From assembly GCA_026419785.1 (NCBI GenBank), contig JAODTK010005662.1, positions 83,701 through 147,700 of the forward strand: DNA of 64,000 nucleotides, read 5' to 3'. Shown piece by piece: positions 1 through 64,000 of the stretch. Source of the stretch: Sclerodactyla briareus (lineage: Eukaryota > Echinodermata > Holothuroidea > Dendrochirotida > Sclerodactylidae). Position numbers and translations under genes: made by a program. Under the pieces are notes generated by a model. The model saw only the letters and a list, made by a program, of their open reading frames with translations. It ran no database searches and was not told the DNA's origin. Each line of letters opens with the position of its first letter. Within the stretch, counting starts at the first letter, position 1.

Positions 1-1242
1 ATAATTCCAGTTATTCCTGAGAACGCCAGTTTTTTCTCACAAATTGCCTGAAAATGTCTGAAGGGTTCGATAAATTATCGGTAAACAACTACTGGATATC
101 ATTTTCCCTCTCCAGTGGCCAGCAGGTATTGCACATCTATGTTCGCCACTTACATCGACAATGGTGCCCCGCGGGGGACGTTATATGCGTCTTTCTTTTC
201 TGATATAAATGTTTGACATTCTGGAACCTTTTGATTTTCCCCTGGTCGTTACTCTAACCGAACAGGCGAAAACGGGAAACTCCCTGGACAAATCTATTAC
301 GAACAAAACACAACACAACATTCCCCACTATTGTCGGTAGCAGTATGGATTAGATAAGACTCTCTAGATCCATGATGTATTCCTGTATCGAAGGAAGTGG
401 CAGAATTGGTCGGGCATGGACCGATCGCTGTTTTGAAGATTTTTTTACCAGGTCAAATTCATAGTAGACATGATCGGATGGAGTTTATTTTCTTTCTGAT
501 GAATTGTGACACAGTAGATTTGGAGAAGTCTAGCAATTCGATACGGTTATCGGGCATGTGATTGATTAACCATATACATTCCTGGCGGAGGTTAAGTACT
601 GAAACAGAAGTGAACCAAACCTAATTTTGGCTGCATTGAAGGCAGCATGAGATTAGGCGCTGCTTATTCTTGCTTGATTACCACTGACAAGCAAGAAAAT
701 TAGTTTACCCTGAAAAGGCGGCGGTTAACGAGAAGAACATTGGAAATGTGCGTAAAAAGGGTGGGTAATTAGCCAATCACGTTGCAACATATCGAGGCCG
801 GATCGGTGAAGATGGCTAAAACAGCGGGGGGAACAAATGGGAGAAATTGAAAGCAAAATTGGTGAGTAATCTGAATGAGGGTTCAAATTTATCCATTGAA
901 TTGTCTCAGGAGCGGATTGAATGATTGCGGCTCTTCTGGAGCTGGTCATACGAGTCACGGTGAAAGTTCAGCTGCATTGTCATTTGGCAGAGGAGTTTAG
1001 CAGTCCTTCCCATTAACCCCATTCTAAAACCCCGTGAGATGCCATTGTGGCCATCCCGTATAATTGGAGTTTTCTCCCCTCCAACATCGTGGGGACCAGC
1101 AATCTTACGCCCCGGGACAATGTCAGTTCTATGTGTTGATGTCAGGAGGTGGGAGAAAATAGGAATACCGTACTGTGAGACAATGGTCTAAGACAAACGA
1201 GGAGGGCGGGTTTAGGAGACAAATTGAGGAGGATACTCAGGA
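1..1242. other. Non-coding stretch, nothing recognised
   Basis: All six frames are broken into short open stretches without recognisable protein similarity, codon bias or splice-linked exons. No RNA gene or repeat array was seen. This looks like ordinary intergenic or intronic DNA of an AT-rich animal genome. Confidence 0.5.
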
Positions 1243-1329
1243 GGCGGCATTAGCTCAGTCAGAGACTCCAGACTTGTGAAGCGGGAAAAACCCCCGTAAG
1301 TTCGAATCCAGAAAGCCCGCGGGCTTTTT
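1243..1329 (+). repeat. tRNA-like block (tRNA pseudogene or SINE head)
   Basis: An A-box-like TAGCTCAGTCAGAG lies at 1251-1264 and a consensus B box GTTCGAATCC at 1300-1309. The 49-base spacing is that of RNA polymerase III internal promoters. A T5 run at 1325-1329 directly follows and could act as a Pol III terminator. The arms do not fold into a good cloverleaf: the T stem flanking TTCGAAT is mismatched and the anticodon stem is weak. I therefore call it a decayed tRNA or the head of a tRNA-derived SINE, not a functional tRNA. The nearly self-complementary CCCGCGGG at 1317-1324 could also help form a 3' hairpin. Confidence 0.45.
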
Positions 1330-4300
1330 CCGTAGTGCCATTAGACAGGACATGACTCCTCAACTGTCACACGTCACCAAAGTGTAAAAAAATGGGGGAC
1401 AACTCGTGACTGGTGACTTGGATAAGTAGGAGTGATGCGTGTATGTGGCGCACCTATTGGGGAAGTCGCCGGGGGGCACGAGCAGGTAGCACACTGATAT
1501 GTGTGTCGGGAGTCGAACAGGAAAGAGGTGCGTACTATATCTAGTAGACATAGTATAGTTTACAGGCTGTGACAAGTCACTAATGATCAGGAGTATATAT
1601 GTGAGCACTTTGATCACGTCGAACGGCATCGTTGAACGCAGCCGTTTAACAATCACGGGAGGTGTTCATATCAACCTGACTCCACCTTAAAACTGGAAAA
1701 ACTGTTGTCACAAATAAATTCCATCATTCCAAAATGATAGGGTTAGCAACCTCTCTCCATAGTGCCGGAATTATAGTTTCATATCCAACGTAGTACAATA
1801 GGTTACATCACCAGGGTTGGTATCTATGCCGCTCTCAACTTTCAATGGATGTTTTGAATTCCTCTCACAATGACTCATCGGGCCCTTCACAGAATGGTTT
1901 ATTAGCTTTCCATCTTTCTTATATTTTTTATGGGGTCAGAGATTACACCGCATGTCGAACCCTGGTGCCCCATTTAATCAAATTTATAGAAGACTAGCTT
2001 GCTTAGCCTAGATAACTCGTCAGGCAGTTTATTATTTTATTGTCGATATCAGATGATCGTGTAAAGGAACGAATATGTGAAAAGTTGAAAAGCACTGCTC
2101 CGGAACAAGGACATAATTTTGCCATTAGGGTCAAAGGGGGCATTTTTTGTTCTGGTCATCTGTGTCCAGTCACCTTAATCTGACAAATCGCTACCGTCAA
2201 ACTGAAATTGTTAAATTCATAGCATACAGAACCGACTTATTTTGAGAAAAAGATCTCTAGGTGTTGCAATTGCGTTTTCTGATCGCCTTCGTTGTTACAA
2301 TGACCTTTAGAAGAGCCTTTTTGGTGAACATAATACTAAATAATACTAAACTCTAATAAATATGTTCTTATACTCGATCAAAGACTCACAATACGGTAAT
2401 TGTTAAAATGTATCATGATTGAAATTTGTAAATGAGTTCTGTTCTCATGGTCTCATCAATACCGCATTGGTACAGGTTGTAAAATCTGCAGACACGGCTC
2501 TCGTCCATTGGAATCAATTCTTGCCTTTAAGGGCCCTGTCAGCATCCCTCAAATCGAAAACAACACACTATAGGAAAACTTCCACCGTTCATGTTCATGT
2601 CAGTTTAGCTTCATGGAGTCAGTGACCTCACTCTGCATCGGCACACATATGTAATTTGTTACGTGCTGAGAGCCTACAGACGAAATATATTGCGGTAAGA
2701 ATAAACACTTTATGACCGTGGTTATGACGGCGCCTCATCATCGAGTTTTTCTGGTTATTTAAGCAACTCTGGAAAGTGTTGTTGACTGAACGGCTCGCAT
2801 CCAGCAGGATTATTGTTAGCCTATAAAGATTCCTTATACAGAGGTGAGCATCCTTTTTCTTTACAGGTTGTCACGGCACAGTCAAAGAGATCTGTTTTCG
2901 CTCAATTCAACATTGCTTCTCAAAACTTAACTGGGACACTGGGACACGTTGATCGTCATGCAACAGTACAAGGTTTCTCTTCAATATCATTGGCTTCCTC
3001 ATGCTATGAGCCCATTAATGGCTGATTGATATTTAGCTTTTTCAGCCAGGCCCCCACACTTAGTCGTGCCCGGCAGTCTGTTGCGTAGCAACCAACGTCC
3101 AACTCCGCTAATACAGGTGCCACGCACGACGGTAGGAGGTCCCATGATGAGTAACTGATCCACGGCGGCCTCCCGGCCCGCTGGATATGCTTTGGCCACT
3201 TGGGCCATGCCGTCAGTGGGTCCTAGCGAATCACTAATATTAGTTGGAGATGATAAGAAAGTGAGGAAGTGACATGACAATCGCAAAGCTTGGGTGGAAA
3301 ACATGTAATTGTAAACAGGGCCATAGTGACCTTAATTTAAAACATTCATCATCACTGCAAGAAACATCTGTACAAGGAATGAAAAAAAATCTATTGCGGT
3401 TATTAGACTGAATCGTCTTTCGAATCGTCCGGTAGTAGACGCTTCCGCGTTTGCCCTAATTCTCCTATATTTTGATTTGAGCGAAAACAAGACACGAGTG
3501 GACACGATGAGCTTTATGGATTCACAGTGCTGGCAAATGCGAAGTTGGAGTGCTACACGTGAATTCAATCAATCCAACGCCACTAAGTAGTGTAACTGGA
3601 ACCCTGCAATAGTTCGGAGGCAGAATGTCAATTTTTTTTTTTTTTGTTTTTTATAGTTTTTCGTACTGTTGTACTGGCGCACTTATTGTGTTTCCATTCG
3701 GAGGGGATCAGTTTAAATAAAAGTCCATCGTGACTACAAAGGAATACAGGTTATAGATCATGCATCAGAAGCAGCGCGCAAAATTCAAAGCTTTCATCGG
3801 TTTCCTGTGGGGAGACATGCTGCCCGCAAGTCATCATTTGGCGCCTTCAATCTGACAAGCCTGGAAGGCAGCTCTATGAAAACTGACAATTACGCTAAAT
3901 CCGTTGGAGGTAGCCTTGTGGTAACAAGTTATACAGACCTGTAAGGATGGTAATAATTGCATTTCTTCGATCAAGAAGCAGGGTACTTCAAAAATAACTT
4001 GAAAAAAAAAATATCGGCCAAAGTAGCTGTCGTGAGAGGCAGGAATCAAGCGATGAGGTATGGATGCACGCAAGAGTCGCAATATCTCCAAGATGTATCA
4101 ATAGTGGTCTTTACAAGGTCTCATTCAAATAGGGAAATGGATAGAATAGTACGCTTACGGATTTCCGATAAAGTTGCGCCAATTCGGAAATCAGAATAAA
4201 ATCAAGAGTGGCGTTTTCTCTAACGATTTTTCTAGGTAAATTGCCCAGTGGTACCAATTTTCGTAACAAAGGAGTGTTCTTTGAGCTTTTAGCTCAAGCC

Positions 4301-5251
4301 AAGGGTAACCGTGAATAAAATAGACTGTTGGAACGCAACCTCAATCTGCACTTTGGTATTGAACAAAAACAAAACAAGGGGAGAGCCATCTCCGGAGTGA
4401 ACTAGCAACTGTCGTTATGGCGGCCGGTAAAATATATATCCAACGCAAACAGACTTTAGGCAAGAGGTAATTTGGAATATGCCCATGGGCAAGTACTTCT
4501 ATGATTATGTAGCGTTTGTGGCGATTTCACAAGTTTTCTCACGTCGGGGGTCTCCTGATCGACAGAACATATGGGGTACTGGTCAAATCGTTGGATAAAA
4601 TGCATTTTGACGAAAACGTGGTCGGTTGGTTGGAAACCATTGCCCAGAAGACCACAGATAATCTACCACAACATTGACGAGTGCACTCCTAAAAAATTGT
4701 GTAACTGGCACCTAGATGAGTGGGGGGTGACTACATTTCCAACCTTCATTGTGATAATCCATATGCACAAGGTGGTCATTTTTTGCACAACTTCACACAC
4801 TGTTATGTATTTATCACACACCGGGATAATGTGTGTGCTATACACAGTGTTGTGTAGATTATACACAAACAGTTCTAGGAGTGTGTGGCGAATAATTACA
4901 AACCCACTCAGCTCAACATCCAATCCGAACCGACACTTTCTTTTCGGAGTTCTTTATTGCAGTTCGCGTTGATCATAAGAATGTGCTGGTCAGTTCGAAT
5001 TTAGTTCGATTATTTCAGTAGGGTCGGTAGGGGGAAAGGACAACGAGAATCGTTAGCAGAATCTGCCATATGAACATATCATTAACATAGATATCAGTTA
5101 CCATCTGTGTCACGATTCGAAGTTTGAGACTTAGCACGTAAGTATTAAATATTAGATATTCCAGCTATCAACGCCAAATACCTTGCATTTTTCTTTAGGA
5201 GCGATTCTGATCGTAGGACGCTGTTAGCTTTTCTGAAAAGAGTAGGACAAC
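1330..5251. other. Non-coding stretch with minor repeats
   Basis: No gene recognised. A short tandem AATACTAAATAATACTAAA lies near 2333-2351. A T-rich run lies at 3632-3645. A palindromic X-box-like GTTGCGTAGCAAC is at 3080-3092. An imperfect inverted repeat of ACACACTG and TGTGTGCT type spans about 4785-4860 around a CCGGGATAAT loop. The open frames of 60-130 codons here show no recognisable similarity. The one at 3304-2999 on the minus strand is GC-richer than its surroundings but was not identified. Confidence 0.4.
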
Positions 5252-6278
5252 TTAGACGGTAACAAGGTAAGAAACGTAATATAAACAATTACAGATAGGA
5301 ATACTATATACGGAAGTGAGGTGATGTTCTTCGAGAATTTCTGAAGAAGGAAGCGACTTCCATAAGGGCCTTCCAAATTCACAGCGATAATTGCTCAGTG
5401 AGAATTCACCATGGATAGAGCTGGCCTGGTGACGGAGAATACGGCGTTGTTCTGTAAAAGGAGTGGAGCTTCTTAGGTCCAGCTGCGGGGGAATGAGATT
5501 ACGGAAAATATTTGGCAAATCGTTGTTACGATCGTAGGTGAAAACACTTGAATTTGTATTATCATCAATTGAGTATGCATAAGCTACTGTGTAGAGCATT
5601 GGTTGGGAGACGGTACTGATTGATGTCATTGTCTTCAAATTCGATTTTTGCAAATTTTGCAGCTGTTTGGGGCCGTCTTGCAGTCAGACAGTGATTTCGA
5701 TACCATAGGCAATTTCGAGTAGACTAAAGAGTAATAATCTGAAAGGCTCAAGGTAGAAAAGAACATCTTAGACGATAAAATAGCCGTGTATGTGACGAGG
5801 GTACTACTGCCAGGTAATTCAAGATGAGTTCAAGATATAACTTATCGTAAACGAGGAGCCCGGGAACTTAGTATGTTCAGTCGACAAAAATATGAAAACC
5901 TTAAGGTCAAAGGGACCTCGGGACAGAATGCTCGTTAACCATCTTAGCGTGGAAAATGGTGTAGTTAGTTTTCCCAAGATGGAGTGTGAGATTGTTGGCG
6001 TCAAACTACACTTTAAGATTACTGAGGGTGTTTTCTTTTTTGCGTGGAGGCCAGTCCTTAGTCATGGACCAAGAACATAGTGGCATCAGCAAAGAGACGG
6101 AGCGTTCATTGGGAGGCGCATTTTCCATGCCGTTAACATAGATTAGAAAAAAACAGGGCCCGAGAACGAGCTTGGGGACGCCAACATCCATTCCCGATGA
6201 GACGCCTTCGGTTAGACACATTGTTCCTGTAATAAAGATGATTGGATATAAAGTCAGGGGCGTTTCCGCGTATACCAT
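5252..6278 (-). pseudogene. Decayed non-LTR retrotransposon reverse transcriptase fragment
   Basis: Read on the minus strand, the 6278-6006 frame carries the RT palm signature: a degenerate GVPxxxLGPxxFLIYVN block, where the normal form is GVPQGSVLGPLLFLIYVND. The catalytic motif C follows in a shifted frame as FADATMFLVHD, with codons at 6082-6093, so the second catalytic Asp is replaced by Ala. More shifted pieces follow through 5819. The 5653-5252 frame resembles the C-terminal domain of LINE RTs, with an 'LP..F..L' segment and 'GRPLWKSLPSSEI', like the usual 'LWNSLP'. Endonuclease and ORF1 were not found, so the copy is 5' truncated. At least three frame changes and in-frame stops show it is dead. 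The clade is not resolved; the palm block is of CR1/L2/jockey type. Confidence 0.75.
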
Positions 6279-6585
6279 AGGTTGAAGATTTTAAGCAAGA
6301 TATGTGATTAACATAACCGACGCTTCCCTGAGGTGAAGATGAATGCTCATCTCCCTTTTAACTTACAGTTTCAAGGAGAGCGTATTTGTGGGCCCTTCCT
6401 AAAACGAAATTGTGATTCGAACAGAGTATCGTTGTCATCTCTAAATTTCCGAAGACCTTTTCCTCAATGACAACGCTCGAGGATTCTATTCAAACAAGGA
6501 AGCGAACTTTCGGTCGGTAGTTCTCATGGAGTTGACTGTCACCCCTTTTCGAAGATAGCAATCACCTTAGCCACTTCAAGGAATC

Positions 6586-6711
6586 ATATATATATATATA
6601 TCTATATATATATATATAGATATATATATATATAATATATATATATATATATCTATATATATATATAGATATATATATATATATTATATATATATATATC
6701 TATATATATAT

Positions 6712-6749
<38 letters not shown>

Positions 6750-6774
6750 GATATATATATATATATATATATAT
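6586..6774. repeat. (AT)n microsatellite with phased TCTA/TAGA interruptions
   Basis: About 190 bases of alternating A and T, broken at intervals by TATCTATA, TATAGATA and TAATATAT. The interruptions come as complementary pairs, so the array can fold into nested hairpins. Open frames of the Ile-Tyr repeat type come only from this array. Confidence 0.95.
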
Positions 6775-9564
6775 GTTGAAAATGTGGCAAAGGATAGGAG
6801 AAAGAACATGGGATACACTCTTAATGGCTCTCGGAGATATCGTTCAGAGTATCCCATATTTTCTTTGAGGTGGATTGGTTTGAGATGAAGGCCGATCCTT
6901 GTATTAAGGTTTCCTTACCTGATTTAGCATACCTAATGACCTTCCTGGAGTAGATCTATATGTCTCCTTTTGACGATGTTGAGAAGAACGACAATCCATA
7001 TACTTCTTGAATGCATTCCGTATATTTCTATGTAATTTCTATCACCGGCGGGTTGCCCTTCGAAGCGAACTCCTGCTTATACACAGCCAGTTCAGCACTT
7101 CTTCCTGCCTAATCAATGACTGGGCTATTCCACATTGTATCCATAAATAAGATTCTAGCTTTCCCAATTATAACATACTTGAGAGGTGTACGTGATAAAA
7201 GTAGCCTATGCTGATTTGAAAGTCAGAATCAGTTTCTCGAAAAAGAAATACACTATATTTATTACTATTGTATACGAGGGCGTACTCAAGATCATTCGCC
7301 TCCCGAATGTAATTTGGGTGTTGTGACGGAGGCACAATGGTGATATTAAAATCATAACTACCGACTAAGATGGCATGAAGCGAGCCAGGAGGACTATGTA
7401 GACCGCTTGCTGCTTCAAATTGCCATATTTGCGTTATTTGGAGTGTTCCATATGCAGAATGCCAGACCGCTAATGATTGACACTCGATACTTTTTACTTT
7501 CATACATAAAATTGCAATGGGAAAAATGCGCAGGTTCCATCCCCCCGCTGCAGCAGTCACGTAGTGCGCTGATAACATAAGATGACCAGAGAAACAAAAA
7601 ATATATCATCATAATGATTATATTGTCGTTTTCGTGATGGCAAGTAGGCTTTAAAGTTACGTTACTGAATATATTATTTACATACTAAAATGGGTCCGAA
7701 AAAGGCCAATTGATTACGGTATGAATATACGAACGGTTAGATACAAACTGTTCGGAACAATACCCAGCAGGATCAAGGATATGATAAATGAACACTGATT
7801 CTGGCTCGAACAATAGTCTCTTTTTGTTACGATTTGCTTTGATCATCATGTGGGCTCTAAGCAAGTCGTTAAATTTTTTTTAGGATCGATACACCTGGAA
7901 AATATATCATGGCTCATGCTCATATATTGCCTAATTTGGGCTGGATTCGTTGGCAGCATCGGCCTAATTTTGGCTTAATTCGTCACTAACTCCCTAGGGT
8001 TATTCCACCGGTAATACCTCTTACCCACTCTTAACTTGGGCCTAGTACTAGTCGACCTAATTGAATGATGACTATATCCCGAACCCGAACACGAACCCTG
8101 CTGACAGCTACCCCACCTCCTAACCGTAGCCCTATGCCGCCAAATTTTGCAAGAAAAAACCCAATAGTTTCTTCCAAGTTAGGTGCATATAAAACTCGGA
8201 GATGGGCGCCGCCATGTTCTCCTCCTCAAATAAATGGCAAGGGACCCGAACAAACAAGTCTATTATGATGGGTTCCACACCCTACTGGCAAGGATTTCAT
8301 GTACGGTTACTCATTTTTCATTATCTATCATAAGCACTAATGAGCAATCCTATGCACGCTTTTCCAATGAATTCCTGAACTATATACTGTGAAAATAAAA
8401 TTAACGCTAATTCGGCTTTAACTATTAGATACACTATTCCGAAAAATAATAATGAAAAAAACAAAACCTTTATACCTACAAGGGGTTGAGTGAGAGGCAA
8501 AAATCCTTATCAAAATGGCCGTACCCTGCTGAACATTCAAACTGGCATATCTCGGAAAGTAAACACTAGTTTTCCATCAAATTTGGGAGAGATGTTTATT
8601 GCATGTAGGTCTCTCATTTGTTCATTGTTATTCACTGTTCGGAAAATCAGACTCACATTTCCTTTGCTATTCTAGTCCGAGTCGAGACAACTGTGTGGGA
8701 CATCGAAGACATCTACGGGTGCGTAAGTTTATGTTAACAATTGGCCATACAGTGAAGTACGTGTTAAGGATAACGATTCAAGGTGAATATAGATGGGCTG
8801 CAGTTCTTTGCCCGTTTTTCCATGGAATTGGTGAATAACCTCAATGTTAAGGTCATGTAAAACATCGAATGTTCTATCTCCTCACTCTCTGCTAAAACCC
8901 AGGAAGTTCCAGGCTTCCTTAATTGTTGAATGAATTGCTATGATAACTGGGCATAATGGAATGACACAACGAGACTTGAGCGTGTTTCGTTTGAATAATC
9001 TCAACTCTCATTTATTATGATGGACATGCTTTCGGTCTTGCACAATAACATGCACGTGCCTCTAACTATACCGAAAACGTATGAACGTCAGGTTCAGACT
9101 AAACACCTTACGTTTTTCCTTGGCTAGTATATTTATTCGCAATATTTATAATTGATCCTGCAGTTGTATTTTCAATACACACATTGTGGCATATACACAT
9201 GGGGCTGACCACATTATTCACGCGGCATTGCCCGGAATGTGATGCTCGGTGAGGCGTTCTATGACGTCAACGCAAGAATATGCGCACATCGTCGTTTATT
9301 CTTTATTAGGCAAAATGATCGTGTCATTGCAAATGATTGTTAAAGCGATTCCGTGAGTCAACGGTTTACACAAGAGGATTAGAAGTTTAGGCGTCGAATC
9401 ACACCCAAATCATACGTGTCATTAATCCGATAACCGTTTTGTCATGCTTTTCTAATTGTGGCTTCACATATTCCAGATTCGCCCTACACTCGCGTTCCGC
9501 ACCCACGTTTGCAGTGGTGTAGATTTGTTCCTGGCATTGAGGGGGGAGGGGGTGACCTGGCGGG
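6775..9564. other. Non-coding stretch, nothing recognised
   Basis: The longest open frame here (7578-7168, minus, 136 codons) overlaps another minus-strand frame and has no recognisable domain. A CCTAA/CCCGAAC-rich patch at about 8030-8120 (CCCGAACCCGAACACGAACCC) is a short degenerate repeat. No RNA gene or transposon terminus was seen. Confidence 0.4.
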
Positions 9565-10890
9565 ATACTATCTAAGCGGAGCGCCACCATGGGTTGGCGC
9601 GGTTCGTGCAAGGAAATCTTTGGATTTAAGGACCTTCAGATGGCCGGAAAAGGCAAAGGCGGGTGTTTTGAGCTGTATTGAACCAGCCATGAAAAGATGT
9701 TTCGCATGCCTGCAATTTCCAATTCAATGAGAGGAAAAAAAAAAATCTATAGAAAGGGTATACTATCCGATGAGTCAGATTATACCGAATCAATATCTAC
9801 TATGCATCCTCTTACATTCATTCTATTTGCCAAGTTCCATACTAGCCCTTCATACCACAAGTTACATTCGTCCAAACAGCCCTCCATAAGAGGCCTAAAT
9901 GTCCTAAACTTGTCCGTAATTAATTTGAAATCATAGTACACCGCACAGATTTGCTAGAACTGTGATATCGTCAATCTTAGTGGCGTACCACCATCCGACT
10001 GGCGCGTAGGTCCACGAAAGATTTTCGTTTCACAGCCCCACCCCCCCCCCCCCCCCCTCCCTCCAGATTGCAGGAAATGGCACTTCCCAACCTTACTATG
10101 GCAGTGAGCAACATCCTGAAATTGACAATGAATTTCTCAAAACTGGTCAATATTTACTTTATTCCTTACAATTCTCCATCGTAGCCCTCATTACTACCAT
10201 ATCTCTATTTTTAGAGGTATTCCGCTGCCCGCAGACCCTTCCAATTGGGTTAGAGGTTGCCTGCATCTTGGAAATTCGCTTGAACATCACGGCATGTCGT
10301 GGAAAATGTGTGCATTTTTCGGCCCTTTGATTAAGAAAAAACAACAACAAAAAAACGAGCCAGTCAGTAGAACATTTGGCATTTGGTTCAGATTTCGTTC
10401 CTATTCAATTTTCTTGTCCAAACATGTCCCACTCCCAGAATTGTTTTGTCCCGCCTCCGCATATAGTGCCAAAAGTCAATTACGTAAACCTTCATAATGA
10501 TTGCCCGACCCCTGCCCTATTGTCTTCTCCGTTGCATATAGCTTTCAATAGCTTTCATCAAGAAGCAGCAGTCAGCTATTATAAACAATGAGATTAGAAG
10601 TAACAAACTCCATCCATGGTTATGTGCAATGTTACGAAATGCAGTTGGAATCCAGCATCATTGGGGACAACATGCTCGTGTCCAACAAATGCTGCTTGTC
10701 GGCCTCTCCCATATGCTCATCGCACTTGTAGATGACACGTATTAAGAAAGAGGAAGCATGTGGGGCCAAAACTGACCAGGTTATTGGTCCTACTGTATAG
10801 AATATATGTACGTAACATAGAAACCGCCGCTCGCAGCGCGAATTGTGTTTGCGGTTCGGCTCCTCAACTTATAATTTTGCCAAGTTATCT
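9565..10890. repeat. Segmental tandem duplication, copy A
   Basis: This block aligns collinearly, with many indels, to copy B at 11188-12260. Matching landmarks include ATCTAAGCGG (9570 and 11193), ATGCATCCTCT (9802 and 11330), a TCCATACTAGCCCTTC segment, GGTATTCCGCTG/AGTCTTCCGCTG, CAGAATTGTTTTG/CAGAATTGTTCTG, TTATAAACAATAAGA-like (about 10579 and 11946), GGTTATGTGCA and TGTAGATGAC. The offset falls from about 1623 to 1367 because of indels. No protein is recognisable in either copy; the short open frames at 10294-10591 are not conserved as frames between them. It could be a duplicated piece of an unknown transposon or of local non-coding DNA. Confidence 0.75.
10041..10057 (+). repeat. Poly(C) run
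   Basis: A 17-base uninterrupted C run inside duplication copy A, followed by TCCCTCC. The matching place in copy B (about 11512) has only CCCCC, so the run expanded after the duplication. Confidence 0.9.
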
Positions 10891-11187
10891 TGTGACAATA
10901 TGTTCGCAGGTCTTGTGTTTTGCCGTACTGTACCTCGCGTTGGTGGCTGCTACCTTCATTTATTTTATTTTGGGAGATCCTGCCTGGATTTTTTTGACGC
11001 CCATGGTGCAGGATTATACCGAGATAGTCTCTGGTGCCTCACAATGTAAACTCTATCAGAATATCACTCTGCCGTTAAGATATAGGTATTAATAACCTTG
11101 GTTTATCCAACAAAGTGTATTTTCCTTACATATTTCCGTTATTGGCGTGATCCACTGTGCGAGGCTTTTCGGGAACACCTGTACGAA

Positions 11188-12260
11188 CACTAATCTAAGC
11201 GGGCGTCACTATGATTGGAGCGTACGTCCCTGAAAATCTTGCAATTTCTATTTTAGTGATAGATAATCCATCTTGGATATTTTATACATTCGAAGGTCGA
11301 GTTCAATTACAAGGAAAATCATAACTACCATGCATCCTCTTTCATTCGTTCATCTGCTGTTCCATACTAGCCCTTCTAATCGTTTACATTTGTTCATCAG
11401 CCCCTCCACATAGGCCTACATGTCACAATTGAAATCATAGTAGCAACCGCACTGATCAGGTAACTGAGGACAATCGTCGTCAAGATCAGTGTCGGCGCGT
11501 TTTTACCGACCCCCAGCTGCAGGAAACGGCACGTCCCGGCTTATGCCAGTAAGCCACATCACTGAAATTGACAATAGAATGTTTATCCGTACAATTTTCT
11601 CTTGTTCCTCCATTCCTACCATACCTCTATTTTTTTTAGAGTCTTCCGCTGGCGCATAGAGGACCCTTCCAATTTGAGTGTTGAACTCACTGTCGTCGGA
11701 AAGTGTGCATTTTCGAGCTTTGATAAATACGAATCGAGATTTTCAGGTTTGTTCCCGTTCGATTTTTTTTCATTCCAACATTTTATTGTCTCAGAATTGT
11801 TCTGCCCCGGCCTCCGCGCCTATATATTTGCCACGTCATCTGCGTTAAACCTTCAAACGATGTGCACGATCCCCTGCCCATTTTTTTCCGTTGCAAAATT
11901 GCTTTCCATCATTAAGAGCGCACGTCAGGCTGGAAAGCCAGTCTGTTATAAACAATAAGATTAGAGGTAGAGTAAACTCTAGCTATTGGTTATGTGCAGT
12001 GTTAGGAATATGCCGTTTGCATCCCAGCATTGGTGGGGGAGCGAGCATTATTGTGTCCCCAACCCAATATCTGTGGCCTTCCCATATGTCAACGCCACCT
12101 GTAGATGACGAGTTTGGGAAACACATATTTGCTGACGAAGTTATTGTGCATTGGGCCTACTATATTTCCATGTACCGAAAAGATAGAAAGCAGCGCGCGC
12201 ATGCGCGAAATCTTTAGCATTTTGGCCTCCTCACAACATAAAATTAGGCCAATCTGATTA
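11188..12260. repeat. Segmental tandem duplication, copy B
   Basis: Diverged second copy of the 9565-10890 segment. Similarity can be followed past the TGTAGATGAC landmark (12098) into GGCCTACTATATTTCCATGTAC and GGCCTCCTCA, which correspond to 10780-10890 in copy A. Divergence and indels imply an old event. The 118-codon frame at 11602-11958 and the overlapping 11891-12217 frame are not shared by copy A and are probably chance. Confidence 0.75.
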
Positions 12261-12355
12261 GAAATATATTTGTTATGTATTTGCGTTAGGGCCGTTAATG
12301 TACTCATTGCTACATTATTTCATTCATTATTGTGGGAGGCATGCTGGGACTCATT

Positions 12356-12414
12356 GGGGGGGGGGGGGGTGTGATTACATAGGGCATCCTCCCCCAACAA
12401 AATATTGGGGGATG
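12356..12414. repeat. Poly(G) run and adjoining hairpin
   Basis: A 14-base G run (12356-12369) is followed by an inverted repeat. CATCCTCCCCCAA at 12385-12397 pairs with TTGGGGGATG at 12405-12414 around a short AT-rich loop. The hairpin is G:C-rich and could form a stable structure next to the G tract. Confidence 0.7.
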
Positions 12415-14232
12415 TAACCCCATACCCCGCGATCTACGCATAGGAACGTTGGTAACGCTCCTCTGTTTTCAGAATCCTCCATCCCTGCGAATCAACCCCA
12501 TCTACTGCACACCGTTATGTATGCACTCCCCACCCCCACCCCTTCCTCATCGCATCCAGTCTGCTTTTTGTTTATACAACACCCTTGATAGGGAATGTGT
12601 CAGCCATGGACTTCGACGTGTTATTTGTTTGTCCTAATGCACCAGGTATCTGATTCTCGCGTGCACTAAGTGAGAGCAAACTCAGTCTGAACGCAAGTGG
12701 TAGCAAACCAGGCTGGACAGATCAATCAATGACAGATCCCTGTGCTTATTAATTTAAAAACTCATCCAATTATGTTGAAGGCGGACTATCACTCTGATCG
12801 AATCACACAGTCACACGGAAGGTTGCCTTTCCCCGTGCCATTAACAAAAATCCTTCAACGAGTTTTTTTCTCAAAGAAAGCTTGGATACACCGTGGTATT
12901 CGCTTCTCTTGTGTCCAGAGACGAGCTTTACCACATTTGTCTGAGTCTCTGTAGATGAGGGCTCGCGTTTTAAAAAATATATATCCTTTGCTGATCTTTG
13001 CATCCTCTTTGCATCTTTCTTCGCATACAAAATTTTCCTTCACAAGATTCATCCAACTACTACTGGGAACAATAATCTCCTCTAATAATTCATCTTCCAT
13101 GCATCTCATTCTTCTCCGATTCTTCGAATATTACATTTTCCTCGGAAAGAATAAGCCTATGAGTGATTGCCAATCAATCACGGCATTATCCTGCTGAAAA
13201 CCACCTTCTCGCCCAGCAGTCCTGTCAATAGCACCTGAAAGACAACACTGCATCGGCCTCAGAATTATATGTGTTCGATGAGCGCAATCCTGCTGCTACT
13301 TGATTTTATTGCACCTTTCGGCGGTACCATGGATCAACTTTCCCATAGATATGACTTATTGTAAGGCACTTGCGAGGTTTTCTACCTACTTGCAGATAGA
13401 ATGCAAGGTCGGTTTCAAGACTGAAATAAACTAGTGTCTCTCATGAATTTGTTATTGGCTCTTGTATACTCCAGCGTACCCATTCTGGGGAGTCAGCATC
13501 CGCCTATGCATTCTATGACCCAGTCTCCTTCTGGCATTTGACCTCTTTCAATATGGAATTGTATCATTCTTATCCTCGACATCAGATCTTGATGCCACTC
13601 TAACATGCTCGTACTTGAAGAACGGGCGAGGGTCGTTTTCACTCTGTCCGCATCACACTTCCAGTAATTCTTCGGCCTATCGAGGAACAGTTTCAACGAT
13701 GCAAAAAAAAGTTTTTCAGCATGATCATATCCATATTTCAGAGGACATCGCGATACATATTCATATCGTGTGAATCGAATACGAAACATTGAAATCGAAT
13801 TGAAATTTGCATGAATCATTTGGGCGAGTTATGACGGGCTGCACCCTTGAAATTCTGGAAACCCAATAGGACCAGATCTGCAAACTTTCACGTAGACCGG
13901 AACAAGGACGTTGCCTACAGGAAAGAGAATGTGGCCATAGTTTGCTGCCGAGATAATGTACACTAATCGACACCACTCAATAGTCATAGTGATCTAAAAA
14001 GCCCTAGGAATAAGTATAAAATCTGAGCAAAAATGTTGCTGCCCAAATGAAGTTGAATCGGCTTTAATTTTTCATTGCAGTTTCAGGGTAAAAGTACCAA
14101 CAATTGGTTTCAATTTAGAGGAAAACGTTATTTCCAGCCCAATCTTAGACAGTTGATGAGTGTACTCTGTGGGGCTAGTGATGATGCCTATCTTGTACAT
14201 GCGGTCAAGCAGCTTGAAAGTCATCATGTCTT

Positions 14233-14300
14233 CCGTCTCCGTTCGTCCGTGTTTTTCGTTCGTTTCGTTCGTCCGTTCCTGTTCGTCACGTTCATTCGTA
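14233..14300 (+). repeat. Degenerate CGTTCGTC/CGTTT simple repeat
   Basis: Imperfect short-period repeat of CGTT and CGTCC units (CGTTCGTTTCGTTCGTCCGTTCC). The overlapping 77- and 81-codon frames on the two strands owe their composition to it and are not taken as genes. Confidence 0.75.
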
Positions 14301-16536
14301 ACTTCTGAACCGTACATGGTGGATGGATGAAGCTGCCACTGGCTAGGCTGAGTTACATTTTTGTTTGCATAGTGATTTAATTTTGATTAAATCCAATTAA
14401 TCACCCCAATTTGTCTACCCACAGCACTTCCCATTGACCTCTCTGTGAGAGTGGTTTGTTTACATTATTCCCTCGAGCTGCAGGCCTCCCTGCTGGTATT
14501 TGGGGGAATGTTTGATTTGTCAGCACTGAGGTGGCTGGAATACAGGGAATGGGGGATTTCCACTGTTCACTGCTAGAGGCCTAGGAGTTGTGCTGGGTAA
14601 ACATAGAGTTTTGTTTGGTACATATAGCTAATATAAAGGGCCTAGGAATGAGTTAGTTGGGTACTTTCCTGGGCACTGACAGCAATTATTAGGCTGATGT
14701 GGTAGACATGTTCCAAGCCATTTCAGGTTATGACAGAGTGTCAGGAAAGGAGGTCTTAAAATGTGAACAAACTGAGTTGATTGGTGAAGAACATAATCAG
14801 TGTACTCGCCACAGGAATTTTGCAGTCCGCAGCTATCAAGACGGTTTCGACTTGCGCTTGTTCTGGTTATGCAGTCAAGTTTTCCAATACCTATATTGAC
14901 GTCACAATCGCAGTACACTCTAAACACATCGAGTCAAATTGACTCAGGAGAGGATAAAATTCAATATCCGGGTCCTAATTTGACCCACATTGCGTTGAAC
15001 TTGACTCGATCGAGACGGGGTTTGTTGAAAAATGGGGGTTTTCCCTCCTGATCCACATCTGGGACAACATGACCTGGTTGTGTGAAAAGTGTAGATACAA
15101 CAAAATTCAATATCTTCGCTATCAGACACTAACGTAGGTCATTGGAGTTGAATGAGGAATCTAAGGGTTGAATTTCAGTACTAACTACCTCCGCCAACAT
15201 GTAATGCTGGCTGACGTCAACGACTGTAACCTCTTGTCCACTAATAGCACGTTGCACACAGATTAGAACATTCCAAATTCAGACAATTTGCACATAAAAC
15301 GCTCATACTTACTGAAAGTACTGAAAACTTCAATGAATGCCTCTTCATTGCGCTGATTTTGTACTGAACTGGCTCGCTGTCCCTGTTTCAGAAACTTGAA
15401 CTGAGTGCACAGAGCAGACCTATTGAAGTACCGTTCAATTTCATCTGTCCATCAACTGCGCGAATGTTGAGACATCTGTCCAACTCATTCTGCATCATTT
15501 GCGGACGGAGTCATATTCGTCGTTTAGGATGATACCAACTGTTACCAGCCACTATGTCCGATCTGAACATGATAGCGACTGCGCGGTACTTGGCACAATG
15601 CTCGATCTCTCGCTATGTTCTGTATATAAATTGAACCACCGCGATATTGACACACAGAGTTGAAATATAGAGAAGATAACGAGCGCATCAAACGTCTCTT
15701 TTCCCAGCTTGTCTGAGGGCTTGTGCCGATAAGTTGACGATGAACCGTGATTAGAGGGGGTTCAGGACACGTCTCCTTCCATCACCTGCCAGTTTGTCAA
15801 ATACGATTCGTTCCAGTGCTCCCGCTGATGGTTTCCATCATAATGCTTATTCTTCTAGCATCATGTATATCTCTTGGTCCCCGTGTGCCCTCCCCCAACA
15901 GTTTTCATTGTCTTTCACAATATGTTGTGATGTTTCGGAGGAAATTACAACTAATATAAAGGCACTTTATAGCCTTTACATATATTTTCCTGTTCTGATT
16001 GCTTGTGTTTCAGTCAAAAGTCCCAGCACGATGCAAAGTGTTTTGCTATATACACAATAGCATTATTTAGATGATTTTCTTTTAAAATCTGTTACTATTT
16101 AGGAAAATCAGGTCTTGGATGCGCGACCTTGTAAATATGCAACAGATTAAATCTGGGTCTCTATAATGCACGAGATGGCTTATCTTTCGCCCTTTGAGCA
16201 CCTTGACATTCCACTGTACACCTGATCGTACGCGCAGTTCCCTGTTAACCCTTCTTGGCTTCATAATGGCACTGATCTCTCTGTACTGGTTGGTTATACA
16301 TGTCATTTTATAGATCAGGTCATCAGCTATAGGCCTACCATAACCGAGTCGAAATTTGTCGCAGAAAATACGAACACCCCAACAATACGAAATATACGAT
16401 CTGGTCCCTCTGAAAGGAGTGAATGTTCACAGGTTTTTTTTCCGTGGGTCCAAAATGGGCGCCTCCTGCGGTCCATGTACCCCTGGCAAAGAGCAAAAAG
16501 CTCTCAAGCAAATATATGTACCTTTCAAAAAGGATT

Positions 16537-16544
16537 TATATATA

Positions 16545-16586
<42 letters not shown>

Positions 16587-16616
16587 TATATATATTATAT
16601 ATATATATTATATATA

Positions 16617-16651
<35 letters not shown>
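16537..16651. repeat. (AT)n microsatellite
   Basis: Alternating AT tract broken by TATTATA or TAATATA every 16-30 bases. Four overlapping Ile-Tyr frames around it (60-86 codons) are artefacts of this array. Confidence 0.95.
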
Positions 16652-17060
16652 GGACGATTCCGCCAACCAAACCGATGTAAGAGAGACAGACCAACCGAGA
16701 ACAACACCTTACTCTTCTCACGATCAACTAGTTAAACTCCTCACGAGCATATCTTCTCGCGAGCAACTCTTCTCACGAGCAACGAGGGAAAATTCAGAGG
16801 TGATTGAAGGGGATGAACTATCAATGGGTGAGATGTCAGTACTCGTGAGCTATTTCATATCGAATTCCTCGGGTATTAATACTTGGCCATCCATCATGTA
16901 CTTAACTTATTCACTGCCTACAATTCTGAAGTACCGCCACTTGGGCTGAGTCTTCAATCACGCAACTGCTGTCGTGAATCGTAATGAAACACGAACTAGG
17001 AAGGGGTAACCGGTATGGGGCCTAATTAACGTCCAACTGTCACCTGTCAAACAGCACTCC

Positions 17061-17650
17061 TTGACCAGTCCCGGAATACTGTATATTTTCCCACTCAAAG
17101 CATCACAAACGACTTTGGACCAAGATCAAGATCCAGCTGAAATATGGCCTCCGAACCCTGCACACGCAGCCAACAACCGAAGAAAGATCCACCCTCAGGG
17201 GTGGAAACTCCGTACCCCCAAGATATGGAGAGACTTTCGTTTTTATAAACTGTATCTGCAAGGCAATTTCACGGCTACGCAAGTGGACCTGAAGAAGCGA
17301 CGCCTCTCACGGAGTCTGTTGGTAATCTGAAGGCCGAGATGGACAAGCTTGCAAACAAAACCAACGAACTCGATCAATCCTCGCGAAGAGACTACTTACG
17401 GATTTTCGGAGTAAATAAATGAATAAAAAATGAGGATCTGGAGAGATTGGTTATAGACCGGGAGAAAGGAGAAGCTAGAGTTCAACGTTGCGACCGAAGA
17501 CATCGACATCGTCCACCGAGTCGGCTCCAAAACTAGCATCCCCCAGTCTGAAGACCGCAGCATCCTGATGAAGTCTAGAAACCACAGAATTCGTGAAAGC
17601 TACCCAAAGAACAGAAAAAAGCTCAAGGGCACAGCAACATAATGTAACAG
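17061..17650 (+). pseudogene. Decayed LINE ORF1-like (L1-type RNA-binding protein) fragment
   Basis: Three frames read in succession give the hallmarks of the ORF1 protein of many non-LTR elements. First comes a Lys/Arg-rich N-terminal part (17061-17330). Then a coiled-coil piece, 'LKAEMDKLANKTNELDQSSR', leads into 'RDYLRIFGV' at about 17390, the usual start of the RRM-like domain (compare RRNNLRIFGI). Finally 'DIDIVHRVGSKT' and 'NRKKLKGT' lie at about 17500-17635. Known ORF1 proteins of this type bind element RNA as trimers. Stops and frame changes break it here. It is on the same strand and 0.5 kb upstream of the endonuclease-RT remnant, so both may come from one element. Confidence 0.7.
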
Positions 17651-18179
17651 CATAGAGGTGCTATCTGTAGTAGTGCTTTATGTTCTGCCGTCCAAAAGCA
17701 ACTTCCAACATAAAACCATATAGCATAGGTATTACCGGCAATTACTTAGGTCGGTATGCGTACTCGACAAAATCAAGTAAACTTCAGATGGCGCTCTTTA
17801 TCATTTTAGGCTTTGAGTCTTCGTCCCAGTTTCCCATTGTTTTCGTACTCAACCACGCTGATCATGGATCCATTTGTCATTTGTTTGTTTTATATTCATT
17901 TCTCATCATGTTTATCTACACCATCCAATGGGTACTGGTACCTAATGATTCACAGAACCACTACATACGACCACCCTTCTGAAAAACAAAACATGATCAG
18001 TAATAGTACTACTACCAGCATCCACAGTAACTTTGCTTCTGAGGCTGTAGTGCTGCCATATTTTTCATTGAATAATCATGATTTTTTTTTCCGGATTGTC
18101 ATATGACTTAGTAACTAGTTCTTAGAATTGAAATTGGTATGTTAAACCTGCGGGCATAAGCCTGGAAAATTACACTGGG

Positions 18180-20640
18180 CCGACTTCTGTCACAGCTAGT
18201 TTCGATAGAGAATCAAACATTGCTAAGAATACAATCATTAGTGATTGTAGTTATTACAATATTGTTAAATTCAATCAGGAAGCTTTATTACACTTTATGA
18301 CTACATCTCAGAAATACTTTTTAAAATCATCGGTGAGAAAAAAATATTGCTACCTGCTGGGTGATTACAACATTAATTTATTGAATTGAAATTTATTTTC
18401 GACTTCCTGAACCTATTAGGATCCTTTGGTTTTCACCCCTCAATAGATAAACCAACCCGTGTATCGAAACAAACTGTTTCGTTTATCGATAATATTTTCA
18501 CCAATGTAACTCTTCATAGAAACATGAACTGTGCCTATTCAGGTTTATCATTTTTCTAAACAGTACGTTTTTTTCAGATGGATTCTTCAAGGTCACCTCA
18601 AATAATTTTCCAATGAAAATACTACTTATTTTGTAAATCAAATTTCAGGAGTAAATTGGTATCATGTATTCACTGAAACTGACACTAACATTATAATAAT
18701 TCTATCACTACATTCAGCGTATTTACGATGAATGTTTCCGCTTCGTTCAGAGGAGGGGACATCAGCAAAAAAAATCAGTATGGATCACTCCTAACATTTT
18801 AAACTCAATAATAATAAAAAATACATAGAAAGTACTTAAAGAACCCCTCAAACAAGAAGCACTGTATTTCAAATATCGTAACAGACTTAATCATGTACTA
18901 CGAAATATATCCAAAAACAAATTTTATTCTGAGAAATTGATAATATAAAGAATGTAAAAGTACATGGAAAGTATTCAATAGTATTCTAGGTAAAACAATT
19001 TAGACAATGATGTGACGATTACAGGATTACGGCAATCGCAAGTCACTTTAAAAATACTTCACAGATATTGGACCCTCCTTAGCTGAACAACTTCACCCAC
19101 CCTCAACTGCTCGCGACTATATGGTTCCAAATAACCAGCGTCATTATTTTTGTTTACTGCCACATGCAGAGGACGAAATAACGAGAATTGCCTCTCAATC
19201 GCTAAATCCAAGAAAGGCGTCAGATCCAGATGATATTAAGTAAGTATGATACTGCAGGCCGTGCCATTGATCTTAAAACCTTCGACCAATATTTTTTCAA
19301 CAATTCTTCACAGTCTGGATTCTTTCAAATGAACTGAAAAATGGCCAAAGTGATACCAATTCGCAAGAAGGGTAACAAAGATGCAATTGGTAATTAACGA
19401 ACAATTTCTATCCTCTCTTCAAAACTACTGGAGAAACTTGTGTTCAATCGTTTGAATGTTTTTCTTGAGATTCACAACATCCTTAGTAACTGCCAATATG
19501 TTTTTTTCCTCCAGAGCACTCTACAGAAACAGCTCTTATAGATGTAACAGAACAACCTGATAATGCCATCAATGGTAAATGTGACTCCATAAGTGTGTTT
19601 TCTGACTTATCGAAAGCGTTCGATACTATTCACCATGAATTATAACTCAGCAAACTGTACAGTATGGTACCCGTGGCGTTGCACTGTCCCGGTTTGAAAG
19701 TTATCTTTACAATAGGAAACAGTTCCCGTCAGTCAATTATAACATTTCTGATAAACTCATTATTGAATGCGGTGTGCCACAAGGTTCAATACTTGGCACA
19801 CTTCCATTCATTATATACATTAATGATATCTCCAAGAAAAAATCTTCACCTGTGCTGTTTGCTGATTACACAATAACAGGCAAAAATTTTGAGGCTTGGT
19901 ACACCTAGTTTCTGAGGAGCGTAGAAAATTTATTGACTGGTTTTTAGCTAACACACTTTCACTAAATATTGACAAAACAAACGTTATTGTCTTCAGTACT
20001 GGTGAGACCTGATATAATTATGACATACAGCTAAACGGGAGGTCAATTAATAGAGTTAATATTCTTATTTTTCAGGAGATGTATTGATTCTCGCCTTTCT
20101 TGGAGCGAACATTATATATCATCACGAATTGCGAAAGGTATTGTTGTCATTATGTCTTAACTGAAATTTATTCTGCCTCAGAGCATCATGAGATTATGAG
20201 TTTACACGAGTCTGGTATCATCTCATCTTACTCACTGGTCCACTAGCTGGTCTGAGGCAAGTAAAACTACAAAGAAACTACAGGTACTGCAAAATCGTAC
20301 TATTCGTTCAAATGTTATGGCAGACGGTATAATCAGCGTGTCGCCAATATATGCTGAACTGAAAGGTTTCATTACCCTTAATACTGTCGTTTTTACCTAC
20401 ATGTGCCCAAATGGACTCTTACCATCAAAATTTCATTCATTTTATGCGCATAATAACTTTGTACATCAGTACGATATCAGACATACTACATATACGTATT
20501 CCGGGGCTAAATTATTCACATTATAAAAGCAACCCCAGGTATCGGGTCAACTCAAGTATGGAACAAATTGCCTAATGACATCAAACCCTCCAAAACCACC
20601 ACTTTGTTTCGAAAGCATGGTACCAAATACCTAGAGAGAT
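18180..20640 (+). pseudogene. Decayed LINE ORF2: endonuclease plus reverse transcriptase
   Basis: An APE-type endonuclease motif 'LLGDYNINLLN' is at about 18352-18385, followed by 'LGSFGFHPSIDKPTRVS' and 'SFIDNIFTN', the conserved end of the endonuclease. RT follows: 'VFSDLSKAFDTIHHEL' (about 19600), then in shifted frame 'GVPQGSILGTLPFIIYIND' (about 19768-19830), then 'FADYTIT' at 19858. Here the FADD motif has lost its second Asp to Tyr. The C-terminal domain shows 'ISPIYAEL'-like sequence, 'NGLLPSKFHSF' (about 20410) and 'QVWNKLPNDIKPSKTTTLFR' (about 20545-20615). The order and spacing fit one 3' two-thirds of a jockey/CR1-like element. Numerous stops and frameshifts make it non-functional. 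The start of the endonuclease was not identified between 17.65 and 18.3 kb. Confidence 0.85.
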
Positions 20641-20646
20641 CATATA

Positions 20647-20691
20647 AATATTAGTATAGCCATTGTAGTGAATATTAGTATAGCCATTGTA
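20647..20691 (+). repeat. 24-bp tandem repeat at LINE 3' end
   Basis: The unit AATATTAGTATAGCCATTGTA occurs at 20647 and 20671, period 24. It lies just after the last recognisable RT codons and so probably in the 3' untranslated tail of that LINE. Confidence 0.9.
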
Positions 20692-22170
20692 TATCTTACA
20701 TACGTGATGAGAGTAAAAGTGGAGTGGGATGAGTGTAGAGTTGATAGTTGCAGCAAGGTTAAGGTTAGGTTTCAGTGGGAGAGTGGTCCATTCTACTTTG
20801 TTCATTATTTTGACATCCGTTATCTATATACACTATCCAACTTCATACTCATTATTTTCCTGGAAGTGACCACCTCAGATAGGTCCAAAAGGGTTTCGAG
20901 GTCGCCTATTTTCACTTGTTGACTTTTCTTGATTCTTGTATATATTATATGTTGTTTATTTTATGTGTCATGAGAGTTCCATTCAGCCTGAAATATTTGA
21001 GAAAATAAGCATCAATTATATTGAAAATGAATGCCATCATTCGATACCTCATCTAGAAGAAGAAGCCCAGTCCAAATTACAGCACCTAAATCGATTCCAT
21101 CCTATTCAAGTCCGCTAATTGAGAACAAAAGCCGACCGGCAGCAACGAATGTATAATTTTTGCCACAGTTGCAGTAAGGTTAAGTTTTACACCCCCCAAA
21201 ATTAGACAAAAATCATCAAAATTGCGAACTTCAGGGGGTAAACACATTTTGGGCCAATTTTTCAATCCTACATATTCATCACTGATTTTTCCAAAATTTT
21301 TAGCTGACTCCAATGATTGAATGATTCCAATGGTTGAATGATTCCACGAAATTAAGAATTTTGACCTGATACTATCGTTTCAACAGATTTTTTTACATTA
21401 GAGGGTATATCGTGGGGAACGACAACCTATATTCATAGGTCTAATCCACATTTCCATACGATATTCCTATCTGGGATTGTTGACCTTCAAAGAGAAATTG
21501 AGGAAATCCTATTGCGAAATTGGGCATGACGTAACCGTTGAGAACAACACAGATAATTATGTAACGCATTCCATTTGTTTTCATTTTGTTGAACAACTCA
21601 ACATTCTACAGAGGTTCTCTTGTCTTTCTTTCACCAAAGTAACCACCAACACCTACCGACCCACTACAGCAATCCTCTCTCATAAACTAACAATTTTTCA
21701 AAGTGAAAATTAATGTGTGAATTTCAAAATTTTAAAATTAAAGATTATATGCAGGAACGTACAAGTATGACATCGTTTTATTGCATGATTGATGGGTCTG
21801 CATAGACGCATTTGGATTTCTCCAGCTATTATATTTGGTTCATGGTTGATCATGCATTTGTCCATTTATTTATTCCAATTTTAATCTCGCTTTCAGCGGG
21901 ACATATCTTCAGACACACGACTGCGTAGTTATCTCATCGGTCCCGGAGAAACCGGATGAGATATTGCAGTCAGTTTGCTATCGAACCTATCTTCACTGTT
22001 GCTGGTTGCCATAGCAACGGTCGATATAGTAACACTTGTAGTAGATTGTAGTATGATTATTTGATATTGGGCCCGTCCAAAATATTCAGCACTAGACCTA
22101 CATCGACCACAACCCCTAAAGAGGGTTTGGACCGAAGATAGAGAACGTTTGGACAGAAAACGACACAGAA
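20692..22170. other. Non-coding stretch
   Basis: No gene recognised. A 17-base tandem (CCAATGATTGAATGATT, then CCAATGGTTGAATGATT) lies at about 21310-21344. The X-box-like palindrome at 22005 is listed separately. Confidence 0.4.
22005..22018. promoter_or_regulatory. X-box-like palindrome (possible RFX site)
   Basis: GTTGCCATAGCAAC fits the RFX-factor X-box consensus GTNRCC(0-3)RGYAAC at every defined position. No promoter or ciliary gene is recognisable nearby, so this is a sequence match only and may be chance or part of a repeat. Confidence 0.3.
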
Positions 22171-22534
22171 TATGAAAGCACAATTCAAGCAGAAAGGCTC
22201 GAGAGGAGAAAATATTCCAGAAAAATGTAATTTTTTTGAGGTACCGAATATCGGATTGAATACCAGCAACAGGTTGTAACTGTTTAATATATATCAAAGT
22301 TCGGTTAACGGCATCTTCCTGTTTGAGTATACATGTGAAGGTATTGTCGCAGATTATGAAAGCACAATTCAAGCAGAAAGGCTCGAGAGGAGAGAATATT
22401 CCAGAAAAATGTAATTTTTTTGAGGTACCGAATATCGGATTGAATATCAGCAACAGGTTGTAACTGTTTAATATATATCACTGTTCGGTTAATGGCATCT
22501 TCCTGTTTGAGTATACATGTGAAGGCATTGCCCA
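22171..22534. repeat. 184-bp tandem duplication
   Basis: TATGAAAGCACAATTCAAGC begins at 22171 and again at 22355, with near-identity through the end of each unit (GTTTGAGTATACATGTGAAGG). Only a few substitutions separate the copies, so the event is recent. The minus-strand frame of 174 codons (22453-21929) and its overlapping partners repeat the same 60-residue block because of it. No domain was recognised in that block. Confidence 0.95.
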
Positions 22535-25262
22535 ACAATTTGACGACCTTGTATGCCACCTAGGTATAGATTCGTCGTGAAAGGTGGCCAATGAATTAAG
22601 GGATGGATGAATGAGTCGTATAATCAGTCTTGTTGTTGTCTTGACACCAATGGAGCAGGAGAAAGCCTTGAAAACGTCTCCAGCGTCATTGATGGATTTA
22701 CGTAGACATCGATAGGCCAACGAGGAAGAATACAGTTAACAACTAAAAAATGGTAGATGTTATATTGAAAGTCATTACGGGGTTATCAAAGATCTTAAAA
22801 AGTCAAATATTCAAGCAGTGATGTATTCGAATGATCGACACTACGTAGTCATAATCCCTAGAAAAACTAGTCTCTTTAAAATATTTAAAGGGTGTATTCA
22901 ATGGCAGCTTCTGCGGGGTGCATGGTAGTCTTGTGTTAAGGCGATGATACTTGATGTTCCCGATTACCTGCTGCTTTATGTACACCACTCGCGGAAATTC
23001 TGCAGTGCGCCATCACGCGCACACGTATTTGTGTGTGTATCATCGTCTTGTCCAAATTGCAATCTGCGTCCAATATTGGATGAAGCCATTCACAACACTG
23101 ATAGGGAACACACCCCCGCTCCGGAAATTCAAATATGTCTGTAAATAGTTAGCCCGTAGGAGCTGTTACCACACGTGACATCGAGGATTGCCGTTTAGCA
23201 GTTTGGCAATTCAAACATGATTCTTCTCACATGACTACGCCCACATTTTGGTAATTTGGACAAGACGATTATTTTTATTCTATCATTTTTTTTTTATTAT
23301 AAGTCAGTCGGCTGCATTTTTTGTGTGGACAGATAAGAACAATCCAGCTTCAAGAAGGGCTAAAACAATAATAGTCTTAAGTATGTTTTCACATTTACAC
23401 AATGAATTGCTGGGTAACTACAATGGCCTGAAGAAAACGTTGTTCGTCCATCCTCTATATCCACTTTCACACGGGGACCATTCTAGACGATACTCATACT
23501 TCATTTCGTCAACAGTTGTAATTTGGACAGGTCCATTTAGTCCTTCAGCCGAGAGAGCATGACCTCGTTTTCTTCGATGAAGTTTTTCTCTTGACGATTA
23601 TTGATCACTGTCACTGGGTGTCAAGTGGTTAGCCATAGCAACAGCCACCCCTGGCGTATGCTGACTGTTGTCACATCGGGACCAATATCAAATGTGACCA
23701 CCACCTACGCTGATCTCGCCGAAACGCGGACAGTTCACTTTAGAGGGAATACCAATGTCAAGCCTATTAGATTCCCATGAAAGAACAGGCGAACCGGCGT
23801 CCTCAGGATGTTCTAGGAAACCAAACCGGACGGCCCACCTCACATTGAGCTAGAGCCAGGCGATCGGTGCGAAGAGGTGCACGACACCTGGCACCACCAG
23901 CATAGTGCACACCGAGAGACTACGACTGTCGGAGTCTTTTTCTCTTTACACGGGGTTCCGGGATATATGCCTCGGATCCTTCATACTGTCATAGCGCGTT
24001 TACACCACGACTCGTCTGTCTACATATTCGGGTAGAGCAGCGACTGCTTGGATGGAGCCCTGAGAAGAACCGACCTTCCGTTGGAAGACCCAGCGACCCG
24101 CGGTACGAGTCCGGACATAACTCGCTTCCTCATTGCTCTCTTTCATGTCGTCCCAGTTGCTGACGTATCAGTTAAGTGCCGGAACATTCAACAGTGTTCC
24201 AGTTGAACGCACCATGTAGTTTTAGTAGTACTCGATGCATGTAACAGATTTACCACAAACTAGCACAGGTTAAGAGGTCCTAGCAATTTACTTTCAAGGA
24301 GTTCCAATGGTGCAGCCCTGCTCTCGGATTCCAATCAGAATTTCTCCAATTTTTATGTGAATTAGAATAACAAGAACAAACCATCAGAATTTGGTGGCGA
24401 TACACCAACAAATGCAATATTGAAATTTTTCTGGCTTGCTCCTTTGACTGCTAACACAAAGTGGCCCAATGAAATGAGTTTCGTGCGTTGCCTTTAGGCT
24501 AGACCCTACTAATTATTAATGAAAATGAATGAATATAGCCTGTATAGCCTAGGCCTTTACACATGAGCCATAGAGATCAGAGTTGTTACTTTTCAGCAGT
24601 GTCACACATCACTGGGCCTAGGCCTAGTCATCAAGTTCTATCAAACCAGTGTAACTACCGAACCTTATCCCAACCCCAACCTAAGCTTGACTGTTACCAG
24701 TTACAACTGTGACTAACCCCTAGCCCTGAAGGAAAAGCGGAATTCACGATCGAATATAGCTACTCAGGCCTAGTACTAGTACACTCACGAGCAACGTTTG
24801 CAGGGCAAGTCCGAGCCCAAAGTTCAAACTGCGAGTGACTTCACTAGAGCATTGCTAGTGTTTACACTGCTACACAGCTTACTGCCGGACTCTACGTTGT
24901 TTCGTGATCTGAAAGCCCAGATCATATTCGTTCAAAATACCCTTTGTGTAGAAATATGACTTTTCCAAAGCTATAATTTAGGTATAATATTTCATAGAAT
25001 ATTTAGAGCTACAATCCATGTATCTTACAGTCAGTTTGCTTCGTGTTTTTCATGTGTTTCGGCGACTGAAGTATTCAAAATATTTGTTTTAATTTGCTGC
25101 AGTGTGCATCAGAAGTTCCAATATAAACATCGACCAACAGTGGCGCATTTTGACGTACCGAGTCAGGTGGTTGACGCATAAGTAACAGCACCCTTACAAT
25201 TTTTCTGTCACAGCGCTCAAGTGTGGACTGCAATGTAGAGTTAGCATTCTCCGTGTTTATTT
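22535..25262. other. Non-coding stretch with a GC-rich island
   Basis: No gene recognised. A GC-richer, frame-broken island runs from about 23600 to 24200. It contains AGCCATAGCAACAGCC at about 23632, half of an X-box-like motif. TAGGCCTA-type motifs cluster at 24540-24620. The frame at 23248-23562 has a Phe/Ile-rich start but no recognisable domain. Confidence 0.4.
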
Positions 25263-25660
25263 CTATGACATACTATTAACTCTATCGTGTTTGTATTGGA
25301 ATTCTAAATAAATGGCGGTCTCTTCAGCGTACATAATCACTAAATACCTAAAACTTGACTGGATTTCATTTGTATACATAATGAAAAGCAACGCTGATAG
25401 TGGATCACCTTGTGGAACACGGATTTTAATATCGGTATCAGGTATCAGAAAAACCGTTCTCAATCTTGACTTGTATTGACCATCCCTGTAGAAAATCTGC
25501 AATCCAGCGAGAAAGACATGGTTTGATACTCAAATTGGAAGAAAAACACTCCCTACAAGTAGTTCAATATCCGGCGTTGAGATGGCATGTCCGATCGCCC
25601 ATTCTTTAGATATGTAAGTTATTAACCCACCCCATTAGCTGAAAACTGTCTATAATGGCG
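25263..25660 (-). pseudogene. Reverse transcriptase scrap (non-LTR)
   Basis: Minus-strand reading gives 'IADFLQGW', then 'IKIRVPQGDPLSALLFIMYT', then 'IMYAEETAIYLEF'. This is the RT palm with motif C altered from YADD to YAEE (codons at 25331-25320), so both catalytic Asp are changed to Glu. Upstream pieces in shifted frames reach about 25650. No endonuclease or C-terminal domain was found. It is a short internal or truncated copy of a LINE, clade unresolved. Confidence 0.7.
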
Positions 25661-28161
25661 AAAAATAAAGTAATCCGTCAATTGTAACGCCTCATCAGCC
25701 ATGAGATGTTGAGGGGGTCATTTAGTCATACCTGTCCTTGACGTTGGATTTTGGTTTCCTGTAGACTCACGAAGCACCGATTTCGGTGGTTCGCGATGAA
25801 CTGTTTCAGATGTAAGAATTCCCTTCGGATAATGTTGATATTCGTCGAGACAGATAGCAGAAGTTTGGTGGTTTTGTGTGAGTAATTCTGGGTTGTATAC
25901 CAGCCGGCTCAACCTTCCCGTCTTCGAACAATACCGAGATGTTGAGTTGAAGAGCTGTGCGCTGATCGTAAAATCCGTCATGCATGATTTAAATTGCTTC
26001 TATGTATCGACGCTGTATTATTGACTGTATCCAGCAGTCACAGCAGTCGGGGTAAAGCAAAGGATTGATAGACTTTATTTGACAATTGTCTTTTTAAAAC
26101 CGTCTCTATATTCCAGTTACATGAAATGTTGTTAGCACTGAGTATTCTGGATGTTATTATGAGGAACTCCGTTACAACATACCAGTAGTTAGTAATAACA
26201 CTTGTAATGAATAGGATGATGATCGACAGAGAAATTATATAGACACGTCAGCTCACTAGGAGCACCGTAAACAAAACATCCAAAACATATCACTAACAAA
26301 GGGCATCGCGATGAAATGCAAAAAAGTGAAAGCAGCAAAGAACTGCTGCCGTACAGGCGCAAACACACTTATTAGCTTGATTATCATACATGGGATATGA
26401 TTAAAAACTTGTTTACGAGATTGTTCACTAGATATTTAGGAATGATTCTATTCATTTCTATGTGAATAATCCGTATGTCTGCCACTATAGGACGCAAAAT
26501 TACTATGTTTACTTGTAGAGTTCACAATTGAACTTTGGATCCTTCGTGACGTCACCTATTCCTAAGGAATAAATTAACATATCTCAACAAGGCAACGTGC
26601 TATAACCTCCAGATTAGGGTGGGTTTGATTAAGCCCCCCTTTCACCTGTGCTAGTTTGGAGCAAATATGCTACATGATCATCGAACATTTAGGTCTTACA
26701 CCGTCAACAATGAACAATCTATTACACAGTACTCACTGTGTAGTGTGTCACTAGCTGATTCAAATCAGGATGGTATGCATTTCTTAGGTGTTGTTATTGA
26801 CATAGCCAATAAACCTCTATTTCTCAAGGACGGTCATCAATTGCAACCCAAATTTGTGAGCGGAAAGATACAGCTTCTAGGATAGCAAAGTCATTTAATA
26901 ACTGACATTATGAATTATTCATCAAGTCATCGACAACGTGATTCACTTGATTATGTCCTATTCTCGATGTCACTGCTATTCATCCGTAATATGCGATTGC
27001 ACTCAGAGCCTCAGTAGAAGAGAGCAAGCAGAACTTGTTCAATCAAATCATGCATATTTTATGATATTCTGTTTTACTAATGGCATATTTTCTTCTGTAG
27101 TATATTTTAAATCGCTATAGGGATACTGGCTTCGAATAGAATTAATCGGCTGCCCCATAAGGTAGCATAGAATAGAATACATACTGATCAATGTGTATCT
27201 TGTAATCATACCCAGTAAATGTGGATGTAGGTTTAATGATGACTGTTGCCTTCACTACCTTTCTCTCAGATGAAGTGTGAGACCAAATATCAAACAATGT
27301 GCAGGGTTGCCGGGGTTTCTGTATTCGGTCTAGTATCGTAAACATACACATAAATAAAACATATGGCAGCGTCCATTAGCAATTCGAAATATGACAGAAG
27401 AGCTGGTCGTTCCATCTGAATAATTTACAAAGCATTGTTTGAGGAACTTGAAGATTGCGATAGGAAGCGCTTCAGATTTAGCCAAAAACAAAATCCTGTT
27501 AGTTCATGAACTGACTCTCTTTAATTAAAGAAGGAGGAGTTGTACGTTGCCATTCCGAGCGATCTTGACATCTAACATGAATTGTTTGGCCAAAATACTG
27601 ACATTAAAAGGTGAACATCGATCTTAGTGTGCATCGATTTACGCATGCGTAGTCATGTTGACTGGTGGGTAAACTTTGAGGAGTCATACACTTAGGTAGG
27701 GTGGCCTACACAGGATACGATAAGGGCTACCATTGTGCACAAGTAACAAACATATTATGGGAACACATTCAGGCAATAAAGTAGGCGGTTCGCTCTGCCA
27801 GTTAAACGCCAGTTTGATAAAAGACGAAAACTCTCCGAACCATCCAAACCAAGGAGTACCATATACTTGTTTCACCATTAACGGGATGTCTTTTTAATGT
27901 TTTTTTTCTACAACTAGAGCGTTCGAAACATTCATGAGGGTTGTGAGTATACATGATTAATCGTTTGCACATATATCTCCTAGCATCGTGTGGACTGTCA
28001 TCACATAAATGTATATATTTCGTTGTTACTAATCCTTCGATGAATCCCGTAGTGTGTGCGAATGTTGTGTAATGCGGTCAGGCCAGAGGCGATCTTGGGA
28101 AGAGAGAGTCTGAGAACCGTGTCAAATGAAGAATGTTTCAGCCAGTCGAGTTGATCATTTT
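25661..28161. other. Non-coding stretch, nothing recognised
   Basis: The minus-strand frame 25981-25718 (87 codons) directly upstream of the RT scrap could be part of the same decayed element but has no recognisable motif. The rest shows only short overlapping frames. Confidence 0.35.
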
Positions 28162-28365
28162 CATGTATTCTCTCATGAAAAATGTATGAAACCCCATTTA
28201 TGGTGTTGTTCTGTCGACATTCTTGGTATATTTCATCGTGAAATATGTATATTATAAACGCGACAATTTCCATGTATTCTCTCATGAAAAATGTATGAAA
28301 CCCCATTTATGGTGTTGTTCCGTCGACATTCTTGGTATATTTCATCGTGAAATATGTATATTATA
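28162..28365. repeat. 109-bp tandem duplication
   Basis: CATGTATTCTCTCATGAAAA starts at 28162 and 28271. The roughly 95-base units ending TATGTATATTATAA differ at one or two positions and are separated by about 13 unrelated bases. The 101-codon minus-strand frame here reflects the duplication only. Confidence 0.95.
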
Positions 28366-28499
28366 ACTCGATAATGTTTGCAAGTAACTTAACTATATCT
28401 AATTGAATGAAGCGCATGCTTGGTACCGATAGTCTTTTTCTTTTCTTTTTTTTGTCAGTGAGAACATGAGTCTTATGGTTTATCTTATTTATTTTTATT

Positions 28500-31010
28500 T
28501 ATATTACAGTGTTATACCGCCCTTCTCCCGTGGATTGAAGTGCGTTACAAAGAGTAAAAGTATTTAAATATAGTACAATTCAAATATAGAATAATGGAAT
28601 AAGCAAGGATGAGGAATGAAAATTGAAATATGGCAGAGAGAATGTGAGAATAAAATAGCAGTAGCAAATTTGAAAAAACAAAAACAAAAAACGGCTGCGA
28701 ATATCCAGGAAATAGTCGTGCCTTGGGACCCTCTTTGAAAGAGTTCTCACGGATGAGGCCTGGCGAAGATCCAGCGGAAGCCGATTCCACAAACGGGGGC
28801 CCGAGGACAGAGAAACACCCATCGCCAATAACCCGCCTAGTATATGGGACAGTAGGCGCGGAGGGTCGCATGACGATCTCAGGCCAGTGCGGTTGAGCTC
28901 GTGGATGATTAGAAGTTCTTGTAGGTATGGGGGAGACAATCCTTTGACACAATTGTATACATGCAGTAAGGTCTTTAACTCTTTGCTGAACTGACACACA
29001 GTGCAACTCACGTAATAGTGGCGGAGCACTGGTGCGTTTCCGCAAGCGATAGACATTGGTCCGAGAGATACACCAAATAAGAGTTACAGTAGTCCAGCCC
29101 AAAAAAAAAACAGGGATCTCACTGCATGTGTCCAAGTATTTTGATCGATATATCTTGGAAATTCTGGAGATGTTACGGAGGTGATAATTGATTGTACGAC
29201 ATATAGATGACACTTGTGAATTCATATTCATGTAGGAGTAAAAAACGATGCCTAGGTTCTTCACTGAGGAGGTCGGACAGACCTCGGATTCCCGAACCTT
29301 TACCTTTATGCCATGTATGTGGCAAGCATGTCTGTGTGAGTGGATGGGAATAAATCCGGTGTTGGCGTCGTTAAACTCAAGTTTGTTCTCAAGCATCCAA
29401 ACTCTCACAGATGCTAAGCATTTATTCGAACGCACTTGGGCAGCTTCCTTGTCGACTTTCACTTTAGGGTCGAAGCTCACATAGAATTGGGTGTCATCTG
29501 CGTAAATATGATAGAGACACCGAAGTGTCTGAGAATATCAGTAACCGGCTTAGTATACGCAGTAAATATGGATGGACCTGCAACCGACCCTTGGGGAACA
29601 CCGCAAGTAAATTTATGTACAGCCCAGAAATGCAAACTCTGCTGCTACCTAAGTAGGAACGCATCTAGTTTAAAGCATTGTCATTAATACCGTAATCATG
29701 GCGGAACCTTTCAATAACGATGTCATTACATAGTGTCCAGAAGCAGCAGACATATCTAATAGAATAATACCACTCTACCGTTGATCAAAGCATGCAAGAT
29801 ATCATTTTTGACACACAGTAAAGCTGTTTCTGTGCTATGAGCAGGCCTGTGAGCGGACTGAAAAGGTCATTCAGTCTGGAAATAAGCAGGGTATTCCAAA
29901 ATCTTGTCAAGAGTGGGTGAATTAGACATAAGACGGTAATTGTTTAGACTGTCATGGTTGAGAGTGGGTTTCTTGAGAATGGGTGCGATACTAGCATCGC
30001 GGAGTGCAGATGGGAAACAACCAGTACATGAACGAATTATTGATCAGAGAGATAATAAAAGTGTGTCATGATATCAGAACACTCTTTCAGCAATCAAGTA
30101 GGTAAGGGGTCAAGATATCTAGTCGTATTTAGGATCTTAGCAATGAGCTTCTTGACCTCTGTGTCATCCACTTGGTATAACGTAGAAAGTTGGTTGCATA
30201 CATTATTGCATTCGTTCTCACTAACATTCGGATCGCACGTTTGATCGCACACATTCTCAGACTGTAAAACAGATACACCAACATTATTGCAATTTATGTC
30301 ATATTTCAAATTATCATTGTTTAGTATTATTGCAGTAAGTTCGAACGTTCAGTGTCCAACTCTGACCTAATTTTGGGGACCTTATCAATGAAAAAGTTGG
30401 CAAAGTCATTGCTCATAACAGCGTCAGAACTACAAGACGGGAGAACTCTGCTGGAGTTTTGGAAGAGCGAGTTAAGTGTGCGGTACATCAAATTGTCCTC
30501 GAGTCGGCGTTTTGGAGTAAGTCATGACAGTATTCCGTTTTAGACCTGGTGATGAGCTCATTAGCTATAGTGTTTTGCTCGACATACTTTCGACGGTCCT
30601 GGTCGCACAATGGTCTTCCTCCATTTGCGTTCACATTTCCTGGGTTCGCGTCTAGCCGATCGTACTTCGGACATGTTGTTGTTCGGTGATAGCGCGTCTG
30701 TTCCGGGCAATGCTTGTCAAATACCTCTTGGACTGTGCCTGGTTAATATATCCAACAGCCTGTTCATTGGGGTCGGTTAAGTGTACACGAGCCAGAACTT
30801 CTGTAGCCAGATCAGTCTTGGAAGCGTCCATGTCCAGCTCTTTAAAGTTGCGTGTCGTAACGGCTTTTCTGACTAGGGGTGGTTTCGTCTCGTCGATAGA
30901 ACACTCAATTTGTGTGGTGATCTGACCTATAGTTCCAGAGTCAGGTCGAAAAAGCCCGTGGTCAGCATAGGACGAATTCCGAAAACCCCGCAAAGTTGTA
31001 GCTCGATCAA
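28500..31010 (-). pseudogene. 5'-truncated L2/CR1-like LINE, endonuclease end to 3' UTR
   Basis: In minus-strand order the copy starts at the end of the endonuclease: 'YADHGLFRPD', in place of the usual SDH, near 30960. The endonuclease-RT linker follows: 'NFKELDMDASKTDLATEVLA', 'TRSKTEYCHDLLQNADSRT', then 'MSNDFANFFIDKV' at about 30390 and 'LDPLPT' at about 30095. RT shows 'LLDMSAA' (about 29755), 'GVPQGSVAGP' (about 29605) and an intact 'YADDTQFY' with motif codons at 29504-29493. The C-terminal domain has 'WMLENKLEFND', 'LGIVFYSYMNM' and 'RLWNRLPLDLRQASSV' (about 28770). The final 311-codon frame (29480-28545) and the 158-codon frame (29056-28580) are overlapping halves split by frameshift. 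The 3' tail near 28500 contains a GCGTTACAAAGAG-like L2/CR1 tail. Frameshifts make it dead. Confidence 0.9.
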
Positions 31011-32935
31011 AGCGAAATTTGCTTCGAATAGTTTACACTTTTGAGGTCACAGATGTAGAAGTGAAGGAGTCACTAAGCCTCATGGCTTCCTGGATACCTT
31101 CTTTTCGTTTTCCAGTCGCAAATGATTAAATTGAGTAAGAAGAGATAAAACTGTATGGTGAGATAGAATCACCTAAAAATAGAGCAACTATAACTATGAA
31201 TAAGGACGCTGAAGTTTCCACTAATCAATATGCCGTAATGCGGCATTAACTGGCGGTACGCGTGGTATTTTCGCCTTCCCACTGATTGTTCCATTTCATT
31301 TGAATGTATTATCCTTTTTTGTTGGCTGCCCTTTCTCTGTAAATCAATCGCAGCTCATTTAGGCACGTCTCACGTGTGTACTGGACGACTCCGTCAGTTA
31401 TGGTATCTTGCCGCTTACGACATCTGTATCTATGAAATCCCAGCCTTATGATCGGGTCAAATTTTTAACACAATTATATTCCAAACATTGTGACAAGAGT
31501 TCTGTTTCCTATTTGTTGATAATCCACGTGCTCAAACTCTGACTGTAGCGCGATATGCATCATATGCGCATACTTAATAGTACCGGTGTTCTACCTACGT
31601 ACGTTTCGATATTCCCTAACACGTAATCGCATCGAGTCTCCCAAGCTCCAAATTCGCTCTAACTAGATTCAGTCATTTCATGTGTTGCATAATTCTCCAA
31701 ATTTTGAGGGAACCCGATAATCGAGTTGGTGGGGAATTCGAGTCTCAAGGTTGCAATTAGCTCAGCCTACAAATTATTGTTCGCAGAATTGTACCTTTGC
31801 ATTTGTTGCTTGAATGGAAACAATATCATTTTTCATTTTTTATGTAATGCTATTGGGTCAACACAATACCAAGGGGTTGAAGAAATGGGTATTATGCAAC
31901 AATAAGGTCAGGGCTTACGACTGAGTTTATCCATCTGTGAATTGTGCGTTTGTATCAGAGAACACGATGTACAGTCCCAGAGATTTAACCCTGTGATTCG
32001 TAAATTTCGAGGAATCTGCACAGTGAGTGTGAGACGTGGACTTGCACTAATCATGACACAATTACGTTTGTCTGTGCTGGGCGTTATACATCATATGGAA
32101 TTGGGTATTAGAATCGAATTCCTGAAAGACAGTATCTCTATGTGACCACCACTTAGGGAAAATTGGAACGACACAGTTATTAGGCGAACCAGGAATTCAT
32201 GCATTGATAATCTATACAGTGAAGGTTATTCTTAACGGTATAATTTGATGGTAGTCGCTTGGACTCTGCTTTGTTAAAGCTTTTCTCGTTTTCTGATGTA
32301 ATCAGATCTGTCTGAGAAGAGCAATTTTGTGTGTAATTACTGGACGTAATCGCGGCCCCATTTTGTTTAATGAAGTAGGCAGGAATATACCCTTACAGAT
32401 TTAGTGAGCCATCTATATTAAAAGAAGAATATATAAATCACGCATGAAGTGATAAGCCTCGGCTTGTCACGGTCTCTAGAGAAGGCGAGATTGCATGCAT
32501 TGAAAACAATGTTTACGATCATCGTCTGTTGGTAGGTTAGTGCCGTCGTTGGAAGCACAAAGTTTGTGCTTGTGTGGATTAATTTAGAGAACACAAAGTA
32601 TGCACGGAAGACAGATTTCAGATTTTCAAATTCTAGTGACACAATTAGCAAATATATTATCATAATTGAGATATGCAAATGTATATATCTGAAAATATAT
32701 GCCTGTATATCGCTCGTATACACGCTGTAATTGCATGGAATGTTTTGTTGATTCTCTCGAATTCGTTTGTCATGGTTCGTATTAGAGGCTGTCTTTCTAT
32801 ACGGAATAATGGAATATGAAAAAAATAATCTTTTTTAAATTTTATTACCTTATTTTTAATACTAAATGTGCACGTATAGCCCCCTTTTTCGTAACACAGG
32901 CGTATCTGCGGAGCAGCAGAGGGTCAAGGGGACAG

Positions 32936-33000
32936 GTCCCACACACCCCACCCCCTTCCTCTCTTTTCCTCTATTTCTCCCCCCCCCCCCTCCCCTTTTA
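32936..33000 (+). repeat. Pyrimidine-rich tract
   Basis: C/T-rich strand bias runs across about 60 bases and includes a run of about 12 C. Such tracts can form triplex or other non-B structures. Short frames on both strands here (Pro/Ser/Phe-rich or Gly/Glu/Arg-rich) are composition artefacts. Confidence 0.8.
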
Positions 33001-33179
33001 AGTACGACCGGTGAACGGGTGGCGAAAAGGATGCAGCAGTTAAACAAGGGGCAACAGACATTAGTGATAATGAACCGAATCTCTCGAAGTACTCGTTGGC
33101 TCTACTGAGTTTTACGCCGCTGCTCCTCAGCAACATTTTCTTTCAGTCAGCGACATCATGCATTAAGGTCGGCTCTAAC

Positions 33180-33233
33180 CTTCTTGCAGCAATATTCACA
33201 CAGACAACACTTCTTGCAGCAATATTCACACAG
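33180..33233 (+). repeat. 30-bp tandem repeat
   Basis: CTTCTTGCAGCAATATTCAC plus ACAG occurs at 33180 and again at 33210, identical over 24 bases, with a 6-base spacer. Confidence 0.95.
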
Positions 33234-34261
33234 TCGCATTCACTGCTAACGGCACGTTCTTACTATCACAGCTTTTGCCGAAAAACCGTGTGTAGCCCAT
33301 TGCTCTTACTCGTAATTTCATAGCTGACTTCGGAAATTCCACGTCAGAGACCCCACAGTGACTTTTCAACACCGTGAAGAAGTGAACCCAACACCCTTCG
33401 CGAACATATTTTCTTAATGAGTTCTTAATTCATTACTTTCTGTTCATCAAATGACCCCATAACTTAACTCTTCATCGCTACAAATATTGACACCAAGTGC
33501 AGCACTAGTAATGTTAGTATATAATATTAGGCTCTGAGTATCGGTAACCTTGGAAGTGACAGTATTCAGTAGGATGTCTGAATGTCTGCGTCTATTAACG
33601 ATTGTAAAAATGATATTGGAAATCAATTTTGCTATCACCGTGTCTATATATCACCAAAATCATTATTTCATGTTCCATCGAAGCATTCGTCATCTGTGTG
33701 AGTGAACGGTCCATTTTGCATCATCAGTGACTATAACGTCAACAACCCAAAAAGACAAATTTACGCCGAGATTGTTCCACTCACCTGTTCAATGATAACT
33801 CCTCATGACCGAAAATTTGGCAGCCCAACAGAACACAGGTCTGTTTTTTCATGGAAAATAAATACCGGCAATAGTATTATCGCCATAAGAGCTGCGCGGT
33901 CATCAATAGATCGTGTTTTCTATTCTCAGAATGATACCACTAGACTGGACGTTTGAACCACTGATCACTGATCATATTGAGAACGTGATTTCTCGCCTAA
34001 CGGAAACAGCAAATTGAAAGAAGGCAACTTTTTTTATACTAGTATTGAGAGATAAAATCATGCTTCAGGGGAATATAGCAGTTTGCCCCTGGAAGTCACG
34101 ACAAGCACGTTGCTATCTGTTATAGAAAGCTCGTAGATAGTCAGGCGTTTCTTCAGATTTTGTCCCAATCGCCTAATAAGTTTGCTCCACATGCAATCAT
34201 ACTCTGCACAAGGCGTTTCACATCATTCTAGATGTGCGTGACAGGTGCTATATCAAATTAA

Positions 34262-34345
34262 AAGACCGGTCACACTACAGCGGTATCGTTTAGAGCGGCT
34301 GAGATGGAATTATACCGGCTGGAAGACCCTGCCACGTCGATGGAG
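34262..34345 (+). repeat. Dispersed repeat end (CCGGTCACACTA family), copy 1
   Basis: GACCGGTCACACTACAGCGG and the following 60 bases align, with indels, to the reverse complement of about 52432-52350 (CCGGTCACACTATAACGATA). Shared landmarks after the motif are CGGCTGAGAT/CGGTCAGAT, ATTATACCGGCTGGAA/ATTATGCGGTTGAAA and GTCGATGGAGGA/ATCGACGGCGGA. It is probably the end of a DNA transposon or MITE. The opposite end was not found. Confidence 0.5.
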
Positions 34346-37300
34346 GACCCGATTCGCTGTTCGTCAAACCATCCCGATGTAGTGTCACGGTGAGGCTCTG
34401 ATAAATTTCTAGCAGACCCACACCGGTTCTTTTACCTCCATGGAGAGGAAATTAATCGAGAGAGGATATAATTGTAATAACCTATTAAACTTCAATTACT
34501 GATCACTAAATGAACCAGCTGCAGCTGTAATACAACATTACATTACCTCTCTCACTTCATCCAAGCATTAACGTTCTGTTCTGAATAAGTTAAAAAATAG
34601 ATGGGTAACACCTGAGGAAACAGGGATGAGCTGGCAATTGAAGACGTGTACACAGGCCGCCCCCACCTCCGGCCACAAACGCCACCGTAGCAACAGCTCC
34701 CGTCGTCCATCCTCTAACCCCTCAACGTAATTCGTCAAATATTTGGTGCATGGAAAGCAGTTGACGACCTCTAGGATGACGGCACGGAGCTAGTCCTCAA
34801 CAAACGGCAAGACGGTCCTCCAACGCAGAGCCATGACCAGTGCTGACGGACCCTACCAATCAACGGTAAGCCACTCCCGGTCTCACTGACCCAAGGCTAT
34901 ACGCCAGTCACTCGCCCAATACATAGGCCTCTGCTTCTTGCAGCCGCCGAACTGCTCAGTGCGGACATTCAGAGCGAAGTGCTACTCCATTACGCCCCGA
35001 AATTTATCGAAACACGCTGCCCGCGTCCTAGAAACGATACCCAATTCTATAGCCTCCTATTGTGTTCAGTGAAGCAAAGCGTCGCTGTATTGTATCACTC
35101 CGTGTATAGCGTCTCGTTCTCGCCCAGACTCGCTAATTAATTGATAACAATACACTATTACGTAATCGCATACTATGCAAAACATCACGCAACTCTTTCT
35201 GACCTGAAAATGACCCATGACTACTAGCAAATCACTGACGTCACATCCGCTCGGACGTCACATGTAGAAAGGCTATTCCCTTAATTTTACACAACGATTT
35301 ATAGATTTTCTCAATTTAGGCCTCCCGAGAACGTAGTTTATTAACACATTTGCTTTGACGAAGATTCCTAGTAGTATACTAGTATTTGTGACATTTAAAC
35401 AAATCGCGCAGTAGTCCGATGTTGTATAGTAGTATAGTTCGGTATTGTGCTCCCGTCAAGAATGTCTCCCCAATTACGAGATGTCCTAACGAAGAGGCCC
35501 GAACTGTCAGCGAGTGTCAGCTGTCGTATTCATTTCGGAACCGATCCTCGTGAGTATCACCGAATCGGGAACGAATCAGTCAGCTACCGTCCTTGGGCTC
35601 AGATTGTAACCCAATTAATTTATCCTGTGGACCTCTATGACAGCATCTGCTTCCTGATATTGAAGACGCGGACCGTTGGTAATCTTTTGCCAATTTCTGC
35701 ATGCGCTCACTATAACAACAATTAAGTTTTCCTATAATTCTATCTCCTAGATGGAATATTTTGATCAGCCTATGCATATCCCATGATCTCCGCCCTTCGG
35801 GTTATTTACATCTTCATCTACGGTTCGGGCAATCCTATTCCTGGTTAGTCGACGTGCCCTCGTTACAAGGTTATTGTGTTGCATTGCCCTTCGTCTTTCA
35901 AGGTATGGCGTGATGAGTTCTTTATGTCAACGAAATCTGCTTAATGAACGTACAAAAATCAGCCACCATATGTGAAAGCTTGTAACTTCGATCGAATATT
36001 TGACGTGAAATATTTCATACGTGAAAGAATATTACATATTCTCTTACAATACGAGTCATGTGCGCATGTGAGCACGAAGAGGGTGAATAAGAAACCTGTT
36101 TCTGTCCGCGTTCCTCCTCATAACTTGCGCAAAGATGGAACTGCCTAAAATGTCGGTAAATCAATATAATCCAGGACGCGCAGATTCAAACTTTGGTCAG
36201 GAGCTGTATATGTTCGTAGCATACAGTGCACTGAGTGCAGTAGGCTTTGGGTCTGTTGGGGGAATGATTCCAATGACGGTGGTTAACTAATACCGTCACT
36301 GCCACGGTTTATTATGAAAATCAAGTAATTGTGTTGGTAAGTAGGTGGGCAGAGACTATCTGTTGCAAGAAAATGGGAGACTAAAAATTCGTACAGTGTT
36401 ACAGGCGGAAGATTAGAGAGAGTTTACATATAAAAGAATTAAGTCCGGACCTGAATTGTAATATTGTTAGCCACCCTCTTGAGCTTTTCTAATGCCATTC
36501 ATCTCTTGTAGTGTTATAAAACCTTCTATACCAGGCTTTGTTATCTCCAGTGGTTGCTATAGGCAACAATTGTTAACTGGAATAGCTCGCATTGTATTGC
36601 TATACTCTTGAAAACCTGTATATGTATGTACTTCGCATTTTGCCTGAAGATGGGGTCTTGGTGACCTCGAAATATAGCAGTATGACATCGTTAACTGCAA
36701 TATTCGCTTGTTTCTCCTTTATACTACCAGCACAGTGCCCATCACGAGACGACAACTGGCGGGGTCGTCTCCGAACTCGAGTTCCCAATAGCTTCACCCA
36801 AACCTTTCATTCGGCGTGTTGCCCTACGGTGGGCATCAGCGTCAGTTGAATGTCCACGACAAACACAACGAAGCACAACTCGATGATGAACGCCAGCGAT
36901 GAAAGGTAACAAAGGCGAGGTACCAACCCCACTCCCCTGCTACGGATTCGGGGAAGGGGAATGCCATCTCCTGTAAGAGGGCCAGACGGGAACCGATCCT
37001 GTTACCCTTAATTGATATCAGCGGTCGGATGGTATGCAGTCTGGCAACACTGGATTGAGAGAATAACCAAGGGCTACTAAATATAAATTCTGGTGTACAC
37101 CATAATGAAAAATCCAAGTTCAGTGAATTGAATTGCTTTGAGGACTTGTTAAACTTATTTTTCTATGGGAGCTCGAAGTTGTGAGGACGAAACAAGTTGA
37201 AGTCGTTGTGGAATAAGGCTTACCATCTCCTTAAGTAATTGCCGCATGCCAGGTAGAGGCAAGCTGAAATCCGCTCGTATTTCTGTTTGGGAATCCGCAA

Positions 37301-37349
37301 TGCATCTCGGAATTTTTACTAGGCAAAATATATCCATCTATTCTCAATA

Positions 37350-37592
37350 TTAGTTAAGTTTAGTTTAGTGTACTTTAGTAGGAAATGTTCCAGTTTCTCA
37401 TGAACGACCCAGAAATCACCACAACTCATTAGGAAGAACAACAAAGCTCGAGGAATTTCCCTACAAATCCTGATAACAAGTCAGAACTGCAGGGAGGTTA
37501 TTCCACCCAGTATTCGCTCTGCGGGAAGGAAAACGTCTGTCTGAATGTCTAATCTGCGACGATTACCATAAAGCTTGCGACAATAGCCCCAA
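37350..37592 (-). mobile_element. Truncated CR1-family 3' end (second copy)
   Basis: The segment matches the 3' end of the CR1 element at 58655-58960. Both begin, in plus-strand reading, with AGTTTAGTTTAGTG. Both share blocks of the type GAATGTCTAATCTGCGACG/GAATGTCCAATCTACAGCG and CATAAAGCTTGCGACAATAG/CACGATGCTTGAGACAATGA. On the minus strand it still reads 'NRRRLDIQTDVFLPAERI', corresponding to the last RT residues of the longer copy. Only about 245 bases remain, the usual result of 5' truncation during target-primed reverse transcription. Confidence 0.75.
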
Positions 37593-37640
37593 TTAGTCGT
37601 AACATTAGTCGTAACATTAGTCGTAACATTAGTGGTAAAA
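37593..37640 (+). repeat. 12-bp tandem repeat at the CR1 truncation point
   Basis: TTAGTCGTAACA occurs at 37593, 37605 and 37617, and a variant TTAGTGGTAAAA at 37629. The array begins exactly where the CR1 3' fragment loses strong similarity to the longer copy. Confidence 0.95.
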
Positions 37641-38039
37641 TTAGGAAATTGAGAGTATATGTACTGGCAAAACTGAAAAAAAAATCATCTGATTTTTTTT
37701 TTTTCTTTTCAGGAGGTTATTCAAAATGTCTGCAGGTAGTCAGTACCATTTCCGAAGTAGTTGTAAAATGAGAATGATTCACAAGTTAGCGCAGGAGCAG
37801 ATAGACAACTTCAATTACTCAAGTAGTTTTGTACCAGCATAAACATAATAGAGTTGTGTCCGATGTGAGAAACACTACAAAATCATAGACATAATATACA
37901 ATGAAGATAGTGTACCTTCAGTTGCTGTTGTTGCATGAATAGAGATAGGGTCAGTTGTATAATGGGATTATAATACTTTCCATTAAATCTGGAAGCAAGA
38001 AGCACACCTACTGACTTCGAATACACAGGGAAATCTGAC
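37641..38039. other. Non-coding stretch
   Basis: Contains an A run and a T run (about 37674-37705). No gene seen. Some weak similarity to CR1 coding sequence may continue into the first tens of bases. Confidence 0.4.
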
Positions 38040-38057
38040 ATAATAATAATAATAATA

Positions 38058-38089
<32 letters not shown>

Positions 38090-38108
38090 TAATAATAATA
38101 ATAATAAT
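38040..38108. repeat. (TAA)n microsatellite
   Basis: Nearly pure TAA/ATA array with two phase slips (ATATAAT). The poly-Tyr, poly-Ile and poly-Leu frames on the minus strand derive from it. Confidence 0.95.
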
Positions 38109-41100
38109 CTGCCCAAGATCAAGCCCTAAGCACCGTGATAGTTGAGTTGCGCTGGTTAGAAAAATTAGAATGACAGGATCCGTCAGATCGAGACTTGGGA
38201 GCCTGAATGCAACTAAAGTGTACATACCCATGCAATAAGGTTGCAGAACAATGTATTGAATAAGTGTTCAGCGAGTAGTGGGTAATACTGCAAACAGACC
38301 TGTAATGAGGTCGAATTACAAATTGCACATTTGCACACACTCCCATCCACCAACTGCCCAAAGAGGAAGTCTTCAGAAAGTGGTCAAAGATAAAATTGTT
38401 CTAAAATTAGCCCTGGACATTATGAATAAGATAAAAATAAATTCGTCATTCACAAACTAATCAATTCTGAATTCTTCGTAGGCCTATTATTCTCTGGTTC
38501 AGATTCAAGTAGATAAAGTTATTAACAATGATGATAAATTCGAGGATTGAAATTATTTTTTGAGTGAAACCGCGATTTGCCCCACTTATTAAAAAAAAAT
38601 ATGTTGATGGTCCTCCAAGCCTTTGAGATTAGTCGAAAATAGACCTGTTCTCAAACTAGCCCTGAACACAATTATCGCCAAACCAAGAAACGTCCAGAAG
38701 ATCAATCCCTTGAAACTCTTCGTATGTCCTATATATCCCTATTATTCGATTCGGAAGGTAAATTAAATTATTCGAACATTTCTACCCACCCTATCCCCCA
38801 AAATACAGAGAAAGCACTGGGCGCAAAATAGGGAAATTTATGAAAAATTTATGAAAATATATGAAAATCTATGACGACATTTCATGAGATTAGGAGAGGG
38901 GTTGGATTTTCTGATACAAAAACCTCCCAGAAGTAGTAACAATTCCATTTTAATTTATTCACAATCGCCCGCCCCTGCATTCCTTCCGGAACTTGAGACA
39001 AAAATACCTCCTCCAGTGCCGTATAGTCGTCGACCTGCTCCAAATAATATAAAACAGCAGACATGCGGGTCAGCACACTGATCTGACGATATATCTGTCC
39101 GTTCTGAATGAAAGTTGTTGTTCGAAGTGACAGATTCCTATCAGATAATCTAATTACTATTCGTATCAATCGGATTTCAATCTGCTTTCTCAGCAGGATA
39201 TTTACCTGTTGTGGAAGTTTTCAAATCGCAGGCACATCTATTTCCGAGTGATAGTTCCAAAAGGAATCCCGCCTTTGGAAAATCCGTGGAATGAAAACGA
39301 ACCTACTGCATAGACCTTCGTTTCGGACGGTGGGGCGGGTTAAAGAACAAGGAGTCACTGTCGACAAGACCAAACGACGGCGAATTGATCTTAGGAGCAT
39401 TTTGTATATAATTGCACGGAATTGAAAAAAAACGTGATGCCAATAACTCGACTTTAAAATCACCAACGTGAGATTGTTCAGCGACAAACTTTGACGATGA
39501 GAAATCTCCGGAAGGGTATGTTGGCTGCAATCTTCTCTTGGCGTTGTTCGCAAAAGACACTTCTCGGGTTGGACCTTACTGTTGACCACCCATACCGAGT
39601 AAGAGTTTCTTATGTATTCCTTCATTATCGGATTATCATTCAGCCAGTTATTCCATCGGCCCACTTCGCATACAACTTCCGATATTGATGCAGAGGGGGC
39701 ATCCTGGCTGTCCGCTTATCTGCTCGTTGCTCTGTCGGCCACGCATGTTTTTCCTAGGAAAGGTTCACTGCACGTTTACTGACAAATGAAACTCCGAATT
39801 GAAAACAGGTTGTAGGGTGTGGCGTTTGCTAGACTCTAGGTTCGTATATCATTCGTATACCCACAGTTGAGCAATTAGCAACAGTAGCGAATTGTTATAG
39901 TGCATTGAAACTGGTTCGATTTTGTCAAATATTCGATTTTGATTCAGTCATTGTTTCAGGTGCTTATATATTTATTAATGTAACAATAGATATCTCAATT
40001 TACAAATTGAAACCGTACTAAGAAAACGAACAAACAAACAAATACATTATAGAAACGATACCTAGATCTCCGGTTGTGAATGTCCGCCATATATCATTTC
40101 CCATTTGGTTATAGAATTGAGAGTCTGTAAATAAGAAACACGCGACAGACATTCACATACTCAGACCCCATTTTGCCAATAGACATGGTTAAAATAATGA
40201 AATAACTACCTAACAGTTTGCCTGATCAGTAGCGTAACGAGTTTATATTAGTTCCCTGTCTGCTTATGTAAGCTAAGTGTCATGCGTTTTTCGATTTCAA
40301 TGTCGATTACGGTAAGTTAACACTTCATCTGCGAGTGCAGTGGGCAACATAGTAGTTAACAATTCGAGCAGAAGGCTCGAAAAGTGGCATGGATTCGCAG
40401 ATCGGTATCGATGAATATAATAATGAAACCTTCTCGAACAGAGTAATTGGGCCGGGATTTGAATTCATTAACCCATCATCCTTCTCGCGAACTAATCGTG
40501 TTTGCACGTTCACCCGCGCTGAGGAAAGACGCTGCACCATCTCGCTCTAATAACCACGTCGAATTTTCAGGTCGACATTACTCCCCACTGGCGGGTGAAA
40601 TACGAGAACTCGTTCAATTAGAAAATTAATGTACTATGTTGTTTCCTGCCGCCCAAGTATGTGAAGGGCGTTGAAGTGGTTGCTCCAGGCAGCATTACTT
40701 GCAGTGAGTACGTCCCAGGGATTTGGCGGAACTGGTGGAGAGAAAAAAAATACGATATTTACATATTTTTTAGCAACAGCTGAACGAGATGTTGTGAAAT
40801 ATACATTATGTAAATGTATTATCCCGCCATCGCCGCAAACCACGTCAAGCGAATATCTCATTTGCTGCTAGCTGAAGATGTAACGTCTCAATAAATCAGT
40901 TCGCAGTTACCAGAGCGTAGAGTGAAAAAGAGCCATATGTGTCAACAGTTGGACCGCTCTTTTCCCTACTACGATGTCCCTTGATATGATATATTATAAT
41001 GGTTGGTAATTATTGATATCATTTCATTTGTGGACTGGCCTATTTGTAACATTCATGGTTTAATACACGGTATTCTTTGCCGATCAATAAAAGAGCAGCG

Positions 41101-41709
41101 GCACCAACATCTTTAACGTGTCCAGTTGAGAGGGCACATGATTGGTTGTCCTCTACCCCCAACGCGTATGCCGAGAATCACATACGACGACAGAAGGCCG
41201 TATACTTCTTCGGTGTGATTTGACGATAATGTGCACCATTGGGACTTTTCCGAACATTAGATGACTAGGAACTACACATATCTATTGACACTATTTTGAC
41301 ATTACTTTTGAAATGCACAGAATTTTTAGCAATTGAACCTAAAGTAAACATTTTCAGATGGTAGCTTACGGAATTGATAGTGCGTGCCAAATGTTTAGAA
41401 GCGTGATTAATTCCTCAACAAAGTTTTCGGATGAATAATATACTCATCCCTACCAGAGAATTAGGTCTGATCTTCTAAAGAGAGGCGTGTACTCTCTTCG
41501 CTGAAAATTTTCAAATGAATCTAATTTAGGTGAGGGATAACTATAGGCGCGAAATTACCATATGAACACTCTTTCGCGCCAGTTGTATAGCATTTTATTA
41601 CTTCCAACTGGAAATAGTTATATGTAAGTGAATGCGGTACTTGATCAGCTGCCACCAAACATGTGAACTCTCTCAGAAAATACGCATGGTACAGTACTAT
41701 GTCGGCAAT
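38109..41709. other. Non-coding stretch
   Basis: No gene recognised. A short direct repeat of ATTTATGAAAA type (period 11-12) lies at 38833-38876. The minus-strand frames 39664-39221 (147 codons) and 39560-39303 (85 codons) overlap in different phases and contain no motif I know. The block at 41085-41230 with GTGTCCAGTTGAGAGGGCAC looks repeat-like but was not matched elsewhere in the window. Confidence 0.35.
40452..40548 (-). repeat. tRNA-like B box (possible SINE remnant)
   Basis: On the minus strand, TTCAAATCCC (40463-40454) matches a B box. A GCGAGATGGTGCAGCG segment upstream (about 40546-40531) resembles a tRNA A-box region. The spacing of about 75 bases is long for a plain tRNA, so this may be a SINE or chance. 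Confidence 0.25.
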
Positions 41710-42073
41710 GTGATTTGTGATATGTAGAGGGATTTACGAGGAATAACGGTGTTAATTGATCTTATTTCCTGGAAAGGCCTATACATAATATTTCATGCCA
41801 ATGAATCAATTTGTCGGATTCGTACGGTGGATGTATAGTATTTAGAGTTATGGGGACTCTTACGTTATAACTGTGGAAAATAAGATTCAATGTGAATTGT
41901 GATATGTAGAATGAGGTATTCAGGAGGAATAACGGTGTTAATTGATCTTATTTCCTGGAAAGGCCTATACATAAATTTTATGCAAATGAATCAACTCGTC
42001 GGATTCGTACGGTGAATGTATAGTATTTAGAGTTATGGGGACTCTTACGTTATAACAGTGGAAAATGGGATTA
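41710..42073. repeat. 182-bp tandem duplication
   Basis: GTGATTTGTGATATGTAGAG at 41710 and GTGAATTGTGATATGTAGAA at 41892 start two copies. They share long identical runs, including GGAATAACGGTGTTAATTGA and ATGTATAGTATTTAGAGTTA. Divergence is a few per cent. No coding content was recognised. Confidence 0.95.
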
Positions 42074-42482
42074 AAACTTCCTCCCACTGATTGATCAGAT
42101 GTGCCAGATTTCACGCAGCGTAATTTAATTATAGACAGAAAAAATCTTATATATATAAGGTATATAACCCGGGTATAGTAAACTATTTTGAAAAGAAAAA
42201 ACAAATTTGACATGTCGATAAAAACGAGACAGGGGAATCTGTCAGTTTTGAGATACAGAAGTTGAGTTGTGTGAACAGTGAAAGGAGAGTTTTTTGTTTT
42301 GTTTTCACTCGCAGCTATCACGAATATTCCTTCTAAAATTTCACATGCATGCTGATGGAAGCCACCGTAAATTAACTTCTAGCGCCACATTGTCGTCAGG
42401 ATGTTTGGTGTGTCGTATGTACATATAGATAGGTTGGTAGCTCTTTTGACCTTCCTCTTTCGAAACCGCTCTTGTATGCGTC

Positions 42483-43516
42483 ATTATCAAATTGGAGTGC
42501 CATTGACTTTTCAAAAGTCAAAACCTCACCACATAGTCTCAATTTTCACAATCAACTCTGTTACCACGGTCGCAAAATCAACACTGTTACCAAAATCAAG
42601 TAGCCTAAATCATGTTAAATCATATATGTATCCCAAAAGTGGAAACTGCAATTGCTCAGAGAACATTGGACAAAGGGATAAGTAGCTTGAGAATGGATTT
42701 AAACCTTAGTTTCTAGTTCATTTTAGGTCTTCAAATCAACCTTATTACAATAATGAATCAACCCTGTTACTTTCTCAAATTGTAACAGTGTCGACGGTAA
42801 CAGGGTTGACAAACATGGGCTATATTAGGCTCATCGCTCTATATCGTTAGCCATATTACCCCACTAATGACATTGTAAAACAATAGTTTTCGTGACTATT
42901 TACCCTGTCAAAGTTGAGTTCCTGCGTTTTGCTCTCCACATAAATTGAGGTTAACAGAGTTGACATTTTACAAGGTACACTCTGGGTACTGCACATTTGA
43001 ACCGCAAAATAAAATTCCTTGGTTCAATAATTTCACTCTGTGGAGGTACTGCATGTACAGTGTAATGGATCAACTTTTTACTGTGGGTAGGTTCAGCACA
43101 GTCTCTGTTTCTGGGAGGCCACGGAAGAAAAATTAATGGTGGAACTGTTGCCTGGAAGACAGGAGACAGCTGTTATTTTTAAGTTTTCTCGAAATGAGAC
43201 AAAAATATGTGGGAATCGGACTTATTAATGGGAATTTCAGATCTTTGTCATTTGCATGTGCAGTCAATCATTATAATTCGTGAAAATATGTTTAATTTAA
43301 CCCATCATAATATGTAACTCAGAGTGGAGACAAGCAAAAATAAACAATGAATGAAGTAAAAATGTGATCATAACTCTTCTTCAAAATTACTTCTTGAAAA
43401 TAAAAAAAAGGTAAACTAGCGAATGTATCACTTTTTGTGAGGGGGGATTGTTGAGGCTCTGCGACTTTTCCAAAGGGATTTTTTACGGACATCAAATGGC
43501 ACTCCAATTTGATAAG
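42483..43516. mobile_element. Candidate TIR element with internal TCAACNCTGTTAC motif array
   Basis: ATTATCAAATTGGAGTGCCA at 42483 recurs inverted at 43495-43516, with weaker matching inward (AAAAGTCAAAACCTCA versus AAAAGTCGCAGAGCCTCA). Between the arms the motif TCAACNCTGTTAC recurs: at about 42552 and 42578, a variant at 42735, again at 42758, and inverted at about 42783, 42797 and 42951. The pair at 42758-42770 and 42797-42809 forms a 13-bp hairpin stem. Clustered repeats near the ends of DNA transposons commonly bind transposase, so this may be a non-autonomous element. No transposase is readable, and no target-site duplication could be fixed. Confidence 0.5.
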
Positions 43517-46500
43517 ACCCGATATTCCGATTTTCAGCTACTGATGATTATCCTGCGATGCTGTCAGGAAGTTGTCATTTGTGTACAGTTGTTGTAGCTC
43601 TGGCTGTGACATGTGTGATCATCCTACCATCACCAAAAGGAGGGCATTAGACTAAAACACCCCCCTCGCGTAGCTGAGCAATGTTAGGCATTAGGATGAT
43701 TAATGGTAGAATATCGGACGAAATGGGCCATTTTCCCAGTTGGAATGGTCACATTCGTGAATGAGTTCACCCTCGTTTCGTGGATACATTGGGGCGGTCA
43801 GTGTTTCATTCTATTTATTATGTTATGCATCACTTTTCAAGCTTCCATGATCAGGTCACTGTCTGTCACCTCGCATTGCAGGTGTAGTTCAGCAACCGCT
43901 GGAAATTCCAGCCATACCGGTCATTTCTTCTTTCAAACGAAATTATCATCGGGTGCTTTGATTGCTCGATTAGGCACGACCAGTGTGCCAGAAACGAGGT
44001 CGACTGATTTAAAGTACACATTCTTCATTCTGGTTCACTAATTATCTGTGAGTGTGTGGTATTTATCGCCATTTCCGACTAACCAGGATAATATGATAGC
44101 CCCGCGATACCCCCGTACGCACGAATTGACCTTTCGAGTCTCATTAGCGAAGTCACACATGAAGACCTGTGAACAACATATACTGTTCTGTGTTATTGTT
44201 TAGGAGGGAGTATATTCGTATTCAATAGGTTCTTAAAATGCTTAACTCATGTATATATGTACACATTGCGATGAAACGAAATTAAACAAATGAAATAAAT
44301 AAATTCACGGCTTCCTAACACAACCATATGGGCCGACATAGTGGTTGTATAGTGGTGGTACGGTAATAAATATGCTCGTCGCAAATGAAATTAAACATGT
44401 GACAATGCGCTCGATTTCTTGGATTGTTTCCTACGAGGAGTGGCAGCGGTGCATTAGTTTGGGTGACCCAATTATTCTGCTCCCCGACTTATCACTCGAA
44501 AAGAGTGAAAGAGGAAATATGCTGCTTTCCTTCAAATCTTCCTCGAATTCTTTACTAGTTGGCAACCCGTGCTATTTACCGTTCCACAAACAGCGACTGT
44601 GAGCTAGGAACATTTTCGGATTGGGGGTCCTACCAACAGACCGATGCATATCGCACTGATCTGAACAATTTACCCCATTTAGAACAAAATATTTACCTGA
44701 CGCATAGACTTCTCGCATCTCGCATCATTCTTCTTGTAATAGCTTTGAAATAAATCCATTTTGCTGAATCTGCATTCAAAGGCCGTTCCAACATAATGTT
44801 TAAGAGGTAGTATGCGGGATAATCGGACCAACGGCGAGCAACATTAATTTCGATATTTGAATAAAATGAACTGCAAGTAGTATTAAACTTGCTGCATTTT
44901 TGTAGATGAAGCATGGGAACGATCAATATGAAGCCTTCACTAGATAGACGTCACGGCACGATCTGAAAATTGTTTTCTATTTCACATTCAATGAAAGGTG
45001 GGGTTTGCATCTTCGATTCTCCATTCCACGAAAAAAAAGCAGGAGGCGGTAACCCAAATGAGCTCCAAACCTTACCGGCCCCCAAATATACCTTTTACTT
45101 ACGGAAGGCCTACTTAAATCAACATTACGATGCGAAAGTACTGAAATAATGCTTCCAGTATATTTCCTCTATTTAATTAGTAATATAAATTCATCAATAT
45201 CAATATCAACTAATATTCATAATATATCCCCCACGAAATTTCTCAACAGCACAACAGAGCAATACATGTGTTGAGCGACCTTGGCATTATCTGAATGAAA
45301 TGCACTGACGTAAATGCACTAGGAATACTGATGTTCATCAGACACCCCAACTTGTTATAGGCAGGTTGAATGTGTTTCCGGATTGTTCGCTTGGAGTGAT
45401 CGATTGGTATTCAGCGTATGATGGCAATGGTCTGTGGCCAGGTTTTAGGGTTAGATCATAATAATATATTAGTTTTGAGCCAATGGCGATGGGAAGGACG
45501 TTTTCTCAGACCTGATTTTGAACCAGTTTCTAAATTATTTTGCTCTGAAAGTTTCTGTTTCAAGGAAAAAAAGGTCCATTTCACTTTCCATTGGCAAGTA
45601 GGGAGAAACTTTATCATCACGAACTGACCGAGGAAAGGGTTTCAAGGAGTTGCTCCAGGCCGTAATATTCAGAAGAAAATGTTCGTACTCACCCGAAATT
45701 CTACGCTGAAAATATGCGAGAGAGAAGTGAATGGCATTTATATTCCTTAGCGTCGTCAGTTCACGTTCTGCGACAAGGAACTATTTAGCTAATCATCAGT
45801 GGGGAAGGTGATGAAGGGCCCTTGAATATTCCTACCATCGGATGGACTCCGAAATGAAGTGAACTGTGAACATAGTATAAATTATTTGTGCCGTCTGTCC
45901 ACGTACCGTCCCTAAGATGTGAAGTGTTCATAAGTATTTGCTACATGCCACATTGTTACAGAACAAAAACACCCCAGTGAGTTTATTTCTTCTGGGAATA
46001 GGTTATTGCTTTACAAGTGAATTTGCCAATTAACTACTACCAAGTCCCACTGAATGTCCAGTAGTAGAAACAGAACATACTCTCTTTTGTACTCCATTCT
46101 GGTACATCCTCCGTACCGAGTCCTGTCCCAACAACAGCAGTCAAGAGGTCTCAAAATATTGATCACGCTGGTCCGGAAGTCTCGAGCGCAGACACCAGGA
46201 CACATGCGAAGTCCACATCAATCACCCAGTGATATTGAAAAATGACCAGTTCCTGAACCTTGGAATTTTTCAGCATTTCCCGTACAGAGGTAAAATTTCT
46301 CCCCCTGAGACCGTTGGAGATGCGACTGTGAATCTATGTTTATTATTATTGATGATGTTTTCCTCTAATAATAATAATGATAATAATAATAATAATAATA
46401 CAGCATTGTTAAGAGCTCAATGCAGACCCTCTGAGCGCTAAGAAAGAAAATCGTAAGAAGGGAAGCAAATGGAGTGAAAGTGGATTTCACACGCGACTTG

Positions 46501-46660
46501 AAGGAATTGAAGGTTTGCCTCAAGGGATTCTTTTTATCGCTATACGCGCATTTAGTGGCGGTATCTGTATGCGAGCGACTTTGTGGTGGTTTCAGTGTAA
46601 TATGGGGTGATAATAATAAGAATACGGTTTCATCGTGCTGATGTTTTAATACAGACTTAG
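43517..46660. other. Non-coding stretch
   Basis: No gene recognised. A (TAA)n array lies at about 46367-46401. The plus-strand frame 43703-44041 (112 codons) contains a hydrophobic stretch but no family signature. Confidence 0.35.
46367..46401. repeat. (TAA)n microsatellite
   Basis: ATAATAATAATGATAATAAT-type array of about 35 bases with one G interruption. Confidence 0.9.
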
Positions 46661-46900
46661 CCTACGTAGTGTAGTGGTCTGGTGATTGCGCTTGCAGCCG
46701 ATGGTCCCTAGTCGGTTGCCAGGTGAGCCGAGTAACTGGGAACGTTCGGATGGTGGTAATCATAGCTGCTGGTGCGTCCCAGCCTACCCCGCTCTGTGGG
46801 ACCCGAAGCGCTGGTCCTGCCGTTAACATCAGGTAGGCTCAGAGCGAGAGGTCGGGCAGCCCTGCAACTAGGCGTTGTTCACAGCGTATGCTAACCTTCT
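46661..46900 (+). repeat. tRNA-derived SINE-like element
   Basis: An A-box-like TAGTGTAGTGG lies at 46668-46677. It is followed by CTTGCAGCCGATGGTCCCTA and a degenerate B box TAGTCGGTTGCC at 46709-46720. The order is that of a tRNA-derived head (TAGTGTAGTGGTTA...CTTGCAG...TTCGATTCC). The block is GC-richer than its flanks and is followed by a body with GAGCCGAGTAACTGGGAACG and GCTCTGTGGGACCCG, not found elsewhere in the window. No poly(A) or target duplication was confirmed. Confidence 0.5.
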
Positions 46901-47117
46901 TTTCCTTTCAACCTTACCCCACACGTAATACCTCACACGTCCTACCCTTCCAAATGTATGATATGCGTCGTGAAAGATAATTCACCGTAGATATTTGAAC
47001 ATTCTGTTCCATTTAGGGTAATAATGTTGCCTCATTGGAGTATCATCTGCCTAAGAGTTAGGAAAAACGACACCTTCTTACGGCTAATACACTCATATAT
47101 GACATTTTAGGGTTCTG

Positions 47118-47519
47118 ATGTATTCCTTCATGTCTGTTTCTTCTATCAGAAAAGAAATGTGTTTTGCCAATATTAACATAAAGCACACGGGACTTCTCTC
47201 TGCGAAATCACAAGGTGTTACCATACAGGAATCAGAAGTGGAGCGAACATCAAGAACTGAATATCTAGGAGTATGCATTGATGAGAATCTAACGTTCACG
47301 TCGCAAATCTCGAAAATATTGAGCAAAGTGTATTATTCGTATCAAGTCTTGCCTACATTGCTTCATTCTCTGATGAAGGTGCAAGAAAAAAAAAATGTTT
47401 CCAGCTCCTATATTTTGCCACACATAATTTATGCTGTTCCCGTATGGAATCATTCCTTATCATCTTCTGACAAGGATAGATTGATGAAATTCCTCAAGTA
47501 TAGTTTCACGTATATTGTA
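47118..47519 (+). pseudogene. LINE reverse transcriptase C-terminal part
   Basis: An open frame starting upstream of 47118 reads 'INIKHTGLLSAKSQGVTIQE', then 'TEYLGVCIDENLTFTSQISK', 'SSYILPHIIYAVPVWNHSLS' and 'DKDRLMKFLKYSF'. These are the conserved post-catalytic blocks of L2/CR1/jockey RTs (YLGV.ID..L.F..HI and the following thumb). The catalytic palm is absent upstream. Similarity stops close to the left inverted repeat at 47520, as expected if the DNA element beyond it inserted into, or next to, this LINE. Confidence 0.75.
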
Positions 47520-47785
47520 ATAGTACTGCAGGTAAGTGAAAGTATTGTGGTTTTGGTGAAACAAGCATGAAATTTGCATGCATGTAGACTAAATCCTTAT
47601 GATCATTTTAGATGTAGGGCCATCTCAGATTCGACCTGTGACAAAACTTGCGGCCATTTTCAAAATGGCCACTAGCGGCCATTTTGAAAAAACATAAAAA
47701 TCCATATGTCTGGCCCCAAGTGAATAAGGTGTCCATTTCACATAACATTTGCATGACTAATCCAATGGAATGGAGCACTGTCCAC
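47520..47785 (+). repeat. Left terminal inverted repeat
   Basis: About 265 bases matching, inverted, the right end at 51299-51620. The outer part carries the CATGAAATTTGC and TAGATGTAGGGCCATCTCAGA blocks. The inner part carries CAAAATGGCC, GAAAAAACATAAAAATCCAT, AAGGTGTCCATTTCACATAA and ATTTGCATGACTAATCCAAT. The stop codon of the internal gene (about 47758) falls inside this repeat. Confidence 0.8.
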
Positions 47786-50700
47786 CGCACTGACAAAGAG
47801 TTGTACGCCGAAGAGCTGCCTTCCGGACAATTCGCAGCGTCCTCTGCAGCCGGTGTTGCAGCCACATCGCGGAGTACCCTGAAAACTGTTGATGCTTCTG
47901 GTGGGTCGTCCAGGTTATTACTCATCCCCTATCAGGTTTCTTGTTCCAACTCCATTCACTTGGTGACGGAACCGTGGAACAGGGGTCATCATTTGGGCCC
48001 AACAGTGACCAGCCTGATAGGCAGCTCTCTTCGTGTGTTGGATGAGTGCAGTCTGTGTAGGAGGCATACCATCAGTAGCTCTGCCTTTCTTGCTGAACAG
48101 ATGTTTCCTCGCCTGATTCACACCACGCCTCTTTGCTGGTTGGATCGTATAACTAGCACACGAATTGCTCCACGGTTCTATCCACTCGTCAATGGCACAT
48201 GGGTCTGGCATGGCACCAACGGCAGAGAATGCGGGTGTGACGTCTGTGCAACAACCCGTGAAGGCGTGGAACATAGGCACGACTTCTACTCTGGGGGTGA
48301 AGAGATCATCTTTCACCGGAAACAAGGTTTTCCAGACAGGGCATCAAGTCAGACTTGGTTCCTGTTCTCAAGCCACCCATCGGAGACAGAGATGGTGCAC
48401 ATGCTTGGTTTTCTTGCTGGAAGAACTCGTCCAAATTACCATGGCGTATCTGGGAGGCAATGTACAGCCTGGTGAAGAGCGAACAGTCGTTCTCCAGGAA
48501 CGACATCTGTCGCTCTTTCCTTGACTTCTCTCTGTGACTGGTGGTCGGCTGAATATATGGAGGTTGTTCCGCTTGATGGGATCATATAGGTACTGTCTGG
48601 TTCACAGGCCTCTCTTCAACATATGTCTCATACTTCTCGAGCTCAAGTTTCTCCATCTGCCGTACCGTGTCTGCCACTGCTGTGTCCATAACATCTCTGC
48701 CGTTCAGGACAATGAGATCTCTGCTGCTTTCAGTGAACGGGTTCCCCATCTCTTCCATTGCTCGCTCAGCCCCACCGTCTCCCTTCACATAAGCATTGTT
48801 CTGCTCATGGGCTTGGTCGATAGCAACAGCAGAGAATGCGCGTCTGGACTTCTTGACAAAGTTTCCCTTCATAAAACTCAGCCTGGACATTCGGATTGCG
48901 CTCTCTTCATGACCCATGTAGCGCAGGGTTTGGATCGGACACCCATCTCGAGTAGTGTGTATGGTCGAGGGCGAAGAACCAAGGAACGAACTTAGACAGG
49001 ACGTCTGTGTATAGCAGGAAGTCAGCCTCATGTATCGCTCTCACGAGGACCATTACAGCCAGCTCTAGCTGCAGGATGAGGTACCAGAACTGGAATTGTG
49101 GACATGCCTTGGACCTTGCATAACACCAGTCTTCAAATGACACAACTTCACTTGCATCTTCCAACGGTCTGGATGTACTTTCTGTGGGCATTCTAATGCT
49201 GGGATGGTGAGCCGTCGTGTGCGTGTAGTGGGATGCTTTTAGGAACGAATCTGCTGAATAAGTGCTCCTGTCCAGCCGCTACCATCCAGAAGATCTCCCA
49301 GGACCTTGAGGGAAGCCATCTTGATGTGTAGGCCACCAAACATCACTTTGGATCGATCCTCGCCGTTAACGTAACTTGATAGGCCAGTCTTGGATTGGGC
49401 TTGGCCAGAGTGTAGAGTGGCTGGTCACATGTGAGGACTGGGATCTGGCCAGGGTTCAGGACATCAGCTGCCATCGTCACGATGTCCATCGAGTGGCGGT
49501 TCATGGCTACGGAATGTGCCTCATCATGGAACAGTGGGCGGTAGCAAGACGAAAGAGCCACATTCATGTCTCCTGGTGGTCGTGCCTTCTTGCTGGCTTG
49601 CGTGGTATGCAGCCCAGGAGATCATCTCATCTTCCATATTCTTATCTTCAAATTTAATCTTATAAATGTATGCATATTGGTGAATATTTTTATTAGGGCA
49701 CCAGCCAATTTGAAGTAAGCATACAATTTGTTAAGATACATTTGTTATATTTATCAAACACCACTTTTTGTTTATGCCTCCTGCATAAGTGCGCAACGTG
49801 TGAGGGACACCACAAACAAAAAACAAATATGAATGATTAAGTTCATACAAAAAGTAGAGAATAATGACGAGATAAAACTGAAAAGTTGTATGGAGATTCT
49901 AAGATAATATTACAATAAACTTATTTACACGGATTTTATATACTATACATTTGGTGTCCCTTTACACGTGCACCTGAGGTGGACAGAAAGGGGTTAACGC
50001 GGAAAATGGAACAGCACGCATTTATCAGCGTTAATATATTGTTATGAATGCCAAACATGAAAAACATTCTGAAATATTTACTGCACAAATAAGTTATTCC
50101 TTTGAAGTTTTGTAGAAAGAAGTTTAATTTATAATTAGTACAGTCATTTCACAACGTTGAGCCCTAAAGTGAAATTGCATTTCAGCGATAAGTAACAAAC
50201 AATATATTTGTTATAACAGTAAAAAAAGTAAGCATAAAACAATAAAGTATCCCTTAAAAATAAGCAACACTTCTCACTTTTTTTAAAGAAGTTCTTCATT
50301 TTGGTGTCCCTTTACACGTGCAACCAACTTGTGCTTGATTTGTGAATAATTGGGAAAATATTTAATAAATATGTGCAACCTACTGATATTCCTTCCGCAA
50401 GGCTTTAGGTATGAGCTGACAGTCTGCTCAGTTTGGACCTTCTTGCTTCGGCACCGGGGGGTCTTGCCTTGGAAGAGCACAGGTGGTACATTGGTGTAAG
50501 CCTGGGGGAGAGATGCTGTCATCTTCTTGACACTAGCAGTATACGATGGTGTGGGCAACAGCTCGGGAAGTTCCACTGTCTGGGTGTTGGAACAGCGATA
50601 TTCCCGTTCTATGGAATAGTCGTGGGCTCTGGTTGAGCTGGGGTTGTGGTCGATGTTATCAACCGCAGCCATCGTGAAGAGTCACCTTTCAGGTCGACAG

Positions 50701-51000
50701 AGGACCCACTGTTTCTCCATAAGTTGTACTATTGGCAGATCTTGTCGCCAAGCTCAGTTGAGATAGCCTTACCCATTCAGAGGAAATACTCAGTCCAGAC
50801 CATGGGAACGGTCCAACGTTCACGCTTGCGGGTCTTCGTGTGGACCATCACTCCCGAGTAGATGGGTAGAGGAGTTTTCCTTTCTTGGTTGTGCCTTATT
50901 GTAAATGGGGCCTGCTGATTCTCACGACGTCCGTACCATGCTGTTAGACATCAGTTATTATGAAATCGTGAGTACTGGCTGGGGCATTGTTGAGACCTTG
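47757..51000 (-). pseudogene. Broken transposase-like gene (XPG-like, Cys-rich tail family)
   Basis: Read from 51000 downward on the minus strand in several frames. 'IRHNQERKTPLPIYSG' and 'VMVHTKTRKRE' come first, then 'AVDNIDHNPSSTRAHD' (about 50667). After a non-coding gap come 'SMDIVTMAADVLNPGQIPVL' (about 49480) and 'PQFQFWYLILQLELAVMVLV' (about 49095). These are followed by 'KSRRAFSAVAIDQAHEQNNA', 'AMEEMGNPFTESSRDLIVLN', 'NDCSLFTRLYIASQ' (about 48480) and 'MFHAFTGC' (about 48268). The last blocks are 'NQARKHLFSKKGR' and 'HTKRAAYQAGHCWAQ', and a Cys-rich end 'LRRTTLCQCGGQCS' (about 47770). I recognise the order from a common animal family of roughly 900-1200 residues. At least six frame changes and an internal deletion after TGC are present. 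The XPG-like role is inference. Confidence 0.7.
49670..50275. other. AT-rich non-coding gap inside the transposase-like gene
   Basis: About 600 bases between two coding parts of the gene lack family similarity. An exact 22-base direct repeat, TTGGTGTCCCTTTACACGTG plus CA, is at 49951-49972 and at 50301-50322, just at the inner edge of the upstream coding part. It could be a decayed intron or a secondary insertion. Confidence 0.55.
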
Positions 51001-51135
51001 ACTGTGCCTTGATGTTTCAAAAACAAGAATGTTCCATGACCGACGTCAACATTTTTTTTTTTAGCTCAAACCAACCTTTATAGTCATTGTAGCTTATCAG
51101 TTTAGAAAAATATGAGGTTGTTGGTGTTTTTTTTT

Positions 51136-51461
51136 CAAAATGGCGGAAGGCAGCCATCTTGGATTTGGGTACCCTGGGAATACCAAAATGGTTCAGTATG
51201 CACTCCAGTGGATCAGTCAAGCAAATATTATGTGAAAAGGACACCTTTTTTGTCATTCTAAATTGTTGGGGGCGAGATATGTAGATTTTTATGTTTCTCA
51301 AAATGGCAGATAGCAGCCATCTTGGATTTGGGTACCCTGGGAATCCCAAGTGGTTCAATATGCAATCCACTGGATTAGTCATGCAAATATCATGTGAAAA
51401 GGACACCTTTCTTTGTCATTTTACCTTATTCGGGGCGAGATATATGGATTTTTATGATTTC
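51136..51461. repeat. 163-bp tandem duplication within the right inverted repeat
   Basis: CAAAATGGCGGAAGGCAGCC begins at 51136 and CAAAATGGCAGATAGCAGCC at 51299. Each is followed by ATCTTGGATTTGGGTACCCT and by GTGAAAAGGACACC. The left terminal repeat has a single copy of the inner unit, so the right end was lengthened after the inverted repeats formed. Confidence 0.9.
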
Positions 51462-51620
51462 TCAGAATAAGAAGATGCCCCATTTTTTGTTACAGGTCAA
51501 ATCTGAGATGACCCTACATCTAAAACTGATCACCAGGGTTCGTCTACCTGCTGCGAAATTTCATGCTTGTTTCACCGAACCCACAATTCGTCTAAATATT
51601 TCACCTATCTGCAGTACTAT
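51299..51620 (-). repeat. Right terminal inverted repeat
   Basis: Inverted partner of 47520-47785. The outermost matching bases are TGCAGTACTAT at 51610-51620, and the inner boundary lies in the 163-bp repeated unit. Identity is high in the middle and broken by small indels near the outer end (for example GAAATATTTAGACGAATTGTGG versus GAAAGTATTGTGG, reading inward). Confidence 0.8.
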
Positions 51621-52349
51621 GAACACAGCAACGAAGGATGAATTTGTGAGGATGACATACAAAATCAGAGATGACAATTTCGTGCATTACATTCACACAA
51701 TTGTCAATTTCTGAAATAGTAATAGAATGATCGCACGTTGTCGTAATAATGCCGAGTCTAGTCCAATGGATTTACTGACAGTTGCACGTTTCAATATGCT
51801 TCTTATACACAACTTTCTCTCGGTGATATTTCATCCCTTCCGAAAACTGCTTACTAGTAGTGAGTATTGAACTGTAACACGAACGCCGTAGGCAAATGCT
51901 TCCGTATCCATACAACACCACGGGCGCCTAACTCCAACTCGCGTGACACGGAAAGAGCAACTGATAATGAAACTAAATCCTGATCCAAGTAGATGAAACC
52001 TGACGACCCAACGGATTTGCCTCTCGTCTCAGCGCTCTGAGTCAGTCACAAGGAAAAAAAAAATCCACTCTATAACGATTCTTCGATATTCTGCTACGCG
52101 ATACCTTCATATTTCAGGCTGAACTAGGGAGAAGGAGGTCTGTGTGGTAACGAATGTCATGAATACTAGTGCACTGTCACAATGCCTTCCAAAAATCGAA
52201 GGTGTTCGAAACAAACCCTATTACCCGTTAGAAGTCGTACGGTAAATCGTTTAGCTTAACGAGAACGATATGTGAATATGAAAACGTAGTGAAGGGTTAT
52301 TCCACATCGGAATTGTTTGGCAAAATGAAATGTCCTTCGTCATGTGCAT

Positions 52350-52432
52350 ATGGTGTTTCCGCCGTCGATGGGTTTCAACCGCATAATAATCTGACCGTTA
52401 CACGATACAGTATCGTTATAGTGTGACCGGCC
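52350..52432 (-). repeat. Dispersed repeat end (CCGGTCACACTA family), copy 2
   Basis: Reverse complement of the family seen at 34262. It carries an added palindromic CGATACAGTATCG and a GGCCGGCC/poly(C) edge at 52427-52442. The two copies point in opposite directions. Confidence 0.5.
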
Positions 52433-53299
52433 GGCCCCCCCCTCGAACCATTGAACACAGAGAAGAATTCAGTAAGGTAATCAGCACACTTCATTTTTCA
52501 CGGTAGTCAAAAGAAGCTAATTACGATAGAGCAGGACAGTCGCCGAGTCACGCAGACCCGGGTGTCGTTTTCTGCATACTGGCTAGAAAGCTCCTGGTGC
52601 GGATACTCTCCTTCGATCCATAGAGCGCCGAATCTGACTGGACGCGGCGCATTGCTTGAGAACATACTATAATTCAGCCATGCCTGACAACTCTGTTCAA
52701 TGACTTTAACTGTTCCTCTAAAAAATGACTTTTCGGTCTTCCTTGAAAGCCATCGAACACCAACACCATCGCAATTGGCATGTATATATTCGAATAGGCT
52801 CTAGGTTTAAAATCACGTGATTTCACAATTACTTATTCTGTCGAAAATATCGAATAAGTTTTACCTGAATGAAAGGGGAAAACCTGAACGTCAATACAAT
52901 GCTTCAGCCATGTGCTCTATCGACACCGCGCGTCTGTTATGCAATCGACTTCGAAATTCTTTCGATATTACACATCCGTTGTAGGTCTGTTCCCGGGATT
53001 TGTTTTCAATATTTACCTTTCCTGACGCCATACTTGGGAGAGCTAAAACCGCCTTGGGTAATCGACTTCAAGAGATTTATTCACAGGAACGCGAAAACTT
53101 GTCAATAACTGAGTGGAGAGCGGCGCCTAATTGGATATTGTGTCATGGAAACCTATTCAGTGCTACCAGAACCGCTGCAGGGTATTGCCTATGAAACGTT
53201 TGTCACGCGGTAGCTGGTCAACTCAATGATCATTTGTTCGGGATGAAATCAGATTCATTAATGCCACATGCAAGTTCACTAGTTAACATAAGGGCCCGA

Positions 53300-53356
<57 letters not shown>

Positions 53357-53406
53357 CTCTATCTATCTTCTATCTATCCGTCTGTCTGTTTGTCTGTCTG
53401 TCTGTC
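53300..53406 (+). repeat. (ATCT)n-(GTCT)n compound microsatellite
   Basis: About 80 bases of ATCT units pass through TCTCTATCTATCTTC into GTCT/GTTT units. The Tyr-Leu-Ser-Ile frame overlapping it is an artefact. Confidence 0.97.
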
Positions 53407-56400
53407 CAAGCCTTTTCTTTCCTGGGCTCTCAAAGAGGGGTCTGAGAGAGGCACATTGAGCTATTGCTGTAGTATGTAGAAGGCTACGAAGATCAGATTA
53501 TTTGGAAATTGTTAATTATGCTTTCCATAGAGTCGGAATGTTCCCTGGGCAGCATTATGTGCCTGTTTACTTTCAGGCCCAGGAAATGAACTAATCCAGA
53601 TAAAAAAGCTATGCTTCATAATTACTTCCTCTCAAATCATTCTCCTTTCTTGCGTGGCTTCCCCGGAACATCGTGTGAGGTGTTTGGGAGAAAGAGAAAG
53701 GAAAGTGGCAAATTGACCAGAGGCCATACATTCCTAGAATGATCATGGTTATGTGGGGAACACATGGACGTATTCGTTGTCTCATTTGCTGAGCAACCAC
53801 AAAAAATATATATTTTTTGGAAGGAGTGCGGAAAGTCATGTGCGAAGATAATGTGACTCTTATTCTAGTTTTCCTTATTTCAGGTTTGCCCGATTATGAT
53901 ACGAACAGAACAAATGCGAAACACCTTCTATTTTCAGCACTCCTCCCAAACCTAATATATCCAGCCCCCATCTTCCTCACTCCAACTTTTTTCTACTCCT
54001 CACAATCGCGGCAGGACTCCTGACCCATCTCTTTTACACTGCCGGCACACACATACTCCAGCCTTACATACACTGGTTTATAGTCTCATGTGAATAATAA
54101 TCATGAAATCATCATTTGAGGACAACGAGGTCATTGTTTAGTTTAGTTCACAAACGTTACTTGATGCTAGGTCAAATATCAAGAGTTCTCCTGCAGATTG
54201 ACTCGGGCGATCATAACATGTGGTGACTGTCATCAGTGGGCATGGATATTCAAGGAATTTGTGAAGTCGATGAGGCATCACCTGTCGCTGTTGAGTCACA
54301 AAAGGGTTCCTTCAACTGAAATGACATTTTTGACAGTTGTGGGTTTTGAGACTGCAACACTACTGTTGCTCTAGTTTCGATTATGATGGATCTGACATAT
54401 TTTATACTGACATTGATACGACAATGCTATAATGATGAGCATAATATAGTAGTGATACGCATAGTAGTGATAGGAGGACGGACCGGAAAATCTCGTAAGC
54501 TGAGAGTATTTGCAAAATCGAATGGAGGTGGTTGATCAATGTGAGCAGAGACACCCAATGAAGCATCTCGCCTACAGGGAGAACGTGTGGTCCGTATTTT
54601 GACTGAAATGCTGTTCTCCAAGCCATGAAAGGGGCATCTCGGGACATTGCGTGTTGTGTTGGCACAGCATCACACCATATAAGTCATTTTCATGTCCGCA
54701 AAGTGGATTGGGAAATGAGGGAAGAATGATGGACACAACAAGTTGATCATCGTAATACACCGGAAAGTGGGCCAGCTGAAAGTGATGACGTGTGTACTTG
54801 CAGAGGCCGTTCTTGCTGGTAATTGCGCTGGAATCGTGATCTCGCGGACGCCTGCTTAAAATCCTTCCGTGGAGGATCCCTATTGTACGTGAGAATTAGG
54901 CTGTGGTGCGAATAAGCTTTAACCAGGCGGTTTGTGTCGATATGAGCTGCCCGGTGGAAAATGCCGCGACTTGTGGATGATTTGCAGTCAGCGTAATAGG
55001 TGTCAGCATTTTTTACATTCAAACGTCACTCAATATCAGGCTGTCGCAATAACCGGGAACCGGTATTTACTTCATCGATCTGAATGATATGATATCGGCT
55101 TCACATATCTGCGAATGAATGGTAGAACATATCGACCCCATAGTCCGTCTTAATTATTGTTGTATTTTTGATTTATCATGATTTCCACTGTTCAGTACCT
55201 ACAGAGAAAATTGCAGCAAAAAAGTTGCGCAGATGGGTAATGGAGGCAAGCATTGAAACAGTTACTAGAATAAATAGCTCGGTACCTTTACCATGGTTCT
55301 TTACATGGCTGTAATGACAAAAACAATACCGAGTACCGAATGCTATCCACGGGGTTCATTTATATATCTGTATACGTGGATACCCTCAGAAAGAAGGTTC
55401 TTCTCGCAGTCTAAAATCCAGGTGAGGTGCTGATTCCTCGTAAGATTACTGAACGAAACTTTCTTATCTGATTCCGCAAGCCCCTCATCCATCTCCCGCT
55501 GCGCATTTTATTTCGACCGACGAATCGCCGTTTAAAGAAGTCTCATTAACGTGAATGTCAAACTGCTCTCAATCCATCCACGTTATGGATCAGACGTACT
55601 ATGTCTATATGCTTGCAACAGCGCTTACATACGGAATACCCCGCGCATTTCTCTTAGCCACCCCAATTTATTGCACAAGCTCGAATAGTAGTTAATTGGT
55701 AACAATCGTGGAAGATGTGAGCTATCTCGTCTAGGAAGAAGCTCTAGAAAAAAGGTTATGTTGACTGCAGGAATGCCCCCTTTGAACCACAATTAGTATG
55801 ACTGTTGGCACAGTTCCGATATAAATACGCTTACAGTTCTTCTCCCTCCCCCATTCCTTGGAGATCCATTACCGTAACGGTCAACACATAACTTCTAAAT
55901 TCTATTTGGCACGTTCTAGGGGCAGTCTATGCTTGGCATCTTGCGGATTCAAATGCACATTTCCGATCGAACAGTAACGATAATTTAAAAAATTTTTAAA
56001 CCTCCAGGGTGACTCAGGACATCGTGAATGCTAATGAATTTCGGTCGGAGATTGACGTGACATTTAGGACATGCTTATTTAGGTGCTTTGAAAAAATTTG
56101 AATGCTGAAGTGTTCCAGTGGAAAAAAATGACGCGCGATTGGGTTTGGCTAAATATCTTGAATACATTTCCAGTCGAAGATTGTGGAATTTGGAACATTA
56201 TGGCCCCAAAATCATAAACGCTCTAAGGAGAATGCTATGGTGCGCTTTTTCCATTATCTTACGGGAAGTAGAATTTCGGAATTGTCCGATCCATCTCTCA
56301 ATTCGAGTGATGTTACCTGATCGATATCCATAGACCGATGTTCTCTGTGTGTTGTCACTTGAATCAATTTCCACCTGGTTATCGTTCAACTTTCGCCGGC

Positions 56401-56774
56401 CAGGTGTCGTTACATTGCATCTATTTATAATTAGCAAACTCCCCCGCAAGCTACATACAAAATAGCTGTGGGTTCATGCATCCTGATTTGAACAATTTCT
56501 TCTCTCTTCTCGGAATGAACCTCTTTCGTCTCATTTCGAATCAACACCTAATCATACCCTACGATCTGCCTATGTTTCATATCCTCTATTAGCTAGCCTA
56601 GCGTTCCTGTTCTGTTGCTCACAGCGAGTGCTGAGCGCGTTTAACCCAGCCACCCACTTACCCGACAGAAAACCGCGGAGCCAGGTTCGGACGCAGCGAC
56701 TGAAGCGCCAAATTTTCTTGCCATAGTTCAAGGCAGCCTGGGTCCAAGTTTGAACTCTACGTAACGGTCGTGGT

Positions 56775-57110
56775 TATCCCCGGAAAGATGAAGCTGTCGA
56801 AAATTTGACCCTATATAGGCTACTTTGCCTAATTTTATTATTAGTATATATAGCGGAGGAATTACAAGACACGATGTCTGCAGAGAACAAATTCAACCAA
56901 TCCTCGTTCTTCCCTCAGAATTTCCATTCTTCCTAACAATCAGTCGAATCCCACAGGACTGTCTATTGTTCAATGCCTGATGCAATAATCTCGATCTAAA
57001 TACAACCTCTACATACCCGGAAAATCAGATTTTTTACCAGATTTGGACCCTAAGTAGGCTACTCTGCTATGGTAGTTTATCACTAGTACGACAGAGGAAT
57101 TACATAGCAT
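56775..57110. repeat. Diverged direct repeat, about 239-base spacing
   Basis: CCCGGAAAGATGAAGCTGTC, then TTTGACCCTATATAGGCTAC (to 56824) and GGAGGAATTACAAGACACGA, correspond to three later blocks. These are CCCGGAAAATCAG, TTGGACCCTAAGTAGGCTAC (to about 57062) and AGAGGAATTACATAGCATAG. Similarity is limited to about 100 bases per copy. Confidence 0.55.
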
Positions 57111-58436
57111 AGTCGCCTCGAAACCGTCCACGAACCTCGTCGAAAACCAGCTGTTTTTTGTGGAATCGATATGAGTAGTCTGATTACGCCCGATATTTGA
57201 CTCACTTTCAGTTTCCGACAGCTGGGTTGATTGTCCTACTCCGTAGTGCATAGCGAATTTGTTTCGTTTTATTGAGAGGAATTCTGACATTCCTCTCAGA
57301 TTCATGGGTTGACTGAAGCAATATCGGTTATTGAACATCCTAATCCAGCGATGGTGGGGTTTGAATACGAAATCGATTCCCACATGTTCAGTTCCGCTGA
57401 AGGTTCTGGATTAGAGCATATAGCAGTCGGTAGGTCCAATGCTATTACTGCCAACTCGAGCCGCCTTCCAGTCAACCACAACTGAAATGAAGCAAAAGGC
57501 TCCGCAATTTAAGGCGGAAGTTCAGACATTATTTAGACGAGAATATTACGTGAGAAATTGTATAATGACGAACCAAACTGATAATTAATTGTTTTAGGTA
57601 GCAGGTGTAAACGACTGCGTACATGTCTCCCGCAGGTGAATTATTTGAACAACACTGAGTACCAACCAGTGAGCTTTAACTGGAATCCACAAATATGGAT
57701 CTAACTAGTAGCGATTTCGTTATTATTTCAGGCCAAAAACATCTGCGTCGAGAAAGGCAGGCGAGGGATAATTGGGAATGCTTCGTTACTCCTCGGGTAT
57801 TGTTTAGGGGAACAGAATCAATTTGAGGGATTCTATGAGAGGCTGTTGAGCTTGAACGGAACGTGGAACCAAATAACACAGTCCGAACAGTCTTTCGAGC
57901 AGTCCTTCGAGCAGAAGCATTTTCATTATCAGTATCAGTACAAGATGACTTTGTTCAGTAAAAATTATTGTTTCCGAATCTCTCCCAAAACGAAAACGAA
58001 CGACTTGGAATGAAGCGACTCGAAGGTGAGCAACTCGGACCAACATTAGGCCACAGGTATCGAAGGATATGTTTGTACTGTCGCAGGAGAATGGTTAGAG
58101 GGTGTGCTTGAGCCTCGAGATATACTAATGTGCCATATTTCAGTCGCTCATAACTATAAACTAGAGTGGATCCAGCACAACATATTATTTAGTTGACTTA
58201 GGGACTTGCTCAATGTTTAGAATGGGCCATCTCGGTTTCACACCCATTCCTCCAGGCCGGTCCAAACAAAGCATAGGGTGGGGAGCTATACACAGTGTGA
58301 GGAAAAAAGTAAACTCAGTATAAGTCTTGTGAGTAGCCTATCTTGTGAGTGTGTTCCACCCGATTTTTTATATTTTGTTCTTACTCACTCACCACTAAAA
58401 ATCACAGCAAATCCGTTCACTTTTATCTAGCATCCC

Positions 58437-58460
58437 ATATATATATATATATTATATATA

Positions 58461-58519
<59 letters not shown>

Positions 58520-58614
58520 ATATCTATATATATATATAGATATATATATATATATATAATATATATATATAATATATAATATATATATATATATATATAG
58601 ATATATATATATAT
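58437..58614. repeat. (AT)n microsatellite with TCTA/TAGA interruptions
   Basis: About 180 bases, same style as the arrays at 6586 and 16537. It lies about 40 bases beyond the 3' end of the CR1 element. Confidence 0.95.
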
Positions 58615-58679
58615 ACATCACCTATACATTTATTGAAAATATCGCATGTCGCTATATATCTCTGTAAGTTTAGTTTAGT

Positions 58680-61580
58680 GAAAAAGGATCAGAAAGGACA
58701 AAATCCTCATGGGAGACCCCGAAGTCACAACATCCCAAAAGAAAGGAACAACCCAGATGCTAGAAGAATCGACCACAATTCTTGAAAAATAAATCAAGAT
58801 CTGTTCTTGAATGCATTCACACTCTTAGACAGAACAACCATCTTCAGGAAGGCTTTTCCACTCATTAATATCTTCTCTGGGGAAAGAAATATTCCCGAAT
58901 GTCCAATCTACAGCGTTTACCACGATGCTTGAGACAATGACCCCTATTGGTGGTACTTTGGAACACTCAAATAAGAATAGTGGAAGAAAGGCCCTCGAAA
59001 CCAGAACAATTTTAACACTGAATCAAATCACCATGAATTCGTCTCAGTTCCTCGAAGTTAGACCGAGACGCCTTAATCTCTCTCTCTTCGTAAGGTAAGT
59101 CTCTAAGAGATTGAATTCTCTAGTGGCCCCTGTGGCCCTCCGCGTTGAACGTTTCCATTACGTGATTGTCTTTCGAGAAACATGGATCCCATACGTGGAC
59201 GGAACACTCCACCAGCTGCTTGAACAACCTGACAACAATATCTTATCAAGGAATTGCAGTGACGTCTAATCAAGCCAAAAATCCAGTTACCTTTCTTCAC
59301 AGCTTCAGCACACTGCTTAGAAGGTTTCAAAGAAGAATAAAAAATGAACACCGAGATAAGTTTATGAATTCACCGTTGAATATTTTGCCCATTTAACTTA
59401 AAAGAAGCGTTGCGATTGTATAAACCAACATGCATAACTTTGCACTTATCGTAGGAAAACATCTGCCATCGAAAGACCATTGGAAGATTATATCAGATCA
59501 CTTGGGGACAATCTCCGCCAAACATCATCGTTAGATAGCAACCTCCGATACAACATGGTATCGTCTGCAAACTTTTTAACTCAGGAATGCACCGAATCTT
59601 AAAGATCGTCAATATACGCCAGAAAAGTAAAGCCCCAAGAACGATCCTTGGGGAACACACTAGTGACCTTTCCCAAGGAGGCGAACGCTCATTGATGTCA
59701 AACTCGTGTTCTCTATTGAGAAGCCACTGACGAATCCACTCAAGGACAATCCCCTTAATGCCAAAACTTTTCAATTTAAGCAAGAGACGCTCATGAGGAA
59801 CCTTATCAAAAGCTTTTTGGAAGTCCAGGAAAATTATATCAACAGCACTGCCGTTGTCAACTGCAATAGTAATATCTTCCACAAACTCTAAGAGATCAGT
59901 CAAACACGAACGATTTTTTCCTGAAGCCATGCTGAGAACCCCGACTTAGACTATAAACTCATCGAAAAAATCGAACAATATGATCCTGAATGATGGATTC
60001 TAACACCTTGCAGACTACACTAGTGAGACTCACTGGCCGTAATTACAAGAAAGAGATCGGTTGCCTTTCTTGAAAATTGGAGAAACATTTGCTCTCCTCC
60101 AATCAACAACACATCAGCAACACCTTCTTGCAAGGTTTTATTGAAAATAATTGCTAATGGAAGAGACAAATGGTCGGCAAAAGATTTTAACAAGAAGGGG
60201 TAAACTCCATCGGGACCAGGGGCCTTACCAGTTTCGAGCTTCTGCAGTTTCCCCCTTCATCACATCAGGCGAACATACTATATTACCAATAGTATTATTA
60301 GGCACACTACCACAAATGTCATTTAAATTATCCGAGTTTTCCTGAGTGAATGCCGACGAAAAATTAGGTATTAGGAACGCTAGCCATCTCCTGACTATTG
60401 CTGGTTGAATTACCTGAATCGGACACTAACAGTGGACCAATGCTGTCCTTCACTTTCTGCTTCCCCTAACATAAGAGAAAAACGCAAGAGGATTATCCTT
60501 TATATTAGAGGCAATCTGCCTCTCGGAATCGATCTTAGCTTCCTCTGAAACTAAAGTTTAGAATAGCCTCTGCTGAAACGATCTAAATCGGACAAAGAAC
60601 CAGTAGAGCGATGAAGTCGCCAACCGAAAGATGTCGTTTACGTTTAATGGCCAGAAACATCTCCCTTTTCATCCAAGAAGGCTTTTCGCTCTTAGTGCGA
60701 CGCTTTCCCAAGGAACGTAAACTTTCATTAACTCGTTATCTTTGCCAATGAAACCCTTCCAAGAGTCAACAGCATTCAAAATTTCCTAAGAAATTAGACC
60801 AATCTACACTACTCAAAAACCCAGAAATGCCATCCAGATTGGCCCTCGAGAACCAAGGAACGAGCTCAACGCCCCTGTGGGAATATGACAGAACAAGACA
60901 CATCGAAAGCGATAATAGCGTTATCACTTGTACCAAGCTTACCAAAACTCTCTACATTATCCAAGGAACCTGGATCACTACTCAGCACTAAATCTAAAAT
61001 ATTATGCTTCCTGTTAGGAAAATGAACATGCTGCGAAAGGAAACAATCTTGGTGACATTAAAAAAGGCAGAACCTTGCCTACCCCTACTACCATCAGACC
61101 AAGAAATATCTGGATAATTGAAATCACCCGTAATAATTGTACGCTCACCGAAAACTTTGAAAAGCATGTCAACAAGAAGCGAATTATTGCTTTCAGAGCT
61201 GTTGGGAGATCGATATACAACACCGAAGGATCTGGGAATACCTGAAGCGTTGGACGGAATTTCACACCAAACAGAATTGACGTAACTAACACCAATATCT
61301 AATCTCTCAATGCTATTCAAGTCAGACCTCACATGCAACAAAACTTCACCCCCAATACCACGGAGAGTATCTGTCGGATCTTGCCTATAAGCAACATGAC
61401 CTGGAACGTGAACTTCGGCTGAGGAAATCGGACTTTTTAGCCAAGAGTCTGTAATACCACTACGTCAGGCTTCCGTTCCTGGACCAAAATGCCTATCGCA
61501 AATAGTATCTAGCTTCCCCGGCCTTGTACACTGCGAGGACTACTATTAACAACCCTGTCAGTAGTGGAATCTGACACCCT
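58680..61580 (-). pseudogene. CR1 ORF2: APE endonuclease and reverse transcriptase
   Basis: The endonuclease reads 'GITDSWLKSPISSAEVHVPG', 'RGIGGEVLLHVRSDL', 'YRSPNSSESN' and 'TIITGDFNYPDISWSD' (about 61115), then 'NILDLVLSSDPGS' and 'GTSDNAIIAFD', where the catalytic SDH is changed to SDN. A linker gives 'ERQIASNIKDNPLAFFSYVR' (about 60500). RT gives 'RPVSLTSVVCKVLESIIQDH' (about 60030), 'IIFLDFQKAFDKVPHERLLL' (about 59835) and an intact 'KFADDTMLYRR' with FADD codons at 59571-59560. The thumb region gives 'KPSKQCAEAVKKGNWIFGLI' (about 59320). The C terminus gives 'RLDI' and 'NEWKSLPEDG' (about 58860). The length of 2.9 kb is normal for CR1 ORF2. Frameshifts every few hundred bases prevent function. 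Confidence 0.85.
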
Positions 61581-61591
61581 CGCCCCCGAAT

Positions 61592-62613
61592 CTAGCTTAA
61601 CAACCCTTCCACACAGAAATTTACCAACTTCCCTAACACTGAGTCCCCAGTACTATTGAGGTGAAGACCATCCTTAGCGAAAAATATCCCTCCTTCCCCA
61701 GAAACACGACACGTCCACAAACTGCATTCCCTGCCTAGCACACTATAACTCCAACCACCTGTTAGGCCCGCTATATTTCCATCAGCAACCCGACCGTCAA
61801 ATCTGGGGAGAATACAACAAATCGCGACTTTAGACCTAGTGGACTTCAGCATGCACAACAACTCTTTAAATCGGGATCTAAAGACAACCTGACAGTCTCC
61901 CCAGAGGTTATTATTCCCTATTCCAACAACCACCACTTCTCCGTCCCCCACAATCTCTGTTAACCCTCGCACTTATGTCCTCCACCCTTGCATCCGGAAG
62001 GCAGACACGCGTACGCTTATCTACGGCTTATCTACCCGACCTAACTCCCGATCAACATACCGGACAATCGAGTCCCTAACCAGCGAACACTTCCTTTTAA
62101 CCTTATCCTTCCCCCACCGTCCACCTTCTCTGCCACCCACTTCAGCTTGAACCTCCTGCCTCTTATTCCCTACAATCCCACCCGCCGGCACCATCAGCCT
62201 GACCACCCTGCGCGGCATCCTCAACCACCAGCACACTAAAACTATTACTAGTAGCAAGATCGGGATCAGCAGCCACCTCCATTGCCTTTCCTACCCCACT
62301 CTCCGCTCCGCCTCCTTCCCACACTTTCCAGTACCCGCCTCCAATTCCGATAACCTGACACACTTCCTGCAACGTATATAAAAACCAAATCAATCGCTTC
62401 TTCGAGTCCTCCTGAAAAACCTAAACGGAATCTCGCCCCATTTCCCGTTCGCAGCTCACGCAGAACACCCACTTTCTCTCCATTGGCCGGAGCACAACAA
62501 AACACCGAACAAGCTAACAGCAGAGAGAGAAAGAGACAGAAAAAATCACAATGCGCACAAAGTATCAGTTTAACTAACTTTTTTATTTCGACCTCGGTCG
62601 CACTTTCGAACAA
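61592..62613 (-). pseudogene. CR1 ORF1 with SGNH/GDSL esterase-like domain
   Basis: The N-terminal 62613-62266 frame begins 'MFESATEVEIKKLVKL', has a hydrophobic run and then a basic segment 'VLESVGRRRSGEWGRKG'. Shifted frames lead to 'CSLVRDSIVRYVDRELGRVD' (about 62090). This corresponds to esterase block I, with the usual GDS replaced by RDS. 'EVVVVGIGNNN' and 'FKELLCMLKSTRSKVAICCI' follow, and the last block is 'FFAKDGLHLNSTG' (about 61660), where the Asp and His of the catalytic triad remain in DGLH. CR1 ORF1 proteins with such an esterase are known from vertebrates and invertebrates. At least three frame changes occur. Confidence 0.75.
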
Positions 62614-63087
62614 GAATACAATTATAGGTCAAATTGATGAGAGAAAACTGAGATAGGCCTACACTATAAACACGAAAGCAGAAAGAAAATACACTATAGC
62701 AGCAAACAGACTAACTCACTAACGGAAAATAGAAAATCAATAGTGTGACAATGCTATCAAGAGAATGCCAGAGGCTACCTGCACGCGAACAAGCTAACAG
62801 AACACCGAACAGACTAACAGCAGAGAGAGAAAGAGACAGAAAAAATCACAATGCGCACAAAGTATCAGTTTAACTAACTTTTTTATTCCGACCACGGTCG
62901 CACTTTTAAACAGAATACAATTAATATGTCAAATTGATAAGAGAAAACTAAGATAGGCCTACACTATAAACACGAAAGCAGGAAGAAAGTACACTACATC
63001 AGCAAGCACACTAGGCCTATCTCACTAACGAAAAAAATCGAAACTGTTGACAATGCTACCAGAAGAATGCCAGAGGCTACCTGCAGG
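62488..63087 (-). repeat. Two 300-bp tandem monomers in the CR1 5' region
   Basis: CAGAGAGAGAAAGAGACAGA occurs at 62521 and 62821, exactly 300 bases apart. Both copies share AATGCGCACAAAGTATCAGT, GATAGGCCTACACTATAAAC and GAATGCCAGAGGCTACCTGC. Divergence is a few per cent. The presumed ORF1 start at 62613 lies in the downstream monomer (minus strand). The same position in the upstream monomer lacks the ATG (TTTAAAAGTGCG for TTCGAAAGTGCG). Such monomers may act as promoter units. Confidence 0.85.
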
Positions 63088-64000
63088 CGGGACACGGAAC
63101 AGAACAAAAGAAAGAGACAAAATGGACAATAGGCTTACGCAAATACAATAGCACACTCAGCACTCTTGCACCACAGCAGACATACACACCAAGAAAAGCA
63201 AACGCTAGAACAGCTAGTTACACTCAGGTACGGAGGCAGAAAAGCTAGGCCTATACTAGGAGTGGGGGGGGAACGAGTGGCCTAGAGCAAAGAGTCTAAA
63301 AAAAAGTCTGAAAAAATGGTATGCAGATTGATTGAGCGGTTACAATGATCGATTGAGCGGCCACCCAATACCCTGCAGACAAAAAACAGACACACATGCC
63401 TACTTACTATGCTAACCATCAATTTTACCATCGTGGGATTTTAGTCACTCTCTGCCAGTTTGGGGCAGGTCTTCACACTTGATACTGGATACTTCTCGAC
63501 AGTTTTGTGCCAGGTTTTCGCCACAAGAACTAGCGTTAGACAGTTTAAAAAAACTGGAATATCACACTGCTGTGATGTAATGGTGGCTGCATTTTACTTC
63601 ACAAAACGTGCTCTTGGGGAGATTGAATGGGTTAACTTCATTCAGCGCATGCTTTTTCTTGGTATCGAGTGACAAGCATGTCGCTATTTCAGAGTACCTG
63701 TCTGTCCAGTAACAATAGGAAGAGCAGGACCCCAGCCCCAGAATGAACACATTAATGCACCCATTGAAAGACAGGCTTGCAGCAATTACAACATTTTGAC
63801 TGCGAGTGTACCTTGATGAGGTTGGTACCTAGAACCAGTTCCTCAGGGGAACTAAAACCAAAAATGCACCCTAAACACCACAAAGATATTTTCCCGCCAT
63901 ACGTATTAATGATTACATATCGAGACATGAGATGAATTGCTCACACTCATGATGAAATCTCTTCTATACAACTGTACAGCCTAATGTTGAGCATGTGTTC
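63088..64000. other. Non-coding stretch at window end
   Basis: Contains an A-rich part (63140-63320), a G run at about 63264-63271 and a direct repeat GATTGAGCGG at about 63329 and 63350. The 70-codon frame at 63460-63672 has no recognisable domain. Confidence 0.4.

Follow-up and report, generated by a model that had tools for sequence, protein, structure and literature searches.

The segment 47521-51619 of the window, the 64,000-nucleotide stretch of a Sclerodactyla briareus contig that was analysed here, is a copy of a cut-and-paste DNA transposon with terminal inverted repeats (TIRs). This assignment follows from the dispersed copies of the element, their common termini, their 3-bp target site duplications (TSDs) and the presence of uninterrupted targets. 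We consider it quite probable that the segment is a decayed, internally deleted copy of a ~5.3-kb family with a putative transposase gene, most likely of the AcademX nuclease lineage.

In the window sequence, a broken minus-strand gene is bracketed by two inverted repeats (Table 1), the right one beginning at about 51201. The first-pass annotation, made from the sequence of the window, had described long inverted repeats of 265-320 bases around this gene. Mechanical repeat detection recovered the arms at that place as colinear inverted pieces of 22 nt (91%), 49 nt (84%), 49 nt (88%), 37 nt (86%) and 47-50 nt (86-89%), and when the 319-Mb assembly was searched, positions 47520-47772 matched the reverse complement of 51363-51620 with 72% identity (E 2.9e-35). 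The right arm is longer than the left because an inner unit of ~163 bp occurs twice there (at about 51131-51293 and 51294-51456), and this duplication accounts for the range of arm lengths given earlier. The 3-bp target duplication of the window copy itself is decayed or absent.

Fourteen further contigs of the 319-Mb assembly carry this gene together with at least one of the two repeats, giving 15 contigs with that of the window, and the 62 left-repeat matches listed (30 candidates scored) all fell on these 15. Fifteen loci are a lower bound, since contig C3087 matches one end of the copy on C3104, and C3108 matches an inner part of an arm. More distant fragments were seen in the same assembly on C3087, C3108, C3153, C1519, C3041, C2792 and C2117. 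Both termini (TAGTAC...GTACTA) were kept at 10 of the 15 loci; the copy on C3104 measured 5280 bp, and the inner part of the TIRs, built of ~163-bp tandem units, was variable. Parts of the same gene were present at all 15 loci, and no intact gene was seen among the loci read, the window copy included. The genomic copies do have the inverted repeats, and the gene that these surround is multicopy, not a single-copy host gene.

Collecting copies and defining their ends and target duplications, the check proposed by the first-pass annotation, yielded common ends and an exact 3-bp duplication in 6 of the 10 two-ended copies (TTC, ATA, AGG, CTG, TCT and CAA); mismatched (cross) pairs of flanks gave 2 of 90. 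These counts were obtained with a single affine-gap rule for all ends, adopted after the first result was known in place of a linear-gap rule that had given 2 of 10. The affine-gap rule also superseded hand readings of loci L014/15 and L023, the latter lying outside the six. An exact 3-bp duplication was absent in the other four two-ended copies, among them that of the window. Duplications of 2 and 4-8 bp were found in none of the ten copies under the affine-gap rule, and those of 9 and 10 bp in none of the ten under the linear-gap rule.

Matches spanning the insertion junction were found for three of the seven junctions searched. At the empty sites corresponding to the copy on C2247, the flanks overlapped by three bases, TTC, in six of six cases, and at the single empty site for the copy on C3074 they overlapped by CTG (1/1). 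At the one empty site for C3104, the overlap was two bases by script and three by eye with one mismatch (AGG), so that TTC and CTG are the duplications exactly supported by empty sites. When the flanks of seven copies were searched, no match to the flank of another copy occurred among the 40 matches listed. Taken together, a multicopy, TIR-bracketed gene with 3-bp TSDs and empty sites is a transposon gene, as the first-pass annotation had argued.

The protein blocks listed in that annotation were located in minus-strand open frames of the window, and frameshifts separate them, in keeping with its description of the gene as broken. The VDNIDHNP block recurs in other genomic copies. The AT-rich stretch at about 49665-50383 is probably an intron, with splice sites guessed by eye. 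In comparison with other copies, the window copy is missing about 740 bp of the nuclease-like region, comprising HEEADTR, VDTDV and their neighbours, to either side of the FHAFTGC remnant, and a further ~180 bp near 48768.

Table 1. Features of the element in the window copy (window positions; candidate roles are predicted).
Feature	Position	Strand	Remarks
Target flanks	left 47518..47520; right 51620-51622	.	TAA (left), TGA (right); 2/3 letters alike
Left terminal inverted repeat	47521..47772	+	outer end TAGTACTGCAG
Cys-rich C-terminal tail (CQCGGQC)	47757..47921	-	open frame and copies; no Pfam match
Deletion place in nuclease-like region	48245..48281	-	comparison with other copies
FHAFTGC remnant	48251..48271	-	majority reading across copies FHAFTGCDTVS
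NDCSLFTRLYIASQ block, C-terminal part begins	48306..48581	-	open frame
IDQAHEQNN block	48795..48821	-	candidate last catalytic Glu
FEDWC...LELAVMVLVRAIHEADFLLYTD...PWFFALDHTHYSRWVS block	48907..49278	-	open frame and copies
FGGLHIxMASLKVLGDLLDGSGWTGAL block	49239..49424	-	open frame
VLNPGQIPVLTCDQPLY block	49412..49462	-	candidate second catalytic Asp
AT-rich stretch, no block found	49665..50383	-	seen in half or more of the aligned copies
VDNIDHNP block	50640..50663	-	candidate first catalytic Asp of DDE-like transposase; position counted from open frame
Right terminal inverted repeat	51201..51619	-	outer end GTACTA; includes parts of two ~163-bp tandem units

The majority reading across copies gives a DDE-like triad, followed by acidic blocks whose order is that of XPG/FEN nucleases and then by the Cys-rich tail. 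The three DDE-like acidic blocks occur in order in the copies, which are broken and gave no Pfam match for them. When the same residues were shuffled 200,000 times, the pattern E-[AGS]-[DE]...D-x-D...G-[CTS]-D with its spacing, picked after the sequence was known, arose 39 times, and a looser form 112 times. D-x-D was intact in 5 of the 11 rows with sequence there. The GCD reading of the FHAFTGC(D) block, which the first-pass annotation had compared with XPG/FEN nucleases, holds for 7 of the 12 copies keeping that place; the window copy itself reads GCC and lacks most of the nuclease-like part.

Two DDE-like read-through rows and the Cys-rich tail matched no Pfam family, and elsewhere in the protein there were only weak unrelated matches, below the curated cut-offs where these were shown (DUF3086, 0.15; CR_prot_dom_plant, 0.034; ACP_PD, 0.12; CCDC92, 0.25; and Kelch_4, 0.019, in one of ten rows). 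No helicase family appeared in the Pfam scans, and the search of PDB sequences gave no match at E<=10. In profile-profile comparison (hhalign) with four FEN1 sequences, the core scored 15.2; 29 of 150 column shuffles scored at least as high, as did the reversed profile. The N part scored 13.1, reached by 42 of 150 shuffles, with 15.3 for the reversed profile; a first whole comparison had given P 0.055. The suggested link to XPG/FEN is thus one of motif order only, the Pfam, PDB-sequence and profile-profile tests being negative. Among possible relatives beyond this genome, neither the D block of the window nor FHA[FL]TGCD had a match in IMG/VR, and back-translated IDQAHEQNN gave no stretches in IMG/VR and GTDB.

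We propose that the transposase of the family is the product of its single minus-strand gene. A putative DDE/RNase-H-type core (VDNID, LTCDQ and AHEQNN) would bind the inverted repeats and excise the element, and the same core would insert it into target DNA through cuts spaced by 3 bp. The C-terminal XPG/FEN-like part (FDGAA, DIVWD, EEADTR, VDTDV and GCD) may trim or open strand ends at excision or joining, and the Cys-rich tail may bind DNA or protein. Copies would have decayed neutrally after a burst. An excess at third codon positions was not general among the copies, as in neutral decay; one short N stretch did show such an excess (0.318 vs 0.24).

Other explanations of these observations were considered. 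A host multigene family or a segmental duplication, with inverted repeats there by coincidence, would fit the presence of the gene wherever the left repeat matched; none of the 30 candidates scored had the repeat without the gene. However, the common ends with 3-bp duplications in six of ten copies, the flanks of seven copies with no match to another copy's flank among the 40 matches listed, and a divergence that lacks a general third-position excess all speak against it; the empty sites refute it, and it is scarcely credible. We also find it very improbable that the gene is a foreign one, captured by a non-autonomous or foldback-type element that another transposase moves. The length of the TIRs and their variable inner tandem units, which amount to about 4.6 kb on C3074 (L014), would suit such an element, as would the failure to see an intact gene in the 15 loci read, but a passenger is not expected in all copies, and parts of the same gene were found at every locus. 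Its blocks, moreover, resemble a transposase.

A TIR transposon with 3-bp TSDs that belongs to another or an unnamed superfamily, its likeness to XPG being due to chance or convergence, is unlikely. Short TSDs are also described for Zator (3 bp) and for Harbinger and its relatives (0-4 bp) in a passage of PMC10045372, and the negative XPG/FEN profile tests fit this explanation. Against it, no Pfam DDE family was matched, an argument weakened by the broken state of the copies; the acidic motifs agree with XPG/FEN in order and spacing; and TSD and size agree with Academ as far as these are described in the passages cited. Rather doubtful is a further proposal, in which the family represents a lineage separate from described Academ, its one protein fusing a DDE-like core with a nuclease similar to XPG/FEN and with a Cys-rich tail, and its TIRs expanding as arrays of ~163-bp units.

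The ends, 3-bp duplications and empty sites are direct evidence that a gene with its blocks in this order is part of a transposon. The first-pass annotation describes the same block order for many animal gene models annotated only as 'uncharacterized protein'. Should the family be that common among annotated animal genes, curators could remove many such models from host gene counts, and a species with a younger copy would allow a test of what an XPG-like nuclease does in transposition. Were the family a separate lineage, these gene models would encode its transposase and be wrongly annotated.

We finally compared the element with known systems. The nuclease of the Academ nuclease lineage is of the XPG type, PIF/Harbinger elements carry a DDE_Tnp_4-type domain, and CMC elements have short TSDs. 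The present protein shares with XPG/FEN 5' nucleases the motif order D, D, E-x-[DE], D-x-D, G-C-D, followed by a GxG stretch, but the profile comparison was not significant. With PIF/Harbinger, Zator and CMC the element shares TIRs and short TSDs; it gave no Pfam DDE match, albeit from broken copies, and its protein blocks presumably differ from theirs. AcademH belongs to the same superfamily as AcademX, but its TSDs are given as 9-10 bp in the passages of PMC10045372, whereas here only 3 bp matched among the lengths of 2-8 bp, none of ten copies matched at 9 and 10 bp, and the Pfam scans gave no helicase family. The literature passages on Academ/XPG transposases contained no AcademX protein sequence, although one may exist, and the comparison was made by published descriptions of TSD and size and by motifs. 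The element differs from AcademX in that its XPG domain is without statistical support, and possibly in its long TIRs, whose inner part consists of ~163-bp tandem units. It resembles AcademX in its 3-bp TSDs (3-4 bp in AcademX, in the same passages of PMC10045372), in the 5280-bp length of the copy on C3104 (against a mean of 5565 bp for bivalve Academ, in a passage of a study reporting 100 curated Academ consensus sequences; PMC10294476), and in its TIRs with one DDE-like plus nuclease-like protein, as judged by motif. The Academ-like character proposed by the first-pass annotation is therefore upheld in TSD length, size and acidic order, and is without statistical support in XPG/FEN homology. 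Membership in the Academ nuclease lineage is likely but unproven, and the element represents a new family within a known type of transposon.

The element lies on contig C2905 of the 319-Mb assembly, and its two arms, or terminal inverted repeats (TIRs), show 72% identity to each other over 253 bases (E 2.9e-35 in a search of that assembly). The right arm holds two copies of an inner unit of about 163 bases. The protein blocks named in the first-pass annotation sit in minus-strand open frames between the arms and frameshifts break the reading frame, confirming its description of inverted arms that bracket a broken minus-strand gene. Two gaps appear when the window copy is set against other copies: about 740 bases are absent around 48245-48281, flanking the FHAFTGC remnant on either side, and a further 180 or so near 48768. 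An AT-rich stretch in which no block was found, common to at least half of the aligned copies, is probably an intron. It contains two identical copies of a 23-base sequence, TTTGGTGTCCCTTTACACGTGCA, spaced 350 bases apart, and an inverted partial copy; these repeats are possibly a small nested element. An open frame immediately to the left of the element resembles a non-LTR reverse transcriptase in its C-terminal part, and the element may have landed in or beside it.

Features of the element and its surroundings, in window positions
Feature	Position	Remark
Open frame	47103-47570	plus strand
Left arm (TIR)	47521-47772	inverted copy of right arm
AT-rich stretch	about 49665-50383	probable intron
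TTTGGTGTCCCTTTACACGTGCA, inverted partial copy	49803-49822	
TTTGGTGTCCCTTTACACGTGCA, first copy	49950-49972	
TTTGGTGTCCCTTTACACGTGCA, second copy	50300-50322	
Right arm (TIR)	about 51201-51619	inverted copy of left arm

A search with the whole element found the gene with one or both arms on 14 further contigs (C2247, C2287, C3104, C1955, C2258, C3074, C2084, C184, C984, C2795, C2836, C2102, C1391 and C959), the C3104 copy being 5280 bases long. The left arm alone, with 30 candidates scored, gave at least 62 matches, all on the 15 contigs that carry the gene. Both termini were kept in 10 of 15 loci; the left termini of loci L013 and L018 were poor. The C184 copy is interrupted by the contig end, one end is missing from the C1955, C1391 and C2102 copies, and of the arms just an inner part of one is left in C2084. 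In the C3074 copy (L014, C3074:140600-147500), the inner TIR units of ∼163 bases form a satellite-like array of about 4.6 kb (at about 990-5589). The C1391 locus (L022) contains one gene segment twice in the same orientation (547-1181 and 1622-2268), about 1.1 kb apart. Weaker fragments were seen on further contigs, among them C3087 (L058), which also matches one terminus of the copy on C3104. Fragments that belong to this protein family but are more distant (L057, L058, L059, L060 and L061) suggest that older related families exist; a check of L057-L059 for inverted pairs of at least 30 bases found none that was arm-like.

We set the ends of the elements by a single affine-gap rule, against two terminal-sequence variants read from the same copies. 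An exact 3-base target site duplication (TSD) was observed in 6 of the 10 two-ended copies (TTC, ATA, AGG, CTG, TCT and CAA), while mismatched left-right pairs agreed over 3 bases in 2 of 90 cases, and TSDs of 2 or 4-8 bases were found in none of the ten. An earlier linear-gap rule had given a TSD in 2 of 10. The window copy is flanked by TAA and TGA, alike in two of three letters. The joined flanks of seven of the ten two-ended copies, the seventh partial, were used to search the genome for empty sites, that is, uninterrupted versions of the target. With 40 of 459 candidates scored, matches crossing the junction were obtained for three of the seven, at one place each for C3104 and C3074 and in 24 of the 40 rows listed for C2247, whose target is a dispersed repeat with at least 24 places, 75-82% alike (L068-L073 and further rows). 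When left and right flanks were placed separately on the fetched empty sites, they overlapped by 3 bases in 6 of 6 sites for C2247 (TTC) and in the single site for C3074 (CTG), and by 2 bases in that for C3104; inspected by eye, this last site shows AAG, compared with AGG at both ends. The empty sites, with these flank overlaps, give direct evidence that the element transposed, with a stagger of 3 bases. Together with the exact TSDs, they show, within the limits of sequence evidence, that the gene belongs to a TIR transposon, as had been proposed.

Divergence from the majority sequence was 9-19% in 11 of 13 aligned copies, and reached 25% in L023 and 29% in L022, both of which align poorly. 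Taken over all 13 rows, divergence at codon positions 1, 2 and 3 was nearly equal in three of six coding stretches, namely DDE2 (0.282, 0.279, 0.267), DDE3 (0.318, 0.321, 0.327) and E (0.240, 0.231, 0.235), and highest at the first position in the XPG-like (0.231, 0.194, 0.197) and C (0.242, 0.196, 0.228) stretches. A third-position excess was thus absent in five of the six, the short N stretch (0.244, 0.241, 0.318) being the exception, and this matches the expectation of neutral decay.

Majority readings across copies, from which individual copies vary, gave the order of protein blocks as an N-terminal block with HTKTRKR, then VDNIDHNP, LTCDQPLY, FGGLHIEM, FEDWC, PWFFALDH, IDQAHEQNN...GLTENPAALRRWMV, NDCSLF, a block with FDGAA and DIVWDLYMAD, HEEADTRI, VDTDV, FHAFTGCDTVSCFGGRGKKTAWDTW and a Cys-rich tail. 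Of the acidic blocks, the early three would form a DDE-like triad, and the later five, set beside FEN1 alignments, fall in the same order and at roughly the same spacing as the active-site residues of XPG/FEN nucleases. Among the rows, 5 of 11 keep D-x-D and 7 of 12 keep GCD. In 200,000 residue shuffles, E-x-[DE], D-x-D and GCD came up at this spacing 39 times and a looser pattern 112 times; the pattern was picked post hoc. The best local FEN1 match placed GGRGKKxAWDTW on the stretch after the FEN1 GTD, at equal distance from GCD/GTD (P 0.055). A Pfam search returned no XPG family, a PDB sequence search gave no match, and the hhalign scores against FEN1 were equalled by shuffled or reversed profiles. 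Since these formal tests did not confirm homology, the nuclease part of the protein is putative, proposed from its motif order.

Academ elements combine an XPG nuclease with a Cys8 finger. The first-pass annotation had tentatively assigned the element to this superfamily. Motif searches of prokaryote and virus collections gave no match, as expected for an animal element. In published descriptions, TSDs are 3-4 bp in AcademX, the nuclease lineage, and 9-10 bp in AcademH, the helicase lineage, a difference linked to nuclease versus helicase (PMC10045372), and bivalve Academ elements have a mean length of 5565 bases (PMC10294476). TSD length and size both fit AcademX; we call the element Academ-like, and its membership of the Academ superfamily is likely.
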